64,000 nt of DNA, taken from positions 62,001 to 126,000 of the forward strand of contig NZ_BMWE01000012.1 in the NCBI RefSeq assembly GCF_014651075.1. Reading direction: 5' to 3'. Of this stretch, positions 1 to 64,000 are shown in pieces. The position numbers were made by a program, and so were the translations under genes. The stretch is from Streptomyces djakartensis. Its GTDB lineage: Bacteria; Actinomycetota; Actinomycetes; Streptomycetales; Streptomycetaceae. The notes under the pieces were generated by a model, which saw only the letters and a list, made by a program, of their open reading frames with translations, was not told the DNA's origin and did no database searches. The first letter of the stretch is position 1. Each line of letters begins with the position of its first letter.

Positions 1-1
1 G

Positions 2-301
2 ATCCTTCCCGGGGCCCGGATCGGCAGGAACGTGGTGGTGGCCGCGGGCGCGGTCGTGCGCGGCACGGTGCCGGACCACGCCGTGGTGGCGGGCGCGCCG
101 GCCCGGGTCGTACGGCGCTGGACGCCCGCCGACGGCTGGCAGCCGCCGCTGCGCACCCCGCCTCCGGTGCCGATACCGGACGGCGTCACGCCCGAGCAGC
201 TGCGCGCCCTGTCGGAGCTGGACGAGGAGACCGCGGCGAGACTGGCCGAACTGGACGAGAAGACGCCCGGCGGCATGGCCGAGCCGGCGCCGGGTTCCTG
301 A
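2..301 (+). CDS. Hexapeptide-repeat acyltransferase, 3' part only
   Basis: C-terminal about 99 residues of a left-handed beta-helix acyltransferase of the sugar/maltose O-acetyltransferase type; the gene enters from outside the window, so its start is not visible. The frame opens with a run of hexapeptide units (ILPGARIGRN, VVVAAGAVV, DHAVVAGAPARVVR), the usual closing coil of these enzymes, which form trimers and use acetyl- or acyl-CoA. After the coil comes an unusual tail of about 50 residues rich in Pro, Glu and Asp. The family is certain; the acceptor sugar cannot be told from this fragment. It converges on the EamA gene, 14 bases away. Confidence 0.8.
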   Translation: MLPGARIGRNVVVAAGAVVRGTVPDHAVVAGAPARVVRRWTPADGWQPPLRTPPPVPIPDGVTPEQLRALSELDEETAARLAELDEKTPGGMAEPAPGS

Positions 302-315
302 CGCCCTGGCCGGGG

Positions 316-1173
316 TCAGCCAGACGCCAGCAGGACCGTCCCCACCAGGGCGAGCCCCGCGCCCGCCGCCTGCACCGCCCGCAGCCGTTCGCGCAGCACG
401 CCACGCGCCGCCACCGCGGTCACCACCGGGTACAGGGAGGCGAGCACGGCGGCGACGGTGACCGGGCCGTGCTGCGCGGCGATCGAGTACGTGCCGTTCG
501 CGGCGACGTCCGCGAGGCCGACGAAGGCGAGTGCCGGCAGGGAGCGCCACGGGAAGCCGTCCGCCGGAAGGGCGGGCGCCCCGCGCCGCACCGACGCGTA
601 CAGCGCCAGTCCGCCGGCGGCGACGTTCGTCACCCGCTGCACGAACAGGGCGAGGAACAGGCCCGTGAGCGTGGCGGACGCCTCGGCGATCAGTGCCATC
701 ACCGCGCCGAAGCCGAACGCCGCGAGCAGCGTGAGGGCGATGGCCTGGCGCTGTACGGGGGCGCCGCGGAACTGCGGGCCGCCCGCGAGGCAGACACCGG
801 CCACGGCGACCAGGATGCCGGCGAACTGCAGCATGCCGGGGCGCTCACCGAGCACCAGGCCCACACCGACCGGCACGGCCACACCGAGCGAGCCCAGCGG
901 CGACACCACACCCATCGGGCCCAGCGCCAGCGCCTTGTAGAAGGCGAGCATCGCCACCGGCCCGACCAGACCGGCGGCCACGGCGAACCACAGCTGTGGT
1001 CCCGCCTCGCTCCAGCCGCCGGTCGCCACCACGACCGCGCCGAGTACGACCACGGCGATCGACTGCGACACCACGACCACCGTGAGCGCGGGAGTGCGCC
1101 GCGTGAGCAGTCCGCCGCCGAAGTCGGCCAGCCCCCACAGCAGGCTGGTGGCCAGGGCGAAGAGCGCTGTCAT
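316..1173 (-). CDS. EamA/DMT-family transporter
   Basis: Integral membrane protein of 285 residues, the normal length for two EamA repeats of five helices each. The sequence is almost entirely hydrophobic segments with short basic loops, for example TALFALATSLLWGLADFGGG at the N-terminus, and ends in a helix followed by LLASG. Members export or import small metabolites (amino acids, purines, sugars) across the cytoplasmic membrane; the substrate cannot be predicted here. It is divergent from the XRE-cupin gene at 1271, across a 97-base gap holding an inverted repeat, so that regulator is its likely controller. Start ATG at 1173; no strong Shine-Dalgarno sequence is evident. Confidence 0.85.
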   Translation of the reverse strand: MTALFALATSLLWGLADFGGGLLTRRTPALTVVVVSQSIAVVVLGAVVVATGGWSEAGPQLWFAVAAGLVGPVAMLAFYKALALGPMGVVSPLGSLGVAVPVGVGLVLGERPGMLQFAGILVAVAGVCLAGGPQFRGAPVQRQAIALTLLAAFGFGAVMALIAEASATLTGLFLALFVQRVTNVAAGGLALYASVRRGAPALPADGFPWRSLPALAFVGLADVAANGTYSIAAQHGPVTVAAVLASLYPVVTAVAARGVLRERLRAVQAAGAGLALVGTVLLASG

Positions 1174-1188
1174 GGTCCGGATGCCTCG

Positions 1189-1245
1189 CAGTACAGTTCA
1201 GTGAACGATCAGGTCAACCACACCATAGTGCACCCTGCTGTACTG
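1189..1245. promoter_or_regulatory. Inverted repeat between EamA and XRE-cupin genes
   Basis: CAGTACAG at 1189-1196 is repeated as its exact reverse complement CTGTACTG at 1238-1245. The two arms sit at opposite ends of the short divergent intergenic region, which is also much more AT-rich than its surroundings. This is the arrangement expected for a regulator that controls itself and its neighbour. The half-site identity is seen in the sequence; binding by the adjacent XRE-cupin protein is inferred. Confidence 0.5.
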
Positions 1246-1270
1246 TGTCATACAAAATATTGGACGGAAT

Positions 1271-1843
1271 GTGTCGGACCTCGACCTGCTGACCCAGTCC
1301 CTGGCGCGCAGCGTCAAGCACTGGCGCGCGGTGCGCGGCTTCACCCTCGACGTGCTCGCCGCCCGGGCGGGCGTCAGCCGCGGCATGCTCATCCAGATCG
1401 AGCAGGCCCGCACCAACCCCAGCCTCGGCACCGTCGTCAAGATCGGCGACGCGCTCGGCGTGAGCATCACCACCCTCCTGGACTACGAGCAGGGCCCGAA
1501 GGTCCGGATCGTTCCGGCCGGGCAGGCGGTGCGGCTGTGGCACACCGACGCCGGCAGCTACAACCGGCTGCTCGCCGGCACCGAGGCGCCGGGGCCGCTG
1601 GAGATGTGGGACTGGCGGCTCATGCCCGGCGAGAGCAGCCCCTCGGACCCGCACCCCGCGGGCACCGTCGAACTGCTCCATGTGACGGCAGGGGAGCTGA
1701 CCCTCACCGTCGACGGCGTGGAGCACCGCGTCCCCGCGGGCGCGAGCGTCTCCTTCGAGGCCAACACCCCGCACACGTACGGCAACACCGGCGAAGTGCC
1801 GATGGAGATGATGATGGCCGTCTCCGTGCCGCCCGTGTCCTGA
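1271..1843 (+). CDS. XRE-family regulator with C-terminal cupin domain
   Basis: Transcription regulator of 190 residues. Residues about 8-65 are an HTH_3 (XRE) DNA-binding domain (LTQSLARSVKHWRAVRGFTL, LAARAGVSRGMLIQIEQAR, LGTVVKIGDALGVSITTLLD). Residues about 110-180 are a cupin with PHPAGTVELLHVTAGELTL and a C-terminal strand containing FEANTPHTYGN. This architecture (as in PuuR or SutR-type regulators) usually senses a small metabolite and represses a nearby transporter. GTG start at 1271; upstream ATG codons are out of frame. The divergent EamA transporter is the obvious target. Confidence 0.85.
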   Translation: MSDLDLLTQSLARSVKHWRAVRGFTLDVLAARAGVSRGMLIQIEQARTNPSLGTVVKIGDALGVSITTLLDYEQGPKVRIVPAGQAVRLWHTDAGSYNRLLAGTEAPGPLEMWDWRLMPGESSPSDPHPAGTVELLHVTAGELTLTVDGVEHRVPAGASVSFEANTPHTYGNTGEVPMEMMMAVSVPPVS

Positions 1844-1956
1844 CCCGGTGTCACGAGGAGGCGAACGTCGCCTGCCGCGGCACTGGGTGTGCTGTCCCGG
1901 GGAGACGACGGTCGGCCACGGGACGAAGCTGCCCGGGATCGAAGCGCCCGAAGCGG

Positions 1957-3447
1957 TTACGCCCTGGTCAGTGCCTGCGGGAAGTCGAACACCCCGTCGG
2001 GGTCGTAGTCGTGGGCAACGGAACGCAGGCGTTCCAGGTTCGGACCGTAGTAAGCCCGCGCCCAGTCCGGCAGGGCCGGGTCGATGTAGTTGACGTAACC
2101 GCCCCCCATGCCCAGGGAGGCCAGCCCTGCCACGACCTCGCGGACCCTGCGCGTCACTTCGGCCTCGGTTGCCACTGTGGCGCTTGCGTAGATCTGTGCC
2201 GTGGCGAACGCCTTGCGGTGCGCAAACGCGGTCTGTTCGGCGCCGACGTCCGCTACCGCGCCACCGAGCGGGTCGAGGATGATCGATACGCCTGGGCGGC
2301 CGACGAGCAGGCCGGCCAGGGCGTCCGGTGAGGAGGCCTGGTCGCTCAGGACTCGTGACGAGGCGACGAACGACTCCCGCTCGGGTCTCCCGGAGAAGAA
2401 GCGCATGGCACTGAAGTACTCCCGGTCCTGGACCGTCCGACGGTTGGGCAGGACACCGGAACGTGAGATCAGGTCGTCCAGCAGGGGGTTGCAGGAGCTG
2501 CTGGGCCCGACGAAGCAGCCGGCCACCCGGCAACTCGGCACGTCTCCACCCGTCATGTTGCAGTTCGCCCACAGCTCACGGGGTGCGGCCGAGATCCATG
2601 GTTGCCACGCGCTCAGCACCTCGGGCACCGTCCCCGGCGGGAAGCCGACCACGAACACCGTCAGTACCGGAGCCGGATCGGTGGCGAACGTGAACTGCGT
2701 GACGATTCCGAAGTTGCCGCCGCCTCCGCCGCGCAGGGCCCAGAAGAGGTCCGGGGTTCGTGTGGCGGAAGCCGTAAGGGTTCTCCCGTCGGCGGTGACC
2801 ATCTCAGCGGCCACGAGGTGATCACAGGTGAGCCCGAACCTGCGCTGCAGCACACCTATTCCACCGCCCAAGGTCACTCCCGCGATGCCGACGGTGAAGC
2901 AGGACCCCGCGGGCAGGCAGCGGTTCGCCTGAGCGACACCGCTGTAGACATCCCGCAACGGCGCACCCGGGCCGATGGTCGCGAAGCCGTCCGACCGGAC
3001 CTCAACCGCCGACATGCGCCGCAGGTCCAGGGCGAGACCACCGTGCGGTGCCGAGTAACCGACGTAGGAGTGGCCGCCGCTGCGAGCGGCCAGCGGCACG
3101 CGGTTCGCGGCGGCCCGCACCGCCTCGCTGACGTCGGACGTCGACTCGCACTGTGCCACAGCGATGGGTATGTGGTCGTCGTTGAGCGGGTTGAACAGCT
3201 TCCGGGCGTCCTCGAACCCCGCATCTCCCGGCCGCAGCAGCGCTCCGCGCATCCGCTGCCGCAGGCGGTCCCAGTCCACCTTCGTCCTGCCATGGCCGCT
3301 GGCCCGATGGGCTGCGGTGGCGCTGGAGGCGGCCTGCGCCGTCCTGCCTCCCGCACCGACGGTGGGCGCATGGAACAACCGGTTCCGCGCCATGGTCACC
3401 ATCTCCTCCGCCACACTTCCAGGAAAGTGGTTGGGCGCATGATTCAT
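1957..3447 (-). CDS. FAD-dependent oxidase of the berberine-bridge-enzyme-like family
   Basis: Flavoprotein of 496 residues with an N-terminal FAD_binding_4 (PCMH) domain, about residues 90-260, and a C-terminal BBE segment (YVNYIDP ... WARAYYGPNLERL). The motif RSGGHSYVG puts the flavin-linking histidine at residue 126, and GSCFTVGIAG puts a cysteine at 183, where enzymes such as glucooligosaccharide oxidase carry the second covalent flavin bond. Bicovalent 6-S-cysteinyl, 8-alpha-histidyl FAD is therefore likely. Such oxidases act on alcohols of sugars or secondary metabolites and reduce O2 to H2O2. The first 55 residues are not conserved-looking and lack a clear export signal; the ATG at 3447 is the longest choice and later Met residues (16, 19) are possible starts. 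Confidence 0.85.
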   Translation of the reverse strand: MNHAPNHFPGSVAEEMVTMARNRLFHAPTVGAGGRTAQAASSATAAHRASGHGRTKVDWDRLRQRMRGALLRPGDAGFEDARKLFNPLNDDHIPIAVAQCESTSDVSEAVRAAANRVPLAARSGGHSYVGYSAPHGGLALDLRRMSAVEVRSDGFATIGPGAPLRDVYSGVAQANRCLPAGSCFTVGIAGVTLGGGIGVLQRRFGLTCDHLVAAEMVTADGRTLTASATRTPDLFWALRGGGGGNFGIVTQFTFATDPAPVLTVFVVGFPPGTVPEVLSAWQPWISAAPRELWANCNMTGGDVPSCRVAGCFVGPSSSCNPLLDDLISRSGVLPNRRTVQDREYFSAMRFFSGRPERESFVASSRVLSDQASSPDALAGLLVGRPGVSIILDPLGGAVADVGAEQTAFAHRKAFATAQIYASATVATEAEVTRRVREVVAGLASLGMGGGYVNYIDPALPDWARAYYGPNLERLRSVAHDYDPDGVFDFPQALTRA

Positions 3448-3824
3448 GGCGATACGGTCACGCTAACACGAGGTGAATGCCCGCTCCAGTTGAAGGCGAA
3501 GGGGAGTTGTGCTTTCAGACGCCCCGGCCCGGCATCAAGCAGGCGATTGAACAGCCAACCGTTACGCAGCGGTGGCGTTCACCACCATGGTGGAAGACAC
3601 TGAACTCAGTGCTCATTTCGGGGGAGACCACGCTCACTCCTTCCGAGTTCCGGTCCACGTGTCAAGACCGTGACGGGCGGGACGAGATGGTCATGGGGGG
3701 CGGGCGTCCAATTCGTCTTCATCAAGGCTGACGCAGCCGGTCGTTGGAAACAAGAAGCAGTTTTCATGGTGCGGGAGCTTTGTACGAATCGACATGCACA
3801 GTCAATTGAGACAGGAACAAGGCC
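3448..3824. promoter_or_regulatory. 377-base intergenic region with two palindromes
   Basis: No credible gene is present: short open frames here lack Streptomyces codon bias. The region is noticeably more AT-rich than its flanks. It contains a perfect 12-base palindrome CCACCATGGTGG at 3582-3593 and, five bases on, CACTGA-AC-TCAGTG at 3598-3611. These sit about 135-165 bases upstream of the FAD oxidase start and could be operator sites for a regulator encoded elsewhere. The promoters of both divergent genes must lie in this stretch. Confidence 0.4.
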
Positions 3825-4682
3825 ATGGTCGATCTCGGCTTCGTGGGCCCCAGCCGGCCCGCCAAAGATTACCGATTCCTGAGTGTTACCGACGGCGACA
3901 CTCCAAACATCGCAATGGCGATCCGCATGGTGTCCATAGACACCCCGGAAAGCGAATTCGGCGGCGCCCCCGCCACCGCCCAGGCGGCTCTGGACCGCAC
4001 CAGGACGCGACTGCTGGACGGCACCTATGACGCGCTGCCGCAGGACCTGCGCGACTATCTCGTCTCCCGGATCACTCCCGACGCGGCGCAGCGACACCAG
4101 GCCGCGGGCAAGGCGGCGGCCGAGGCGCACGCGGACATGGTGGCCACTCGCCTGGTTCGCCCCGACGGCTCCCAGCGCAAGCTGGCCGTGATCGCCACCG
4201 GTGAGCTCGTCGAGAACAACGGACGTCTGCTGGCCTACACCGCGCCCTGGTTCAGTGGTGGTTCATCCGATCCGCTGCCGCCGCGTGACGACCCGCGTCG
4301 GCGCACGTTCAACCTGGACATGGTGGCTCTCGGCTGGGCGGCCACCTTCCTCATCTACCCCTCCATCCCGCCCGCCGCCGACTTGAACCTGCTGTTGGAC
4401 GAGGCGGAGGCGGCATGGACCCAGCAGCTCGGTGTCTGGGCCCGGTTCGGACAGGATCTGCTGCTGGGATACGAGTACCGGGCCTGCATCAAGCTCGGTG
4501 CCCGAGAGGTGAACGATCCAGCGAAGACAATCGGGCAGGCCTACCAGAGGGTGTGCGTGGACCTGCGGACGCTGACCGAGCTGGGCCTGTACGGATACCA
4601 CCAGGTGCCGCCCCAGCACCGGTTGTGGATATGGGAGGACGACCTCGAGCAGGCGCGCAAGGACCTGCCGATCACCTTCTGA
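3825..4682 (+). CDS. Staphylococcal-nuclease-fold protein
   Basis: Protein of 285 residues of the SNase (thermonuclease) superfamily. The catalytic set can be followed: VTDGDT (Asp23, Asp25), Arg34 in AIRMVSIDTPES, Asp39-Thr40 and Glu42 in the same motif, and Arg134 in GRLLAY. In staphylococcal nuclease the equivalent residues bind Ca2+ and cleave the phosphodiester. The first two motif groups are separated from GRLLAY by about 90 residues, far more than usual, and there is a long C-terminal region (ending DLPITF) without an SNase counterpart. No signal peptide or membrane segment is visible, so it appears cytoplasmic, unlike most SNases. ATG 3825 follows a weak GAGACAGGA ribosome site. It converges on the tyrosinase gene. 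Confidence 0.7.
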   Translation: MVDLGFVGPSRPAKDYRFLSVTDGDTPNIAMAIRMVSIDTPESEFGGAPATAQAALDRTRTRLLDGTYDALPQDLRDYLVSRITPDAAQRHQAAGKAAAEAHADMVATRLVRPDGSQRKLAVIATGELVENNGRLLAYTAPWFSGGSSDPLPPRDDPRRRTFNLDMVALGWAATFLIYPSIPPAADLNLLLDEAEAAWTQQLGVWARFGQDLLLGYEYRACIKLGAREVNDPAKTIGQAYQRVCVDLRTLTELGLYGYHQVPPQHRLWIWEDDLEQARKDLPITF

Positions 4683-4745
4683 ACCCAGGGACCGCCCCGA
4701 GCCTGCCACGGATCCGTGGCAGGCTCGAAGGGCCGGGAGGTCACC

Positions 4746-5732
4746 TCAGGACAGCTGGTCGTACGTGTAGAGAGAGGTGGGGTCGAGGACTGTCTCGGGT
4801 GTCGCGGCAGAGCCGAGCGGGGAGACGATCGGGTCCTTGAGCCTGTGGCCGCGCAGGATTGCCGGCGCGGACTGGTCAGGCAGGTAGTTCCGGCCGTTGT
4901 GGTCCATCCACCTCTCCCAGATCCGGTCGACGTTGCAGTGGTGCAGGTAGAACACCGGGTCGTTCGGTGATGAGGCCAGGCCCATGTCGCGGCCGACGAA
5001 GACGTGCACCAGGTTGTGCAGGCCGAACGGGATGAACCCTTCCAGCCGGTTGCGGAAGCCGATCGAGCTCCCGTCCCACGGCTCGAAGTCGTAGGTGGCG
5101 AGCGCCGGGTCACCGCTCGGGGAGCGGACGTCGAAGAGCGCGTCCACATCCGCCTTGCTGGGAACGGTGGACACGTCGACGCCGAGGGCGCGGCGCAGCC
5201 CGCGTGAGGTCCGGATCATGTTCAGCGTCGAGTTGGCGGTGATCCGGACCCGGAAGGTGCCGGGGTCGGCCTCGTCGAAGGCGAAGGGTCCGTCGGTGAC
5301 CGTGCCGCCGAAGGGAGCGGGGCCGCTGCCGCCCATGCGGGACGGCTTCCAGAGATCGCTGTCCGTCGGGTCGCCGTGCCCCGTGTCGTCCGTCCAGTCC
5401 CAGTAGGGCAGGCCGAAGGCCGGATCGCCCAGTACGCGCTGGAGGTTGGCCTCCATCAGGCTGAGCATCATCCGGTGCCAGGGAAGGAAGATGGGCCCGA
5501 GGTGGGCGGCGTTGCGGATGTCGGGGTCGCCGCCCGGCGGGACGGCGGTCCGCATGGCCAGGATGTGCCAGATCACGAACAGGTCGTAGGTGCGCACCTT
5601 GGCGGGCGGGCCGGCGATACCGAAGTCGGTGGTGGAGAAGGTGGAGTCCTCGGCCTTGAGCAGTTTGACGCCGGAGATGAAGGCCTGGCAAGCCGCGGTG
5701 TCCTTCAGGACGTTCTTCCGAACGACGGCCAT
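4746..5732 (-). CDS. Tyrosinase-family dicopper oxidase
   Basis: Type 3 copper protein of 328 residues. The CuA ligands are His56 (VIWH), His77 (NAAHLGP) and His86 (LPWHRMM). The CuB ligands are His239 and His243 (GLHNLVH) and His265 in the signature SPNDPVFYLHHCNVDRIW. All six copper-binding histidines are therefore present. The family hydroxylates monophenols and oxidises diphenols to quinones. The start is set at the ATG at 5732 because GGAGGTG lies seven bases upstream; longer readings run into the preceding gene. It begins one base after the stop of the MelC1-like gene, so the two are translationally coupled. No Tat signal is seen in either partner. Confidence 0.85.
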   Translation of the reverse strand: MAVVRKNVLKDTAACQAFISGVKLLKAEDSTFSTTDFGIAGPPAKVRTYDLFVIWHILAMRTAVPPGGDPDIRNAAHLGPIFLPWHRMMLSLMEANLQRVLGDPAFGLPYWDWTDDTGHGDPTDSDLWKPSRMGGSGPAPFGGTVTDGPFAFDEADPGTFRVRITANSTLNMIRTSRGLRRALGVDVSTVPSKADVDALFDVRSPSGDPALATYDFEPWDGSSIGFRNRLEGFIPFGLHNLVHVFVGRDMGLASSPNDPVFYLHHCNVDRIWERWMDHNGRNYLPDQSAPAILRGHRLKDPIVSPLGSAATPETVLDPTSLYTYDQLS

Positions 5733-5733
5733 C

Positions 5734-6150
5734 TCAGTCACCTCCGTGCTCGTGTCGGCCACCACCGTGGCCGTCGCCATGGACCTGGCCGCCATCGTGG
5801 CCTCCGCCATGGCCTCCACCGCCGGGCCCGGCCAGGTCGGCGGGAAACTCCTCCGGGTAGTTGTCGATCAGCGCGCGCACCGCGGCGAGCGCCGAGAGGA
5901 ACTGGTAGGCGGGCAGCGCATGGCAATGCACCTGGCCGTTCGGGTGCACGCCGAGGTGGGCCCCGATCGGCAAGCCGTCCACAGTGATCTCGTAACGGGT
6001 GCTGACGACGATCCGGTGACCGTCGTGCACCGTCGTGCGGACCGTCGTCGCGGGCCCGGCATGGTGGGTCGCAGGCAGCTTCGGCAGGCTGCTCAAGTAG
6101 TCGCCGAGCTTGCCCGGGGTGGCGACGTCGGCCAGACGTCGTGGGTCCAT
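5734..6150 (-). CDS. MelC1-like tyrosinase cofactor with His/Gly-rich tail
   Basis: Small protein of 138 residues directly upstream of the tyrosinase. Its middle (VHDGHRI ... ITVDGLPIGAHLGVHPNGQV ... ALAAVRALID) follows the pattern of the MelC1 copper chaperone family: a VDG strand, a second strand with the cofactor motif, then an Ala-rich helix. The last 30 residues are Gly- and His-rich (GGGHDGG, HGDGHGGGRHEHGGD) and probably hold copper. MelC1 proteins bind apo-tyrosinase, deliver Cu and allow release. The usual twin-arginine signal is missing. ATG 6150 has GGGAGG five bases upstream; the longer frame has no ribosome site. Assignment rests on pattern and position. Confidence 0.7.
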   Translation of the reverse strand: MDPRRLADVATPGKLGDYLSSLPKLPATHHAGPATTVRTTVHDGHRIVVSTRYEITVDGLPIGAHLGVHPNGQVHCHALPAYQFLSALAAVRALIDNYPEEFPADLAGPGGGGHGGGHDGGQVHGDGHGGGRHEHGGD

Positions 6151-6395
6151 GAGAACCTCCCGGGTTTGCAGTCGTCCCGGGGAATGCCCCAGGACGCGAA
6201 CTCCCCCTGCTTTCACCCTCCCGCAGATACGGCGGCCATGCGCGTCGAGGCGCTGCTCACCGGAGCGTGGCGACCGCGGCCGAACTGCCCTGACCGCTGC
6301 CGGACGCCGACGCGGCGAACTCGATCTCCGCGTGTGTCCTCATGCCGTGCAAGGTGGACGAGTCGATGTGCGCCAAGGAACCTGTGGCAGCACAC

Positions 6396-7499
6396 CTAGG
6401 CCATCGTGTGGTGGGCCAGCGTCAGATGCGGGTCGGCCTCGCCCAGGGCCGGTTCCGGGTCGGCGTGGACCAGTGCCGCGGTCAGGCGGGGGACGGCGTG
6501 CAGCAGCGCGTGTTCCGCGTCGACGGCGATGCGATGTGCCTCACGGACCGACACGTCGCCGTCCACCACGACCGCCACCTCGGCGCGCAGCCGGTGGCCG
6601 ATCCAGCGCAGCCGCAGCTCGCCCACGCCCCGCACGCCCGCGACCTCGGCCAGCGCCCGCTCCGCCCGGTCCACCAGGGCCGGGTCGACCGCGTCCATCA
6701 CGCGCCGGAACACCTCCCGCGCCGCGTCCCGCAGCACCAGCGCGATCGCCGCCGTGATCACCAACCCGACGACCGGGTCCGCCAGTTGCCAGCCCAGGGC
6801 CGACCCTCCGGCGCCCAGCAGTACGGCCAGTGACGTGAACCCGTCCGTACGGGCGTGCAGTCCGTCGGCGACCAGGGCGGCCGAGCCGATCGCGCGGCCG
6901 ACGCGGATGCGGTAGCGGGCAACCCACTCGTTGCCCGCGAAGCCGGCGAGCGCGGCCAGGGCGACCGCTGGGACGTGCGCGACGGGGCGCGGGTTGAGGA
7001 GGCGGTCGATCGCCGTCCATCCCGCGAAGGCCGCGGACGCTGCGATGGTCAGCACGATCATGAGGCCCGCCAGGTCCTCGGCCCGCCCGTAGCCGTAGGT
7101 GAAGCGGCGCGTGGCCGCGCGCCGGCCCAGCACGAAGGCGATGCCCAGCGGTACGGCGGTCAGCGCGTCCGCCGCGTTGTGGACGGTGTCCCCGAGCAGT
7201 GCCACCGAGCCGGACGCGGCCACCACGACCGCCTGGGCGAGGGCGGTGAGGCCGAGCACCGCGAGTGAGACCCAGAGTGCCCGGATGCCGCGCGTCGAGG
7301 ACTCCAGCGCGGAGTCCACCTTGTCGGCGGTCTCGTGGGAGTGCGGGGTGAGGAGGTGGGAGAGGCGATGGGAGAGGCGGTGACGGAGGCCGGCGGGGGA
7401 GTGCGCGTGCCCGTGGCCCTCGTGTCCATGGCGCTCGCGTCCATGGTCGTTGTGCCCGTGGCCCTCGTGTCCGTGCCTGTGCGGGTGGTCGTGACTCAC
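6396..7499 (-). CDS. Cation diffusion facilitator (zinc-type) efflux protein
   Basis: CDF transporter of 367 residues. A cytoplasmic N-terminus very rich in histidine (repeats such as HGHEGHGH) is followed by six membrane helices and a C-terminal metallochaperone-like domain (VRGVGELRLRWIGHRLRAEV). Both membrane metal half-sites are HxxxD: HNAAD in helix 2 and HARTD in helix 5, the combination typical of Zn2+/Co2+/Cd2+ CDFs. It exports metal in exchange for protons. The GTG at 7499 is chosen because AAGGGGAC precedes it and because the longer frame would overlap the divergent ArsR gene. Regulation by that ArsR protein is very likely. Confidence 0.9.
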   Translation of the reverse strand: MSHDHPHRHGHEGHGHNDHGRERHGHEGHGHAHSPAGLRHRLSHRLSHLLTPHSHETADKVDSALESSTRGIRALWVSLAVLGLTALAQAVVVAASGSVALLGDTVHNAADALTAVPLGIAFVLGRRAATRRFTYGYGRAEDLAGLMIVLTIAASAAFAGWTAIDRLLNPRPVAHVPAVALAALAGFAGNEWVARYRIRVGRAIGSAALVADGLHARTDGFTSLAVLLGAGGSALGWQLADPVVGLVITAAIALVLRDAAREVFRRVMDAVDPALVDRAERALAEVAGVRGVGELRLRWIGHRLRAEVAVVVDGDVSVREAHRIAVDAEHALLHAVPRLTAALVHADPEPALGEADPHLTLAHHTMA

Positions 7500-7553
7500 G
7501 TGGGTCCCCTTCCGGTGCGCGAGTGGACGTACACACGCCCATGGCGCCATTAT

Positions 7554-7569
7554 GTGCGTATGAGCGCAC
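7554..7569. promoter_or_regulatory. Probable ArsR operator overlapping the arsR start codon
   Basis: GTGCG-N6-CGCAC, within a longer imperfect repeat that begins ATGTGCG and ends CGCACGCAT. ArsR/SmtB proteins bind imperfect inverted repeats of this kind close to or over the promoter. Here the repeat covers the ATG of the ArsR gene itself and lies about 55 bases upstream of the CDF start, so one bound dimer could silence both genes. The repeat is seen; the binding is inferred from family knowledge. Confidence 0.5.
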
Positions 7570-7919
7570 GCATGCACCTGTCACCTGCCGACGATGCGCA
7601 CCCGCGCACCCCGGGCGAGGAACAGTTCGCGCTCGCCGCCGAACTCCTCGCCCTGCTCGGCGACCGCACCCGCATCACTCTGCTGCATGCTCTGACCGGG
7701 GGAGAAGCCGACGTCACGACGCTCACGGAGGCGTGCGGGGCAGCGCGGCCGGCCGTCAGCCAGCACCTGGCGCGACTACGCCTCGCGGGCCTGGTGAACA
7801 CGCGCAAGGAGGGCCGCCGGGTGATCTACTCACTCCGCGACGGTCATCTGCGCCGGCTCGTCGACGAGGCGCTGAACGTGGCCGACCACCGGCTCAACGA
7901 CCGGCCCGTGCACGACTGA
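7560..7919 (+). CDS. ArsR/SmtB-family metal-responsive repressor
   Basis: Winged-helix repressor of 119 residues. The DNA-recognition region is ACGAARPAVSQHLARLRLAG, followed by the wing RKEGRRVIYSLRDG. In the last helix, D-x-H (RDGH) and, 13 residues later, D-H (ADH) match three of the four alpha-5 metal-ligand positions of SmtB/NmtR proteins; there is no CxC arsenic motif in alpha-3. Metal binding at alpha-5 releases such repressors from DNA. The start may be ATG 7560 or the in-frame ATG 7572; neither has a Shine-Dalgarno sequence, which suits a leaderless message. Divergent from the CDF exporter, its evident target. Confidence 0.85.
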   Translation: MSARMHLSPADDAHPRTPGEEQFALAAELLALLGDRTRITLLHALTGGEADVTTLTEACGAARPAVSQHLARLRLAGLVNTRKEGRRVIYSLRDGHLRRLVDEALNVADHRLNDRPVHD

Positions 7920-7920
7920 G

Positions 7921-8322
7921 TCAGCGGCCCGCGGTCGCCGAGGGCGATGAGAGCGCGCCCCATCGCATCCCGCCATAACTCGCAGTGCGCCAACCGCTGT
8001 TCACCCGTCTCGGGGCAGAGGTAGGACACCGGCGGGCGGTCGGTGGTGATGTCGTGCACGCGCACGTCCCGGGGCCCGAAGCGGATCTGCCCGCCGCGTA
8101 CGTCGGCGTACCACCCACCAGGTCCTTCACCAGCAAAGGCTGGGGGCGGACAAAGTGGTGACTGCCCGTCAGCTCGCCTTGGGGAAAACGGTACCGCTCG
8201 CCGTCGAAGCGGAACTAGCACGCGGCGCGCGGCTCCGCCCGGTCCAGCAGGTTGCGGGCGAGGCCGACGACCGGGAAACGGTGCGGGGCGCCGGAGCCGG
8301 GAGAGGGGCAGGCGTGCGGCAC
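7921..8322 (-). pseudogene. Broken hypothetical gene (stop plus frameshift)
   Basis: On the minus strand a coherent coding pattern can be followed only by changing frame. From the GTG at 8322 the frame reads through VVGLARNLLDRAEPRAAC, meets a TAG at about 8214-8216, resumes in the same frame as FRFDGERYRFPQGELTG and LLVKDLVGG, then shifts frame near 8112 to continue as WYADVRGGQIRFGPRDVR and YLCPETGEQRLAHCELWRD. The pieces join into a plausible single protein with Streptomyces codon use. I do not recognise the family. One stop and one frameshift suggest a decaying gene; sequencing error could explain one lesion but hardly both. It fills the gap between ArsR and the CoA-binding gene. Confidence 0.45.
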
Positions 8323-8355
8323 CCGCTCATCATGGAGGCACCGGCCACGGTCCGG

Positions 8356-8766
8356 TCACTGCCCGAGCCGGGGGATCTCGATCGCGGGGCAGCGGTCCAT
8401 CACCATCTCCAGGCCCGCCGCGTGGGTCCGGCCGTACGCCGCCGCGTCGACGACGCCGAGCTGGAACCACACGGCCTTCGCCCCCTTGGCGACCGCCTCG
8501 TCCGCGACGGCTCCGGCAAGGTCACTGTTCACGAACACGTCCACGACGTCCACGTCGAAGGGGATGTCCGCCAGGCTCGCGTACCCCTGTTCCCCGTGCA
8601 CCGTCTCCGCCTTGGGATGCACGGGCACGACGCGCTTGCCGAAGCGCTGCAGCACGGCGGCGACGCCGTACGCCGCGCGCCCCCGGTTCGACGACAGGCC
8701 CACCACGGCCCAGGTGTCGCCGAGCTCGGTGAGGATCCTGCGGACCGTTGCGTCGTCGCCGTACAC
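8356..8766 (-). CDS. CoA-binding domain protein (YccU type)
   Basis: Single-domain Rossmann protein of 136 residues with the CoA_binding family pattern: an N-terminal helix, then TWAVVGLSSNRGRAAYGVA (nucleotide loop), FGKRVVPVHPKAETVHG, YASLADIP, VDVVDVFVNSD and KAVWFQLGVVDAAAYGRTHAAG. These proteins resemble the CoA-binding part of succinyl-CoA synthetase and are generally of unknown cellular role. GTG 8766 is chosen because GAGGAGG lies six bases upstream and because the longer frame runs into the riboswitch on the other strand. It is divergent from the cobalamin riboswitch. Confidence 0.85.
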   Translation of the reverse strand: MYGDDATVRRILTELGDTWAVVGLSSNRGRAAYGVAAVLQRFGKRVVPVHPKAETVHGEQGYASLADIPFDVDVVDVFVNSDLAGAVADEAVAKGAKAVWFQLGVVDAAAYGRTHAAGLEMVMDRCPAIEIPRLGQ

Positions 8767-8861
8767 CGGCGGCCTCCTCGGGAAGTCGTGAACGAGCTGT
8801 AACCGATACAACGAGGCGGGGCGTGCGGTGATTCCCCGGGCGGCCACCGTGATAGCTTGCC

Positions 8862-9030
8862 GACGCCAGTCGAACCCATGTACGTGGGTCAGGGAATCCG
8901 GTGCGAATCCGGAACTGAGGCGCAGCGGTGAGGGGGACGGGCGGGGCCTCGGCCACTGGACGGCGTGCGAGCCGTCCGGGAAGGCGTCCCGTACCGGGTG
9001 AACCCGAGTCCGAAGACCTGCTGGCGGCCT
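8862..9030 (+). ncRNA. Cobalamin (adenosylcobalamin) riboswitch
   Basis: The conserved core of the B12 riboswitch is present in order: GGGAATCCGGTGCGAATCC near 8892, AACTGAGGCGCAGCGGTGAG, a GGCCACTGG segment, GGGAAGG near 8980, and the 3' element GAGTCCGAAGACCTGCTGGC at about 9006-9025. This is the standard layout of riboswitches that shut off B12 uptake or synthesis genes when cobalamin is present. The ends given are approximate. What follows is not an intact transporter but a 24-codon stub and a frameshifted ATPase, so the switch now appears to control a broken operon. Confidence 0.9.
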
Positions 9031-9109
9031 CCGCGGCCGTGCGCGGCGGGGGAGCACCGTACGACCGGGCTCCGCGTTCGGGCCCTCGACGACTGAGGAC
9101 TGGTTTTCC

Positions 9110-9180
9110 GTGCCTCTCTCCCGCCCCTTCCGTGCCGCCGTCCTGCTGGCGGTGGTGCTCTACCGGACGAGGAGGGTGCG
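9110..9180 (+). pseudogene. Stub of the first cobalamin-transport gene
   Basis: GTG 9110, about 80 bases after the riboswitch, opens a frame reading [16 protein letters not shown], a basic then hydrophobic N-terminus typical of either a lipoprotein signal (substrate-binding protein) or the first helix of a FecCD-type permease. Instead of continuing it runs within a few codons into YRTRRVRW and then overlaps the ATPase start out of frame with no stop of its own until 9881. The binding protein and permease expected between riboswitch and ATPase are absent. A deletion joining the 5' end of the first gene to the region just before the ATPase is the simplest explanation. Confidence 0.5.
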
Positions 9181-9992
9181 GTGGCCAGGACGCGAACAAG
9201 TACCGAGGAGCCGGCGGAGGTCGCCGGGCTCCGGGCCGACCGGGTCAGCCGCCGCGCCGACGGGCGCCTCGTCCTCGACGGCGTCGTCCTCGCGCCCCGG
9301 ACCGGCTCCACGGTCGGTGTCCTCGGCCCCAACGGCTCCGGGAAGTCCACGCTGCTGCGGCTGCTGGCCGGGCTGCTCACGCCGACCGCCGGGGTCGTCA
9401 CCCTCGACGGCACACCACTGGGCGACCTGCCCCGCCGCACCGTCGCCCGCCGCCTCGCCGTGGTCGATCAACGGCCGACACCCAGATCGAGTTGACGGTC
9501 GTGGATGTCGTACGGCTGGGCCGGGTACCGCACCGCCGAGCCTGGACGCCCGCATCGGCGGACGACGAACGGGCGGTGCGCGCCGCCCTCGAGCGCACCG
9601 GCCTCGCCGACCGCGCCGGACAGGCCTGGCACACCCTCTCGGGCGGCGAACGGCAGCGGGTGCAGATCGCCCGCGCGCTCGCCCAGGAGCCGCGCGAACT
9701 CCTCCTGGACGAGCCCACCAACCACCTCGACATCCACCACCAGCTCGACCTACTGGCCCTGGTCAGCGGGCTGCCGGTCACCACCGTCGTCGCACTGCAC
9801 GACCTGAACCTCGCGGCCATGTACTGCGACCAGGTCGTCGTCCTGAGCGGCGGGCGGGTGGTGACCTGCGGCACCCCGGGTGACGTGGTCACGGAGGAGC
9901 TCATTGCCGAGGTGTACGGCGTGCGGGCGGCCGTCAGCAGGGAAGGGCCGCGGCGGCGGCCCCACGTGCGGTTCCTGGGCACGCTGGGCTGA
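9181..9992 (+). pseudogene. Frameshifted ABC transporter ATPase (BtuD/FecE type)
   Basis: The frame from GTG 9181 (ribosome site GAGGAGGG) encodes the first 104 residues including Walker [10 protein letters not shown], then reads [11 protein letters not shown] and stops at 9493-9495. The rest lies in another frame from about 9476: [20 protein letters not shown], signature LSGGERQRVQ, Walker B LLLDEPTNHLD and H-loop VVALHD, ending at 9992. The break falls in CAACGGCCGAC near 9470-9478, one base short of the codon number expected for VDQ-HAD-TQIEL. The intact protein would be a cobalamin or iron-siderophore importer ATPase, which fits the upstream riboswitch. As given, it cannot make a working ATPase unless ribosomes shift frame. 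Confidence 0.75.
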
Positions 9993-10134
9993 GCGGTGGG
10001 CGTGCCGCCGGACCGGTCACCGGCAGGGAGATGTGAGCGCGCGGGCGTGCCATTGGTGGGGCGAATCCCGCCACAGTGGCCGGAAACCGCCGCACATGCC
10101 TGCAAGTGCGCGTCCACCCGCCTACGCTCGCCTC

Positions 10135-10860
10135 GTGCTGCGCATCATCGACGCCCGTACCGGCGAGCCGGTCGACGCCGCCCCGGCCCGCCGGGGCCTG
10201 ACCCGTGTCGAGGTGCACGCGTCCGGCTTCGACACGACGAACCTGAGGGTGCTGCTCGTCGCGGACGTGCTCGTCCGGGCCCTGGAAATGGACAGCACGC
10301 CGGTGTACGCCCTGCTGGCCGGGGGGCGGCATCGGGCGGAGCTGCGAGCGGGCGCCGCGGCGCTCGGCGTCCGGCCCCTCGAGGACGGCCCGGAGACGGG
10401 TGCCGGGCTGAGCGCGGCCCAGGTCATTCACGTGGCCGTCCAGGGCGGGGCGGCAACCGACGGTGTCCGCATCGGTGTCGCCCCGGCACACCCCGAGGAC
10501 CCGGGGCCGCTGGACGACACCGACCCGGCCGTCCTGCGCCTGGCCCTGCTCACCCGGCGCCACGACGACCCCGTCCGGGTGGAGGAGGCCGTCCTCGACG
10601 AGGCCCGCGCCACTCTCGCCCGCTGGCGCGGCGCGGTCGCAGGCTGGGCGCGGCGGCCCTCACGGCCCGTTCCCGACGAGGTGCGCGGCCGGTTGCGGGA
10701 CGCCTGGCAGGACGATCTGGACGTCCCCGGGGTGCTGGAGGTGCTGCGCCAGGTGGAGACGGAGCCGGACCTGCCGGACGGCGCCCGGTTCGAGACGTAC
10801 GCCTATGCCGACCGGCTCCTCGGCCTCGACCTCACCCGCGACCTGGGAGCATCGTCGTGA
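10135..10860 (+). CDS. Cysteinyl-tRNA-synthetase-like protein lacking catalytic motifs
   Basis: Protein of 241 residues. The beginning LRIIDARTGEPVDAAPARRG ... ADVLVRALEM follows the opening of class I cysteinyl-tRNA synthetases (LRxYDTxTRxVxPLxP ... FDVLxRxLE), and the end (WQDDLDVPGVLEVLRQVE) resembles their helical region. However, the Cys zinc ligand, HIGH and KMSKS motifs are all missing, so it should not activate cysteine. Role unknown; relatives in Streptomyces are usually hypothetical proteins. GTG 10135 is chosen because TACGCT lies exactly six bases upstream, the layout of a leaderless message; ATG 10096 is an alternative. Its stop overlaps the start of the SixA gene (GTGA), so they are coupled. 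Confidence 0.5.
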   Translation: MLRIIDARTGEPVDAAPARRGLTRVEVHASGFDTTNLRVLLVADVLVRALEMDSTPVYALLAGGRHRAELRAGAAALGVRPLEDGPETGAGLSAAQVIHVAVQGGAATDGVRIGVAPAHPEDPGPLDDTDPAVLRLALLTRRHDDPVRVEEAVLDEARATLARWRGAVAGWARRPSRPVPDEVRGRLRDAWQDDLDVPGVLEVLRQVETEPDLPDGARFETYAYADRLLGLDLTRDLGASS

Positions 10861-11399
10861 TCGACCGCACCGGGGCGCTCCCGCTGCGCCGCCTGGTCGT
10901 GCTGCGGCACGCCAAGTCCGCCTGGCCCGTGGACGTCGCCGACCACGAGCGGCCGCTGGGCCCGCGCGGACGCCGGGACGCCCCCGCTGCCGGGCGGGCC
11001 CTCGCCGAGGCCGACTGCCTGCCGGACCTCGCGCTGTGCTCCACCGCCGTACGCGCCCGCCAGACCTGGGACCTGGCCGCCGCCCAGTGGGGGACACCGC
11101 CACCGGTCCGCACCGACCGGCGCCTGTACGCCGCGGGCACCTCCGGTCTGCTGGCCGTCGTGCGCGAGGTGCCCGCCGAGGTGGGGACGCTGCTGCTGAT
11201 CGGCCACAACCCCGGTCTGGAGGAACTGGTCCTGGCGCTCGCCGGGGACGGTCTCGACGACACGGTGGAGCGGGTCCGTACGAAGTTCCCCACCGCGGCC
11301 ATCGCCGTCCTGTCCTGGCACGGCACGACCTGGCGGGACCTCGGCCCCGGCGACGCGCTGCTCACCTCCGTGATGGTGCCCCGGGGCGCGAAGAAGTAG
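10857..11399 (+). CDS. SixA-type histidine phosphatase
   Basis: Histidine phosphatase superfamily protein of 180 residues. The catalytic RH pair lies in VVLRHAKSAW (His18) and the second histidine in LLIGHNPGLEELVL. The intervening LCSTAVRARQTWDLA and LYAAGTSGLLAVV segments are typical of SixA, which removes phosphate from phosphohistidine in proteins. GTG 10857 overlaps the previous stop by the sequence GTGA, so translation is coupled to the CysRS-like protein, implying a shared process. Confidence 0.85.
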   Translation: MIDRTGALPLRRLVVLRHAKSAWPVDVADHERPLGPRGRRDAPAAGRALAEADCLPDLALCSTAVRARQTWDLAAAQWGTPPPVRTDRRLYAAGTSGLLAVVREVPAEVGTLLLIGHNPGLEELVLALAGDGLDDTVERVRTKFPTAAIAVLSWHGTTWRDLGPGDALLTSVMVPRGAKK

Positions 11400-11422
11400 C
11401 CCGGACCACCCGGGCATGGGCT

Positions 11423-11443
11423 TTTCCGGTGATTTGGCCCCGG
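11423..11443 (+). repeat. Direct repeat copy 1 (TTTCCGGTGATT element)
   Basis: A 21-base sequence beginning TTTCCGGTGATT recurs at 13036-13056 with 19 of 21 bases identical. Copy 1 lies 76 bases upstream of the ABM-domain gene, copy 2 about 140 bases upstream of sbcD. Both are on the plus strand and in non-coding DNA. This may be a shared regulatory element or a dispersed short repeat. Confidence 0.45.
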
Positions 11444-11518
11444 CCGGCGCCGGCGCACCGGCCGCTGCGGGTACGCCGTCTGCGAGGAACGGCCGCGCGA
11501 CCCATGAGGAGACCAGCC

Positions 11519-11803
11519 ATGTACGCAGTGATCCGGCGGTACGAAGGGGTGACCGACCCGGCCGAGGTGGGGCGCCGGGTGGACGAGGGCTTCGTGCCGC
11601 TCCTCCGCCAGGTACCGGGTTTCGTCGCCTATCACTTCGTCGACGCCGGTGACGGGGTGATGGTGTCGACCGGTCTCTTCCAGGACCGGGCGGGTGCCGA
11701 GGAGTCGACCGGGAGGGCGGCCGACTTCGTACGGGACCGCCTCGCCGAGTTGCTGCCGAATCCGCCCCAGGTCACGGCCGGGGAGGTCGTGGCTCAGTCG
11801 TAG
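11519..11803 (+). CDS. Small ABM-fold (dimeric alpha-beta barrel) protein
   Basis: Protein of 94 residues with the antibiotic-biosynthesis-monooxygenase-like ferredoxin fold: YAVIRRYEGV (first strand), a helix with DPAEVGRRVDEGFVPLLRQV, then PGFVAYHFVDAGDGVMVSTGLF (strands), and a helix ESTGRAADFVRDRLAELL. Such proteins are often small oxygenases, epimerases or stress proteins; nothing visible fixes the reaction. ATG 11519 is preceded by AGGAG. It stands alone between sixA and yigZ, transcribed in the same direction. Confidence 0.75.
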   Translation: MYAVIRRYEGVTDPAEVGRRVDEGFVPLLRQVPGFVAYHFVDAGDGVMVSTGLFQDRAGAEESTGRAADFVRDRLAELLPNPPQVTAGEVVAQS

Positions 11804-11864
11804 CGGAGGTCTCGCCGGATCCGGCTGCCCCGAGGCGTCGCGGGCCCGGGACTAGGCTGACCGG

Positions 11865-12491
11865 ATGCAGGACGAATACCGCACGGTCGCCCGCCCGGGC
11901 GTGCACGAGACCGAGGTCAACCGCTCCCGCTTCCTGTGTGCCCTCGCCCCGGCGGCCACCGAGCAGGAGGCCCAGGACTTCATCGCAACGGTCCGCAAGG
12001 AGCACGCGGACGCGAACCACAACTGCTGGGCCTACGTCATCGGCGCCGACGCCTCGGTCCAGAAGGCGAGCGACGACGGCGAACCCGGCGGTACCGCGGG
12101 CGTCCCCATGCTCCAGATGCTGCTCCGCCGCGACATGCGGTACGTCGTCGCCGTCGTCACCCGCTACTTCGGCGGAGTCAAACTCGGTGCCGGCGGGCTC
12201 ATCCGGGCGTACGGGGGAGCGGTCGGCGAGGCGCTCGACACCCTCGGCACACGCACCCGCCGCCGGTTCCGCCTGGCCACGGTCACCGTCGGCCATCAGC
12301 GGGCCGGCAAGCTCGAGAACGACCTGCGCACCACCGGGCGCGAGGTGCGGGACGTGCGCTACGGGGAGGCGGTCACGATGGAGATCGCGCTCCCGGACGC
12401 CGACGTGGACGCCTTCCGCGCCTGGCTCGCCGACACGACCGCCGGCACGGCCGTGTTCGAACCGGGCGGAGAGGCGTACGGCGACGCCTGA
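11865..12491 (+). CDS. yigZ: YigZ/IMPACT-family protein
   Basis: Protein of 208 residues with the UPF0029/IMPACT domain: TEVNRSRFLCALAPAATEQE, then NHNCWAYVIG, KASDDGEPGGTAGVPMLQ and VVTRYFGGVKLGAGGLIRAY, which together are diagnostic. The C-terminal third (ERLENDLR-like region, EIALPDADVDAFRAWL) is the DUF1949 domain that resembles the EF-G domain III/V fold. In eukaryotes IMPACT dampens Gcn2; the bacterial role is uncertain, perhaps translation or redox-related. ATG 11865 lies six bases after TAGGCT, a good -10 hexamer, with no ribosome site: a leaderless start. Confidence 0.9.
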   Translation: MQDEYRTVARPGVHETEVNRSRFLCALAPAATEQEAQDFIATVRKEHADANHNCWAYVIGADASVQKASDDGEPGGTAGVPMLQMLLRRDMRYVVAVVTRYFGGVKLGAGGLIRAYGGAVGEALDTLGTRTRRRFRLATVTVGHQRAGKLENDLRTTGREVRDVRYGEAVTMEIALPDADVDAFRAWLADTTAGTAVFEPGGEAYGDA

Positions 12492-12841
12492 CGAGCGGTC
12501 AGCGTCGCCGCTGGGACGTCCGAGCGCCGGCTCGCCGGGCCTCCGGGCCCGCCGGGTCCGGAGCCCGGCCCGGTGGAGAGACGCCGCGCGACGCGCTGCC
12601 GGGGCTGTGGCGCACCGTTGGGCCGGACGTGCCTCGGGGCCCTCGGGTGTGCCGGGTTGTCGCGCGGCGCGGACCGTGCTCAGCGGTCCGTTCCGGCACC
12701 CGTGGGCCGTTCCCGGCGTGCGGCGGGGCCGTCGCAGGGGAGGCCTCCGGAACCGTCCGCCCGACCACCCACCGCAGGCCCCGCGCCCGCGGGCACCCCC
12801 CAGCCGGCACGTCGGTGCCCGGACCAGGGCCCTGGGGATCG
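12492..12841. other. 350-base region without a recognisable gene
   Basis: Extremely GC-rich sequence downstream of yigZ. Open frames exist in several directions but none shows Streptomyces third-position bias or a recognisable domain. Several GC-rich self-complementary stretches (for example GGGCCCGCCGGGTCCGG near 12545) could form hairpins and end yigZ transcription. The region may also be the eroded 5' part of the fragment at 12842. Confidence 0.3.
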
Positions 12842-13009
12842 GTGCCCGGTAGACGACACCTGATCTTCGACGTGGTCGACGTCACCGAGCCGAGCCGGCT
12901 GCTCGACCTCCCGCAGGGCCACTTCCACACCCGACTGCACCGCAACGGCCTGGAGACCGCCCTGTACCTCGACCGCTGGATGCGGCTGTACGACATCGCC
13001 CCGGAGTGA
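12842..13009 (+). pseudogene. Short coding remnant of unknown family
   Basis: The last 49 codons before a TGA at 13007 read LIFDVVDVTEPSRLLDLPQG, then FHTRLHRNGLETALYLDRWM and LYDIAPE, with strong Streptomyces codon bias and a realistic amino-acid mix. Upstream of about 12842 the same frame loses that character completely. Either this is a 55-residue gene starting at the GTG at 12842 without a ribosome site, or, more likely, the 3' end of a gene whose beginning has decayed. I do not recognise the family. Confidence 0.35.
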
Positions 13010-13035
13010 CCCGGTCCACGGCACGGACGCGGACA

Positions 13036-13056
13036 TTTCCGGTGATTCGGCGCCGG
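13036..13056 (+). repeat. Direct repeat copy 2 (TTTCCGGTGATT element)
   Basis: Second copy of the 21-base sequence found at 11423-11443; the two differences are at positions 13 and 17. It precedes a possible sbcD promoter (GTGGAC at 13083, 17 bases, TAGCGT at 13106). Confidence 0.45.
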
Positions 13057-13174
13057 TCGTGGGTGGTGTGCCGAGGTTCGTGGTGGACGAGGTGCCCGTA
13101 CCGGTTAGCGTGGTGGGTGCTGACAGCGAGCCGTCCCGGCTCGCGCGGGTAGTGGAGCGGTGACAGGGGGAGAC

Positions 13175-13198
13175 ATGCGGGCCGGAGCGGCGTCTTGA
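13175..13198 (+). CDS. Seven-codon upstream open frame overlapping sbcD start
   Basis: ATG 13175, preceded by GGGGGAG, reads MRAGAAS and stops with TGA at 13196-13198. That stop shares two bases with the TTG start of sbcD (TTGA). Ribosomes ending the leader peptide are placed exactly on the weak TTG start, an arrangement that can couple or limit SbcD synthesis. Whether it is translated is unknown. Confidence 0.4.
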   Translation: MRAGAAS

Positions 13199-14358
13199 GG
13201 CTGCTGCACACCTCCGACTGGCACCTCGGCCGCTCGTTCCACCGGGTGAACATGCTGGGCGCCCAGGCCGACTTCATCTCGCACCTCGTCACGACCGTGC
13301 GGGAACGCGCCGTCGACGCGGTGGTCGTGTCGGGCGACGTCTACGACCGGGCCGTGCCGCCGCTGGCCGCGGTCGAGCTGTTCGACGACGCCCTGCACCG
13401 CCTCGCCGGCCTCGGCGTGCCGACGGTGATGATCTCCGGGAACCACGACTCGGCCCGCCGGCTGGGTGTCGGCGCCGGGCTGATCGGGAGGGCCGGGATC
13501 CATCTGCGCACCGAGCCGTCCGCGGCCGGCACCCCGGTGGTGCTGGCCGACGCCCACGGCGACGTCGCCTTCTACGGCCTGCCGTACCTCGAACCGGCGC
13601 TCGTCAAGGACGAGTTCGGCGTGGAGAAGGCCGGGCACGAGGCCGTGCTCGCCGCCGCCATGGGCCGCGTCCGGGCGGACCTCGCGACCCGCGCGCCCGG
13701 CACCCGCTCCGTCGTCCTCGCACACGCCTTCGTCACCGGCGGCGAACCCAGCGACAGCGAACGCGACATCACCGTCGGCGGCGTGGCCGCGGTCCCAGCC
13801 GGCGTCTTCGACGGCGTCGACTACGTGGCGCTCGGGCATCTGCACGGCTGCCAGACCATCGGCGACCGCGTCCGCTACTCCGGCTCCCCGCTGCCCTACT
13901 CCTTCTCGGAGGCCGCCCACCGCAAGAGCATGTGGCTCGTCGACCTGGCCGCCGACGGTTCCGTCGCCGCCGAGCGCGTCGACTGCCCGGTGCCGCGCCC
14001 CCTGGCCCGGATCCGCGGCACGCTGGAGGAGCTGCTCGCCGACCCGGAGCTGGCGGCCCACGAGCAGGCCTGGGTCGAGGCGACGCTCACCGACCCGGTC
14101 CGCCCGGCCGACCCGATGGCCCGCCTCACCGAGCGCTTCCCGCACACACTCAGCCTCGCCTTCGACCCCGACCGGGCCGAGGACCAGCCGGAGGTGTCGT
14201 ACGCCCGCCGCCTGGCCGGACGCAGCGACCAGCAGATCGCCGAGGACTTCGTCGCGCATGTGCGCGGCACGGGACCCGACACGCGCGAACAGGCGGTGCT
14301 GCGGGACGCGTTCGACGCGGTGCGGGCCGACGAGACCGTACGGGAGGTGGCCCGGTGA
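13195..14358 (+). CDS. sbcD: Exonuclease subunit SbcD (Mre11-type nuclease)
   Basis: Metallophosphoesterase of 387 residues. The five nuclease motifs are visible: LLHTSDWHLGRSF (I), VVSGDVYDRA (II), MISGNHDSARRL (III), VVLAHAF (IV) and ALGHLHG (V). With SbcC it forms the Mn2+-dependent complex that opens DNA hairpins and degrades blocked double-strand ends. The TTG at 13195 gives the conserved N-terminus MRLLHTSDWH; GGAGCGG is five bases upstream and a short upstream frame overlaps it. The stop overlaps the sbcC start (GTGA). Confidence 0.95.
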   Translation: MRLLHTSDWHLGRSFHRVNMLGAQADFISHLVTTVRERAVDAVVVSGDVYDRAVPPLAAVELFDDALHRLAGLGVPTVMISGNHDSARRLGVGAGLIGRAGIHLRTEPSAAGTPVVLADAHGDVAFYGLPYLEPALVKDEFGVEKAGHEAVLAAAMGRVRADLATRAPGTRSVVLAHAFVTGGEPSDSERDITVGGVAAVPAGVFDGVDYVALGHLHGCQTIGDRVRYSGSPLPYSFSEAAHRKSMWLVDLAADGSVAAERVDCPVPRPLARIRGTLEELLADPELAAHEQAWVEATLTDPVRPADPMARLTERFPHTLSLAFDPDRAEDQPEVSYARRLAGRSDQQIAEDFVAHVRGTGPDTREQAVLRDAFDAVRADETVREVAR

Positions 14359-17300
14359 GACTCCACCGGCTCACGCTCACCGCCTTCGGGCCCTTCGCGG
14401 ACACCCAGACCGTCGACTTCGACGACCTGTCCGCGGCCGGGCTGTTCCTGCTGCACGGACCGACCGGCGCGGGGAAGACGTCCGTCCTCGACGCCGTGTG
14501 CTTCGCCCTGTACGGCTCGGTGCCGGGCGCCCGGCAGGGCAGCGGACCGGGCCTGACCCTGCGCAGCGACCACGCCGCCCCGGCCACCCGCACCGAGGTG
14601 GCCCTCGAACTGACCGTCGCCGGCCGCCGCCTGCGGATCACCCGCCAGCCGCCCTGGGAACGCCCCAAGAAGCGCGGGACCGGCACGACGGTGGACAAGG
14701 CCCAGACCTGGCTGCGCGAGTACGAGAGCACGGCCGGGACCTGGAAGGACCTCAGCCGCTCCCACCAGGAGATCGGCGAGGAGATCACCCAGCTGCTCGG
14801 CATGAGCCGGGAGCAGTTCTGCCAGGTCGTCCTGCTGCCCCAGGGCGACTTCGCGCGGTTCCTGCGCGCCGACGCCGAGGCCCGCGGCAGGCTGCTGGGC
14901 CGGCTCTTCGACACCCGCCGCTTCGCCGACGTCGAGAAGCGCCTCGCCGAACGCCGCCGGGCCACCGAGACCCAGGTGCGCGACGGTGACGCCGAGCTGC
15001 TGGCCTACGGCCACCGCATGCAGCAGGCCGCGGGCGACGCCATGGAGCTCCCGGAGCTGGCACCGGGTGAACCCGGGCTCGCCGAGGCCGTGCTGGGCGC
15101 GGCCGCCGTCGCCCGCAGCACCGCCCGGGAGCAGCTCACCGTCGCCGAATGCGCTCTCGCCGCCGCCGAGTCCGCTCAGGCCGCCGCCGGCCGCGCGCTG
15201 GACGACGTACGCGAACTCGCCCGGCTGCAGCGGAGGTACGGCGAGGCGCGGGAACGCGCGGCGCGTCTGGAGCAGGGAGCCGGGGCGTACCGGGAGGCGC
15301 AGGCCCTCATGGAGCGGGCCCGCAAGGCCGAAGCGGTCGCGCCCGCCCTGGAACTGCGGGACTCGGCCGACGCCGAGCACCGGCAGGCAGCGGCTGCCGA
15401 GGCCCGCGCGCGTGCCCTGTTGCCCGAGAGCTTCGCCGACGCGGGGGCGGCCGGACTCGCCACCGCGGCCCGCCGCGCCGCCGAGGAACTGGGCGGCCTG
15501 GACTCGGCTCGCCGCGCCGAGCGCCGGCTGGCCGAACTCCTCGACGAACGCGCCGGCCTGGACCGCCAGGAACGTGCCGACGCGGACGTCCTCCAGGAGG
15601 CGGAGGCCTGGCTCGACGACTGGGAGGAGACCCGCACCGGCCTCCAGGCCCGGGTCGACTCCGCGCAGCAGGCCGCCGCCCTGGCCGAACAACTCGCCGT
15701 ACGGCGTGAGCCCGCGCGGCGGCGGCTGACGGCGGCCCGGCAGCGTGACCGGCTCGCCGAGGACACGAACCGGGCCGTGGACCGGGTCCGCCGCGCGCGG
15801 GAGGACACCCTGCGCGCCAAGCAGCACTGGCTCGAACTCAAGGAACAGCGGCTGACCGGCATCGCCGCCGAACTCGCCGCCAACCTCACCGACGGCACGC
15901 CCTGCGCGGTCTGCGGCGCCACCGAGCATCCCGCCCCCGCCCGCAAGGTCGCCGGGCACGTCGGCCGCGAGGCGGAGGAGAACGCCCTGGCCGCGTACCA
16001 GCGTGCCGACGAACAGCGTGCCGAGGAGGAGCGGCGGCTCGGCGTCGCACGGGAGGCGCTGGCCGCCGCCACCGCCGAGGCCGGCGACACCCCGGCCGAC
16101 CTGCTCGCAGCGGAGACGGACGAGCTGGAGAAGCAGTACGCGCGGGCCCGCCGGGGGGCCGCCGAACTGCACTCCGCGCAGGAAGCGCTGCGGCAGGCCG
16201 GGCACGAGCACGAACGGCGCCTCGCCGCCCGGCAGGAGGCCGCCGTACGGACCGCCGCCCGGGTCGGCCGCCGGGAGCGGCTGGAGCGTGAACGCGCCGC
16301 CCTCGAGGAGGAGCTGGACCGGGCACGGGGCGACCTGGACAGTGTCGCCGCCCGGGCCGCGCAGCTGGAGCGGCGCACCGCGCTGCTCACCGAGGCCGCC
16401 GACGCGGCCCGCGTCGCCGAGGACACCGCCCAGCGGCTCAAGGACGCCGACGCCCGGCTCGCCGACGCCGCCTTCCGCGCCGGCTTCGAAACCCCGCAGG
16501 CCGCCGCCGAGTCCCTCCTCGACAACGCCGCCCACCGCGAACTGCAACACCGCCTGGACGCCTGGCAGCACGAGGAGGCCGCCGTCCGGGCCGTCCTCGC
16601 CGAGTCCGGCACCGCCGCGGCCGCCGCACAGCGGCCCGCCGACGTCGCCTCGGCGCAGCAGGCCGCCGACGAGGCGACCCGCCGCCTGCGCGACGCCGCC
16701 TCCGCACACGACGCCGCCGCACGGCGCTGCGCCGAACTCGACCGGCTCGCCGCCCGCGCGACCGCCTCGGTACGCCGGCTGGCACCGCTGCGCGAGGAGT
16801 ACGACCGGGTCGCCCGCATGGCCGGCCTCACCGCCGGCACCTCCGCCGACAACGAACGCCGGATGCGCCTGGAGTCGTATGTACTCGCGGCCCGGCTGGA
16901 ACAGGTCGCCGCCGCCGCGACCGTGCGGCTGCGGCGCATGTCGTCCGGCCGCTACACCCTCGTCCACTCCGACGACCGCGCCGGACGCGGCCGCAGCGGG
17001 CTCGGGCTGCACGTCGTCGACGCCTGGACCGGCCGCGAACGCGACACCGCGACGCTGTCGGGCGGCGAGACCTTCTTCGTCTCCCTCGCTCTCGCCCTCG
17101 GCCTCGCCGACGTCGTCACGGACGAGGCGGGCGGGGTGCGGCTGGACACCCTCTTCATCGACGAGGGCTTCGGCAGCCTCGACGACCAGACCCTCGACGA
17201 GGTCCTCGACGTCCTCGACTCCCTGCGCGAACGCGACCGCAGCGTCGGCATCGTCAGCCATGTGCCCGACCTGCGGCGGCGGATCCACGCGCAACTGGAG

Positions 17301-17369
17301 GTCGTCAAGGGCCGGTCCGGGTCGGTGCTGCGGCAGCGCGGCGGCCAGGGGGGCGCCGGGACCCCTTGA
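14355..17369 (+). CDS. sbcC: Exonuclease subunit SbcC (Rad50-type ATPase)
   Basis: SMC-like ATPase of 1004 residues. The N-terminal half-domain has Walker A GPTGAGKTS (about residue 38) and LLPQGDFARFL. Two long Ala/Arg/Glu-rich coiled coils flank the zinc hook CAVC (DGTPCAVCGATEHP, about residue 517). The C-terminal half has signature LSGGETFFVSLALALGLAD, Walker B LFIDEGFGSLD and the switch region IVSHVPDLRRRI. It pairs with SbcD, whose stop it overlaps, and acts in repair of hairpins and double-strand breaks. The full-length reverse-strand frame over this gene is a mirror of its codon bias, not a gene. Confidence 0.95.
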   Translation: MRLHRLTLTAFGPFADTQTVDFDDLSAAGLFLLHGPTGAGKTSVLDAVCFALYGSVPGARQGSGPGLTLRSDHAAPATRTEVALELTVAGRRLRITRQPPWERPKKRGTGTTVDKAQTWLREYESTAGTWKDLSRSHQEIGEEITQLLGMSREQFCQVVLLPQGDFARFLRADAEARGRLLGRLFDTRRFADVEKRLAERRRATETQVRDGDAELLAYGHRMQQAAGDAMELPELAPGEPGLAEAVLGAAAVARSTAREQLTVAECALAAAESAQAAAGRALDDVRELARLQRRYGEARERAARLEQGAGAYREAQALMERARKAEAVAPALELRDSADAEHRQAAAAEARARALLPESFADAGAAGLATAARRAAEELGGLDSARRAERRLAELLDERAGLDRQERADADVLQEAEAWLDDWEETRTGLQARVDSAQQAAALAEQLAVRREPARRRLTAARQRDRLAEDTNRAVDRVRRAREDTLRAKQHWLELKEQRLTGIAAELAANLTDGTPCAVCGATEHPAPARKVAGHVGREAEENALAAYQRADEQRAEEERRLGVAREALAAATAEAGDTPADLLAAETDELEKQYARARRGAAELHSAQEALRQAGHEHERRLAARQEAAVRTAARVGRRERLERERAALEEELDRARGDLDSVAARAAQLERRTALLTEAADAARVAEDTAQRLKDADARLADAAFRAGFETPQAAAESLLDNAAHRELQHRLDAWQHEEAAVRAVLAESGTAAAAAQRPADVASAQQAADEATRRLRDAASAHDAAARRCAELDRLAARATASVRRLAPLREEYDRVARMAGLTAGTSADNERRMRLESYVLAARLEQVAAAATVRLRRMSSGRYTLVHSDDRAGRGRSGLGLHVVDAWTGRERDTATLSGGETFFVSLALALGLADVVTDEAGGVRLDTLFIDEGFGSLDDQTLDEVLDVLDSLRERDRSVGIVSHVPDLRRRIHAQLEVVKGRSGSVLRQRGGQGGAGTP

Positions 17370-17413
17370 CCCGCGACAGTGACCGGCGAGTCGGCGCTGT
17401 AGGTTCTTCCACC

Positions 17414-17932
17414 ATGGTGCGATACGCGGAGCCGGGCACGGTGGAGTGGGTGGAGTCGGGTGGCGGGCCGCTCATAGCGGTACCCGAGACCGTCCTGCCG
17501 TTCTGGGCGGGCGCCGACGGCGAGGAGACGGCGTCGGACTACGACCGGGCCTGCGAAATCGACGGACACGTCGGGCTGTTGCCGGTCGGCGACTGTACGG
17601 CGCTGGTGCTGGGGGACGAGCCCGCCTCGACCGCGTATCTGCCCGAGCACGGGGTGTTCGTGCGGTGGTGTGCGGCCGACTCCGAGAACGAGTTGCTGGC
17701 GAGTGTGCCGGCGGCCGTCGATGCGGCGGAGTGGGAGCCGGAGGTGTGCTGGGACGTGCCCGGGGCGGTGCTTCTGTTCGACGCGGCCTGGCCGGGGAGC
17801 GCGCCGTCCGGGGACGACCGTGTACGGGTGGTTCTGGAGCCGGGCAGGTATGCGGTGCGGGCGGCTCGGGTGCAGCCGGGGCCGGAGACGTGGGTGGGGC
17901 TGGTGCAGGTTCGGTTGGTCGCCCCCAGGTGA
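17414..17932 (+). CDS. Imm21-like immunity protein
   Basis: Protein of 172 residues. The N-terminal block EWVESGGGPLIAVPETVLPFW, then YDRACEIDGHVGLLPVGDC and ALVLGDEPASTAYLPEHGVFVRW, matches my recollection of the Imm21 family of polymorphic-toxin immunity proteins. No toxin gene lies beside it: sbcC is upstream and an SDR gene downstream. ATG 17414 has no ribosome site; TAGGTT eight bases upstream suggests a near-leaderless message. The family call is from pattern memory and should be checked by profile search. Confidence 0.6.
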   Translation: MVRYAEPGTVEWVESGGGPLIAVPETVLPFWAGADGEETASDYDRACEIDGHVGLLPVGDCTALVLGDEPASTAYLPEHGVFVRWCAADSENELLASVPAAVDAAEWEPEVCWDVPGAVLLFDAAWPGSAPSGDDRVRVVLEPGRYAVRAARVQPGPETWVGLVQVRLVAPR

Positions 17933-17980
17933 TTGGGGGGCCTTGACCAGTCGGCGTGTGCGGGGCCGTCTGTGGCCGGT

Positions 17981-18023
17981 GGCGCCCACGCGGCGGGGCG
18001 GCATGTCAGCACAGCCCCGCGCC
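17981..18023. repeat. Dispersed Streptomyces intergenic hairpin element, copy 1
   Basis: GCGCCCACGCGGCGGGGCGGC followed by CATGTCAGCACAGCCCCGCGC matches, with a few changes, the element at 29106-29147. Its core GCGGCGG...CCGC folds into a hairpin. I know this type of sequence from many Streptomyces intergenic regions; it lies here between the Imm21-like gene and the SDR gene and may help end transcription. Confidence 0.55.
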
Positions 18024-18077
18024 TCCGAAGACCGGAATTCGCGTGCGGCGCTCGTGCGGCCCGGCCACGATGATCGT

Positions 18078-18923
18078 ATGCCTCGACTTCCCCACCCCAC
18101 TCCGGAAGAACTGCGACGCGACCCCCTGCCCCTGCGCGGGCGCACCGCCCTGGTGACGGGTGCCAGCCGGCGCGGCGGCATCGGGCATGCCGTGGCCCGG
18201 CGGCTCGCCGCCTACGGGGCGAGTGTCTACCTGCATCACCACGTGCCGCACGACGCGGAGCAACCCTGGGGTGCGGACCGTCCCGAGGACGTCGCCGAGT
18301 CCGTGCGCGGTGCGCTAGGGGATCCCGGAGCCCGGGTCGTCGCCGGGCCCGGTGACCTGGCCGGCCCGGACGTGCCCGGCGAACTCGTCGGCAGGGCCGC
18401 GGAGGCCCTCGGCGGGCGGCTCGACATCCTCGTCGCCAACCACGCGCAGAGCGGATTCGACGGTGCTCTGGACGACATCGATCCGGAGATGCTCGACCGC
18501 CACTGGGCGGTCGACACCCGCTCCGTGATCCTGCTCGTCCAGGCGTACGCGCGACGGCGCGCCGCACTGCCGCCCCGCACCCCCGGTGGGCGCGTGGTGA
18601 TGATGACCTCCGGCCAGGACATGGGTGGCGGCATGCCCCGGGAACTCGCCTACGCCCTGCAGAAGGGCGCCCTCGCCTCCGTCACCCGCTCCCTGGCGAC
18701 CACGCTCGCCGAGCACGCGGTCACCGTGAACACCGTCAACCCGGGCCCGGTCGACACGGATTACCTGACCGGGGACGACTACGACGCCGTCGCCGCCCTC
18801 TTCCCCGCCGGACGCTGGGGCATGCCCGACGACCCGGCCCGCCTCATCGCGTGGCTCGCCACGGACGAGGCGGAGTGGGTCACCGGTCAGGTCATCGACT
18901 CCGAGGGCGGCTTCCGGCGCTGA
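18078..18923 (+). CDS. Short-chain dehydrogenase/reductase
   Basis: Classical SDR of 281 residues. The cofactor loop is TGASRRGGIGHAVA (one residue longer than the usual TGxxxGxG), followed by LDILVANHAQSG (NAG-like motif), the catalytic serine in VVMMTSGQD and the YALQK catalytic Tyr/Lys pair, then NTVNPGPVDTDYL. The end EWVTGQVIDSEGGFRR is standard. It should oxidise or reduce an alcohol/ketone with NAD(P)H; the NADP preference suggested by the Arg-rich loop is only an inference. ATG 18078 has no ribosome site and lies six bases after CACGAT. It converges on the DUF885 gene six bases away. Confidence 0.9.
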   Translation: MPRLPHPTPEELRRDPLPLRGRTALVTGASRRGGIGHAVARRLAAYGASVYLHHHVPHDAEQPWGADRPEDVAESVRGALGDPGARVVAGPGDLAGPDVPGELVGRAAEALGGRLDILVANHAQSGFDGALDDIDPEMLDRHWAVDTRSVILLVQAYARRRAALPPRTPGGRVVMMTSGQDMGGGMPRELAYALQKGALASVTRSLATTLAEHAVTVNTVNPGPVDTDYLTGDDYDAVAALFPAGRWGMPDDPARLIAWLATDEAEWVTGQVIDSEGGFRR

Positions 18924-18929
18924 CCGCCG

Positions 18930-20621
18930 CTACAGCGCGGACAGTTCGTCGAGCAGGTCGTCCAGGCCCAGCGACCCCTGGGACAGGGCCGCCATGTGCC
19001 AGGCCTTGAGGTCGAAGGAGTCACCGTGCCGCTTGCGCGCGTTCTCCCGGCCCAGCAGCCAGGCGCGCTCGCCCAGCTTGTAGCCGATGGCCTGGCCCGG
19101 CATGGACAGGTAGCGGGTCAGCTCGCTCTCCACGAACTCCGCGGGACGGCTGCTGTGCGAGCCGAAGAACTCCTGTGCCAGCTCCGGCGTCCAGCGCTCG
19201 CCGGGGTGGAAGGGCGAGTCGTCCGGGATCATCAGCTCCAGGTGCATGCCGATGTCGACGATCACCCGGACGGCACGCATCATCTGCGCGTCCAGATACC
19301 CCAGCCGGCGCTCCGCGTCCGTCAGGAAGCCCAGCTCGTCCATGAGCCGCTCCGCGTACAGGGCCCAGCCCTCGGCGTTGGCGCTCACCATGCCGACGCC
19401 GGCCTGGTAGCGGGAGAGGTTCTCCGCCACGTGCTTCCACTGGGCCAGCTGGAGATGGTGGCCGGGGACGCCCTCGTGGTACCAGGTCGACACCAGGTCG
19501 TAGACCGGGAAACGCGTCTTGCCCATGGTCGGCAGCCAGGTGCATCCCGGGCGCGAGAAGTCGTCCGAGGGCTCGGTGTAGTACGGGGCCGCGGCGCTGC
19601 CCGGCGGGGCGATCCGCGACTCCACCCGGCGGACGCGCTCGGCCAGGTCGAAGTGGGTGCCGTCGAGCGCGTCGATCGCCTCGTCCATCAGGGACTGGAG
19701 CCACTGCCGCACCTCGTCGACGCCCTCGATGTGCCTCCCGTGCTCGTCCAGGTGGGCCAGCGCCACCCACGGGGTGGCCGCGCCCGGCAGGATCTTCTCG
19801 GCCTCCGTCCTCATCTCGCCGAGGAGCCGGTGGTACTCGGACCAGCCGTACGCGTACGCCTCGTCCAGGTCGAGGTCCGTGCCGTTGAAGTAGCGCACCC
19901 AGCGCGCGTACCGCTCCCGGCCCACCACGTCCGGAGCGCCCTCGACCGCCGGGGCGTACACGTCCCGCATCCAGTCGCGCAGCCGCACGACGGCCTCGGT
20001 GGCCGAACGGGCCGCCGTGTCCAGCTCGGACCGCAGGGCGTCGGGGCCGGTGGCCGCGAAGGTCTCGAACCAGCCGAGGCCCTGGCCGTCGGTGTCCGCC
20101 CACTCGCCGAGCTGCCGCACGAACGTGGCCGTGGCGCGCGGCCCGCCGTGGAGCTTCCGCTCCAGGCCGAGCGCGAGGGACTCCCGGTAGCCCTCCAGCG
20201 CCGCCGGGACCGCGCGCAGCCGTTCGGTGATCGCCGCCCAGTCGTCCTCCGACTGCGCGGGCGTCACCGTGAACACCTGCCGGACCGCATGGGCGACCGA
20301 GCTCAGGTTGCTGACGGAACGCAGGCTCTCGTCGGCTTCGTGCACGGCGAGTTCGGCGGTGAGCCGCTCGCGCAGCAGCCGCGCGCAACGGCGCTCGACG
20401 TCGCTGTCGGCGCCGGGCCGCCGCTCCGCCTCGTCCAGCCGCGCCAGTGTCCTGCGCGCCAGCTCCGCGAGCGCCTCCTGGCCCGCCGGTGAGGTGTCGG
20501 GGAGCCTGCTGGAACTCTCGCGCACGCCGAGGAAGGTGCCGGTGATCGGGTCGAGGGCTACGAGCTCGTCGACGTAGGAGTCGGCGAGCTCACGGGGCAG
20601 CGGGCTCTTGATCTCAGACAT
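18930..20621 (-). CDS. DUF885-family putative metallopeptidase
   Basis: Protein of 563 residues typical of DUF885 in length and pattern. The metal site is WYHEGVPGHHLQLAQ, an HExxPGHH motif, and later segments YSEG-like ANAEGWALYAERLMDELGFL and GQAIGYKLGERAWLLGRENA are characteristic. The family is related to M3/M32-like zinc peptidases and is usually cytoplasmic in actinobacteria; no signal peptide is visible here. ATG 20621 is chosen over a frame extension of ten codons because AGGA lies upstream and the family N-terminus (ADSYVDELVALDPITGTFLG) follows at once. Confidence 0.85.
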   Translation of the reverse strand: MSEIKSPLPRELADSYVDELVALDPITGTFLGVRESSSRLPDTSPAGQEALAELARRTLARLDEAERRPGADSDVERRCARLLRERLTAELAVHEADESLRSVSNLSSVAHAVRQVFTVTPAQSEDDWAAITERLRAVPAALEGYRESLALGLERKLHGGPRATATFVRQLGEWADTDGQGLGWFETFAATGPDALRSELDTAARSATEAVVRLRDWMRDVYAPAVEGAPDVVGRERYARWVRYFNGTDLDLDEAYAYGWSEYHRLLGEMRTEAEKILPGAATPWVALAHLDEHGRHIEGVDEVRQWLQSLMDEAIDALDGTHFDLAERVRRVESRIAPPGSAAAPYYTEPSDDFSRPGCTWLPTMGKTRFPVYDLVSTWYHEGVPGHHLQLAQWKHVAENLSRYQAGVGMVSANAEGWALYAERLMDELGFLTDAERRLGYLDAQMMRAVRVIVDIGMHLELMIPDDSPFHPGERWTPELAQEFFGSHSSRPAEFVESELTRYLSMPGQAIGYKLGERAWLLGRENARKRHGDSFDLKAWHMAALSQGSLGLDDLLDELSAL

Positions 20622-20652
20622 GCGGCCATCCTCGTACGGCGGACCGCGCACG

Positions 20653-21144
20653 TCATCCGGATTGAGCCGAGGGCGTAGGGGGCAGCAGCGGACCGCACTC
20701 CCACTGCTGGAAGATCAGCCGGGTCTCCACGCGCGCGACCTCCCGCCGCGCGGTGAACTCGTCCAGCACCAGTCGCTGGAGGTCGGCCATGTCGGCGACC
20801 GCGACATGGACCAGGTAGTCGTCCGGGCCGGTGAGATGGAAGACGGTCCGTGATTCCGGCAGGGCCCGGATCCGCTCCACGAACGGCCCGACCAGCTCCC
20901 GCCGGTGCGGCCGGACCTGCACCGAAAGCAGCGCCTCCAGCCCACGCCCCAGCTTGGCCGGATCCAGCTCGAGCCGGTGCCCCAGGATCACCCCTGAGCG
21001 GCGCAGCCGGGCCACCCGGTCAAGACAGGTCGACGGCGCCACCCCCACCTGTGCGGCGAGATCCCGGTACGTCGCCCGGGCGTCGTTCTGCAGCAGCCGC
21101 AACAGATGGAGATCCACCGGGTCCAGTACGACGGATTCGGCCAT
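20653..21144 (-). CDS. Lrp/AsnC-family regulator
   Basis: Regulator of 163 residues: HTH domain DPVDLHLLRLLQNDARATYRD-like start with LAAQVGVAPSTCLDRVARLRRSG, and a C-terminal RAM ligand domain (VRPHRRELVGPFVERIRALPE, FHLTGPDDYLVHVAVADMADLQRLVLDEF). Lrp proteins sense amino acids and form octamers. The message looks leaderless: read on the minus strand TACGTT lies six bases before the ATG at 21144. It is divergent from the PLP-dependent lyase across 59 bases, the standard pairing of an Lrp regulator with an amino-acid catabolic enzyme. Confidence 0.9.
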   Translation of the reverse strand: MAESVVLDPVDLHLLRLLQNDARATYRDLAAQVGVAPSTCLDRVARLRRSGVILGHRLELDPAKLGRGLEALLSVQVRPHRRELVGPFVERIRALPESRTVFHLTGPDDYLVHVAVADMADLQRLVLDEFTARREVARVETRLIFQQWECGPLLPPTPSAQSG

Positions 21145-21203
21145 GCGCCGAACGTAACACGGGATCCTGCGCCTGGAACCCGTCCACTGTTCACTCTTCC
21201 GTC
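21145..21203. promoter_or_regulatory. Compact divergent promoter region, Lrp and PLP lyase
   Basis: Only 59 bases separate the two start codons. On the minus strand TACGTT sits six bases from the Lrp ATG; on the plus strand CACTCT sits six bases from the lyase ATG at 21204. Both spacings fit leaderless transcription, and a single Lrp complex bound here would cover both promoters. Confidence 0.45.
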
Positions 21204-22427
21204 ATGGACACAGCGAGCATGGGCGCCGCCGACGACATACGCACCGCACCGCGGGCACTGGCCACCGAGGCCGTGCACGCCGGCCGGGACGACCTCGCCC
21301 GGCAGGGGCTGCACGCCCCGCCGATCGACCTGTCCACCACCTACCCCTCGTACGACAGCCGGGCCGAGGCGGCCCGTATCGACGCGTTCGCCGCCACCGG
21401 CACGGAGCCGGACGGCCCGCCCGTGTACGGGCGGCTCGGCAACCCGACCGTCGCCCGCTTCGAGACCGCGCTGGCCCGCCTGGAGGGCACCGAGGCGGCG
21501 GTCGCCTTCGCCAGTGGCATGGCGGCCCTGAGCGCGGTTCTCCTCGTCCGGGCCTCGATGGGACTGCGCCACGTCGTCGCCGTACGCCCCCTCTACGGCT
21601 GCAGCGACCACCTGCTCACCGCCGGGCTGCTGGGCTCGGAGGTGACCTGGACCGACCCGGCCGGGATCACGGAGGCGCTGCGCCCGGACACCGGCCTGGT
21701 GATGGTGGAGTCCCCGGCGAACCCGACCCTCGCCGAGGTCGACCTGCGGGCGGTGGCCCACGCCTGCGGCTCCGTCCCGCTACTGGTCGACAACACCTTC
21801 GCCACACCGGTCCTGCAGCGCCCCGCCGAACAGGGCGCCCGGCTGGTGCTGCACAGCGCGACCAAGTACCTCGGCGGTCACGGGGACGTGCTGGCGGGTG
21901 TCGTCGCCTGCGACGAGGAGCTCGCGGGACGGCTGCGGCAGGTGCGGTTCGCCACCGGCGGCGTGCTGCATCCGCTGGCCGGCTACCTCCTGCTGCGGGG
22001 GCTGTCCACCCTCCCCGTCCGGGTCCGGGCCGCCTCCGCGGGCGCGGCGGAACTCGCCCGCCGCCTCGCCGCCGATCCGCGGATCGCGCGCGTGCACTAT
22101 CCCCGCATCGGCGGCGCGATGGTCTCCTTCGAGGTGCACGGCGATCCGCACGAGGTCATCGCCGGCGTCCGCCTGATCACGCCGGCGGTCAGCCTCGGCA
22201 GCGTCGACACCCTCATCCAGCACCCGGCGTCCATCAGCCACCGCGTCGTGGACGCGGACGACCGCAGGGACGCCGGGGTGAGTGACCGGCTGCTGCGCAT
22301 GTCGGTGGGCCTGGAGGACGTGGAGGACCTGTGGTCGGATCTCGACATGGCTCTGGGACAACGCCCCTCTTTCAGGGGCGCGGAGAACTGCGCGAGCGGC
22401 CACAACGAGCCCGTACCCGCGCGCTGA
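21204..22427 (+). CDS. Cys/Met-metabolism PLP enzyme (gamma-lyase/synthase type)
   Basis: Fold-type I PLP enzyme of 407 residues. Recognisable parts are the N-terminal [10 protein letters not shown] and [46 protein letters not shown]-like cofactor region with [15 protein letters not shown], and the PLP lysine in [16 protein letters not shown]. The end [17 protein letters not shown] and [14 protein letters not shown] is normal. Substrate is probably a sulfur amino acid (cystathionine or methionine gamma-lyase). Two oddities: between [10 protein letters not shown] and MVSFEV about 15-20 family residues (the HPxHxxA...GFG segment) are missing, and the last 25 residues are encoded by an intergenic hairpin repeat. 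ATG 21204; leaderless. Confidence 0.85.
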
Positions 22428-22430
22428 CCA
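22362..22430. repeat. Intergenic hairpin element read as the lyase C-terminus
   Basis: CGCCCCT-CTTTC-AGGGGCG (22362-22380) is a perfect stem-loop, followed by CGGAGAACTGCGCGAGCGGCC and CACAACGAGCCCGTACCCGC. I recognise this as the common Streptomyces element with core AGGGGCGCGGGGAACTGCGCGA, normally found between genes. Here it lies inside the reading frame of the PLP enzyme and just before the convergent ACT-GNAT gene, where it can serve as a bidirectional terminator. Confidence 0.6.
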
Positions 22431-22436
22431 GCACCC

Positions 22437-23693
22437 CTACGGTGCTGACGCGTTTCCCAACTCGCTCGTCAGCCGCTCCGCCACGGGCTCGTCCAACCGA
22501 GCCGTGATCACCAGGGTCCCCTCCTCGACCTGATAGTCGAGGGGGAGGCCCAGTCCCCGCATCGCGGCGACCATCGCCGTGTTGGACGCCTGCGTCACGG
22601 CATACACACTCGAGCAGCCCGCCTCGGCCGCCATCCCCACCAGCCTGCGCAGCAACTCCCCACCGATCCCGCGCCGCTGCCACGCGTCCTCGATGACCAG
22701 CGCGACCTCGGTCTCGTCACCGTCCCACAGCAGATGACCGAGCCCCACCACGCGCCCGGACGCGGTCTGTACCGCCAGGGTGCGGCCGAACCGCGGGCTG
22801 AGCAGGTGGTTGAGATACCGGTCGGCGTCACCGACCGGCCCGTGATAGCGCAGTTTCAGCGTGCCGTCCGAGCACCGATCGTGCATCGCCCGCGCGGCTT
22901 CCAGGTCACGCGTGTCGGCCCGGCGCACCGTGATGTCACGGCCCTCGGCGAGCGTGAGCACGTCCCGGCCGTGCGGGACCCGCGGGCCGAGCCGCGCGTC
23001 CAGGTCCACCAGGGCCCTGGCCCGGGCGAACTCGGTGGGTGTGAACGGCAGGTACGGCCGCTCCACGGTGATCACTCCGCCTTCCGGGGCGCGCAGGCGC
23101 ATCACCGTGTGGTCGAGGGCGCCCTCCACCGGCACGCCGTCGGGCGCCCGGTTGCCGCCGGCCGGAGCGGGCAGGGAACGGATGGTGCACCGGCCCAGCA
23201 ACTGGCGCAGCGCCAGGGGGAGTTCCGCTGCGTCCAGGGCGGTGCGGGCGGCCAGCCCCAACACCCGGGTGGGTGCGTCCACCAGGTCGTGGGCGTCGGC
23301 CCGCTCGATCCAGGTTTCGGTGCCCCCGGCCGTCCGTACCGCCGTGCCGATCCCGGAGGCCGGGAGCTCGCCCGGGGCGCGCAGCAGGAACTCGTCGACC
23401 GTGCCCTCGGCCAGCGGGTGCGTCTGAAGGCTGAGGATGTCGACCCGCAGTTCGGCGAGGGCGGTGCACAGGGCCGCCAGGGATCCCGGCTCGTCCTTCA
23501 CGGTCGTCCGCATCCGCCACAGCGTGTTCGCCCCCGGCACCGGCTCCGGTGCCGGGGACCCGGTATCACCCGTCGGCGGCGCGTGTTCGTGCCGTCGTGT
23601 TCGCCAGGCGTGGATCGCCGCCGTGACCCGCTGCCACGGGCTGGCGGGGCGGCAGTCGTTCAGGTTCTTCGCATCAGTCACTTGTCGCGTCAT
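22437..23693 (-). CDS. GNAT acetyltransferase with N-terminal ACT-like domain
   Basis: Protein of 418 residues. Residues about 55-125 form an ACT-type domain (LWRMRTTVKDEPGSLAALCT, ELRVDILSLQTHPL), which usually binds an amino acid. The C-terminal 150 residues are a GNAT domain (ITVRRADTRDLEAARAMHDR, then ALVIEDAWQRRGIGGELLRRL as acetyl-CoA loop, and CSSVYAVTQASNTAMVAAMRGLG). An amino-acid-regulated protein or small-molecule acetyltransferase is likely, as known for ACT-linked Gcn5 enzymes of actinobacteria. ATG 23693 gives the shortest frame with a sensible N-terminus; longer starts are possible and no clear ribosome site is visible. Confidence 0.8.
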   Translation of the reverse strand: MTRQVTDAKNLNDCRPASPWQRVTAAIHAWRTRRHEHAPPTGDTGSPAPEPVPGANTLWRMRTTVKDEPGSLAALCTALAELRVDILSLQTHPLAEGTVDEFLLRAPGELPASGIGTAVRTAGGTETWIERADAHDLVDAPTRVLGLAARTALDAAELPLALRQLLGRCTIRSLPAPAGGNRAPDGVPVEGALDHTVMRLRAPEGGVITVERPYLPFTPTEFARARALVDLDARLGPRVPHGRDVLTLAEGRDITVRRADTRDLEAARAMHDRCSDGTLKLRYHGPVGDADRYLNHLLSPRFGRTLAVQTASGRVVGLGHLLWDGDETEVALVIEDAWQRRGIGGELLRRLVGMAAEAGCSSVYAVTQASNTAMVAAMRGLGLPLDYQVEEGTLVITARLDEPVAERLTSELGNASAP

Positions 23694-23815
23694 GCACCCA
23701 CTGTGACCGAACCGTGTTGCGTGATCACGAACGCATTGTGACTGGCGGGTAAAAGGGAGCACTTGCCCTCATTGTCGACCCTTCAAACTCTGTGCTCCGC
23801 ACCGTACTTCATGCC

Positions 23816-25378
23816 TCACTGGCCGACCAGGCCCGGCTGGAGCACCTTGGTGAACAGCACGGTGCCGTCCTGCTCCCGCAGCCGGACGGTCAGTTCGCCG
23901 CTGTCCCCGTCGATGTCCACCTCGCCGAAGAACTGGTAGCCGCCCGCGGGCGAGACGTTCGCGGTGGCCGGCGCCTTCACGAACACCCGTTCCGGACCGA
24001 AGGTGCCGTCGAGCGCGTTCGCCGGGAAGGCCCCGGCGTTCAGCGGGCCCGACACGAACTCCCAGAACGGCTCGAAGTCGGTGAAGGCGGCCCGCGTCGG
24101 CTGGTAGTGCTGCGCCGAGGTGTGGTGCACGTCGGCCGTCAGCCACACCGTGCCGGTGATCCGGCGGTGCTTCACGAACCGCAGCAGCTCGGCGATCTGC
24201 AGTTCACGCCCCAGGGGCTTGCCGGGGTCGCCCTGCGCGACGGCCTCGATGTTCTGGCCGTCCGGCACGACCAGGCCGATCGGCATGTCGGAGGCGATCA
24301 CCTTCCACACCGCCCGGGAACGGGACAGCTCGCGCTTGAGCCACTCCAGTTGCTCGCGCCCCAGGATGCCCTGCGCGTCGGTGGGCTGGTCGCCCGGCGA
24401 GTTCGCGTCGCGGTAGGTGCGCATGTCCAGGACGAAGACGTCCAGCAGCGGGCCGTGGCGCTGTACGCGGTAGACCCGGCCGTCGGGGCGGCGCAGCGTG
24501 GAGATCGGGAAGTACTCCGAGAAGGCCTGGCGGGCGCGGGACGCCAGCACGTCGACGCGCTTCTCGGTGTACCGGGTGTCGGTGAGGATCTCGCCGGGAT
24601 ACCAGTTGTTGGTGACCTCGTGGTCGTCCCACTGGACGATGGAGGGGACCCGGGCGTTGAAGGCGCGCAGGTTCTCGTCCAGCAGGTTGTAGCGGAAGTT
24701 GCCGCGGAACTCCGCCAGGGTCTCGGCGACCTTCGCCTTCTCCTCGGTGGTGATGTTCCGCCAGGTGCGCCCGTCGGGCAGCGCCACGGTCCCGGTGATG
24801 GGCCCGTCGGCGTAGATGTTGTCTCCGCTGCACAGGAAGAAGTCCGGATCCAGGGCGGCCATCGCGTCGTAGATCCGGTAGCCGCCGAGTTCCGGGTTGA
24901 TGCCCCAGCCCTGCCCGGCCAGGTCGCCGGACCAGACGAACCGCACGCCGCCCTGGCGCCTGACGGACGCCGTGCGGAAGGTGCCGGTGACCGGCTCGCC
25001 GGTGCGGCGCGGGTCGTCCGGGTCGGCGAGCAGCACCCGGTAGTGGATCTGCTCGCCGGGCGGCAGACCGCGCAGCAGGGTCGTGCCGGTGAAGTCCGTG
25101 CCGGACCCCAGCAGGGGGCCGGGCCATCTGCGCGGGTCGCGGAACGACTCGGTCGCCGACGTCTCGACGATCATCCGGGCCGGCCGGTCGGACCGCACCC
25201 ACACCAGCCCGGAGTCGTGGGTCACGTCACCCGTCTGCACACCCCATCGCGCGTTCGGACGCCCCGACCGGGCGAAGGCCGGTGCCGCGCCGAGCGCGGT
25301 GGGCAGGGACAGGGCCGCCGAAGCGGCGAGGGAGCCGCGCAGGACGCTACGGCGCCCGGGAAACGGACGGTGTGACAT
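23816..25378 (-). CDS. phoD: Secreted alkaline phosphatase/phosphodiesterase PhoD
   Basis: PhoD-family enzyme of 520 residues with a twin-arginine signal (PGRRSVLRGSLAASAALSLP, cleavage probably after AFA). The catalytic domain carries FVWSGDLAGQGWG, FLCSGDNIYADGP, VPSIVQWDDHEVTNNW and WLTADVHHTSAQHY, the metal-binding Asp/Asn/His motifs of the Ca2+/Fe3+ PhoD fold, preceded by an Ig-like PhoD_N region (GVQTGDVTHDSGLVWVRSDR). It releases phosphate outside the cell after Tat export. ATG 25378 has GGAGG eight bases upstream. A PHO box 66-87 bases upstream indicates PhoR-PhoP control. Confidence 0.92.
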   Translation of the reverse strand: MSHRPFPGRRSVLRGSLAASAALSLPTALGAAPAFARSGRPNARWGVQTGDVTHDSGLVWVRSDRPARMIVETSATESFRDPRRWPGPLLGSGTDFTGTTLLRGLPPGEQIHYRVLLADPDDPRRTGEPVTGTFRTASVRRQGGVRFVWSGDLAGQGWGINPELGGYRIYDAMAALDPDFFLCSGDNIYADGPITGTVALPDGRTWRNITTEEKAKVAETLAEFRGNFRYNLLDENLRAFNARVPSIVQWDDHEVTNNWYPGEILTDTRYTEKRVDVLASRARQAFSEYFPISTLRRPDGRVYRVQRHGPLLDVFVLDMRTYRDANSPGDQPTDAQGILGREQLEWLKRELSRSRAVWKVIASDMPIGLVVPDGQNIEAVAQGDPGKPLGRELQIAELLRFVKHRRITGTVWLTADVHHTSAQHYQPTRAAFTDFEPFWEFVSGPLNAGAFPANALDGTFGPERVFVKAPATANVSPAGGYQFFGEVDIDGDSGELTVRLREQDGTVLFTKVLQPGLVGQ

Positions 25379-25443
25379 GGATGCGCCTCCAGGGACGGGA
25401 TCCGGCCAGTGTGCACAGCCAGAACTACTGGGACGCCGCAGCG

Positions 25444-25465
25444 CGCACACGAACCCCAAGTGAAC
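25444..25465 (-). promoter_or_regulatory. PHO box (PhoP binding site)
   Basis: Read on the minus strand the 22 bases are two adjacent 11-base units, GTTCACTTGGG and GTTCGTGTGCG. The PhoP direct-repeat unit of Streptomyces is 11 bases with a conserved GTTCACC start; the first unit matches six of seven and the second four to five. The site lies upstream of phoD, one of the classic PhoP targets. Confidence 0.7.
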
Positions 25466-25529
25466 AACTGACCGCACGATCCCTCCTGGACGGCAACCGT
25501 GCGCCCGGTGAGGGCCGCGGGGTGTGTGA

Positions 25530-26360
25530 TCAGCGGCTGCCGTCGAGGAGGACCCGGGCGACCAGGGCTGGGTCGTCGTTCATCGGGACGTGGCCGCAGC
25601 CGGGCAGCCGGACCAGCCGGGCGCCCGGGATGACGCCCTTGGCCCGCACGCCCTGGCGGGGGATGAGCAGCCGGTCCCGGTTGCCCCACGCCACGGTGAC
25701 CGGCATGCCCACGATGTCGTCGGAGAACTGCACGGTCCTGCCCGAGCGGAGGGTCTCGAAGAATCCCTGCGCGTTCGCCAGCGCCAGCGTCTCGGCGACC
25801 ACGGCCTCGGGCGAACGGCGGCCCGGGCGGGCGTAGACGGTGCTCGTCATCAGGGTCCGGCCGATCGCGGGGCGGGCCAGCCGTTCGACCACGGGCCGTG
25901 GCATCCGCTGGGCGATCTGCCGCATGGTCATCAGCACGGCGAAGGCGTAGCGCCGCTCGGCCGCGTTCCAGAACCCTCCGGGGGACAGGGCGGTGACGGA
26001 ACGGACGAGCCGCGCCCGGGCCAGGTCGAGGGCCAGCAGGCCGCCCAGCGAGTTGCCCGCCACGTGTGGCCGTTCGAGGTCCAGCGCCTCGAAGAGCGCC
26101 GCCAGGACGGTGTTCATGGTGGGCAGGTCGTGCGCCATGCCCTCGGGGAGCGCCAGCGACTCGCCGCACCCCGGCAGGTCCACGGCGATGACGTCCCGCT
26201 CGGCCGCCAGCGCGGGGATCACCGGGTCCCACACCTGCCGGTGGTGTCCGATGCCGTGCAGCAGGACCAGCGGTGCGCCGGTGCCCTTGCGCGTATAGGA
26301 CAGGGTGACGGTCTGCTCGCCTTGCGCGCAGGCGACTTCGAAGGAGACGGTGGCGGACAT
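25530..26360 (-). CDS. Alpha/beta hydrolase
   Basis: Hydrolase of 276 residues with a complete fold: oxyanion region VLLHGIGHHRQVWDPVI, nucleophile elbow VAGNSLGGLLAL, acid in VAWGNRDRLLIP and catalytic histidine in LPGCGHVPMNDDP. The cap region (RRYAFAVLMTMRQIAQRMPR) is helical and substrate-defining. Reaction cannot be specified; relatives include esterases and C-C hydrolases. ATG 26360 follows GAGGAG by seven bases, which excludes the longer frame. Same direction as phoD but separated by 150 bases containing the PHO box, so it is a separate unit. Confidence 0.88.
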   Translation of the reverse strand: MSATVSFEVACAQGEQTVTLSYTRKGTGAPLVLLHGIGHHRQVWDPVIPALAAERDVIAVDLPGCGESLALPEGMAHDLPTMNTVLAALFEALDLERPHVAGNSLGGLLALDLARARLVRSVTALSPGGFWNAAERRYAFAVLMTMRQIAQRMPRPVVERLARPAIGRTLMTSTVYARPGRRSPEAVVAETLALANAQGFFETLRSGRTVQFSDDIVGMPVTVAWGNRDRLLIPRQGVRAKGVIPGARLVRLPGCGHVPMNDDPALVARVLLDGSR

Positions 26361-26467
26361 GGGGTGCTCCTCGGCTGGACTCGCTGACGGACGCCGTAGA
26401 CAGCTTGTCAGCAATTGCTACCGACGGGTAGCCCCGAGTTGCCGCCGCCCTCGCGACCGCGGACCCT

Positions 26468-27121
26468 TCAACGGGCCCGGCGCAGCTCCAGGTTGAACTC
26501 CGCGTGCCCGAAGTTCCGCATCAGGCCGATCCACAACGGCAGCCACATCTCCACGGCGCGTGCCTCCCGGATGCCGCCGAGATCGAGCACCCGCCGCGCC
26601 GGCCAGCCGAACTCCCCGAGCAGGGCCACCACCTGCTCCTTGGCGCCCGCCTCCTCACCGCAGACGAAGACCTGGTGCTCGCCCGGCACCAGCGCGGGAT
26701 CGACCATCACCCGGCAGTTGACGGTGTTGAGCGTCTTCACCACGCGGGCCTGCGGAAAGGCCCGCTGGATCTGCTCGCCCACGCTGTCCGACCCGACGGG
26801 GGACAGCCGCAGCTCGCCTTCCTCGATCGCCAGCGGGTTGGAGACGTCCACGAGTACCTTCCCGTCGAGGTTCTCGGCCCCTGCCGCCTCCAGCGCGGCG
26901 AGCGCCACCCGTCCGCCGACCGCGTTCACGACGACCTCGCCGAACGCCGCCGCCTGCGCGAACGTGCCGGCCTGCGCCCCGGCGCCCGCGGCGGCCGCCC
27001 ACTGAGCGGCGGCCGGATTGTCGGGGGTGCGCGAGCCGAGCCGCACCTCATGTCCCAGCTCCACCAGCCGGCCGCCGAGAGTGCGTCCGACCTCGCCCGT
27101 GCCCAGAACCGCGTACCGCAT
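26468..27121 (-). CDS. NADPH-dependent F420-reductase-type oxidoreductase
   Basis: Protein of 217 residues with an N-terminal Rossmann motif YAVLGTGEVGRTLGGRL followed by LGSRTPDNPAA, VVNAVGGRVALAAL, LVDVSNPLA, VKTLNTVNCRVMVDP and VFVCGEEAGAKEQVVALL, the order seen in the F420_oxidored/NAD-binding family. The final WLPLWIGLMRNFGHAEFNLEL is typical. Whether it uses F420 or another acceptor is not evident. ATG 27121 is chosen because GGAGG lies five bases upstream; the GTG two codons earlier overlaps that site. Divergent from an ECF41 sigma factor, which commonly controls a neighbouring oxidoreductase. Confidence 0.8.
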   Translation of the reverse strand: MRYAVLGTGEVGRTLGGRLVELGHEVRLGSRTPDNPAAAQWAAAAGAGAQAGTFAQAAAFGEVVVNAVGGRVALAALEAAGAENLDGKVLVDVSNPLAIEEGELRLSPVGSDSVGEQIQRAFPQARVVKTLNTVNCRVMVDPALVPGEHQVFVCGEEAGAKEQVVALLGEFGWPARRVLDLGGIREARAVEMWLPLWIGLMRNFGHAEFNLELRRAR

Positions 27122-27223
27122 CGCCACCTCCGGGTGCCGTTTCGCCGATCACCGGCTTCCTGTCGGCCATTCTGTCCGGCACCGGGCGATTCCGCCTGGA
27201 CAGAGGCGCACCGGTGGACTGGG

Positions 27224-28120
27224 ATGGAGGCCGTGACCGCCGAGACCGCGACCGACGTCTTCGAAACGCACCGGCCCGTCCTGCTGGGGGTCGCCTACCG
27301 CATGCTGGGCCGAGTGGCCGACGCGGAGGACGTGGTCCAGGAGGCCTGGCTGCGTTGGTCGGGCGCGGACCGGGGCGACGTGCGCGAACCGCGTGGCTAC
27401 CTCGTCCGGATCACGACCCGTCTCGCCGTCGAACGGCTGCGCCGGATCAAGGCCCGCGGGGAGACCTACGTGGGGCCCTGGCTGCCCGAGCCGTACGTCA
27501 CCGACTTCTGCGACACCGAGCCGGACGGCGCGGAGCGGGCCGTGCTGGCGGACACCGTCTCGCTCGCCGTTCTCGTGCTGCTGGAAACGCTGTCGCCGCT
27601 GGAGCGGGCGGTGTTCGTGCTGCGCGAGGCCTTCGGCTTCCCGTACGCCGACATCGCCGCCGTGCTCGACCGCGGCGAAGCCGCGGTGCGCCGGCTGGCC
27701 GGGCGGGCCCGGAGGCACGTCGAGGAGGGGCGGCCCCGCTACGAGGCCGACCCCGCCGAGCGCCGTGACCTCACCGAACGGTTCCTCGCCGCCGCGACGG
27801 ACGGAGACCTCGAAGGGCTGATGGCGCTGCTCGCCCCCGATGTCCGTCTGGTCGGCGACAGCGGCGGCAAGTCGCGGGCGCCGCTGCGGGTCCTGCGGAC
27901 CGCGGACAAGGTGGGCCGGTTCCTGGCCGGCGCCGCGCGCAAGGGCGTCCCGGACTTCTCGGTGCGTTTCCTGGAGCTCAACGGCGGCCCGGCCGTCGTG
28001 CTGGTCCTGCCCGGCGGCAAGCCCGACACCGTCCTCCAGATCGATGTCGCCGACGGCCGCGTCCAGGCGGTCTACGTGATCCGCAACCCGGACAAACTGC
28101 GGTCGCTGGCCGTCGGGTAG
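27224..28120 (+). CDS. ECF41-type RNA polymerase sigma factor (SigJ-like)
   Basis: Sigma factor of 298 residues. Region 2 contains LLGVAYRMLGRVADAEDVVQ and EAWLRWSG; region 4 contains LSPLERAVFVLREAFGFPY and DIAAVLDRGEAAVRRLAGRA. Between them is WLPEPYVTDFC, and the C-terminal SnoaL-like domain ends with the YVIRNPDKLRSL motif; both are hallmarks of group ECF41, where the C-terminal domain replaces an anti-sigma factor. Targets are usually a divergently placed oxidoreductase or related gene, here the F420-reductase-type protein. ATG 27224 is taken; GTG 27233 is also possible. Confidence 0.9.
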   Translation: MEAVTAETATDVFETHRPVLLGVAYRMLGRVADAEDVVQEAWLRWSGADRGDVREPRGYLVRITTRLAVERLRRIKARGETYVGPWLPEPYVTDFCDTEPDGAERAVLADTVSLAVLVLLETLSPLERAVFVLREAFGFPYADIAAVLDRGEAAVRRLAGRARRHVEEGRPRYEADPAERRDLTERFLAAATDGDLEGLMALLAPDVRLVGDSGGKSRAPLRVLRTADKVGRFLAGAARKGVPDFSVRFLELNGGPAVVLVLPGGKPDTVLQIDVADGRVQAVYVIRNPDKLRSLAVG

Positions 28121-28183
28121 CCGACGCCACCGAGCCGCGCACGTCTTCGATGAACGCCCCGTGAACGTTCCCGGGCATTGGTA

Positions 28184-28212
28184 TTGACCAGCCGTCAGGC
28201 CCGACCTATGGT
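28184..28212 (+). promoter_or_regulatory. Sigma-70-type promoter of the GntR gene
   Basis: TTGACC at 28184-28189, a 17-base spacer, and TATGGT at 28207-28212 form a near-consensus vegetative promoter. Transcription should begin near 28219, giving a leader of about 69 bases before the GTG at 28288. The leader carries a small hairpin GGCGT-CAAA-ACGCC. Confidence 0.65.
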
Positions 28213-28287
28213 CGCAGAGAAGTGAAACAACCTTTAAAAAACAAGGGCGTCAAAACGCCGCCCTCCAGGGCGATCGCGGAGGACAGG

Positions 28288-29049
28288 GTGGGGACCACGC
28301 AGCTGGAACCGGTGCCGGAACCGAAGTACTGGCAACTCAAGACCGTGCTCAGCGAGGCGCTCGACTCGGAGTTCGAGGTGGGGGAGATCCTCCCCAACGA
28401 GCGTGACCTCGCGGCCCGCTTCGGTGTCGCCCGCGCCACCCTCCGCCAGGCCCTGGAGCAACTGGAGCTGGAAGGCAGGCTGCAGCGCCGCCGCGGTGTC
28501 GGCACGACCGTCGCCCCACCCCGGGTGGGCGTCTCCCTCGGCACCGGCCCGCACATCTGGCCGGGCGGTCCCGACGACGTCTGGCAGCCCGTCGACTGCA
28601 CAACGGCCGTGCCGTCCGCGGCCGTCGCCGAGGCCCTGGGGACCGGCCGCGACGAGTCCGTGCACATCGTGCGCCGCTCCCGGGTCTCGCACGGCCGCCC
28701 GGTGGCCGCCGAACTGCTCCACGTCCCGCACTCCTCGGTGCCCGGCCTCTCCGCGATCGACGCGTCCTCGGGACCGGCACGCGCCCGTGCGGTGCTGCGG
28801 GACCTGCGGCGGCTGGAGCTGGAGCGGCAGGAGAACGCGGTGGAGCTCGGCTCCGCCGGGACCGCTGACGCGAAGGAGCTGGACCGCTTGCCCGGGGCGC
28901 CCGTGCTGGTGGTGACGACACGATTCGTCGCGGCGGGCGGTACCGCTGCGCTTTCCGTGGCCACGTATCGTGCTGACACGTGTCGACTGACCTTCGGTGA
29001 TTCGGGTGGGGTGGAGATTCACGACGGGGTGCAGCGGAAGGCTTCCTGA
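28288..29049 (+). CDS. GntR-family regulator (UTRA-type)
   Basis: Regulator of 253 residues. The GntR winged helix is WQLKTVLSEALDSEFEVGEI, LPNERDLAARFGVARATLRQ and LQRRRGVGTTVAPP. The C-terminal half (VHIVRRSRVSHGRPVAAELLHVPH, LVVTTRFVAAGGTAALSVATYRAD) is a UTRA-like ligand domain, as in DasR and related sugar regulators. The GTG at 28288 has GGAGG five bases upstream; the frame also runs back to a GTG at 28222, but that lies almost on the predicted transcription start. The ROK regulator converges downstream; target genes are not evident. Confidence 0.85.
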   Translation: MGTTQLEPVPEPKYWQLKTVLSEALDSEFEVGEILPNERDLAARFGVARATLRQALEQLELEGRLQRRRGVGTTVAPPRVGVSLGTGPHIWPGGPDDVWQPVDCTTAVPSAAVAEALGTGRDESVHIVRRSRVSHGRPVAAELLHVPHSSVPGLSAIDASSGPARARAVLRDLRRLELERQENAVELGSAGTADAKELDRLPGAPVLVVTTRFVAAGGTAALSVATYRADTCRLTFGDSGGVEIHDGVQRKAS

Positions 29050-29105
29050 CCCCGGCGCCGTACGGAGCGGGGCGAGCGGGGGACCGCGGGTGGGTCGTGG
29101 CTGGT

Positions 29106-29147
29106 CGCGCTCACGCGGCGGAGCCGCATGCGGACACAGCCCCGCGC
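29106..29147. repeat. Dispersed Streptomyces intergenic hairpin element, copy 2
   Basis: CGCGCTCACGCGGCGGAGCCG followed by CATGCGGACACAGCCCCGCGC resembles copy 1 at 17981-18023. The core GCGGCGGAGCCGC is self-complementary. It lies between the convergent GntR and ROK genes, fitting a terminator function. Confidence 0.6.
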
Positions 29148-29160
29148 TGCTTCGGGGGTG

Positions 29161-30318
29161 TCACCGACGGGGCGTTGCGGCATCCTCCACGCTGAACAGT
29201 TCTTCCTCCACATGGTCCAGGGCGAGGCGGAGAGCTCCCGTCGCCACTGCCGCGTCGCCGAGGCGGGACAAGGTCACCTGCGGGGGGCTGAGGCAGTAGC
29301 GGGACAGTTCCCGGCGGAGCGGGTCCAGGACGCCGTCCAGGCCCGCTGCCCAGCCGCCGATGACGACCAACTCGGGGTCGAGGGCCAGGGCGAGGGCCGC
29401 CACGTCGTGGACCAGGCGCTGGATGAAGCGGTCGACGGCGGCGCGGGCCGGCCGGTCGCCCTCGCGGGCCCGGGCGAAGACCTGGGCGACCGCCTGTTCG
29501 TCGAGGGGGTGCAGGGGTTCGTCCGTGGTGGACAGAAGCGTCTCGGGCGTCATCTCCCGGCCCAGCAGATGCAGTGCGCCGATCTCGCCGGCCGCCCCGC
29601 CGTGGCCGCGGTGCAGGCGGCCGCCGATCAGCGCGCCCGCGCCGGGACTGAGCCCGGCCAGGACGAACACCACGTCGTCCGACTCGGTCGCCGCGCCCTT
29701 CCAGTGCTCGGCTACGGCCGCCGCGTTCGCGTCGTTCTCGACCAGCACCGGGCACTTGAAGGACCGGCTCAGCCGCTCGCCCAGCCGCAGCCCAGTCCAC
29801 CCGGGCAGCGCGGTGCCCAGCCGCACCGTGCCGTCCGAGGTGACGATCCCCGGCGTCGCCACGCCCACGGCCCGCAGCGAGCCGCGGGCGACACCGGCCC
29901 GGCGCAGCAGTTCGGCGACGGCCCCGCGCAGCCGCTCCAGACGTTCGTCGGCCGCCGCCGTCCCGCTCACGTCCCTGGCCTGAGAGCCGATCACCCGCCC
30001 GTCCAGGTCGGCCAGCAGTGCCGCCACCCGGTGCGCCCCGACCTCCAGGCCCAGCAGGTGCCCGGCCTCCGCACGGAAGCGGAACCGCCGCGCCGGTCGC
30101 CCCTGCCGCCGGGCGGCCCCCTCCTCGGCCGCCTTCTCCACGACCAGACCGGCCTCGATGAGTCCTTCGACGACCCCCTCGACGGTCGGCCGGGACAGTC
30201 CCGTGAGCCCGGTGATCTCCGTCAGCGTCGCGACGTCCGTGGCACGCAGCGCGTGCAGCACCACCACGGAATTGATCCTGCGCAGCAGCGAGGGATCCCC
30301 GCCGGTCAGCCGCCCCAC
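29161..30318 (-). CDS. ROK-family transcriptional regulator
   Basis: Protein of 385 residues: an N-terminal winged helix (LLRRINSVVVLHALRATDVA, LTEITGLTGLSRPTVEGVVE) followed by a ROK sugar-kinase-like domain (VGVATPGIVTSDGTVRLG, LVENDANAAAVAEHW, GGAAGEIGALHLLG). The CxCGxxGCxE zinc motif of active ROK kinases is absent, so it should bind a sugar or analogue but not phosphorylate it. GTG 30318 is preceded by GGGAGGA; this excludes the longer frame. Its regulon is not visible in the window; no sugar operon lies beside it. Confidence 0.85.
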   Translation of the reverse strand: MGRLTGGDPSLLRRINSVVVLHALRATDVATLTEITGLTGLSRPTVEGVVEGLIEAGLVVEKAAEEGAARRQGRPARRFRFRAEAGHLLGLEVGAHRVAALLADLDGRVIGSQARDVSGTAAADERLERLRGAVAELLRRAGVARGSLRAVGVATPGIVTSDGTVRLGTALPGWTGLRLGERLSRSFKCPVLVENDANAAAVAEHWKGAATESDDVVFVLAGLSPGAGALIGGRLHRGHGGAAGEIGALHLLGREMTPETLLSTTDEPLHPLDEQAVAQVFARAREGDRPARAAVDRFIQRLVHDVAALALALDPELVVIGGWAAGLDGVLDPLRRELSRYCLSPPQVTLSRLGDAAVATGALRLALDHVEEELFSVEDAATPRR

Positions 30319-30405
30319 CGTCCGTCCTCCCAGCTCGTGCGCGTGTTGGCCGGATCGTACTCGGCACACCGCGCCCCGGCGACAGACGGGCCCGGGCCCG
30401 GTCGG

Positions 30406-31068
30406 TCACCCCGGCGCCACGAACCCGGACTCGTACGCCGCGATCACCGCCTGCGTGCGATCCCGCGCTCCCAGCTTCGCCAGTACGGCGCTCACATGCG
30501 ACTTGACCGTCTCCGTCCCGACGACCAGCCGGGCGGCGATCTCCGCGTTCGACAGCCCGCGCGCCATGAGCCGCAGCACCTCGGCCTCCCGCTCGGTCAA
30601 GCGGGCCCGGTCCATCGCCGCCCGCGCGGCGCGGTTCCCGCCGCTCTCCCCGTACTCGGCGGCGAGCTGCCGCACCGACGCCGGGAACAGCAGCGACTCG
30701 CCCTCGGCGATCAGCCGCACCGCGTGCACGATCTCGGCCGGCCGGGCCCGCTTCAGCAGGAACCCGTCGGCACCCGCGCGCAGCGCCTCGTACACGTACT
30801 CGTCGTTCTCGAACGTCGTCACCACGAGGATCCGCGGCGGCTCCTCGACCGTCCGCAGCAGCGCCCGAGTGGCCTCGATGCCGTCGAGCAGCGGCATCCT
30901 TACGTCCATGGCGACCACGTCCGGCCGCAGCTGCCGCACCAGCGGGATCACCGCCGCCCCGTCCGCGGCCTCCCCGACGACCTCGATGTCGGGCTGCGCC
31001 TCCAGCACCGCGCGCAGGCCCGCGCGTACCAGCGGTTCGTCGTCGACGAGAAGAACGGTGACCGGCAT
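30406..31068 (-). CDS. LuxR/NarL-type response regulator
   Basis: Two-component regulator of 220 residues. Receiver domain: acidic pair VDDEP, phosphorylation site Asp55 in VVAMDVRMP, and the switch residues VVTTFEND and FLLKRA. Output domain: [20 protein letters not shown] and [20 protein letters not shown], a NarL/LuxR helix-turn-helix. It follows the sensor kinase gene by 14 bases in the same direction and must be its partner. The ABC transporter divergent from the kinase is the likely target. Confidence 0.93.
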
Positions 31069-31082
31069 CGGATCAGACTAGA

Positions 31083-32255
31083 TCAACTCACCGGCAGCTC
31101 GACATGGACCTGCCAGTCGCCCTCGTGCGGGCCGGTCCGGGCCCGCCCGCCGAGCAGGGCCGCGCGCTCGCGTATGCCGCGCAGGCCGCTGCCGCGCCCG
31201 GACCCCGGCGGTATCGGTGCCGTCAGGGCGTTGCGTATGGAGAGAACGAGAGTGCCCTCGGCGACCTTGATGCGTACGTCTGCCGGGACCTCTCCCGCGT
31301 GCCGCAACACGTTGGTCAGGGCTTCCTGAAGGATCCGGTAGCCCTCCCGGGACACCGGCCCCGGCACGGTGTCCACGGGCCCCGTCACCTCGGCGTCGAC
31401 CTTCGCCCCGGAGGCCCGCGCGGACTCCAGCAACCGGTCGGCGTCCGCCAGGGTCGGCCTGCCGCTCACCGGTTTCCCCGACTCGCGCAGGACGCCCAGC
31501 ACGCGCTCCAGGTCCTCCAGGGCGGCCCGGCCGGTCTCCTCGATGGCGCTCAGCGCCCGGTCCGTGAACTCCGCGTCACCGGCCGCCCGGGCCGCCCCGG
31601 CCTGCACCACGGCGACGGTGAGCGCGTGGCCGATGGAGTCGTGCAATTCGCGCGCGATCCGGGTGCGTTCGAGCAGCTGGTCGGTGCGTTCCTCCAGCGC
31701 TGCCATCCGCTCGGCGGCGGACGGCCCGAGGAGCCGCTCGGCCAGCGCGGTGACGAAGTTGCCCGACCACACCACGACCACCAGGGACAGCACCAGCGGC
31801 ACGGGTGCCAGCACCACGTGCCACCAGTGGTTCCCCTCGACGGTCACGAATCCGTCAGCGACGGGCCCGTGACCGAGGCCCGTCGACAGCAGGTCGATCG
31901 CCAAGAGGGGCAACTGGAGGGAGAGGTGGGCCACGGTCCACCCGAGGATCAGCCGTGCCTGCAGCCACACCACGGTTCGCCCGCGATCGGCCCACGTGAC
32001 CGACGGTGTGGTCACGATCTCCGCGCTCTCACCGTCCTGTCGATGGTCGGTCAGCAGCAGCCTGGCCTGAAACCCCTCCACGACCCGTGTGATCGGCACG
32101 AGCCCCGCGAGCCCGAGCAGCACGGCGGCCGTGATCTGTGTCCACCACGCCTCCTCGATGAACAGCCACAGCGACGGCCACACGATGGCCACCACGATGT
32201 GCAGCCACCGCTTGTACGTCACAGCCCGCGTGAGCGGGCGCAGCATGCGGACCAT
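31083..32255 (-). CDS. Sensor histidine kinase (HisKA_3)
   Basis: Membrane kinase of 390 residues. Helices lie at about residues 16-33, 40-56, 98-124 and 146-172. The dimerisation/phosphorylation box IARELHDSIGHALTVAVVQ puts the phospho-histidine at residue 205. The ATPase domain has EALTNVLRHA (N-box) and GSGLRGIRERAALLGG (G2). With no extracytoplasmic domain of note it may sense the membrane itself. ATG 32255 begins the first conserved segment. Divergent from the ABC transporter at 32364; such kinase-regulator-ABC sets often answer envelope stress or peptide antibiotics. Confidence 0.9.
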   Translation of the reverse strand: MVRMLRPLTRAVTYKRWLHIVVAIVWPSLWLFIEEAWWTQITAAVLLGLAGLVPITRVVEGFQARLLLTDHRQDGESAEIVTTPSVTWADRGRTVVWLQARLILGWTVAHLSLQLPLLAIDLLSTGLGHGPVADGFVTVEGNHWWHVVLAPVPLVLSLVVVVWSGNFVTALAERLLGPSAAERMAALEERTDQLLERTRIARELHDSIGHALTVAVVQAGAARAAGDAEFTDRALSAIEETGRAALEDLERVLGVLRESGKPVSGRPTLADADRLLESARASGAKVDAEVTGPVDTVPGPVSREGYRILQEALTNVLRHAGEVPADVRIKVAEGTLVLSIRNALTAPIPPGSGRGSGLRGIRERAALLGGRARTGPHEGDWQVHVELPVS

Positions 32256-32363
32256 TGCGCCATCGTGACAGCCGCCACTGACAACGGGCCTCCCCCGCAC
32301 GGGGGAAGGGACCTCCCTGGCCGGGGGAGGCCCGCGCCACCCGCGATGAGCCACGCTGACGCC

Positions 32364-33284
<921 letters not shown>

Positions 33285-33286
33285 CC

Positions 33287-34015
33287 GTGGAACTCGCGCC
33301 CGTCGTCCGCTCCGAATGGCTGAAGATCCGCACCCTGCGGTCGCTCCCGGGGACGCTGCTGGCCCTGTTCGCCGCGACCACGGCGTTCTCGGCGATCGCC
33401 GGTGCCTCCGATACGTCGGATCCGGGATTCGACCCGCTGTTCACGGCGCTGTCCGGCGTCATCCCGGGCCAGATCGCGGCCGTCTCCTTCGGGGCCATGG
33501 CAGTGTCGTCCGAGTTCCGTTCGGGCGCGCTGCGGCTTTCGCTGGCCGCGGTGCCGCGACGCGGCCGGTGGTTCGCGGCGAAGGCTGCCGTCATCGCCGT
33601 GCCCGCCCTCCTGGTGGGGTGGGTGACCGCCCTCGCCGCGCTGCTGGTCGCCCGGTCGGGGCTCGGGCCTGCGGCCGACGGGCTCGGCACCGCTGAGCAG
33701 GTGCGCGCTGTCGTGGGCTGCGGCGTCTACCTCATGCTGATGGCCCTGCTCGCCGCGGGGCTCGCCGCCCTGCTGCGCAGCGGCACGGCCACACTGTCCC
33801 TGCTGATCCCGTTCATCCTGGTCGTGTCGTTCGTCATCGGCGACGCCACCGGCACGGTCGCCGACTTCCTGCCCGACAAGGCGGGGCAGTCGGTGCTGAG
33901 GCAGACGCACGACGGAGCGTCCCTCGGCCCGTGGCCGGGGCTCGCGGTGACCGCGCTCTGGGCGGCGGCCGCCCTGCTGGCGGGAGCGTGGAGCCTGCGA
34001 CGCCGGGACGCCTGA
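33287..34015 (+). CDS. ABC transporter permease (ABC-2 type)
   Basis: Membrane protein of 242 residues with six predicted helices, beginning ELAPVVRSEWLKIRTLRSLP, the usual start of actinobacterial ABC-2 permeases (cytoplasmic EWxKxRT followed by the first helix). FGAMAVSSEFRSGALRLSLA and PRRGRWFAAKAAV are the characteristic coupling region. The GTG at 33287 lies two bases after the stop of the ATPase gene, which it partners. Substrate unknown. Confidence 0.88.
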   Translation: MELAPVVRSEWLKIRTLRSLPGTLLALFAATTAFSAIAGASDTSDPGFDPLFTALSGVIPGQIAAVSFGAMAVSSEFRSGALRLSLAAVPRRGRWFAAKAAVIAVPALLVGWVTALAALLVARSGLGPAADGLGTAEQVRAVVGCGVYLMLMALLAAGLAALLRSGTATLSLLIPFILVVSFVIGDATGTVADFLPDKAGQSVLRQTHDGASLGPWPGLAVTALWAAAALLAGAWSLRRRDA

Positions 34016-34071
34016 CCGGCGACCGGGGTGATGCCCCGCCAAGTGTCAGTGGGGGCGGGTTTACTGGACAC

Positions 34072-34503
34072 ATGCACATCGCGCAGCACATCGCCCTCGT
34101 CGACGAGCTGTGCTTCCGCCCCTTTCCCGCGGAGCACGGCCCGTCGGACGTCGGCGCCTCGGGCCCCGGCTACCACGTCGCGGTGTTAGAGAGCGCGGCG
34201 GACAGCGATCCCGCTGCCCGGGCGGTGACGACCGACCAGTTCGAGAAGGGCCGGGACGCCGTCTACGAGCTCCTCGCCTCCCGGTGGGGCGACACGGACC
34301 CCTACAACCTGCATACCGTCCAGCTGCGCGCCGAGCGGGAGGAGGTGCCCCGGCCCTGGGCCGAGTTGAGCGCGTGGGCCGCTGTGGCGTACGTGTGGCG
34401 GGTGGGAGGCACCGGCCGCTGGGTCGCCTTGGCGGTCGCGGACCGGGACCCGGCGGACGACGTCCGGCTCCTTGCGGTGATCACGGAGACGGACCCGCCG
34501 TGA
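34072..34503 (+). CDS. Hypothetical protein with a TTA codon
   Basis: Protein of 143 residues that I cannot place in a family. It has a mixed alpha/beta character with no signal or membrane segment: LVDELCFRPFPAEHG, FEKGRDAVYELLASRWGD, YNLHTVQLRAERE, AYVWRVGGTGRWVALAVAD. Codon 39 is TTA (34186-34188), the only in-frame TTA I found in the window, so translation should depend on the bldA tRNA and be restricted to development or late growth. ATG 34072 lacks a ribosome site. It converges on mug. Confidence 0.75.
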   Translation: MHIAQHIALVDELCFRPFPAEHGPSDVGASGPGYHVAVLESAADSDPAARAVTTDQFEKGRDAVYELLASRWGDTDPYNLHTVQLRAEREEVPRPWAELSAWAAVAYVWRVGGTGRWVALAVADRDPADDVRLLAVITETDPP

Positions 34504-34507
34504 CCGG

Positions 34508-35053
34508 TCAGCCGTCCGCGGCTTCGCGCAGACGGCGGAACTCCTCGGCCATGGTCTCGGCCGTCCAGTGCGCGTTCAGCCCGCTCGGGTTGGGCAGCAC
34601 CCACACGCGCGTGTCCCCGATCAGCCGTGGCTGCGGCCCGACCTGAGCCTTCCGGTCGTCGAACGCCGCGCGGTACGCGGTCACCCCCACCACGGCCAGC
34701 CAGCGCGGCCGCAGCCGGCTCACCTTCAGCGCGAGCAGCCGCCCGCCCTCCCGGTACTCCTCGGCGCTCAGCTCGTCGGCCCGCGCGCTCGGCCGCGCCA
34801 CGACGTTGGTGATGCCCAGCCCGTACGACAGCAGTTCCTGTTGCTCCGACGGCTTCAGCAGCCTGGGGGTGAACCCGGACCGGTGCAGCACGGGCCAGAA
34901 GCGGTTGCCGGGGCGGGCGAAGTGATGGCCCGTCGCGGCCGTCATCAGACCGGGGTTTATCCCGCAGAACAGCACCCGCAGACCGTCCGCGACCACATCG
35001 GGCACGACGCGGTCGCGGGCGGCCTGAAGCTCCTCGGGTGTGAAACGCGGCAC
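34508..35053 (-). CDS. mug: G/U mismatch-specific DNA glycosylase
   Basis: Uracil-DNA-glycosylase-superfamily protein (Mug/TDG type) of 181 residues. The active-site motif is FCGINPGLMTAATGHHFARP, where Asn of GINPG positions water, followed by NRFWPVLHRSGF and LGITNVVARP. The intercalation motif is LPNPSGLNAHW. It removes U or ethenocytosine opposite G. ATG 35053; purB lies immediately upstream in the same direction, 23 bases away, so the two may be co-transcribed. Confidence 0.9.
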   Translation of the reverse strand: MPRFTPEELQAARDRVVPDVVADGLRVLFCGINPGLMTAATGHHFARPGNRFWPVLHRSGFTPRLLKPSEQQELLSYGLGITNVVARPSARADELSAEEYREGGRLLALKVSRLRPRWLAVVGVTAYRAAFDDRKAQVGPQPRLIGDTRVWVLPNPSGLNAHWTAETMAEEFRRLREAADG

Positions 35054-35076
35054 CGTGGGCTTCCCGACCGGGCGCG

Positions 35077-36519
35077 TCAGAGAATCGCCCCGGGCGTGTA
35101 GCCCGCGGCCTGGGGGTGCTGCTTCACGATCTCCTCGACCCGGGCGACGACGGCGGCGACCTGGTCGCCCGCGGCGCCGGTGAAGGACAGCTTGTCCGCC
35201 ATCAGCGCTTCCAGCTCGGTCCGGTCCAGCGGAATGCGCTCGTCGGCGGCGAGCTTGTCGAGGAGTTCGTTGCGCTCGGCGCCCTGCTCACGCATCGCGA
35301 GGGCGGAGGCGACGGCGTTCTCCTTGATCGCCTCGTGCGCCAGTTCCCGGCCCACGCCGGCGCGCACGGCGCCCATGAGCACCTTGGTGGTGGCGAGGAA
35401 CGGCAGGTACCGGTCCAGTTCACGCGCCACGACCGCCGGGAACGCGCCGAACTCGTCGAGCACGGTCAGGAACGTCTCCAGCAGCCCGTCCAGCGCGAAG
35501 AACGCGTCAGGCAGCGCGACCCGGCGCACCACCGAGCAGGACACGTCGCCCTCGTTCCACTGGTCGCCCGCCAGCTCACCGGTCATCGAGGCGTAGCCGC
35601 GCAGGATCACCATCAGGCCGTTGACGCGCTCGCAGGAGCGGGTGTTCATCTTGTGCGGCATGGCGGAGGAGCCGACCTGGCCGGGCTTGAAGCCCTCGGT
35701 GACCAGCTCGTGCCCGGCCATCAGCCGGATCGTCTTCGCCAGCGACGACGGCGCCGCCGCCAGCTGCACCAGCGCCGTGACGACCTCGTAGTCCAGCGAG
35801 CGCGGGTAGACCTGGCCGACCGACGTGAACGCCTGCGAGAAGCCCAGGTGTCCGGCGATCCGCTGCTCCAGCTCGGCCAGCTTCGCGGCGTCCCCGCCGA
35901 GCAGGTCCAGCATGTCCTGCGCGGTGCCGACCGGGCCCTTGATGCCGCGCAGCGGGTAGCGGCCCAGCAGCTCCTCGACGCGGCCGTAGGCCACGAGCAG
36001 TTCGTCGGCGGCCGTGGCGAAACGCTTGCCGAGGGTGGTGGCCTGTGCGGCGACGTTGTGCGAGCGGCCTGCCATGACCAGCTCGCCGTACTCACCGGCC
36101 AGCTTGCCGAGGCGGGCCAGGACCGCCACCGTGCGGTCGCGCATCAGCTCCAGGGAGAGCCGGATCTGCAGCTGCTCGACGTTCTCGGTGAGGTCGCGGG
36201 AGGTCATGCCCTTGTGCACCTGCTCGTGCCCGGCGAGGTCGTTGAACTCCTCGATCCGCGCCTTCACGTCGTGCCGGGTGACCTTCTCCCGCTCGGCGAT
36301 GGAGGCCAGGTCGACGGTGTCGAGCACGCGCTCGTAGTCGGCGAGCGCCGCGTCCGGAACCTCGATCCCGAGGTCCTTCTGGGCGCGCAGCACGGCGAGC
36401 CAGAGCTGCCGCTCCAGCTTCACCTTCTGCTCGGGCGACCAGAGCGTGGCGAGCTCGGTGGAGGCGTACCGTCCGGCGAGGACGTTCGGGATGCGGGGCT
36501 TGGCGGGAGCGGAAGTCAC
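35077..36519 (-). CDS. purB: Adenylosuccinate lyase
   Basis: Fumarase/aspartase-superfamily enzyme of 480 residues. The signature is VGSSAMPHKMN; other active-site parts are KGMTSRDLTENVEQLQ and AGRSHNVAAQATTLGKRF. It performs two steps of purine synthesis: SAICAR to AICAR and adenylosuccinate to AMP. GTG 36519 is chosen because TAGAAT, a near-perfect -10 hexamer on the minus strand (36528-36533), lies eight bases upstream, implying a leaderless or nearly leaderless message; longer frames have no ribosome site. Confidence 0.95.
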   Translation of the reverse strand: MTSAPAKPRIPNVLAGRYASTELATLWSPEQKVKLERQLWLAVLRAQKDLGIEVPDAALADYERVLDTVDLASIAEREKVTRHDVKARIEEFNDLAGHEQVHKGMTSRDLTENVEQLQIRLSLELMRDRTVAVLARLGKLAGEYGELVMAGRSHNVAAQATTLGKRFATAADELLVAYGRVEELLGRYPLRGIKGPVGTAQDMLDLLGGDAAKLAELEQRIAGHLGFSQAFTSVGQVYPRSLDYEVVTALVQLAAAPSSLAKTIRLMAGHELVTEGFKPGQVGSSAMPHKMNTRSCERVNGLMVILRGYASMTGELAGDQWNEGDVSCSVVRRVALPDAFFALDGLLETFLTVLDEFGAFPAVVARELDRYLPFLATTKVLMGAVRAGVGRELAHEAIKENAVASALAMREQGAERNELLDKLAADERIPLDRTELEALMADKLSFTGAAGDQVAAVVARVEEIVKQHPQAAGYTPGAIL

Positions 36520-36600
36520 GTGCACGGATTCTACTGGCGATTCGTGCAGGCCAGCGCAACGGGTGTGTTCGTCGGAACCTACAAGAGCCCGTCGGGCGGC

Positions 36601-36623
36601 CACCGGCGGCGCAGCCGCCGGTG
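36601..36623 (-). terminator. Strong hairpin between SGNH hydrolase and purB
   Basis: CACCGGCGGC-GCA-GCCGCCGGTG is a perfect 10-base-pair stem with a three-base loop, 44 bases after the stop of the SGNH gene on the minus strand. No T-run follows, but such hairpins end transcription in Streptomyces. It separates that gene from the purB promoter. Confidence 0.6.
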
Positions 36624-36666
36624 CGGACCGGCAGGCCGGAGCCCTGCCGTCCGGGCCGGCAAGCGC

Positions 36667-37446
36667 CTACGCCTGCCCCTCGTACGGCAGCAGTTCCGGC
36701 CGCTTCGGCGGCAGTCCGTCGCCGGAGGAGCGGCCCGTCAGGCGACGGGCTATCCACGGCAGCAGGTGCTGCCGGGCGAACCGCGCGTCGGCCACGCGCC
36801 GCATGACCCAGCCGGGCGGCAGCGTCGCCGGCATCGGGGTGTGCCAGTCGGCGTCCTCGGGCTCGTGGCCGAGCGCCTGCCAGACCGCTTCCGCGACCCG
36901 GCGGTGGCCCTCGGCCGTCAGGTGCAGCCGGTCCACGTCCCACAGCCGCGGGTCCGAAAGCGAGGGCGCGCCGTACAGGTCGACGACGAGCGCGCCGTGC
37001 CGGGCGGCCAGGTCGTCGACGCAGGCGAACAGCTCCTCCATGCGCGGCCGGAACCGCTCCTGGACGGGGCCCTGCCGGGCCGGGCTGCGCATCAGCACCA
37101 GCTGCTTGCACGAGGGGGCCAGCTTCTCCACGGCCTCCTCCAGCAGACCGCGCACCCGGCCCATGTCGCACTTGGGCCGCAACGTGTCGTTCAGCCCGCC
37201 GACCAGGGTGACCACGTCGGCCTGCATGGCCGCCGCCACGTCCACCTGCTCGTCGACGATCTGTTTGATCAGCTTGCCGCGTACCGCGAGGTTGGCGTAG
37301 CGGAAACCGGGCGTGCGGGCCGCCATCCGCGCGGCGAGCAGATCGGCCCAGCCGCGGTAGGTGCCGTCGGGAAGCAGGTCCGACATGCCCTCGGTGAAGG
37401 AGTCGCCGAGGGCGACGAGGCTGCTGTAGGTGGGGTTCGTGTGCAT
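36667..37446 (-). CDS. SGNH/GDSL hydrolase
   Basis: Lipase/esterase-fold protein of 259 residues with all four blocks: GDSFTEGM (catalytic Ser), ANLAVRGKLI (Gly), VTLVGGLNDTL (Asn) and VDRLHLTAEGHRRVA (Asp and His, DxxH). No signal peptide is present (it begins MHTNPTYSSLVALGDS), so it should act in the cytoplasm, for example as a deacetylase or esterase. ATG 37446; no strong ribosome site is seen. Confidence 0.9.
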   Translation of the reverse strand: MHTNPTYSSLVALGDSFTEGMSDLLPDGTYRGWADLLAARMAARTPGFRYANLAVRGKLIKQIVDEQVDVAAAMQADVVTLVGGLNDTLRPKCDMGRVRGLLEEAVEKLAPSCKQLVLMRSPARQGPVQERFRPRMEELFACVDDLAARHGALVVDLYGAPSLSDPRLWDVDRLHLTAEGHRRVAEAVWQALGHEPEDADWHTPMPATLPPGWVMRRVADARFARQHLLPWIARRLTGRSSGDGLPPKRPELLPYEGQA

Positions 37447-37534
37447 GGCGACGGAAATGATATCCCGTGCACATACCCAGCGGTCGGTCAGCCCCCTCGG
37501 TTCCGCCCCGGCGGCCTCCGCCCCGCCCGGGTCC

Positions 37535-38548
37535 TCACGCCCGCTGCCCGAACAGCTCCCGCAGCACGTCCTCCATGGTCACCAGACCGGCCAGCCGCCC
37601 GTCCGCCCCGAGAACGGCCGCGAGGTGGGTACGGCTGCCCCGCATCGCGGTGAGGACGTCGTCCAGCGGCGTGTGCTCCCGCACGCGCGCGATGGGCCGC
37701 ATGTCGCGCAGCCGGAACGGCACATCGCGCCCGACGGCCTCCAGGGCGTCCTTCACGTGCAGGTATCCCACGATCCGGCGCCCCTCGTCCACCACCGGGA
37801 AGCGGGAGAACCCGGAGTCCGCCGACAGCCGCTCCAGCTCCTCCGGGGTGACGCCCACGCGCGCGTACACGACGCGTTCCAGCGGCAGTACCACGTCACG
37901 CACCGGACGGCGGCCCAGCTCCAGCGCGTCGTGCAGCCGCTCCTGGGCGCGGTCGTCGATGAGGCCGGCCTCGCTGGAGTCCTTCACGATCTGCGCTATC
38001 TCGGCGTCCGAGTAGGAGGCGGCGACCTCCTCCCGGGCCTCCACCCGCAACAGCTTCAGCAGGGCGTTGGCGAAGGCGTTGACCGTGAAGATCACCGGCC
38101 GCAGCGCCCGGGAGAGCGCCACCAGGGGCGGACCCAGCGCCAGGGCACTGCGCACCGGCTCGGCGAGCGCGATGTTCTTCGGCACCATCTCGCCGAGCAG
38201 CATGTGCAGATAGGTCGCCAGGCTCAGCGCGATCACGAAGGACACCGCGTGCCCCGCGCCCTCGGGCACGCCCACCGCGTGGAACACCGGCTCCAGCAGG
38301 TGCGCGATGGCCGGCTCGGCGACCACACCCAGCACCAGCGTGCACAGCGTGATGCCGAGCTGCGCGGCCGCCATCAGCGCCGACACGTGCTCCAGGCCCC
38401 ACAGGACGCTCTTGGCCCGCCGGTCGCCCTGGTCGGCGTAGGGCTCGATCTGGCTGCGGCGCACCGAGATCAGCGCGAACTCCGCGCCGACGAAGAAGGC
38501 GTTGACGACGAGTGTCGCCAGGCCGATCAGCAGCTGGACGGCGGTCAC
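37535..38548 (-). CDS. CNNM/DUF21 membrane protein with CBS pair (short paralogue)
   Basis: Protein of 337 residues: a DUF21 membrane domain of about 190 residues (LLIGLATLVVNAFFVGAEFA, then LGITLCTLVLGVVAEPAI and VPKNIALAEP) followed by a CBS pair (VVLPLERVVYARVGVTPEEL, PLDDVLTAMRGSRTHLAAVL). It lacks the C-terminal CorC_HlyC domain. The family is linked to Mg2+/Co2+ homeostasis. GTG 38548 overlaps the stop of the longer paralogue upstream (GTGA), so the two are co-translated and may form a hetero-oligomer. Confidence 0.88.
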   Translation of the reverse strand: MTAVQLLIGLATLVVNAFFVGAEFALISVRRSQIEPYADQGDRRAKSVLWGLEHVSALMAAAQLGITLCTLVLGVVAEPAIAHLLEPVFHAVGVPEGAGHAVSFVIALSLATYLHMLLGEMVPKNIALAEPVRSALALGPPLVALSRALRPVIFTVNAFANALLKLLRVEAREEVAASYSDAEIAQIVKDSSEAGLIDDRAQERLHDALELGRRPVRDVVLPLERVVYARVGVTPEELERLSADSGFSRFPVVDEGRRIVGYLHVKDALEAVGRDVPFRLRDMRPIARVREHTPLDDVLTAMRGSRTHLAAVLGADGRLAGLVTMEDVLRELFGQRA

Positions 38549-39903
38549 AGCTCCGCCCCCTTCTCGTCCTTCTCGTCCTTCTCGTGAGGCTTCTCGTCAT
38601 CGAGGGGCGCGCGCAGCCGCACGCGGGCCGCGCGGCGGCCCGTGGCGTCCAGGACCTCCATCCGCCAGCCGGCGACCTCGAGGGTGTCACCCGTGGCCGG
38701 TATCCGGCCGAGCACCGTCGCCACCAGCCCGGCGAGCGTCTCGTACGGCCCCTCGGGCGCGCGCAGCCCGATGCGCTCGAGGTGGTCCACGCGGGCGGAG
38801 CCGTCGGCCGAGTACAGGGCGTGGCCGGACTCGTCCGTGCCGGCCGGGGCGAGGTCCGGCAGCTCGTGCGGATCGTGCTCGTCGCGCACTTCGCCGACCA
38901 CCTCCTCGACGATGTCCTCCAGGGTGGCCACGCCGGCCGTGCCGCCGTACTCGTCGATCACGACGGCCATGGTGCGCTTGCCGGAGAGCCGGTCGAGGAG
39001 CCGGTCGACCGTGAGCGTCTCGGGGACCATCAGCGGCTCGCGCATCAGCTCGGAGACGAAGATCCGGGTCCGGCGCTCGGCCGGCACCGCCAGCACGTCC
39101 TTCACATGCGCGGTCCCGACGACCGAGTCGAGGGTCCCCCGGTAGACGGGGAACCGGGACAGGCCGGTCGCCCGGGTCGCGTTCGCCACGTCCTCCAGGG
39201 TCGCCTGCACCTCCAGGGCGACGACCTGGACCCGGGGCGTCATCACGTTCTCGGCGGTCAGGTCGGCGAGGTTCAGGGTCCGCACGAACAGCTCGGCGGT
39301 GTCGGCCTCCAGGGCGCCCTCCTTGGCGGAGTGCCGGGCGAGCGCGGCGAGCTCCTGGGGCCCGCGCGCCGAGGCCAGCTCCTCGGCGGGCTCCACGCCG
39401 ATCCGTCGCACGACCCGGTTGGCCGTGTTGTTGAGGTGCGTGATGAAGGGCCGGAACGCGGCGCTGAACCAGCGCTGCGCGTTGCCCACGGTCTTGGCGA
39501 CGGTCAGTGGCGAGGAGATCGCCCAGTTCTTCGGCACGAGTTCACCGACGACCATCAGGAAGACCGTCGACAGGGCCGTGCCCAGCACCAGCGCCAGGCT
39601 GTGCGAGGCCGAGCGTGAGACGCCGAGGTCCTCCAGCGGGCCGGCGATGAGCGCGGCGATCGACGGTTCGGCGAGCATGCCGACGACCAGGTTCGTCACG
39701 GTGATGCCGAGCTGTGCCCCGGAGAGCTGGAACGTCAGGTTCCGTACGGCTTTCAGCGCACCCTGCGCGCCCCGCTCCCCGCGCTCCGCCGCCCGCTCGA
39801 GCTCGGCGCGCTCCACCGTGGTGAGGGAGAACTCGGCCGCCACGAAGGCGCCGCAGGCGAGCGAGAGCAGGATCGCCGCCAGGAGGAGGAGCACTTCGGT
39901 CAT
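38545..39903 (-). CDS. CNNM/CorC-type protein (DUF21, CBS, CorC_HlyC)
   Basis: Protein of 452 residues with the full architecture: DUF21 membrane domain (LLLLAAILLSLACGAFVAAE, QLGITVTNLVVGMLAEPSI, LVPKNWAISSP), CBS pair (VMTPRVQVVALEV, FVSELMREPLMVPETLTVDR, MAVVIDEYGGTAGVATLEDI) and CorC_HlyC domain (YETLAGLVATVLGRIPATGD). Probably a divalent-cation efflux or sensing protein. ATG 39903 follows GGGGGTG. The C-terminus is Lys/Glu/Asp-rich (DEKDEKDEKG). Confidence 0.9.
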   Translation of the reverse strand: MTEVLLLLAAILLSLACGAFVAAEFSLTTVERAELERAAERGERGAQGALKAVRNLTFQLSGAQLGITVTNLVVGMLAEPSIAALIAGPLEDLGVSRSASHSLALVLGTALSTVFLMVVGELVPKNWAISSPLTVAKTVGNAQRWFSAAFRPFITHLNNTANRVVRRIGVEPAEELASARGPQELAALARHSAKEGALEADTAELFVRTLNLADLTAENVMTPRVQVVALEVQATLEDVANATRATGLSRFPVYRGTLDSVVGTAHVKDVLAVPAERRTRIFVSELMREPLMVPETLTVDRLLDRLSGKRTMAVVIDEYGGTAGVATLEDIVEEVVGEVRDEHDPHELPDLAPAGTDESGHALYSADGSARVDHLERIGLRAPEGPYETLAGLVATVLGRIPATGDTLEVAGWRMEVLDATGRRAARVRLRAPLDDEKPHEKDEKDEKGAEL

Positions 39904-40015
39904 CGGTTCACCCCCGTTCCAGGGTTCTCCAGGACAGGGTGGAACGCGCGGAGTCGGGTACCGGGAGGCTCGCCCATGGGCGGACGCTCACAACCTTTCA
40001 TGCATAACCGAGTGG

Positions 40016-40036
40016 CCATCCAAGGGTAAAGGATGG
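40016..40036. other. Hairpin in the leader region of the CNNM operon
   Basis: CCATCC-N9-GGATGG inverted repeat about 115 bases upstream of the ATG at 39903, in an AT-rich stretch of the 223-base gap between the CNNM operon and the GNAT gene. Read on the minus strand a possible promoter (TTTACC, 17 bases, TTATGC) overlaps it, so it could be an operator. No known magnesium riboswitch consensus was recognised. Confidence 0.3.
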
Positions 40037-40126
40037 GCAAAGTCCTTTGTCGGGCCGCTCGGGCGGTGTGAAGTGCGTACCCCGCGGGAGCGTATGCGTA
40101 CCACCCGGCGCAGCGAGGAGCGGGCC

Positions 40127-40552
40127 TCAGCCGGTGAGGGGTTTCACCCAGCGGCGCCACCGCTCCTCGGGCGCGTAACCTGCGGCGGCCCACGCGTGGT
40201 GCGCGGTCTCGTTCCGCGTGAGCACCATCGCGTCCGCGCGCCGCCCGCCGAGCCGGACGAACCGTTCCTCGGCCGCGGCGAGCAGGGCGGAGGCGATGCC
40301 CCGGCGGCGGTGGTCCGGACGCACGGCCAGCCGGTACAGGTGGCATCGCCAGCCGTCGAAGCCCGCGATCACCGTGCCGACCGGCTCGCCACCGAGCTCG
40401 GCGAGGATCAGCGCCCCGGGGTCGCGTGCGACCAGCCGCTCCACGCCGCTCCGGTCGTCACTGATGCTCGTACCCTCGGCGGCCACCTTCCAGAAGGCCA
40501 GCACGGTGTCGAGGTCCTCGGGCGTCGCGGCCCGGACGCGCAGTTCAGTCAT
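40127..40552 (-). CDS. GNAT-family acetyltransferase
   Basis: Single-domain GNAT of 141 residues. It opens with LRVRAATPEDLDTVLAFW and carries the acetyl-CoA loop RLAVRPDHRRRGIASALLAA and the closing VLTRNETAHHAWAAAGYAPE. The substrate is not evident. ATG 40552. It stands alone between the CNNM pair and the ABC exporter. Confidence 0.88.
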   Translation of the reverse strand: MTELRVRAATPEDLDTVLAFWKVAAEGTSISDDRSGVERLVARDPGALILAELGGEPVGTVIAGFDGWRCHLYRLAVRPDHRRRGIASALLAAAEERFVRLGGRRADAMVLTRNETAHHAWAAAGYAPEERWRRWVKPLTG

Positions 40553-40675
40553 GCCATGACCACATCACGCGCCGCGAGCGGTGGCGCGGCATTTCACGAT
40601 GCGGACATCACGGGCCGCGCACCCGGTCCCGCCGACGAGGCAGAGGGGTTCCAGCGCGGGATCGTCGCGATTCCG

Positions 40676-43243
40676 TCACTCGTGCGCGATGGCCGCCAGT
40701 ACGTTCATGCGGGACGCGCGCAACGCCGGGAGCAGTGCCGCCACGACCCCCACCGCCGCCGAGCCGATGACCACCGCGACGATCGTCCCCCACGGGATCG
40801 CGAGGGCCCCCATGTCCTGCAGCGCCAGCACCTGCTGTGTGCACACGCCCCACACCAGCCCCAGCCCGAGCCCCAGAACCGCGCCGAACACGGCGATCAC
40901 CACCGACTCCAGCCGGATCATCCGCCGCAGCTGACGACGCGCCAGCCCGATCGCCCGCAGCAGCCCGATCTCCCGGGTGCGCTCGACGACCGACAGCGCG
41001 AGGGTGTTGACCACCCCGAGCACCGCGATGATGATCGCCAGCCCCAGCAGCGCGTACACGAGGTAGAGCAGGACGGCGATCTGGTCGTGGACCAGCTGCT
41101 TGTAGTCGGCCAGGTCGCGTACCTGGACCTGCGGATACGGGTCCAGGGTCTCCTCCAGGTCCGCGCGCAGGTCGTCGTCGCCCGTGCCGGGGGCGGCGTT
41201 GACGTACAGCGCGGAGTCCTGCCCGCCCGGTGCGTACCGTTCGAGCGTGGCCAGCCCGAAGTAGAGCCCGCCCTGGGTGCCGAAGCCCTCGGCGGAGTCC
41301 TGGTCGGTGAGGGCGCCGACCGTCAGCTCGGCCCGGCGTCCGCCCTGGAACTCCACCGGGATGGCGCCGCCGACCCGCACGTCGTGGTCGCGGGCGAAGT
41401 CCCGGTCCATGGCGAGCCGCCCGTCCGCCAGGGCGGCCGCGGTGTCCCCCTGCGTGTACGTGATGTCGGCGACCTCGTCCAGGCGCGGATCGTAGCCCCC
41501 GGCGGTCGTCTCCACGCGGTCGCCGTCCGGGAGCCGCACCGCGACCGGCGCGAACCGCCCGCGCACGACCAGGCCCACGCCCTCGGTGCCGCGCACCTCG
41601 TCGGTGACCTCCCGCGGGAACGGCAGGAAGTTGCCGTTCTGGATCACGAAGTCGGCGCCCAGCGTCTTGTCGATCTGCCGGTCGAACGACCTGTTCATCG
41701 AGGCGCTCGCCACCGACATCCCGCCGACCAGGGCGATCCCCACCATCAGGGCCGCCGCCGTGGCCCCGGTACGGCGGGGGTTGCGCAGGGCGTTGCGCTG
41801 GCTCATCCGGCCGACCGGCCCGAACAGCGCGGGGAAGGCCGAGCCGAGTACCCGGATCACGGGGCGCACCAGCAGCGGCCCGGCGATCACGGTCGCGATC
41901 AGGGTGAGCACGACACCGAGCCCCAGCAGGGACGCCGCCGACGACGTCCGCTCGGACACCGCGCAGCCCGCGAGCGCCGCCGCACCGGCCGCTGCGACGA
42001 CCGCACCCGCCACCGCGCGCGTCCGCAGCGGCCGGCCGGCCCCGGCGACCTCGGCGTCCGAGAGCGCGGCCATCGGTGACACGCCCGCGGCCCGCCGCGC
42101 GGGCAGGTAGGCGGCGACGAAGGTGACACCGAGACCGACCGCATACGCGGCGACCGGTGTCTGCCGGCCGATGGCCATCTCGTCCGCGTCGATGTTCATG
42201 CCGACCAGGCCCATCAGCTCGATGAGCCCGGCCGCGAGCCCGATGCCCGCGGCGAGCCCCAGCGTGGAGCCGATCAGGCCGAGCAGGAGCGCCTCGGTGA
42301 GCACCGAGCGGCGGATCTGCCGCCGGTCGGCGCCCAGCGCGCGCAGCAGGCCCAGCTCCCGGGTGCGCTGGGCGATGAGCATGGAGAAGGTGTTGACGAT
42401 CAGGAACACGCCCACCAGGACGGCGATCCCGGCGAAGCCGACCATGACGTACTTGATGACGTCGAGGAATCCGCCCAGTCGCTCGACGTCCGACTCGGCC
42501 TGCTCGTCGGCTGTCCGGAAGTCGTAGCTGTGCGGGCCGAGCGCGGCCGCCACGCGCTGTTTGACCTGCTGGTCGCTGACCCCCTCGGCGGCGTCGGCCG
42601 CGATGCCGGTCGCCGCCCGCGGGTCGCCCAGCAGTTTCGTCCGCGCGGTGGGGCCGTCGAAGAAGACCCGGGCGGAGCCGGGGTTGGTGGTGGTGAAGGT
42701 GACGATGCCGACGACCCGGACCCGGAACGACCCGGGCGGCGCGATCACGGTGAGGACGTCACCGAGGCGCACGTCCTTGCGGCCGGCGGTCTCCGAGTCG
42801 AGCAGCGCCTGGCCCGGCCCGCGCGGGGCGTGTCCGGAGGTCAGCTCCACGGGGCTGCGTTCGCCCGGGTTCCAGGCGGTGCCGAGCGTGGGAGCGCCGG
42901 TCGTCGGGCCGACCGGCTCGTTGTCCTCGTCCACGACGGTGAGGCCGTCCACGTCCACCTCGGCGCGTGCCGCCGCCACCCCGTCGACCCGCCGCACCCG
43001 CCCGGCCAGCGCGGCGGGCAGGGTCGCCGTCCGTCCGGAGGGCACCGCCTCGTCGAGGCCCTCCTTGGGGCTGACGGTGACGTCGGCCGCGGTGGAGGCG
43101 AACAGCCGGTCGAAGGTGCGGCTGACGGTGTCCGAGAAGATCAGGCTGCCCGCGACGAACGCGACGGACAGCAGGACGGCGAGCGCCGAGAGCAGCAGCC
43201 GCCCCTTGTGCGCCAGGAAGGTCCTCAGCGTCGCCTTGAGCAC
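40676..43243 (-). CDS. FtsX/MacB-type ABC transporter permease
   Basis: Protein of 855 residues with two FtsX domains: a first helix (GRLLLSALAVLLSVAFVAGS), an extracytoplasmic MacB-like region, three helices near residues 265-385 (including LGLLRALGADRRQIRRSVLT), a central pair of helices, a second extracytoplasmic region and three C-terminal helices with IGLLRAIGLARRQLRRMI. Such duplicated permeases export lipids, lipoproteins or peptides with a LolD-type ATPase. GTG 43243 lies four bases after the stop of the ATPase gene, with which it forms an operon. Confidence 0.9.
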   Translation of the reverse strand: MLKATLRTFLAHKGRLLLSALAVLLSVAFVAGSLIFSDTVSRTFDRLFASTAADVTVSPKEGLDEAVPSGRTATLPAALAGRVRRVDGVAAARAEVDVDGLTVVDEDNEPVGPTTGAPTLGTAWNPGERSPVELTSGHAPRGPGQALLDSETAGRKDVRLGDVLTVIAPPGSFRVRVVGIVTFTTTNPGSARVFFDGPTARTKLLGDPRAATGIAADAAEGVSDQQVKQRVAAALGPHSYDFRTADEQAESDVERLGGFLDVIKYVMVGFAGIAVLVGVFLIVNTFSMLIAQRTRELGLLRALGADRRQIRRSVLTEALLLGLIGSTLGLAAGIGLAAGLIELMGLVGMNIDADEMAIGRQTPVAAYAVGLGVTFVAAYLPARRAAGVSPMAALSDAEVAGAGRPLRTRAVAGAVVAAAGAAALAGCAVSERTSSAASLLGLGVVLTLIATVIAGPLLVRPVIRVLGSAFPALFGPVGRMSQRNALRNPRRTGATAAALMVGIALVGGMSVASASMNRSFDRQIDKTLGADFVIQNGNFLPFPREVTDEVRGTEGVGLVVRGRFAPVAVRLPDGDRVETTAGGYDPRLDEVADITYTQGDTAAALADGRLAMDRDFARDHDVRVGGAIPVEFQGGRRAELTVGALTDQDSAEGFGTQGGLYFGLATLERYAPGGQDSALYVNAAPGTGDDDLRADLEETLDPYPQVQVRDLADYKQLVHDQIAVLLYLVYALLGLAIIIAVLGVVNTLALSVVERTREIGLLRAIGLARRQLRRMIRLESVVIAVFGAVLGLGLGLVWGVCTQQVLALQDMGALAIPWGTIVAVVIGSAAVGVVAALLPALRASRMNVLAAIAHE

Positions 43244-43247
43244 GGGC

Positions 43248-44072
43248 TCAGCTCTCCCCGGGCGGCCCGGGCGACCCGGGCGGGTCCTCTGACCGGCCGC
43301 GGATCACGTCGAAGCGCTTCATGCGCTCCAGCACGGTCTCCGCCGTCGGCTGCCGCATCTCGTCGACGATCCGGCCGTCCCCGAGGAAGAGCACCAGGTC
43401 CGAGTGGGCCGCGGCGCCCGGGTCATGGGTGACCATCACGACGGTCTGGCCGAGCCGGTCCACGGCCTCGCGCAGGAAGCCGAGTACTTCCAGACCCGCG
43501 CGCGAGTCGAGATTGCCGGTCGGCTCGTCCGCGAAGATCAGCTCGGGCCGGGAGGCCAGCGCCCGCGCGCAGGCGACCCGCTGCTGCTGTCCGCCGGACA
43601 GCTGCGACGGCCGGTGCCGGAGCCGGTCCCGCAGGCCCAGCGTGTCGATGACCCGGTCCAGCCACTTCCCGTCCGGCTTGTGGCCCGCGATGTCCATGGG
43701 CAGGGTGATGTTCTCCAGCGCGTTCAGGGTCGGGATGAGGTTGAAGGACTGGAACATGAACCCGATCCGGTCGCGGCGCAGCCGCGTCAGCTCGCGGTCC
43801 TTCAGCCCCGTGATCTCGGTGTCGCCGAGCCACACCTGACCGGCCGAGACGGTGTCGAGCCCCGCCAGGCAGTGCATCAGCGTGGACTTCCCGGACCCCG
43901 ACGGCCCCATCACCGCGGTGAACCGGCCGCGGACGACGTCCACGTCCACCGAGTCCAGCGCCAGCACGGTCGTCTCGCCCGAGCCGTACGCCTTGGTCAG
44001 CCCGCGCGCGCGGGCCGCGACCCCGTCGGCCGGCGCGAGGCCGGGGGCGTGCTGCGCGGCAGGTGTGGACAA
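43248..44072 (-). CDS. LolD/MacB-type ABC transporter ATPase
   Basis: ATPase of 274 residues: Walker A GPSGSGKSTL, Q-loop FMFQSFNLIP, signature LSGGQQQRVACARAL, Walker B LIFADEPTGNLD and H-loop MVTHDPGAAAHSD. The family mark TGLKDRELTRLRRDRIGF is clear. The TTG at 44072 is chosen as start because GGAGGAGG precedes it by five bases and the family N-terminus begins shortly after; no ATG or GTG fits. It pairs with the FtsX permease downstream. Confidence 0.9.
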   Translation of the reverse strand: MSTPAAQHAPGLAPADGVAARARGLTKAYGSGETTVLALDSVDVDVVRGRFTAVMGPSGSGKSTLMHCLAGLDTVSAGQVWLGDTEITGLKDRELTRLRRDRIGFMFQSFNLIPTLNALENITLPMDIAGHKPDGKWLDRVIDTLGLRDRLRHRPSQLSGGQQQRVACARALASRPELIFADEPTGNLDSRAGLEVLGFLREAVDRLGQTVVMVTHDPGAAAHSDLVLFLGDGRIVDEMRQPTAETVLERMKRFDVIRGRSEDPPGSPGPPGES

Positions 44073-44173
44073 GGCCGCCTCCTCCGGGTGGACGTCAGGA
44101 CTTCCTCGTCTCGCCCGAGGGTAATGTGACCCGCCCCACACTCGGTATCCTCCGCGGGTCGGAGCCGCGCGCC

Positions 44174-44203
44174 TTGCTGGTGCTAGCGGCTCTGCGCTAG
44201 CTT
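44174..44203 (+). promoter_or_regulatory. Promoter and operator of the RHH/Fic-like pair
   Basis: TTGCTG (44174-44179), an 18-base spacer and TAGCTT (44198-44203) form a promoter whose -10 lies six bases before the ATG at 44210, giving a leaderless message. Overlapping it is a perfect inverted repeat GCTAGCG-GCTCTG-CGCTAGC (44182-44201). This is the classic autoregulation layout of toxin-antitoxin operons. Confidence 0.65.
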
Positions 44204-44209
44204 CTGGGT

Positions 44210-44449
44210 ATGGCGAAGACCCAGCTGAACGTGCGAGTCGACGAGGGCACCGCCCGAGCCGCCCGCGAACGCGCCCTGGCCCGCGGCATGAGCGTCAACC
44301 GCTACATCGAGGAGCTGGTCAGACAGGACACCGGCGAGGTGGGCCACACCTTCGTGGAGGCCGCCGCCGACTTCATGAAGCAGTACGAGTCCGTCTTCGC
44401 CGAAGAATTCGGCGCCGACCGCGAAGGCACCCGCGAAGGTCGCCACTGA
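44210..44449 (+). CDS. Ribbon-helix-helix antitoxin-like protein
   Basis: Protein of 79 residues. The N-terminal 45 residues form a ribbon-helix-helix: strand KTQLNVRVDE, helix GTARAARERALARG, turn MSVNRY and helix IEELVRQDT. The C-terminal part (FVEAAADFMKQYESVFAEEF) would wrap the partner toxin. It binds its own promoter, which carries a perfect inverted repeat over the -10. The partner begins four bases downstream. ATG 44210; leaderless. Confidence 0.8.
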   Translation: MAKTQLNVRVDEGTARAARERALARGMSVNRYIEELVRQDTGEVGHTFVEAAADFMKQYESVFAEEFGADREGTREGRH

Positions 44450-44453
44450 TCCC

Positions 44454-44828
44454 TTGGACAACCTCGAAATCGACCTCGCCTGGCTGCTGATGCTCGCCGA
44501 GCAGAAGACCCCCGGGGACCCCCAGGTCACCGACTGGGGAGCCCTCGTCGCCGCCGTGGCGCGCCACCGGGCCGAGATATTCGGCGTCCCCGTCTACGAC
44601 GGTCCGCACGCCCGCGCCGCCGCGCTGCTCCAGCTCCTGATCCACGTTCCCGCGCTGGAACGCTCCAACGCCCTGTTCGCCTCCGCCGTCGCCTACGCGT
44701 ACCTCGTCGCCGGCGGCGTCAAGGTCGTCACCTCACCCGAGCAGGTCCGCGACCTCGCCCGGCTGGTCAAGAGCGGCGAGGCGTCGGTGCGGGACATCGA
44801 GCAGGAGCTGCGCCGGTGGAGCCTGTGA
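44454..44828 (+). CDS. Fic/Doc-like toxin component with degenerate motif
   Basis: Protein of 124 residues in the place of a Doc toxin. It is helical throughout: LEIDLAWLLMLAEQKTPGD, WGALVAAVARHRAEIFG, ARAAALLQLLIHVPALERSN, ALFASAVAYAYLVAGG. Similar Streptomyces proteins are annotated as fic-family toxin components. HVPALERSN occupies the position of the HPFxxGNxR catalytic motif but lacks the GN(K/G)R phosphate-binding part, so AMP or phosphate transfer as in Fic/Doc is doubtful. TTG 44454 is the start given by the frame; its ribosome site is weak. Its stop abuts the convergent methyltransferase. Confidence 0.65.
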   Translation: MDNLEIDLAWLLMLAEQKTPGDPQVTDWGALVAAVARHRAEIFGVPVYDGPHARAAALLQLLIHVPALERSNALFASAVAYAYLVAGGVKVVTSPEQVRDLARLVKSGEASVRDIEQELRRWSL

Positions 44829-45515
44829 TCACGCGCTGGCCTCCGGCCGCCACGCGGTGCCCAGCACGCAGTACGAGGCCGGCAGCACCGGCCCCTGTTC
44901 CGGCATCAGCAGCCGCCGGTAGGGGCCGAGTTCGAAACCGGCGTCCCGCAGCGCCCGCACCGGCTCCCGCGACAGGTGGCAGCCGCCGCTCAGGGCCGGC
45001 CACAGCGTCCGGTCCAGCGCGCGCTGGCTGAAGGTCATCACCCGGCCGCCGCCCCGGCCGTGCTCGAAGAACCGCACCTCACCGCCCGGCCGCAGCACCC
45101 GCCGCAGCTCGCCGAGGGCCCGTGGCACGTCCCGCACACTGCACAGCACCAGGGACACCACCGCCGCGTCGAAGCCCTCGCTCTTGACCGGCAGCGCCTC
45201 GGCCGCACCCGGCACCACGTCCACCGGCACCTCGGCCCGCAGGGCCGCCTCCACGGCCAGCCGGCGCAGCCGCCGTTCCGGTTCGATGGCCACCACCTCC
45301 GAGACGTCGCCCGGGTAGTGCCCGAAGTTCAGCCCGTTGCCCGCGCCGATCTCGATCACCCGCCCGGACAGCCCGCGCAGCAGCCTCTCGCGCACCTGCC
45401 CCATGCCCAGCCGGGTCTCGGCACGCACACTGACCCGCGCGTAACAGCGGGCGAACAGCGGATGGTGGACGGCGTCCCGCGGCACCTTGCCGGAACGGGC
45501 GGGCAGGAGCGGCAT
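44829..45515 (-). CDS. Class I SAM-dependent methyltransferase
   Basis: Methyltransferase of 228 residues in the UbiE/Methyltransf_11 style: motif I VIEIGAGNGLNFGHY, acidic loop VVAIEPERRLRRLA, motif II-like AEALPVKSEGFDAAVVSLVL and motif III LRRVLRPGGEVRFFEHGRG. The N-terminal YARVSVRAETRLGMGQVRER is typical of the small-molecule or phospholipid methyltransferases of actinobacteria. ATG 45515 follows GGGAGG by seven bases; a longer frame lacks this. Substrate unknown. Confidence 0.88.
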   Translation of the reverse strand: MPLLPARSGKVPRDAVHHPLFARCYARVSVRAETRLGMGQVRERLLRGLSGRVIEIGAGNGLNFGHYPGDVSEVVAIEPERRLRRLAVEAALRAEVPVDVVPGAAEALPVKSEGFDAAVVSLVLCSVRDVPRALGELRRVLRPGGEVRFFEHGRGGGRVMTFSQRALDRTLWPALSGGCHLSREPVRALRDAGFELGPYRRLLMPEQGPVLPASYCVLGTAWRPEASA

Positions 45516-45682
45516 GGCGACCTCCCTGACGAGGCGGGCCCTACCGGGATTGTCCCCAGGAAGGGCCCGGCGCACCCCTGCCTCAGAGGCACGCGTACCA
45601 GCACCGGCAGTTGGTCACTCCCCGTCGCGCCCGGCGCCGGCATCCGCGTCACACGCCGTCGCCCGGGGGCGGGCGGCCATGC

Positions 45683-46576
45683 CTACCCGAGTTCCGCCGC
45701 CAGCACCTCGGCCGTGCGGGCGACCAGCACGTTGTCGGTCGGGGCGTCCTCCTCCGGCTGGGTCGTCAGGACCGACAGCACGATGGGGGCGCCGTCCGGC
45801 GGCCAGGTGATGCCCACGTCGTTGGCGCCGCCGTGCCGGCCCCCACCGGTCTTGTCGGCGAGCAGCCAGTCGGCGGGCAGACCCTTGCGGAACTTCTCGG
45901 CGCTCGTCGTGTTGCGCAGCAGCCAGTCCGTGAGGCGTGCCCGGTCCCGCGATTCCAGCGCGTCGCCCAGCACGAGACGGGCGTAGGACCGTCCGATCGC
46001 GCGGGGAGACGTCGTGTCGGTCACGCGCCACGGTTCCGCGCTGTTGAGTTCGGGCTCCCACCGGTCGAGCCGGGTGACACCGTCACCGATCGAGCGGGCG
46101 AAGCGGGTGATGGCGGTCGGTCCGCCGAGCTCCTCGAGCAGCAGGTTGCCCGCGGCGTTGTCGCTGAAGCGTATGGTCGCGTCGCACAGTTCACCGACGG
46201 TCATGCCGGTCGCGACACGTTTCTCGGTGATCGGCGAGTAGCCCGAGCGGGTGACGAACTCCTGGGTGAAGCGGACGCGCCGGGCCAGGAACTCGCCGTC
46301 GCGGTCGAGGTCCCGCAGGACGGCCGCGGCGGCGAGCGTCTTGAACAGCGAGGCCATCGGGAAGCGTTCGTCGGCCCGGTACGCCACGGTCCGGCCGGTG
46401 CGCAGGTTCCGGGCGTAGACGCCCAGCCGGGCGGTGTGCTCCCGCTCGAGCTCCCCCAGCCGCGCGGTGATGCCGCCGGTGCCGGACAAGGCGTGGGCCG
46501 GTGCGGCCGCCAGGGCGAGCACCGTGCCCGCGCCCAGCGCGAGTGCCGTACGGCGGGACGGGTGTGGTCCGTTCAT
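45683..46576 (-). CDS. Class A beta-lactamase, Tat-exported
   Basis: Serine beta-lactamase of 297 residues. A twin-arginine signal (PSRRTALALGAGTVLALAA, cleavage near AHA) is followed by all class A motifs: MASLFKT (Ser76, Lys79), SDN in RFSDNAAGN, ExxLN in RWEPELNSAEP and KTG in LADKTGGG. It hydrolyses penicillins outside the cell. ATG 46576 is taken; a TTG two codons upstream (46582) has the better-placed AAGGGA ribosome site and may be the true start. An interrupted inverted repeat lies just upstream. Confidence 0.92.
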   Translation of the reverse strand: MNGPHPSRRTALALGAGTVLALAAAPAHALSGTGGITARLGELEREHTARLGVYARNLRTGRTVAYRADERFPMASLFKTLAAAAVLRDLDRDGEFLARRVRFTQEFVTRSGYSPITEKRVATGMTVGELCDATIRFSDNAAGNLLLEELGGPTAITRFARSIGDGVTRLDRWEPELNSAEPWRVTDTTSPRAIGRSYARLVLGDALESRDRARLTDWLLRNTTSAEKFRKGLPADWLLADKTGGGRHGGANDVGITWPPDGAPIVLSVLTTQPEEDAPTDNVLVARTAEVLAAELG

Positions 46577-46600
46577 GTGCAAGGTGTTCCCTTCCGAGCG

Positions 46601-46632
46601 GTGATCGCGTACGTGGTTCAACACGTGATCAC
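46601..46632. promoter_or_regulatory. Interrupted inverted repeat upstream of the beta-lactamase
   Basis: GTGATC-(GCGT)-ACGTG, GTTCAA, CACGT-GATCAC. The 11 paired bases are interrupted only by four extra bases in the left arm. It lies 25-56 bases before the beta-lactamase ATG, where an operator would act. No BlaI or AmpR-type gene is nearby, so the binding protein is unknown. Confidence 0.4.
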
Positions 46633-46668
46633 GCCACCGCCGGTTTCACCGCAAGCCCATCGGAACCC

Positions 46669-47394
46669 TCAGGACACCCTGGGCGCCTCCCGCACCTGGA
46701 ACGCCACCGCGTCCCACGTGCCGTCCAGGCCGGGCGCCAGCCAGTCGGGGGCCGACGCCCGGAAACCGGCGGGGGACAGGGCCCCCGACCCGGCCGGGAC
46801 CGCACCGAGCAGAGGCGCTCCGGCCACGTCCGGCAGGTCCGCCAGATTGCAGCGCGCGGCGAGATCCGGCACGGCGGGCCAGCTCCCGATCACGATCCCC
46901 GCCGGGGCCAGCCCCCGGGAGCGCAGCTCACGCGCCGTCAGCTCCGTCGTGTTGAGGGTGCCGAGCCCCGCCTGCGTCACGACCAGTACCGGCGCCGACA
47001 GCAGCCCGGCCGCATCGGCCAGGGTGCCGCCGGCCGCGTCGAACCGCACGAGCAGCCCGCCCGCGCCCTCGACCAGCACCAGGTCGTGCTCGGTGGCGAG
47101 CTTGGCGGCGGCCTCCGCGATCTCGTGCGGGTGCACCGGGGCGCGACCCGCCCGGCGGGCGGCCGTGGCCGGCGCCAACGGCTCCGGGTACCGGGCGAGT
47201 TCGGCCGTCGTCACGGCGCCAGCGAGCCGCGCGACCTCGGCGGCGTCCCCCGGCTCGTCCGGCCGTACGCCCGTCTGCGCGGCCTTCAGCACGGCCACCG
47301 AACGGCCTGCCGCCAGGGCCGTCGCCGCGACGGCGGCGGTCACGACCGTCTTGCCGACCTCCGTGCCCGTGCCCGTGATCACCAGTACCGGCAT
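46669..47394 (-). CDS. bioD: Dethiobiotin synthetase
   Basis: ATP-dependent carboxylase of 241 residues that closes the ureido ring of dethiobiotin from DAPA and CO2. Visible motifs: P-loop [21 protein letters not shown] (substrate Lys), [15 protein letters not shown] and [20 protein letters not shown]. It begins two bases after the bioA stop (TGACATG), so it is the third gene of the bioB-bioA-bioD operon. Confidence 0.95.
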
Positions 47395-47395
47395 G

Positions 47396-48676
47396 TCATC
47401 CCTCCCGCGCCGCCGCGCACACCGCGCGCGCGATCCGGGCCACGTCCGCGTCGCCCGTCACGTACGGCGGCATCGTGTACACCAGATCCCGGAACGGCCG
47501 CAGCCATACGCCCTCCCGTACGGCCGCCCGAGTGGCCGCCTTCATGTCCACCGCGTGGTCCAGCTGGACGACCCCGATGGCCCCGAGGACCCGTACGTCC
47601 CTGACGCCCGGGAGGCCGGCGGCCGCAGCGAGCCCGTCCCGCAGCCCCGCCTCGATCCGCTTGACCTCCGCGAGCCAGTCCTGGCCGAGCAGCAGCTCGA
47701 CGGAGGCACAGGCCACCGCCGCCGCCAGTGGATTGCCCATGAAGGTCGGCCCGTGCGCGAGCACCGGCACCTCGCCGCGCGAGATGCCGTCCGCCACCCG
47801 CGCGGTGCACAGCGTCGCGGCCATCGTCAGGTAGCCGCCGGTCAGCGCCTTGCCGACGCACATCACGTCCGGCGTCACGGCCGCGTGCTCCGCCGCGAAC
47901 AGCGCGCCCGTCCGGCCGAAGCCGGTCGCGATCTCGTCGAACACCAGCAGTACGTCGTGCGCGTCGCACGCCTCGCGCAGCACCCGCAGATACGCGGGGG
48001 AGTGGAAGCGCATCCCGCCCGCGCCCTGCACCACCGGCTCCACGATCACCGCGGCCAGCTCATCGGCGTGCCGCGCGACCAGGGCGCGCAGGTGGCCGGC
48101 GTACGTCTCGTCGTATTCGGCCGGCGGCGGGTCCGCGAACAGCTGACGCGGCAGCAGCCCGCTCCACAGCTCATGCATCCCGCCCTCGGGATCGCACACC
48201 GACATCGGCTGCCAGGTGTCGCCGTGGTAGCCGCCGCGCCAGGTCAGCAGCCGCCGCTTGCCGGGACGGCCCAGTGAGCGCCAGTACTGCAGGCACATCT
48301 TGACCGCGACCTCCACCGACACCGACCCGGAGTCGGCGAGGAACACGTGCTCGAGACCCTCGGGTGACATGTCGACAAGGAGCTTCGCCAGTCGGACGGC
48401 GGGCTCGTGGGTGAGCCCGCCGAACATCACATGGCTCATCCGGCCCAGCTGCCCCCGCGCGGCCTCGTTCAGCACCGGGTGGTTGTAGCCGTGAATCGCC
48501 GACCACCAGGACGACATGCCGTCGACCAGCTCACCCGAGCCGTCGGCGAGCTTCAGCCGCACCCCGCTCGCCGACTCCACCACGAGCGGTTCCTGCCGGC
48601 CGGGCATCGGCCCGTACGGGTGCCACACATGCCTCCGGTCGAGCTCCAGCAGCTCGGGAACCGAGAACTCAGGCAT
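47396..48676 (-). CDS. bioA: Adenosylmethionine-8-amino-7-oxononanoate aminotransferase
   Basis: Class III PLP aminotransferase of 426 residues. Marks: [11 protein letters not shown] at the N-terminus, [29 protein letters not shown], cofactor Asp in [15 protein letters not shown] and PLP lysine in [16 protein letters not shown]. It converts KAPA to DAPA using SAM as amino donor. The ATG at 48676 overlaps the end of bioB by eight bases (ATGCCTGA), so translation is coupled. Confidence 0.95.
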
Positions 48677-49844
48677 TGGGCGCGATATCCGTCCCGGCCC
48701 CCCGGCGCCGGACGGCGACCAGGTCGGTACGCGGCTCGGCGGCCTCACGAGGCTCGGCAGGCTTCGCCCCGGCGCCGGAACCGCACACGCCGCCACCCTC
48801 GGAACCGCACCCTCCGCCACCGTCGTGGCAGCCACCGGCGGCGCGGTGCTCCGGCAGCGTCACCTGGTCGGCGCCCTCCACCTCGAACCCGGCGTCCGCG
48901 ATCATCTCAAGGTCGGCCTTGCCCGCCTGGCCCTCACTGGTGAGGTAGTCGCCGAGGAAGATCGAGTTGGCCAGGTGCAGGGCGAGCGGCTGCAGGGTGC
49001 GCAGATGCACCTCGCGCCCGCCCGCGATGCGCACCTCGACGTCCGGGCAGACGAACCGGGTCATCGCGAGGATCCTGAGGCACCGCTGCGGGGTCAGGTT
49101 CCACTCCTTGGCGAGCGGGGTGCCCTCGAACGGGATCAGGAAGTTGACCGGAACGGAGTCCGGGTCCAGCTCGCGCAGCGAGAAGACGACGTCCACCAGG
49201 TCCTCGTCCGTCTCGCCCATGCCGGCGATCAGCCCGGAGCAGGCGGACAGGCCGGCCGCGTGCGCCTTGTTGACCGTGTCGACGCGGTCGGCGTACGTGT
49301 GCGTGGTGGTGATCTCGCCGTACGTCGCCTCAGACGTGTTGAGGTTGTGGTTGTAGGCGTCGGCGCCCGCCTCGCGCAGCCGCTCGGCCTGACCGTCGGA
49401 GAGCAGCCCGAGGCAGGCGCACACCTCGACGCCCTCGTTCTTCTCCTTGATCGTCCTGATCGTGTCGGAGACCCGGTCCACGTCCCGGTCGGTCGGGCCG
49501 CGCCCGCTGGCCACCAGGCACACCCGCTTGGCGCCCCCGGCCACCCCGGCCGCCGCGGCCTCGGAGGCCTGGTCGGGTTTGAGCCAGGTGTACTTCAGGA
49601 TCCCGGCCTCGGAGCCCAGCCGCTGGGAACAGTAGGAACAGTCCTCCGGGCACAGGCCCGACTTGAGGTTGACGAGATAGTTGAGTTTCACCCGTCGGCC
49701 GAACCAGTGCCGGCGCACCTTCCCGGCCGCGGCCACCACATCGAGCAGGTCGTCGTCGGACGTCGCCAGGACGGCGAGTGCCTCTTCACGGGTCGGCAGC
49801 TCGCGCCGAAGCCCCTTGTCCACCAGCGTGTTCAGCAGGTCCAT
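48669..49844 (-). CDS. bioB: Biotin synthase with Cys/Gly-rich C-terminal extension
   Basis: Radical-SAM enzyme of 391 residues that inserts sulfur into dethiobiotin. The 4Fe-4S cluster cysteines are 65, 69 and 72 (CPEDCSYC); the 2Fe-2S region is represented by [21 protein letters not shown] and AYNHNLNTS, with Arg in [12 protein letters not shown]. The enzyme proper ends near ADQVTLPEH; about 55 more residues follow, including [20 protein letters not shown] with three regularly spaced cysteines. ATG 49844 starts the operon. It is divergent from bioF. Confidence 0.95.
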
Positions 49845-49912
49845 GAGAGCCGATCCTGTCCTACTCAGGCGCTCGGGGCCAAGGAGAGTTCGCACAACAG
49901 AGTCGCTTCGAG

Positions 49913-49930
49913 GTGTGGGTATTGCCACAC
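49913..49930. promoter_or_regulatory. Palindrome between bioB and bioF
   Basis: GTGTGG-GTATTG-CCACAC, an 18-base perfect inverted repeat with a six-base spacer, lies in the 150-base divergent region 69 bases from bioB and 65 from bioF. Biotin operons are often controlled from such shared sites (BirA, BioQ, BioR); this sequence does not match the BirA or BioQ sites I know, so it may be a different operator. Confidence 0.5.
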
Positions 49931-49994
49931 ACTGACCTGCTGGTGGTCCCGCTAGTGTCTGTGCACTGCCTACAAATTCCCCGGAGGAACACCC

Positions 49995-51122
49995 ATGGCG
50001 TTCGGCTGGATCGACGAGCAGGCGGAGCTGCGCCGCCGCGCCGGGCTCGTACGGACTCTGCGCCCCCGTCCGGCCGCATCGCCGCTCCTCGACCTGGCGA
50101 GCAACGACTACCTGGGCCTGGCCCGCCACCCCGAGGTCATCGAGGGGGCGGCCCGTGCCGCCCGTGAGTGGGGCGGCGGCTCGACCGGCTCCCGGCTCGT
50201 CACCGGCAGCACCGAACTGCACGCCGAACTGGAACGGGAGCTGGCCGATTTCTGTGGTTTCGAGGCTGCCCTCGTCTTCTCCTCCGGCTACGCGGCCAAC
50301 CTCGCCGCGGTCACCGCGCTGGCCCCGCACGGCTCGCTGATCGTCTCCGACGCGGGCAACCACGCCTCGCTCATCGACGGCTGCCGGCTGGCGCGTGGTA
50401 CGACCCAGGTCGTGACGCACGCCGAACCGGAGGCCGTGCGCAAGGCGCTGCGGACGCACGAGGGCACGGCGATCACGGTGTCCGACACGGTCTTCTCGGT
50501 GGACGGCGACGCGGCCCCGCTGACCGCACTCGCCGAGGCCTGCCGGGAACACGGCGCCGGACTGGTGGTCGACGACGCCCATGGTCTGGGCGTGCTCGGT
50601 GACGGCGGGCGCGGCGCCCCGCACGCGGCGGGGCTCGCGGGCGCCGACGACGTCGTCGCGACCCTCACGCTGTCCAAGTCCCTCGGCAGCCAGGGCGGGG
50701 CGGTCCTCGGCCCCGCCCGGGTCGTCGGCCACCTGGTCAACGCGGCCCGGACGTTCATCTTCGACACGGGACTCGCCCCCGCCGCGGCGGGAGCGGCCCT
50801 GACGGCACTGCGCGTGCTGCGCCGCGAGCCGGAACGCGCGGCCCGGGCCCGCGCGGTGGCGGGCGATTTGTACACGCGCCTGACCGCCGCGGGTCTGGAG
50901 GCGGTACGTCCGGACGCCGCGGTGGTCTCGGTACGGGCGCCTTCCCCCGAGGACGCCGTGCGCTGGGCGGCCGAGTGCCGCGCGGCGGGCCTGGCCGTGG
51001 GCTGTTTCCGTCCTCCTTCCGTGCCCGACGGCATCTCACGGCTCAGGCTGACCGCCCGCGCGGACCTGACCGGTCAGCAGATCGAACGCGCTGTACGGCT
51101 GATCGGCGAGACGCGGCCATGA
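49995..51122 (+). CDS. bioF: 8-amino-7-oxononanoate synthase
   Basis: PLP-dependent alpha-oxoamine synthase of 375 residues that joins L-alanine and pimeloyl thioester to KAPA. Marks: [69 protein letters not shown] and PLP lysine in [16 protein letters not shown] 49995 follows CGGAGGA. It is transcribed away from bioBAD; no bioC, bioH or bioW is present in the window. Confidence 0.95.
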
Positions 51123-51164
51123 GTCGGCGTGGCACGGCCGTGCGTCGCGCGATGACGGACCTGA

Positions 51165-51395
51165 TCAGATGCGGTCGACCGCGGCCGTGAACCTGGCCCA
51201 GCTCTCCGGCGAGAAGAGCAGTGCGGGCCCGGCCGGGTCCTTGGAGTCGCGCACGGCGAGGAGTCCGGCCCAGCGCGGGATGTCCGGACGCGCGGTCTCG
51301 ACGCAGTTGTTCGCGCCGGTGCTGTAGCTGCTGCGCAACCACCGCACACCGTGCAGTTCGCTGCTCGATGGGACATGACGAGGCAGTGCACGCAT
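51165..51395 (-). CDS. DUF397 protein (WhiJ-cassette type)
   Basis: Protein of 76 residues with the full DUF397 pattern: GVRWLRSSYSTGANNCVETA, VAVRDSK-like LLAVRDSKDPAGPALLFSPE and SWARFTAAV. These small acidic or neutral proteins are encoded next to XRE/DUF5753 regulators in many Streptomyces copies (the WhiJ and AbaA families) and probably modulate them. It lies nine bases downstream of such a regulator. Confidence 0.88.
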   Translation of the reverse strand: MRALPRHVPSSSELHGVRWLRSSYSTGANNCVETARPDIPRWAGLLAVRDSKDPAGPALLFSPESWARFTAAVDRI

Positions 51396-51404
51396 GGTGC
51401 CTCC

Positions 51405-52265
51405 TTAGGCGCCGGTGGCTGTCCCGGCGATGAAATCCAACGAGTCCTCGGGCGAAAGGGCGTGGATCTGCAGGGCGTTGAAGGCCTCTGTGTAGACCCG
51501 GAGGTCTTCTTTCCGCTCGAGGTAGAGGCTACTCGTCAAGTGGTCGAGAACAACCACATCCAGATCAGAGGCGCTCGAAAATGAGAAGATAACAAAAGGA
51601 CCGGTGACGCCGATATGCGCCCCGGCCGCGAACGGCAGCACCTGGAGCCGCACTTGGGGCAGCCGCGCCGCCTCGACCAGCCTTTCCAGCTGTCGCGCCA
51701 TCACCCCGGGGCCGCCCACCTCCCGCCGCAGCACCGCCTCGTCCAAGACCGCGCTCAGCTGCAGCGGCGGATCCGCGCGCAACACGTCCTGCCGGGCCAG
51801 CCGCACCTCGACCAGCGTGTCCAGCCGCTCCTCGGACAGGCCCTCCACCGCCGCCTGCGTCACCGCGCGCGCGTACTCGGGGGTCTGGAGCAGCCCCGGG
51901 ACGACCGTGGTCTCCAGGGTGCGCATCGCACTGGCTTGGGACTCCAGGCTGATGAAGTCCCGGTAGGTCGGCGGCAGTACGCCCCGGTAGGCGTGCCACC
52001 AGTGGTGCCGTCCGCCACCGTCGTCGGACCCCGCCAACACCATCAGCAGCTCGCGGAGTTGGGAGTCCGCCACCCCGTAGGCGTCGAGCAGCGACCGCAC
52101 ATCGGCCGGTTTCGCCCCGCTGGTGCCCGTCTCGATCCGGCTGACCTTCGACTGGTGCCAGCCCACCAGCCGGGCCGCCTCACCACTGGTGAGCCCCGCC
52201 GAGGTGCGCAGCGTCCGCAGTTCGGCGCCCAGTTTCCGGCGGCGCACCGCGGGACCGTTCTGCAT
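51405..52265 (-). CDS. XRE-family regulator with DUF5753 domain (WhiJ type)
   Basis: Protein of 286 residues. Residues about 10-70 are a helix-turn-helix (LGAELRTLRTSAGLTSGEAA, RLVGWHQSKVSRIETGTSGA). The rest is DUF5753 (LESQASAMRTLETTVVPGLL, QTPEYARAVTQAAVEGLSEE, RQDVLRADPPLQLSAVLDEA, VLPFAAGAHIGVTGPFVIF). Proteins of this type, such as WhiJ, work with DUF397 and HATPase partners in developmental or antibiotic control. ATG 52265. A 10-base palindrome lies 75 bases upstream and may be its operator. Confidence 0.9.
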   Translation of the reverse strand: MQNGPAVRRRKLGAELRTLRTSAGLTSGEAARLVGWHQSKVSRIETGTSGAKPADVRSLLDAYGVADSQLRELLMVLAGSDDGGGRHHWWHAYRGVLPPTYRDFISLESQASAMRTLETTVVPGLLQTPEYARAVTQAAVEGLSEERLDTLVEVRLARQDVLRADPPLQLSAVLDEAVLRREVGGPGVMARQLERLVEAARLPQVRLQVLPFAAGAHIGVTGPFVIFSFSSASDLDVVVLDHLTSSLYLERKEDLRVYTEAFNALQIHALSPEDSLDFIAGTATGA

Positions 52266-52340
52266 GGGATTCTCCTTACTCCTCCCGAGCCACCCGAATA
52301 CGGTCTCGCGTCGCAGAGTTCACCGCTTTGAGCGACAGAT

Positions 52341-52350
52341 ATATGCATAT
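52341..52350. promoter_or_regulatory. AT-rich palindrome between XRE and HATPase genes
   Basis: ATATGCATAT, a perfect 10-base palindrome extended to GATAT-ATGC-ATATC on both sides. Ten consecutive bases with two G/C are exceptional in this genome. It lies in the 212-base divergent region of the WhiJ-type cassette, overlapping a possible -10 (TATGCA, 17 bases after TTCACC) for the HATPase gene. Confidence 0.5.
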
Positions 52351-52477
52351 CTTGGTGGATCGCGGCCCTTCACAGGGGTTCGGTGGCAGTCTGACGGCGA
52401 AGCACCAGTCCGGGACCGTACTCGAACCATCCGCTCCGTGTCGGCCTGCGGTCCCGTCGGAAAGGGACGACCTCGCC

Positions 52478-52936
52478 ATGGCAGACCATCTGGAAGCATC
52501 CGTCACTCTGCCGAGCGATCCCGCCTCGGTCTCCGCGGCACGCGCCCATGTGGTGGGCACGCTCGCGGAGTGGGGCCTGCCGGCGGACACGGACCTGTCC
52601 GACACCGTCCGGCTCATCATCTCGGAACTGGCCACCAACGCCGTCCAGCACACCTTCGGCCAGTCGCCCACCTTCCGGGTGGACATCGCGCTCGACCGCG
52701 ACGAACACCTGCACCTCGGCGTCACGGACAGCCACCCGCGATTCCCCAGACGTCTTCCCGCCGCCGTCCAGCAGGACAACGGACGCGGCCTGGTCATCAT
52801 CCGCTGGCTGACCGCGGAGTGCGGCGGAAAGCTCAGGATCCGCCCCACCCGTGAGGGCGGCAAGACCATCCTCGTGGAACTCCCGTGGACGGTTCCGGGG
52901 GGAGTTCCCCGCCGCACGTCACCGGTGCCGCGCTGA
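52478..52936 (+). CDS. HATPase_c_2 (RsbW-type) ATP-binding protein
   Basis: GHKL ATPase-fold protein of 152 residues: N-box LIISELATNAVQHTF, G1-like HLGVTDSHPRFP and G2 DNGRGLVIIRWLTAECGG. Such single-domain proteins act as anti-sigma factors or serine kinases. With the neighbouring XRE/DUF5753 and DUF397 genes it completes the three-part cassette known from whiJ and abaA loci. ATG 52478 is preceded by AAAGGGA; the frame is open further upstream, so a longer N-terminus is possible. Its last 18 bases overlap the convergent DUF6328 gene. Confidence 0.85.
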   Translation: MADHLEASVTLPSDPASVSAARAHVVGTLAEWGLPADTDLSDTVRLIISELATNAVQHTFGQSPTFRVDIALDRDEHLHLGVTDSHPRFPRRLPAAVQQDNGRGLVIIRWLTAECGGKLRIRPTREGGKTILVELPWTVPGGVPRRTSPVPR

Positions 52937-53560
52937 CGCTTCCCGGTGTGCCGCTGCTCCCCGAGGTGCTGGCGGCCGCCCGACGGTGTCGCGCAGCGGT
53001 GCGGGGAGCCTGGCCGCGTCCTGGGGCGCCGGCCCGTCGGCAAGAGCCCCGGGTGTCCCGGCGGTGCCGTTCGCCCCGTCCCGCAGCCCCGCCCGCCGCA
53101 CCAGCCGGGGGAGCAGCCCCCACAGGCCGGCACAGACCAGGAAGGTCCCCCCGCCCGCGGCGAACCCACCGGTCCGGCCGGTCGTCACATCCACCACCAG
53201 CAGCACGGAACCACTGAACGCGAACACCAGTACGATCAGGCCGGTGGTGGCCAGGCGTGCGGAGACCTGGACTATGCGCGGCTTGGCGCCCTGCTGGAAG
53301 AGCGAGCGGTGCAGGGCGGCCGGCGCGGTGAACAGCGCGGCTGCCAGGACCGCCAGCAGCAGCGTGACGACGTAGAGGACGCGCTGGAAGGAGTCGAGGG
53401 ACCCGAAACGCGAGGTGAAGGCCAGCGACAGCAGGAAGGCGAAGAGGATCTGCACCCCGGTCTGGGTGACCCGGAGTTCCTGGAGCAGCTCGACGAAGTT
53501 CCGGTCGGCGCGCTGCAGCGGCGTCTCGCCGCGGGCGGTGCAGGGACGGTGCTCGGCCAT
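52919..53560 (-). CDS. DUF6328-type membrane protein
   Basis: Membrane protein of 213 residues. The N-terminal RNFVELLQELRVTQTGVQIL followed by FAFLLSLAFTSRF is the recognisable DUF6328 start; four helices are visible between about residues 35 and 155, with a Pro/Ala/Arg-rich cytoplasmic tail of 50 residues. Function unknown. The start may be ATG 53560 or an upstream GTG, neither with a good ribosome site. It overlaps the HATPase gene tail to tail. Confidence 0.75.
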   Translation of the reverse strand: MAEHRPCTARGETPLQRADRNFVELLQELRVTQTGVQILFAFLLSLAFTSRFGSLDSFQRVLYVVTLLLAVLAAALFTAPAALHRSLFQQGAKPRIVQVSARLATTGLIVLVFAFSGSVLLVVDVTTGRTGGFAAGGGTFLVCAGLWGLLPRLVRRAGLRDGANGTAGTPGALADGPAPQDAARLPAPLRDTVGRPPAPRGAAAHREASARHR

Positions 53561-53641
53561 GCCTTCACGGGTATCCACATGGGCCCGTGTCACGCTCCGG
53601 CGTGCGGCGGCGCGTCAGGGCACCGCCGCACGCCGGGCGCG

Positions 53642-54115
53642 TCACTTCACGCGCCCGTACCAGACGCTCTTGGTCCAGATCTTCTGCAGCCGCACCACGT
53701 CCCCGCTCTTCGGGGAGTGCCAGAGCTTGTTCTTACCCGCGTAGATGCCGACGTGGTACACGTTGCGGCCCGAGTGGAAGAACACCAGGTCCCCCGCCTT
53801 GCGGCTCTTGGCGGAGATGTGGCGCGTCTTGTTGTACTGCTGGGCGGCCGTGCGGGGCAGTTTCTTGCCCGCCTTCTTGAACGAGTACAGCGTGAGGCCG
53901 GAGCAGTCGAACCTGTGCGGCCCGGTGGCGCCGTATTTGTACGGCGAACCCTTCTTGGAGGCCGCGATCTGGAGTGCCTTCGTCGCTGGCGTGGCTGCCG
54001 CCGCCTCCGGGGAGAGGCCGGGCGCCACTATCGAGCCACCCATGGCGGCGATGGTGAGGGCCGAGGCCGTACCGGCCCGGACCATGAGCGACGGGACACG
54101 ATTGAGCGCAGTCAT
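53642..54115 (-). CDS. NlpC/P60 cell-wall hydrolase
   Basis: Secreted endopeptidase of 157 residues. A signal peptide (RVPSLMVRAGTASALTIAAM) is followed by an NlpC/P60 domain with catalytic Cys in RFDCSGLTLYSF, His in NVYHVGIYAG and the third residue His in KLWHSPKSGD. It cleaves peptide bonds in peptidoglycan stems, for example in growth or germination. ATG 54115 follows GAAGGG. Expression is probably controlled by the c-di-AMP riboswitch in its leader. Confidence 0.92.
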   Translation of the reverse strand: MTALNRVPSLMVRAGTASALTIAAMGGSIVAPGLSPEAAAATPATKALQIAASKKGSPYKYGATGPHRFDCSGLTLYSFKKAGKKLPRTAAQQYNKTRHISAKSRKAGDLVFFHSGRNVYHVGIYAGKNKLWHSPKSGDVVRLQKIWTKSVWYGRVK

Positions 54116-54125
54116 GCGCAACCCT

Positions 54126-54255
54126 TCGTCAGCCGCCTGTGAAGGATGACCTGTCGGATTCGGGCTGGCGAAGTTGCCCGGCCGCTGACGCGGCTTCACC
54201 CCAAGGGCTGCTCGGATCCGGTCATGGCGTGACCGTCCCGGCGACCCGTCGTGCT
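54126..54255 (-). ncRNA. c-di-AMP riboswitch (ydaO type)
   Basis: Read on the minus strand the leader of the NlpC/P60 gene contains, in order, GGTCGCCGGGACGG, TTGGGGTGAAGCCGC, CGGCCGGGCAACTTCGCC, AGCCCGAATCCGACAGGTCA and CAGGCGGCTGACGAAGG. The GGGGTGAA, CCCGA-CCGACAG and closing GGCG blocks are the conserved parts of the ydaO/yuaA class, which turns genes off when c-di-AMP is high and is known upstream of Streptomyces cell-wall hydrolases and rpf genes. Ends are approximate. The rest of the gap (54256-54619) should hold the promoter. Confidence 0.75.
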
Positions 54256-54619
54256 TGGGTCCTCCACTCCTGCCGATCCACTCCTGTCGACCGGTCATCC
54301 GGGCGGCGGCAGGACTCGGCGTCCGCCCGGATCGCCCCGCCGCTGTGGCGGGGGCTTGTCGTCAGTCAGGGATCTTGACTCATGGATGTCCGGAAAACCC
54401 AACGGAACCTGGGATTTGTGTTGTTACTCACCACTCGCCCGTTCGGGTGGACACGTCTGTGTTCGAACCGCCGTCCACGGACCTACAGGCCGTCGGACCA
54501 GCGGTGGAATGTCCCGTTCCGCCCCTCGGCTACGCGCGTTGCGCAACCGGGGTGGTCCAAAAATTGGCGTCCCGTCTACTCCGAACAGGGGTACGTCGTT
54601 TGGTCCGTTTCGACTCAAG

Positions 54620-54650
54620 CCGGATGCCCGCCGACGGGGCGGGCATCCGG
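54620..54650 (-). terminator. Strong hairpin after the ClpP-like operon
   Basis: CCGGATGCCCGCC, five-base loop GACGG, GGCGGGCATCCGG: a perfect 13-base-pair stem. On the minus strand it begins 15 bases after the stop of the 102-residue gene, so it ends the ClpP-like operon and insulates the NlpC/P60 promoter. Confidence 0.7.
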
Positions 54651-54664
54651 GCGGCGGTTCCGCG

Positions 54665-54973
54665 TCAGCCGACGGACTCGGGGGGCAGCGCGACGCGGGC
54701 CGTGCGCCGCTCGCCGTCCAGCACCCGCAGGGCCCTGGCCAGGGTGGCGGCGTGCAGTTCCGTCTCGCCTCGCTCGTGCATCAGGGTGAGTGCGTCACGC
54801 AGCGCGATCGCCTTGCCCACCAGGGCCTGGGCTGCATGCAGGCCACGGTAGGTGTCGCCGTCCAGGGCCGGGTTGATCCTGCCGAGCAGGTCGACGGCCT
54901 CCAGGTACCGGTCGATCAGCTCCGCTTCGGCGCGTGTCAGGGCGGGCAGTGGCGGCAGTTCGGGCGGAAGCAC
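54665..54973 (-). CDS. Small helical protein co-transcribed with the ClpP-like gene
   Basis: Protein of 102 residues of unknown family. After a Pro-rich start (PPELPPLPAL) it is predicted almost wholly helical with heptad-like leucines (EAELIDRYLEAVDLLGRI, AAQALVGKAIALRDALTLMH, ELHAATLARALRVLD). No signal, membrane segment or metal motif. GTG 54973 lies seven bases after the stop of the ClpP-like gene, and GGAAGG overlaps that stop, so the two are one unit ended by a strong hairpin. A role as adaptor or partner of the ClpP-like protein is an inference from position only. Confidence 0.7.
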   Translation of the reverse strand: MLPPELPPLPALTRAEAELIDRYLEAVDLLGRINPALDGDTYRGLHAAQALVGKAIALRDALTLMHERGETELHAATLARALRVLDGERRTARVALPPESVG

Positions 54974-54980
54974 CTGCGGC

Positions 54981-55616
54981 TCACCTTCCGGTCGGCGGGG
55001 CCAGGGTGGCCTCGCGGGTGGGCACGATCCGGTCCACCAGGCCGTACTCCACCGCCTCCTGGGCGGTGAGGATCTTGTCGCGGTCGATGTCGGCGCTCAC
55101 CTGCTCCCGGGTGCGGCCCGTGTGCCGTGCGAGCATCTCCTCCATGCGGGTCCGGATCCGCGTCAACTCGTCCGCCTGGATCGCCAGATCGCTGGCCTGC
55201 CCGTGGACCGGCTCGGGCAGCGCGGGCTGGTGGATCACCAGACGCGCGTCCGGCAGCACGGAGCGCTTGCCGGGCGTGCCCGCCGCCAGCAGTACCGAGG
55301 CGGCCGCCCCGGCCTGGCCCAGGCAGATGGTCTCCACGTCGCAGTTGACGTACTGCATCGTGTCGTAGACGGCCGTCATGGCGTGGAAGGCGCCGCCCGG
55401 GGAGTTGATGTAGAGCGAGATGTCCCGGTCCGGAGCGTGGTGCTCGAGGTACATGAACTGAGCCATCACGTCGTTCGCCGAGGTCTCGTCCACCGGCGTT
55501 CCGAGGAAGACGATCCGCTCCTCCAGGAGCTTCGAGTACGGGTCCATCGTCCGTTGGCCGGACCCGGTGCGTTCGGTGAACTCGGGCAGCACGTGACGGG
55601 CGGAAGGTCGGGTCAT
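54981..55616 (-). CDS. ClpP-family protein lacking the catalytic serine
   Basis: Protein of 211 residues with the complete ClpP fold pattern: [66 protein letters not shown] and [14 protein letters not shown]. In active ClpP the sequence after Gly-Gln is A-(A/C)-S; here it is [11 protein letters not shown], so the position of the nucleophile (residue 104) is Ala. His129 and Asp180 are kept. It may cap or regulate an active ClpP ring rather than cut peptides; the Ser three residues on would be misplaced. ATG 55616 follows GAGGAGGGG. Confidence 0.88.
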
Positions 55617-55673
55617 GGTGAACCCCTCCTCGCGGGCGGAGCCGTCTCCGGCGACGGCCGTCTCTGTAAAAAA

Positions 55674-55700
55674 TGTACAGGACGTACGTGACGTTATGAT
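55674..55700 (+). promoter_or_regulatory. Antitoxin promoter with YefM-like TGTACA site
   Basis: TATGAT at 55695-55700, a nearly perfect -10, ends six bases before the ATG at 55707, giving a leaderless message. Upstream are TGTACA (55674-55679) and the palindrome ACGTACGT (55682-55689). TGTACA is the core bound by YefM-family antitoxins, so the protein probably represses itself here. The ClpP-like gene starts 58 bases away on the other strand and could be under the same control. Confidence 0.6.
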
Positions 55701-55706
55701 GGGTCC

Positions 55707-55994
55707 ATGGCCTACGAGATTCCGGTGACACAAGCGCGGGCTGAGCTCGCCGATCTGATCAACCGCGTGGTGTACGCCGGCGAGCGCGTCGTGGTCACCC
55801 GGCACGGCAAGCCCCTCGTCGCCCTCGTCTCCGCCGATGACCTGCGGCATCTCGAAGAGGCCCACGAGCTCGCGGAGCCCGCGGACGAACACGTGATCAG
55901 CGCGGTCTCCACGGTCCGCGAGGTCCCGTCCGCTCCCGGCGAACGGCAGCGGTTCGGCATCGCCGCGGAGCACCGGGGGCCCGCCCCGGCCTAG
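55707..55994 (+). CDS. Phd/YefM-family antitoxin, no toxin alongside
   Basis: Protein of 95 residues. The N-terminal [40 protein letters not shown] and ADDLRHLEE form the Phd/YefM DNA-binding fold. The C-terminal tail is acidic and Pro-rich ([20 protein letters not shown]), longer than needed for DNA binding, as expected for toxin capture. No RelE, YoeB, Doc or PIN toxin follows: the next gene is ureA after 236 bases. Leaderless start with TATGAT six bases upstream. Divergent from the Ser-less ClpP. Confidence 0.85.
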
Positions 55995-56113
55995 GGGATG
56001 TCCGCGAGGTCCCGCCTGCCCCGCGACGCCTGCCGCGGCACTCGCCCGGAGGCGGACGGTGCCGTGAGCCGCTGTCCGCGCCCCTCAGCCGTCCGTCACG
56101 GATCGCACCTCGG

Positions 56114-56129
56114 TTAACGTGCCCGAAAC
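56114..56129 (+). promoter_or_regulatory. GlnR box of the urease operon
   Basis: TTAAC-GTGCCC-GAAAC fits the GlnR consensus gTnAc-N6-GaAAc at eight or more of ten defined positions, differing only in the first base. It overlaps the -35 region of a promoter whose -10 is TAGCCT at 56140-56145, 86 bases before ureA. GlnR is the nitrogen regulator of Streptomyces and ureA is, to my knowledge, an established GlnR target in S. coelicolor. Confidence 0.65.
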
Positions 56130-56230
56130 GCGGTCCCATTAGCCTGCCGCTCCACGCCACCTGGCACTTTGCCCCGTGGCCGCGGCATCCGGGCCCCGCA
56201 CGGTCCGGAGCGAGGACTGTGAGGTGGGAC

Positions 56231-56533
<303 letters not shown>

Positions 56534-56544
56534 GGGAGGGTCCC

Positions 56545-56856
56545 ATGATTCCCGGAGAAGTCCTCTTCGCGGACGAACCGATTGCCTACAACGAGGGCCG
56601 CGAGGTAACCCGGATCACCGTCCTCAACACCGCCGACCGCCCCGTCCAGGTCGGCTCCCACTATCACTTCGCCGAGGCCAATCCCGGTCTGGACCTCGAC
56701 CGCGCCGCCGCGCGCGGCAAGCGGCTGAACGTCGCCGCGGGCACGGCCGTGCGCTTCGAACCCGGGATCCCGGTCGAGGTCGAACTCGTCCCGCTCACCG
56801 GCGCCCGTGTCGTGCCGGGTCTGCGCGGGGAGACCGGAGGTGCCCTGGATGCCTGA
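56545..56856 (+). CDS. ureB: Urease beta subunit
   Basis: UreB of 103 residues: [40 protein letters not shown] and [20 protein letters not shown]. It packs around UreC in the (ABC)3 trimer. ATG 56545 follows GGGAGGG. Its end overlaps the ureC start by eight bases (ATGCCTGA), giving translational coupling. Confidence 0.96.
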
Positions 56857-58570
56857 GATCTCGCGTGCCGCGTACGCCGACCTGTTCGGCCCGACGACGG
56901 GCGACCGGATCCGGCTCGCCGACACGGACCTGCTGGTCGAGATCGAGGAGGACCGTTCCGGCGGTCCGGGGCGCGCCGGTGACGAGGCCGTCTTCGGCGG
57001 CGGCAAGGTCATCCGCGAATCCATGGGCCAGTCGCGGGCCACCCGCGCGGAGGGCACCCCCGACACCGTCATCACCGGCGTGGTGATCATCGACCACTGG
57101 GGCATCGTCAAGGCCGACGTCGGCATCCGGGACGGCCGGATCACCGGCATCGGCAAAGCAGGCAACCCCGACACCATGGACGGCGTCCACCCCGACCTGG
57201 TCATCGGCCCGGAGACCGAGATCATCGCGGGCAACGGGCGGATCCTCACGGCGGGCGCGATCGACGCGCACGTCCACTTCATCTGCCCGCAGATCGCCGA
57301 CGAGGCGCTGGCCTCCGGCATCACCACGCTCGTCGGCGGCGGCACGGGTCCCGCCGAGGGCTCCAAGGCCACCACCGTCACTCCCGGCCCCTGGCATCTC
57401 GCGCGGATGCTGGAGTCGATGGAGGCCCACCCGCTCAACATCGGCCTGCTGGGCAAGGGCAACACCGTCTCCCACGAGGCGATGCTGTCGCAGATCCGGG
57501 GCGGCGCGCTCGGCCTGAAACTGCACGAGGACTGGGGCTCCACCCCGGCCGTCATCGACGCCTCGCTGACCGTCGCCGGGCAAACCGGCATCCAGGTCGC
57601 CATCCACACGGACACCCTCAACGAGGCCGGGTTCGTCGGCGACACCCTCGCCGCCATCGCCGGACGGGGCATCCACGCGTACCACACCGAGGGGGCGGGC
57701 GGCGGGCACGCACCGGACATCATGACCGTGGTCTCCGAGTCGTACGTGCTGCCGAGCTCCACCAACCCGACCCGGCCGTTCACCGTCAACACCGCCGAGG
57801 AACACCTCGACATGCTGATGGTGTGCCATCACCTCAACCCGGCCGTGCCGGAGGACCTGGCGTTCGCCGAGTCCCGGATCAGGCCGTCCACCATCGGCGC
57901 GGAGGACGTTCTGCACGACCTGGGTGCCATCTCGATCATCTCCTCCGACTCCCAGGCGATGGGGCGCGTGGGCGAGGTCGTCATGCGGACCTGGCAGACC
58001 GCGCACGTGATGAAGCGGCGCCGGGGTGCGCTGCCCGGGGACGGGCGGGCCGACAACCACCGCGTACGCCGCTATGTCGCCAAGTACACGATCAACCCGG
58101 CGCTCGCCCAGGGCCTGGCCCGGGAGATCGGGTCGGTGGAGAGCGGCAAACTGGCCGACCTGGTGCTGTGGGAGCCCGCGTTCTTCGGCGTCAAGCCGCA
58201 GCTGGTCATCAAGGGCGGGCAGATCGCGTACGCGCAGATGGGCGACGCGAACGCCTCGATCCCCACCCCGCAGCCGATCCTGCCGCGCCCGATGTACGGG
58301 GCGATCGGGCGGGCGCCGGCCGCCAACTCCCTGAACTTCGTCGCGCCCCTGGCCGTCGAGGACGGGCTGCCGGAGCGGCTGGGCCTCGGCAAGCGGTTCG
58401 TGGCGATCGAGTCGACGCGCGGGGTGACCAAGGCCGACATGCGGGAGAACGACGCGCGGCCCGAGGTGCGGGTCGATCCCGACAGCTTCGCCGTGCACAT
58501 CGACGGAGAGCTGGTCGAGGCCGCCCCGGCGGCCGAACTGCCCATGGCCCAGCGGTACTTCCTGTTCTGA
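56849..58570 (+). CDS. ureC: Urease alpha (catalytic) subunit
   Basis: UreC of 573 residues, the standard length. Nickel ligands and active site are all seen: [12 protein letters not shown], the carbamylated lysine in [39 protein letters not shown] and the flap cysteine in [14 protein letters not shown]. It hydrolyses urea to ammonia and carbamate in the cytoplasm. ATG 56849 has GGAGG seven bases upstream, inside ureB. Confidence 0.98.
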
Positions 58571-58579
58571 GGCGGCCTG

Positions 58580-59254
58580 ATGTCACGTGCTGCGCTTCTC
58601 GTGCTGGCCGACGGCCGGTTCCCCGCCGGTGGCCACGCCCACTCCGGCGGGGCCGAGGCGGCCGTCAAGGCGGGGCGGATCAGCGGGGCGGCGAGCCTGG
58701 CGGACTTCTGCCGCGGGCGGTTGCACACCGCGGGGCTGGTCGCGGCCGGTCTCGCGGCGGCCGCCGCCCTCGGGATCGACCCCGTCACGCTCGACCGTGC
58801 CGCGGACGCACGTACGCCGTCACCCGCCCTGCGGGTCGCCGCGCGCAAACTGGGGCGGCAGCTGCTGCGCGCCGCACGTGCGACCTGGCCGTCCGCCGAA
58901 CTCGACGCCCTGGGGCGGGAGTTCCCCAAGGGCGCCCATCAGCCGGTGGTGCTCGGGCTGGCGGCGCGGGCGGCGGGGCTCGGACCGGTCGACGCGGCGT
59001 ACTGCGCGGCGTACGAGAACGTGAGCGGGCCGGCGACGGCGACCGTGCGGTTGCTCAGCCTGGACCCCTTCGACGCCACGGCGGTGCTGGCCCGGCTGGC
59101 GCCGGAGGTGGACCGCGTGGTGGACCGTGCGGTGGAGGCGGCGCGAGGGGTGGTCGACGACGGGGTCGACGCGTTGCCCGCGGCGTCGGCGCCGCTGCTG
59201 GAGATCGGGGCGGAGGCGCATGCGGCCTGGGCGGTGCGGCTGTTCGCGTCGTAG
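58580..59254 (+). CDS. ureF: Urease accessory protein UreF
   Basis: Helical accessory protein of 224 residues. It opens [20 protein letters not shown], the UreF signature (ADGxFPxGxxxHSxG), and later has [20 protein letters not shown] and [20 protein letters not shown]. It binds UreD and UreG on the apo-urease and helps GTP-dependent nickel insertion. ATG 58580 follows the ureC stop by nine bases. Confidence 0.93.
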
Positions 59255-59370
59255 ACAGGCACCAGGGGCTCCGCCCCCTGGCCCCCCGGCCTGTGCCCAC
59301 CCGCCGCCCGGCTCTGTCGGACAGGAAGCCCGCCGTCACCCATCGCCCGCAGCCAGAAAGCAGGAACCTC

Positions 59371-60054
59371 ATGCATCTCGACCACACCCCCGACGGCCCC
59401 ACCGCCGTAAGCGCCGACGCCCGCCGGCCCGACGGCTCCCGCCGTGCCCTGCGGATCGGGCTCGGGGGACCCGTCGGGTCCGGGAAGACCGCGACCGTCG
59501 CCGCGCTCTGCCGGGCCCTGCGCGACGAGCTGTCCCTCGCGGTCGTCACCAACGACATCTACACCCGGGAGGACGCCGAGTTCCTGCTCCGGGAGGCCGT
59601 GCTGCCGCCCGAGCGGATCACCGCCGTCGAGACCGGGGCATGCCCGCACACCGCCATCCGTGACGACATCTCCGCGAACCTGGAAGCGGTGGAGGACCTG
59701 GAGGACGCCGTCGGGCCGCTGGACCTGGTCCTCGTGGAGTCCGGTGGCGACAACCTCACCGCGACCTTCTCCAAGGGACTGGTCGACGCGCAGATCTTCG
59801 TGATCGACGTGGCCGGCGGTGACGACATCCCGCGCAAGGGCGGACCGGGCGTGACCACCGCCGACCTGCTCGTCGTCAACAAGACCGACCTCGCACCGTA
59901 CGTCGGCTCCGACCTCGCGCGGATGGCGGCCGACGCCAAGGCCCAGCGGGCCGAACTGCCCGTGGTCTTCCAGTCGTTGCGGTCCGAGGCCGGGGTGCAC
60001 GACGTCGCCGCGTGGGTGCGTGCCCGGCTGGCCGCGTGGGCGGCACGGGCGTGA
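59371..60054 (+). CDS. ureG: Urease accessory GTPase UreG
   Basis: SIMIBI GTPase of 227 residues: P-loop [18 protein letters not shown], metal-binding CPH in [36 protein letters not shown] and [10 protein letters not shown]. The N-terminus has only a few His residues, so nickel storage is limited. ATG 59371 is preceded by AGGAAC. A 116-base gap after ureF is the only sizeable gap in the operon; its sequence shows a duplicated GGCCCCC-type stretch but no promoter that I can name. Confidence 0.96.
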
Positions 60055-60815
60055 GCGGCGCGGGGGTGCGGTCCGTCGCGAGGATCGTCGCCCGGGACGA
60101 CGGCCGGGGCGGGACCGCTCTGCCCGTGCTGGAGAGCGACGGGCCCCTGGCCCTGCGGCGCACCCGGGGCAGTGGCGGCCGGGCGCGGGTCATGCTGGTC
60201 GGTGCGATGAGCGGGCCGCTCGGCGGTGACCACTTCACGGTGGAGGGCCGGGTGGAGGAGGGCGCGCGACTGTCCGTCGGGTCGGCCGCGGCCACCATCG
60301 CACTGCCCGGACAGGCCAAGGGCGAGGCCCGGTACGACGTCCGGCTCGCTGTCGCCGGTCACGGCGAACTGCACTGGCTGCCAGAGCAGTTGATCTCCGC
60401 TCAGGGCAGCGATCTGTCTGTCACCACCCGCGTCGATCTCGCCGCCACGGCTCGGCTGGTGCTGCGCGAGGAGCAGGTGCTCGGGCGCGTCGGTGAGGAA
60501 CCCGGGAGGCTCACCAGCCGTCTTACCGTGCGGGTCGCCGGGCAGGTCGTACTCGACCAGGAGCTGGCCTGCGGGCCCGGCGCGCCGGGCGGCTGGGACG
60601 GGCCCGCCGTGCTGTCCGGATACCGTGCGGTCGGGCAACTGGTCGTCGTGCGGCCGGAGTTCGGCACCGATCCGGTGACGGCCGCAGTGCTGGGGGAGGG
60701 GGCCTCGCTGGTGCCGCTCGCCGGGCCGGCCGCGCTGGTGACCGCGGTGGCGCCGGACGCCCTCCGGCTGCGCCGGCTGCTCGACGAGGCCCTCGCGTCA
60801 CTCCCGAGGGCGTAG
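60051..60815 (+). CDS. ureD: Urease accessory protein UreD
   Basis: UreD (UreH) of 254 residues, the scaffold that carries UreF and UreG to apo-urease. Marks: the N-terminal [60 protein letters not shown]-like segment and [16 protein letters not shown]. The GTG at 60051 overlaps the ureG stop (GTGA). No ureE and no nickel transporter gene follow, so nickel delivery must come from elsewhere. Confidence 0.92.
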
Positions 60816-60874
60816 GCGTCCGCAGAGCAGAACGAACTCTCCGTTTATCGGATTGGCAAAGAAGGCCACCCGAC

Positions 60875-60900
60875 CCTGTTGTCAGGGACCCCACAACAGG
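60875..60900. promoter_or_regulatory. Inverted repeat upstream of tap
   Basis: CCTGTTGT-N10-ACAACAGG, a perfect eight-base inverted repeat 46 bases before the TTG start of tap, in the only AT-richer stretch between ureD and tap. Position suits an operator. A weak terminator for the urease operon is an alternative, but no T-run follows. Confidence 0.45.
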
Positions 60901-60945
60901 GAGGATCACCCGGACTGATCTCGACGAGGTACGGGGAGGTCCCCC

Positions 60946-62547
60946 TTGAGGGGTTCGAGACCGAAGAGGCGGGTGACGGCGCTCGGTTCGGCTGGGGCGC
61001 TCGTCACGGCCACACTGATGGCCGGTGCCGTCGCGGCGCCCACCGCGAACGCGAGCGCGGGCAGCGGCCACGGCAAGGACCGGGAGGCCCGGGGCGTCGC
61101 GGTCGCCGCCGCCCGGGCCGCGAAGGCCGGCATCGACTGGCAGGACTGTCCCGCCGACTGGAACCTGGCCAAGCCGATCCAGTGCGGGTACGTCACCGTG
61201 CCGCTCGACTACGCCAAGCCCCACGGCAAGCAGATCAAGCTCGCCGTCGACCGCATCGGCAACACGGGCACGAAGGCCGAGCGGCAGGGCGCGCTCATCT
61301 ACAACCCCGGCGGCCCCGGTGGCTCCGGGCTGCGCTTCCCGGCCCGCGTCACCAACAAGAACGCCGTCTGGGCCAACGTGGCCAAGGCCTATGACTTCGT
61401 GGGCTTCGACCCGCGCGGTGTAGGAAAGTCCACGCCCGTCTCCTGCGTCGACCCGCAGGAGTTCGTCAAGGCGCCCAAGGCCGATCCGGTGCCCGACTCC
61501 GAGGCCGACAAGCTCGCCCAGCGCAAGCTGGCCCGCGAGTACGCCGAGGGCTGCCAGGAGCGCAGCGGCGCCATGCTGCCGCACATGACCACGCCGAACA
61601 CCGCGCGCGACCTCGACGTCATCCGCGCCGCCCTCGGCGAGAAGAAGCTCAACTTCCTCGGCGTCTCCTACGGCACCTACCTGGGCGCCGTCTACGGCAC
61701 CCTCTTCCCGGGCCACGTGCGCCGCATGGTCGTCGACAGCGTGGTCGACCCCTCGCGGGACAAGATCTGGTACCAGGCCAACCTGGACCAGGACGTCGCC
61801 TTCGAGGACCGCTGGAAGGACTGGCAGGACTGGGTCGCCGCGAACGACGCCACCTACCACCTCGGCACCACCCGTGCCGACGTCCAGGCGAAGTGGCTTC
61901 AGCTGCGCGCCACCGCGAAGAAGCGCCCCCTCGGCGGGGTCGTCGGCCCGGCCGAGCTCATCTCCTTCTTCCAGAGCGCCCCGTACTACGACTCCGCCTG
62001 GGCGCCGACCGCCTCGGTCTTCAGCAAGTACGTGGCCGGCGACACCCAGGCGCTCGTCGACGCCGCAGCCCCCGACCTGTCCGACACGGCGGGCAACGCG
62101 GCCTCGGAGAACAGCAACGCCGTCTACACGGCCGTGGAGTGCGCCGACGCCAAGTGGCCCACCGACTGGCGCACGTGGGACCGGGACAACACGCGGCTCC
62201 ACAAGGACCACCCGTTCATGACCTGGGCCAACGCCTGGATGAACCTGCCGTGCGCCACCTGGCCGGCCAAGCAGCGGACGCCGCTGAACGTCAGGACCGG
62301 CAAGGGCCTGCCCGGGGTGCTCATCGTCCAGTCCGAGCGGGACGCGGCCACCCCGTACGAGGGGGCCGTGGAACTGCACAAGCGGTTCAAGGGCTCCCGC
62401 CTGATCACGGAGAAGGACGCGGGCTCCCACGGCGTCACCAGCCTGGTGAACCCCTGCATCAACCCCAGGGTGGACAGTTACCTGCTCACCGGCAAGCTGG
62501 ACGGCGCCGACGTCACCTGCGCGCCGCACGCCACGCCGAAGCCGTAG
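60946..62547 (+). CDS. tap: Secreted tripeptidyl aminopeptidase (Tap family)
   Basis: Alpha/beta-hydrolase-fold serine peptidase of 533 residues. A Sec-type signal (RRVTALGSAGALVTATLMAG, cleavage near ANA) precedes the mature enzyme. Catalytic residues: Ser241 in FLGVSYGTYLGAVYG, Asp in VQSERDAATPYEGA and His in DAGSHGVTSLV; the oxyanion loop is YNPGGPGGSG. It removes tripeptides from secreted proteins. Cysteines near the ends (QDCPADW, NPCINPR, VTCAPH) probably form disulfides outside the cell. TTG 60946 has GGGGAGG six bases upstream and gives a proper signal peptide. Confidence 0.92.
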   Translation: MRGSRPKRRVTALGSAGALVTATLMAGAVAAPTANASAGSGHGKDREARGVAVAAARAAKAGIDWQDCPADWNLAKPIQCGYVTVPLDYAKPHGKQIKLAVDRIGNTGTKAERQGALIYNPGGPGGSGLRFPARVTNKNAVWANVAKAYDFVGFDPRGVGKSTPVSCVDPQEFVKAPKADPVPDSEADKLAQRKLAREYAEGCQERSGAMLPHMTTPNTARDLDVIRAALGEKKLNFLGVSYGTYLGAVYGTLFPGHVRRMVVDSVVDPSRDKIWYQANLDQDVAFEDRWKDWQDWVAANDATYHLGTTRADVQAKWLQLRATAKKRPLGGVVGPAELISFFQSAPYYDSAWAPTASVFSKYVAGDTQALVDAAAPDLSDTAGNAASENSNAVYTAVECADAKWPTDWRTWDRDNTRLHKDHPFMTWANAWMNLPCATWPAKQRTPLNVRTGKGLPGVLIVQSERDAATPYEGAVELHKRFKGSRLITEKDAGSHGVTSLVNPCINPRVDSYLLTGKLDGADVTCAPHATPKP

Positions 62548-62585
62548 CCGTACACCCGTACGGGCCGTACATCCGTACGGGGTGA

Positions 62586-62611
62586 GGGGCGGCCGGGACA
62601 CCGGCCGCCCC
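62586..62611 (+). terminator. Rho-independent terminator after tap
   Basis: GGGGCGGCCGG-GACA-CCGGCCGCCCC: perfect 11-base-pair stem with a four-base loop, followed by TTCCCCTT. It begins 39 bases after the tap stop and also lies downstream of the convergent acyltransferase gene, so it can serve both strands. Confidence 0.8.
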
Positions 62612-62695
62612 TTCCCCTTCCTCAGGCCTGCCGGGCCGCGAAACAGGCGTCCTTCGCCGCGTGACCGAAGCCCCCGATCGCCACAGTGGCGGAGC

Positions 62696-63415
62696 TCAAC
62701 TGAGGGGCATGCGGCGCAACTTCCGCTCCTTCGGGGCGGCGGCCTCCTCGGCCTTCACCACGGCCGCGTACCGGTCGACGTACTCCTGCCCGGAGAGCGA
62801 GAGGATCGCGTACATGATCTCGTCGGTGACGGCGCGCAGGACGGCCTTCTCGTTCTCCATGCCCTCGTAGCGGGAGAAGTCGAGGGGCTCGCCGAAGCGG
62901 ATCACCACGGGGTGGATGTTGGGGATGACCTTGCCGGGCGGCTGGGCCTCGAAGGTGCCGATCATCGCGCAGGGGACGACCGGGACCCCGGCCTTGAGGG
63001 CCATCACCGCGACACCCACCTTGCCCTTGTAGAGCCGGCCGTCGTGCGAGCGGGTGCCCTCGGGGTAGATGCCGAGCAACTCGCCCTTGCGCAGCACGCC
63101 GAGGCCCTCCCGGATCGCGGCCTGTCCCGCGTCCTTGCCGGAGCGGTCGACCGGGATCTGCCCCGCGCTGCGGAAGAAGAAGGCCGTCAGCCGGCCCCGG
63201 ACGCCCGGGCCCGTGAAGTACTCGGCCTTCGCGAGGAAGGTGATGCGCCGCTTGAGGATCGCGGGCATCAGGAAGTGGTCCGAGAACGACAGGTGGTTCC
63301 CGGCGATGACGGCCGCGCCCTCCGACGGCACGTGCTTCAGGCCTTCTATGCGCGGCCGGAAGACCAGCTTCAGCAGTGGGCCCAGCAGCACGTATTTCAG
63401 CAGGTGGTAGAACAA
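62696..63415 (-). CDS. 1-acyl-glycerol-3-phosphate acyltransferase (PlsC type)
   Basis: Membrane-associated acyltransferase of 239 residues. Blocks: AVIAGNHLSFSDHFLMPAIL (NHxxxxD), FFFRSAGQIPVDRSGKDAGQ (block II), LLGIYPEGTRSHDGRLYKG (EGTR) and GVPVVPCAMIGTFEAQPPG (block IV). It transfers a fatty acyl chain to lysophosphatidic acid or a related acceptor at the inner face of the membrane. The TTG at 63415 is preceded by GAGGAG at eight bases; no better start exists upstream. Confidence 0.92.
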   Translation of the reverse strand: MFYHLLKYVLLGPLLKLVFRPRIEGLKHVPSEGAAVIAGNHLSFSDHFLMPAILKRRITFLAKAEYFTGPGVRGRLTAFFFRSAGQIPVDRSGKDAGQAAIREGLGVLRKGELLGIYPEGTRSHDGRLYKGKVGVAVMALKAGVPVVPCAMIGTFEAQPPGKVIPNIHPVVIRFGEPLDFSRYEGMENEKAVLRAVTDEIMYAILSLSGQEYVDRYAAVVKAEEAAAPKERKLRRMPLS

Positions 63416-63615
63416 AGCGGGCGCTCCTCGACTCTCGCGGTGGACTCGCCGCCGCGTTCCAGCAGGTCAACCGGCTTGTCGTGGGGTGCCAGTCTAGGTG
63501 CAAGCGCGGCCGCCGGGCACCTGGTGGGGCGAGGCCGCGTCGATCCTTCACCGTTTGACTGACGGTCACTCAGGTGGGTGCGTCCGGTGGTGCTCATGGG
63601 AGTACTCTGCGAAGC

Positions 63616-64000
63616 ATGCGGATCGCTGTTTCCTCGGACATGGACGAGCCCGTCGCCCGCTTCCTGATGGCCGCGCTGCGCGACCGGGGACACGAGGTGC
63701 GCCCGCACGGCGCGCTGCGTCCCGGGGACGACGCGCAGTGGGCGGTGTGCTCCGAGGCGGCGGCACGCGAGGTCGCCGACCAGACGGCCGACCAGGCCGT
63801 GGTGTGCTGCTGGACCGGCACGGGCGCCTCCATCGCCGCGAACAAGGTGCCGGGCGTCCGGGCCGCGCTGTGCACGGACGCCTACACGGCCGAAGGGGCG
63901 CGTCGCTGGAACGACGCCAACGTGCTCGCGCTCAGCCTGCGGCTGACGTCCGAGCCGCTGCTGACGGAGATCCTCGACGCCTGGTTCGCCGGCCGGCCCA
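63616..64000 (+). CDS. RpiB/LacA/LacB-family isomerase, 3' end cut off
   Basis: The first 128 codons of a sugar-phosphate isomerase; the gene continues past the window. The reading is MRIAVSSDMDEPVARFLMAA, LRDRGHEVRPHGA, then the active-site region VVCCWTGTGASIAANKVPGV with the catalytic Cys of RpiB, and ALCTDAYTAEGARRWNDANV with LALSLRLTSEPLLTEILDAW. Members interconvert ribose 5-phosphate and ribulose 5-phosphate or related sugars. ATG 63616 lies seven bases after TACTCT and has no ribosome site, indicating a leaderless message. Confidence 0.9.
   Translation, partial: MRIAVSSDMDEPVARFLMAALRDRGHEVRPHGALRPGDDAQWAVCSEAAAREVADQTADQAVVCCWTGTGASIAANKVPGVRAALCTDAYTAEGARRWNDANVLALSLRLTSEPLLTEILDAWFAGRP

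Follow-up and report, generated by a model that had tools for sequence, protein, structure and literature searches.

In this work we have analysed a 64,000-nucleotide stretch of the Streptomyces djakartensis genome (hereafter the window), in which the gene of a small Phd/YefM-type antitoxin (55707..55994, + strand) lies divergent from that of an accessory ClpP (54981..55616, − strand). From comparison of the locus across genomes and by analogy with characterised antitoxins, we consider it likely that this protein is an antitoxin which has lost its toxin and now serves as a dedicated, autoregulating repressor of the clpP gene, its C-terminal tail coupling it to the ClpP or to Clp proteolysis. 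The strongest evidence is the location of the operator at loci where the two genes have become separated.

The antitoxin, ClpP5 and the region between them

The 95-aa antitoxin is a member of the Phd/YefM family by its matches to PF02604 (E=6e-13, 48.8 bits against a curated cut-off of 29.8) and TIGR01552 phd_fam (E=4e-14, 51.8 bits, cut-off 20.8), and its profile matches PDB chains annotated as Phd and RelB over residues 5–56. The N-terminal DNA-binding and dimerisation half (residues 5–55, 55719..55871, +), which the Pfam match spans, is predicted to be folded: the AlphaFold model, built from only 12 sequences and with a mean pLDDT of 61.5, gives 64–88 by block for residues 1–50 and below 50 for residues 57–93. 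An ordered part (1–55) followed by a disordered tail (57–93), for which no confident structure was obtained, is the layout of Phd and YefM. The tail contains a conserved motif, RFGIAAEHR (residues 82–90, 55950..55976, +), in which I-A-A-E-x-R was invariant in an alignment (A2) that takes in Frankia and another family. The genome has only one close copy of the antitoxin.

This protein had been predicted to be an orphan, and it is one. The 224 bp between it and ureA hold no toxin ORF, and no toxin was found beside it in the window or at the relatives' loci examined, including the interval before ureA where a toxin would have spoken against the prediction; the adjacent toxin gene in the same operon that marks a type II toxin-antitoxin system is therefore missing. 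In 48 of 163 relatives the gap to ureA is shorter than 350 bp and has only short chance ORFs; the longer gaps that were checked are occupied by TetR, ABC2 membrane or M28 peptidase genes. On these contents we reject a hidden toxin downstream of the antitoxin, in the window and at the relatives' loci checked. The stretch itself is a variable spot, filled in some relatives (e.g. L137, L160) by TetR and ABC2-membrane genes or by an M28 peptidase and empty in the window.

The neighbour, predicted to be a ClpP-family protein without its serine, proved to be just that (211 aa, PF00574, E=4e-70). Its motif GQAGAAAS places Ala104 (codon 55305..55307, −) at the position of the catalytic serine, as judged against the active paralogue ClpP1 of the same genome (GQAASAAA), so that the Ser-His-Asp triad of ClpP peptidases is incomplete, although His129 and the aspartate region DIDRDK are kept. 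Streptomyces have up to five ClpP homologues; this genome has five ClpP genes, and the present one, being the fifth and solitary, was named clpP5 here. A second ClpP of the genome (L005, C13:166321-166899) retains its serine in GQAASTAAV and reads VLLGQP where the others read IHQP, so its catalytic histidine is apparently lost. Located 7 bp downstream of clpP5, and likely in the same operon, is the gene of a small conserved protein, ORF102 (54665..54973, −), which accompanies clpP5 genus-wide and matches no Pfam or NCBIfam family.

The two divergent genes share a control region of 90 bp (55617–55706), and the TGTACA operator predicted within it was found as ATGTACAGGACGTACGT (55673..55689), a near-palindrome with two GTAC half-sites 9 bp apart. 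YefM/Axe antitoxins bind paired TGTACA-core palindromes at a centre-to-centre spacing of 12 bp (PMC7730913); here the core is present and the spacing is 9 bp. The antitoxin gene was also said to have a near-perfect leaderless promoter. The −10 element TATGAT (55695..55700, +), conserved where the two genes are adjacent, ends 6 nt ahead of the ATG and is consistent with a leaderless message, but the promoter is not near-perfect: its −35, as read by eye, is a TGTACA within the operator that matches at 4 of 6 positions with 15-bp spacing. The ribosome-binding site of clpP5, AGGAGGGG, lies at 55623..55630 (−). In the whole 7.67 Mb genome there is a single exact match to the 14-mer TGTACAGGACGTAC, located at 55674–55687 of the window; the reversed-pattern control is rare, and the operator TGTACAGGAYGTAC likewise has one exact copy. 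A wider regulon in this genome was rejected on the basis of this single exact site; with up to two mismatches there are 152 matches versus 79 for the reversed control, so a few further sites are possible.

Conservation of the pair and location of the operator

A survey of genomes for the divergent pairing, the check proposed with the original prediction, showed that it is far from confined to one genome. A strong antitoxin match (E<=1e-12) was found in 233 of 296 Streptomyces genomes, and throughout the genus the gene order is NlpC/P60, ORF102 and clpP5, then the divergent antitoxin followed by ureABC. An intact clpP5 lies within the fetched stretch at 184 of 206 distinct antitoxin loci and farther off in about ten others. 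Beyond Streptomyces, antitoxins sharing this tail adjoin ClpP genes in Parafrankia/Frankia relatives (L318, L321, L338, L324) and, in another actinobacterial family (L322, L323), lie opposite two clpP genes in tandem; the pairing in these groups comes with a TGTACAG..TGTAC operator. At L322 the gene following the tandem resembles RbpA by eye, not clpX. In Frankia tisae (L319, L339) the antitoxin has an apparent IS630-type transposase gene upstream and no ClpP near, but the operator and tail motif remain. Some relatives also have duplicated, paralogous cassettes at another site in their genomes (L106, L112, L113 and, by layout, L332). In these the antitoxin diverges from an operon of thioesterase, ClpP and ORF102 genes, and the operator is kept at the antitoxin/thioesterase side.

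The operator TGTACAGGAYGTAC is present in 221 of the 296 genomes, namely in 213 of the 233 with the antitoxin versus 8 of the 63 in which it is absent or weak (Fisher 5e-34, a test that ignores phylogeny). To which of the two genes does it belong? At the 126 loci where the genes are less than 135 bp apart, the operator is near clpP5 in 125, and from this adjacent class alone it could be conserved for autoregulation of the antitoxin; only the class of 57 separated loci (136 bp to 16.5 kb) breaks the tie. There the operator is near clpP5 in 54, the other three being thioesterase cassettes in which it precedes the clpP operon. An antitoxin gene left at a distance has a leaderless promoter of its own, which lacks the operator and carries a TAAGCT-like −10 in place of TATGAT, and the clpP5 promoter consensus, GTACGTCCTGTACATTTTTTACAGA, is identical in both classes. 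Because the operator stays with clpP5 when the genes separate, it appears to belong to clpP5, which would thus be the regulated gene.

Active sites of ClpP5 and the antitoxin tail

The original prediction made a dead ClpP the point of the module, and this part did not hold. Among the 184 intact clpP5 genes, 71 encode both catalytic serine and histidine, 64 the serine only, 13 the histidine only and 36 neither, so that most relatives keep the serine; pairing, operator and antitoxin tail are alike with active and dead ClpP5. Parsimony on the ClpP tree gave 19 changes at the serine and 12 at the histidine, which are approximate numbers as the site columns were not masked. With this many intact sites and such scattered losses, a dead ClpP is ruled out as the conserved feature: deadness is common without defining the pair. 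The median pairwise dN/dS was 0.28 among Ser-less pairs, against 0.21 among intact ones, so the dead copies are still constrained, and the active sites of clpP5 appear to decay repeatedly under purifying selection. The Ser-less ClpP5 of S. djakartensis itself would serve as a non-catalytic, ClpR-like subunit.

What becomes of the antitoxin when clpP5 is lost? ORF102 is kept in 11 of the 63 genomes that lack a strong antitoxin match, with clpP5 reduced to fragments or absent at their loci. In none of these genomes did we see an intact clpP5 unaccompanied by the antitoxin; their best ClpP scores equal those of ClpP1, so a divergent clpP5 elsewhere is possible. ORF102 persists in genomes lacking both clpP5 and the antitoxin and may have a function of its own. 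Conversely, in about ten genomes clpP5 has gone by deletion, frameshift or fragmentation while the antitoxin is still present (L080/L099, L096, L097, L098, L100, L101, L105, L107 and L108, with L111 a short contig). The motif core FGIAA is present in 178 of 190 genomes with clpP5, a count that includes low-scoring antitoxins and so avoids selection by antitoxin score, versus 3 of 10 without it (Fisher 2e-6), and it is kept in 46 of 48 genomes with a Ser-less ClpP5. The first 50 residues are equally conserved in the presence and absence of clpP5 (0.97 and 0.97). When phylogeny was considered, an independent-pairs test over nine independent losses gave 4:0 in seven supported pairs, which is not significant (p=0.125), and a branch-length test assigned 4 of the 12 core changes to branches making up 3.5% of the tree (p=6e-4). 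With these two results, the coupling between tail and ClpP5 is suggestive, not settled. Relaxation of the tail after loss of clpP5 is compatible with ClpP being the partner in the toxin's place and equally with the tail being a degron.

Proposed mechanism and alternative explanations

We propose that the N-terminal half of the antitoxin would bind the operator across both promoters, as expected from YefM/Axe biology (PMC7730913), silencing clpP5–ORF102 and limiting its own synthesis. The disordered tail with FGIAAEHR, which corresponds to the toxin-holding part of a Phd antitoxin, might link the level or activity of the repressor to the Clp machinery. The tail would be bound by ClpP5 or by a complex containing it, or else would be a degron read by Clp proteases; catalytic activity of ClpP5 would not be needed for this coupling. 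Phd is a ClpXP substrate in E. coli. Degradation of an antitoxin by Streptomyces ClpP has been reported for RelB2 of S. cattleya (PMC4989188). The half-site spacing of 9 bp instead of the 12 bp of YefM/Axe and the persistence of the antitoxin in the genomes without clpP5 count against a repressor of this type. It is also possible that the operator mediates activation of clpP5 and not repression.

A generalised form of the original prediction, in which ClpP5 replaces the toxin regardless of its own catalytic state and binds the tail as a co-repressor by conditional cooperativity, amounts to one variant of what we propose for the tail, and we regard it as a tentative option with the balance of probability against it. 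The tail is disordered as in Phd, and its motif is constrained only where clpP5 exists, whatever the active site of the latter; against this, a degron would give the same pattern and the dead site is not conserved. That a module derived from a toxin-antitoxin system has ClpP5, active or dead, filling the toxin slot and binding the repressor tail as co-repressor or as a sensor of Clp capacity seems to us somewhat doubtful on the sequence data. If true, the dosage of an accessory protease would be set by the conditional-cooperativity logic of toxin-antitoxin systems.

Could the synteny be a matter of chance, the antitoxin being only an autoregulated orphan of a lost toxin, with no control over the clpP5 gene on the other side of the intergenic region? 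Antitoxins without a toxin are frequent (PMC2701414) and this one does survive the loss of clpP5, but we find the idea improbable, since on separation the operator goes with clpP5 and not with the antitoxin, the two genes are found paired again in other families and within duplicated cassettes, and the tail relaxes once clpP5 is gone. We give just as little credence to an unrelated regulator that would bind the operator and control clpP5, with the antitoxin merely a target. Relatives of ClgR or PopR would be candidates, as the S. lividans clpP1P2 and clpP3P4 operons are under their control (PMC9765437); however, the operator has the TGTACA core used by YefM/Axe (PMC7730913), differs from the published ClgR motif GTTCGC-N5-GCG and from that of PopR, and accompanies the antitoxin family in Frankia too, including at the locus with no clpP nearby. 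Least probable of all, and scarcely credible, is that the antitoxin is one half of a system with its toxin gene at some other place in the genome. Antitoxins are known to engage in cross-talk, yet the loci examined have no toxin beside the antitoxin, there is only one close antitoxin in the genome, and the consistent partner is a ClpP.

Comparison with known systems

The antitoxin looks like an unreported, dedicated regulator of clpP5. In S. lividans clpP5 is described as monocistronic, and ClgR and PopR control the other clpP operons (PMC9765437). Our literature search, thin on subscription journals, found no published link of a Phd-type protein to clpP5 and no published regulator of the solitary clpP5. 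ClpP is the target of ADEP antibiotics. The locus supplies a candidate regulator of clpP5 with a mapped operator, and the repeated natural losses of its active site offer a set for studying non-catalytic Clp subunits. It is also a concrete, widely conserved case for the proposal of Makarova and colleagues that solo antitoxins regulate other operons (PMC2701414).

The pair shares with Phd-Doc, YefM-YoeB and Axe-Txe the protein family, the TGTACA-core operator, its overlap with the antitoxin promoter and the disordered C-terminal tail. It differs from them in lacking a toxin, in having its operator tied to clpP5, in a half-site spacing of 9 bp where theirs is 12 bp, and in the specific conserved FGIAAEHR tail. 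The YefM/YoeBsl system of Streptomyces likewise belongs to the Phd/YefM family, but it has a toxin and the palindrome TCGTACGA (PMC3303803). ClpR and the non-catalytic ClpP of cyanobacteria and chloroplasts are, similarly to Ser-less ClpP5, ClpP homologues that have lost catalytic residues but stay under purifying selection, a likeness drawn from dN/dS; unlike in ClpR, the residues here have gone repeatedly and in scattered members of a single orthologous group. Dedicated transcriptional control of clpP operons is already known from ClgR and PopR, which are subject to feedback via ClpP-dependent degradation (PMC9765437). These are, however, activators from a different protein family which recognise other operators and act on clpP1P2 and clpP3P4, whereas what we propose here is a Phd-type repressor of a solitary clpP.
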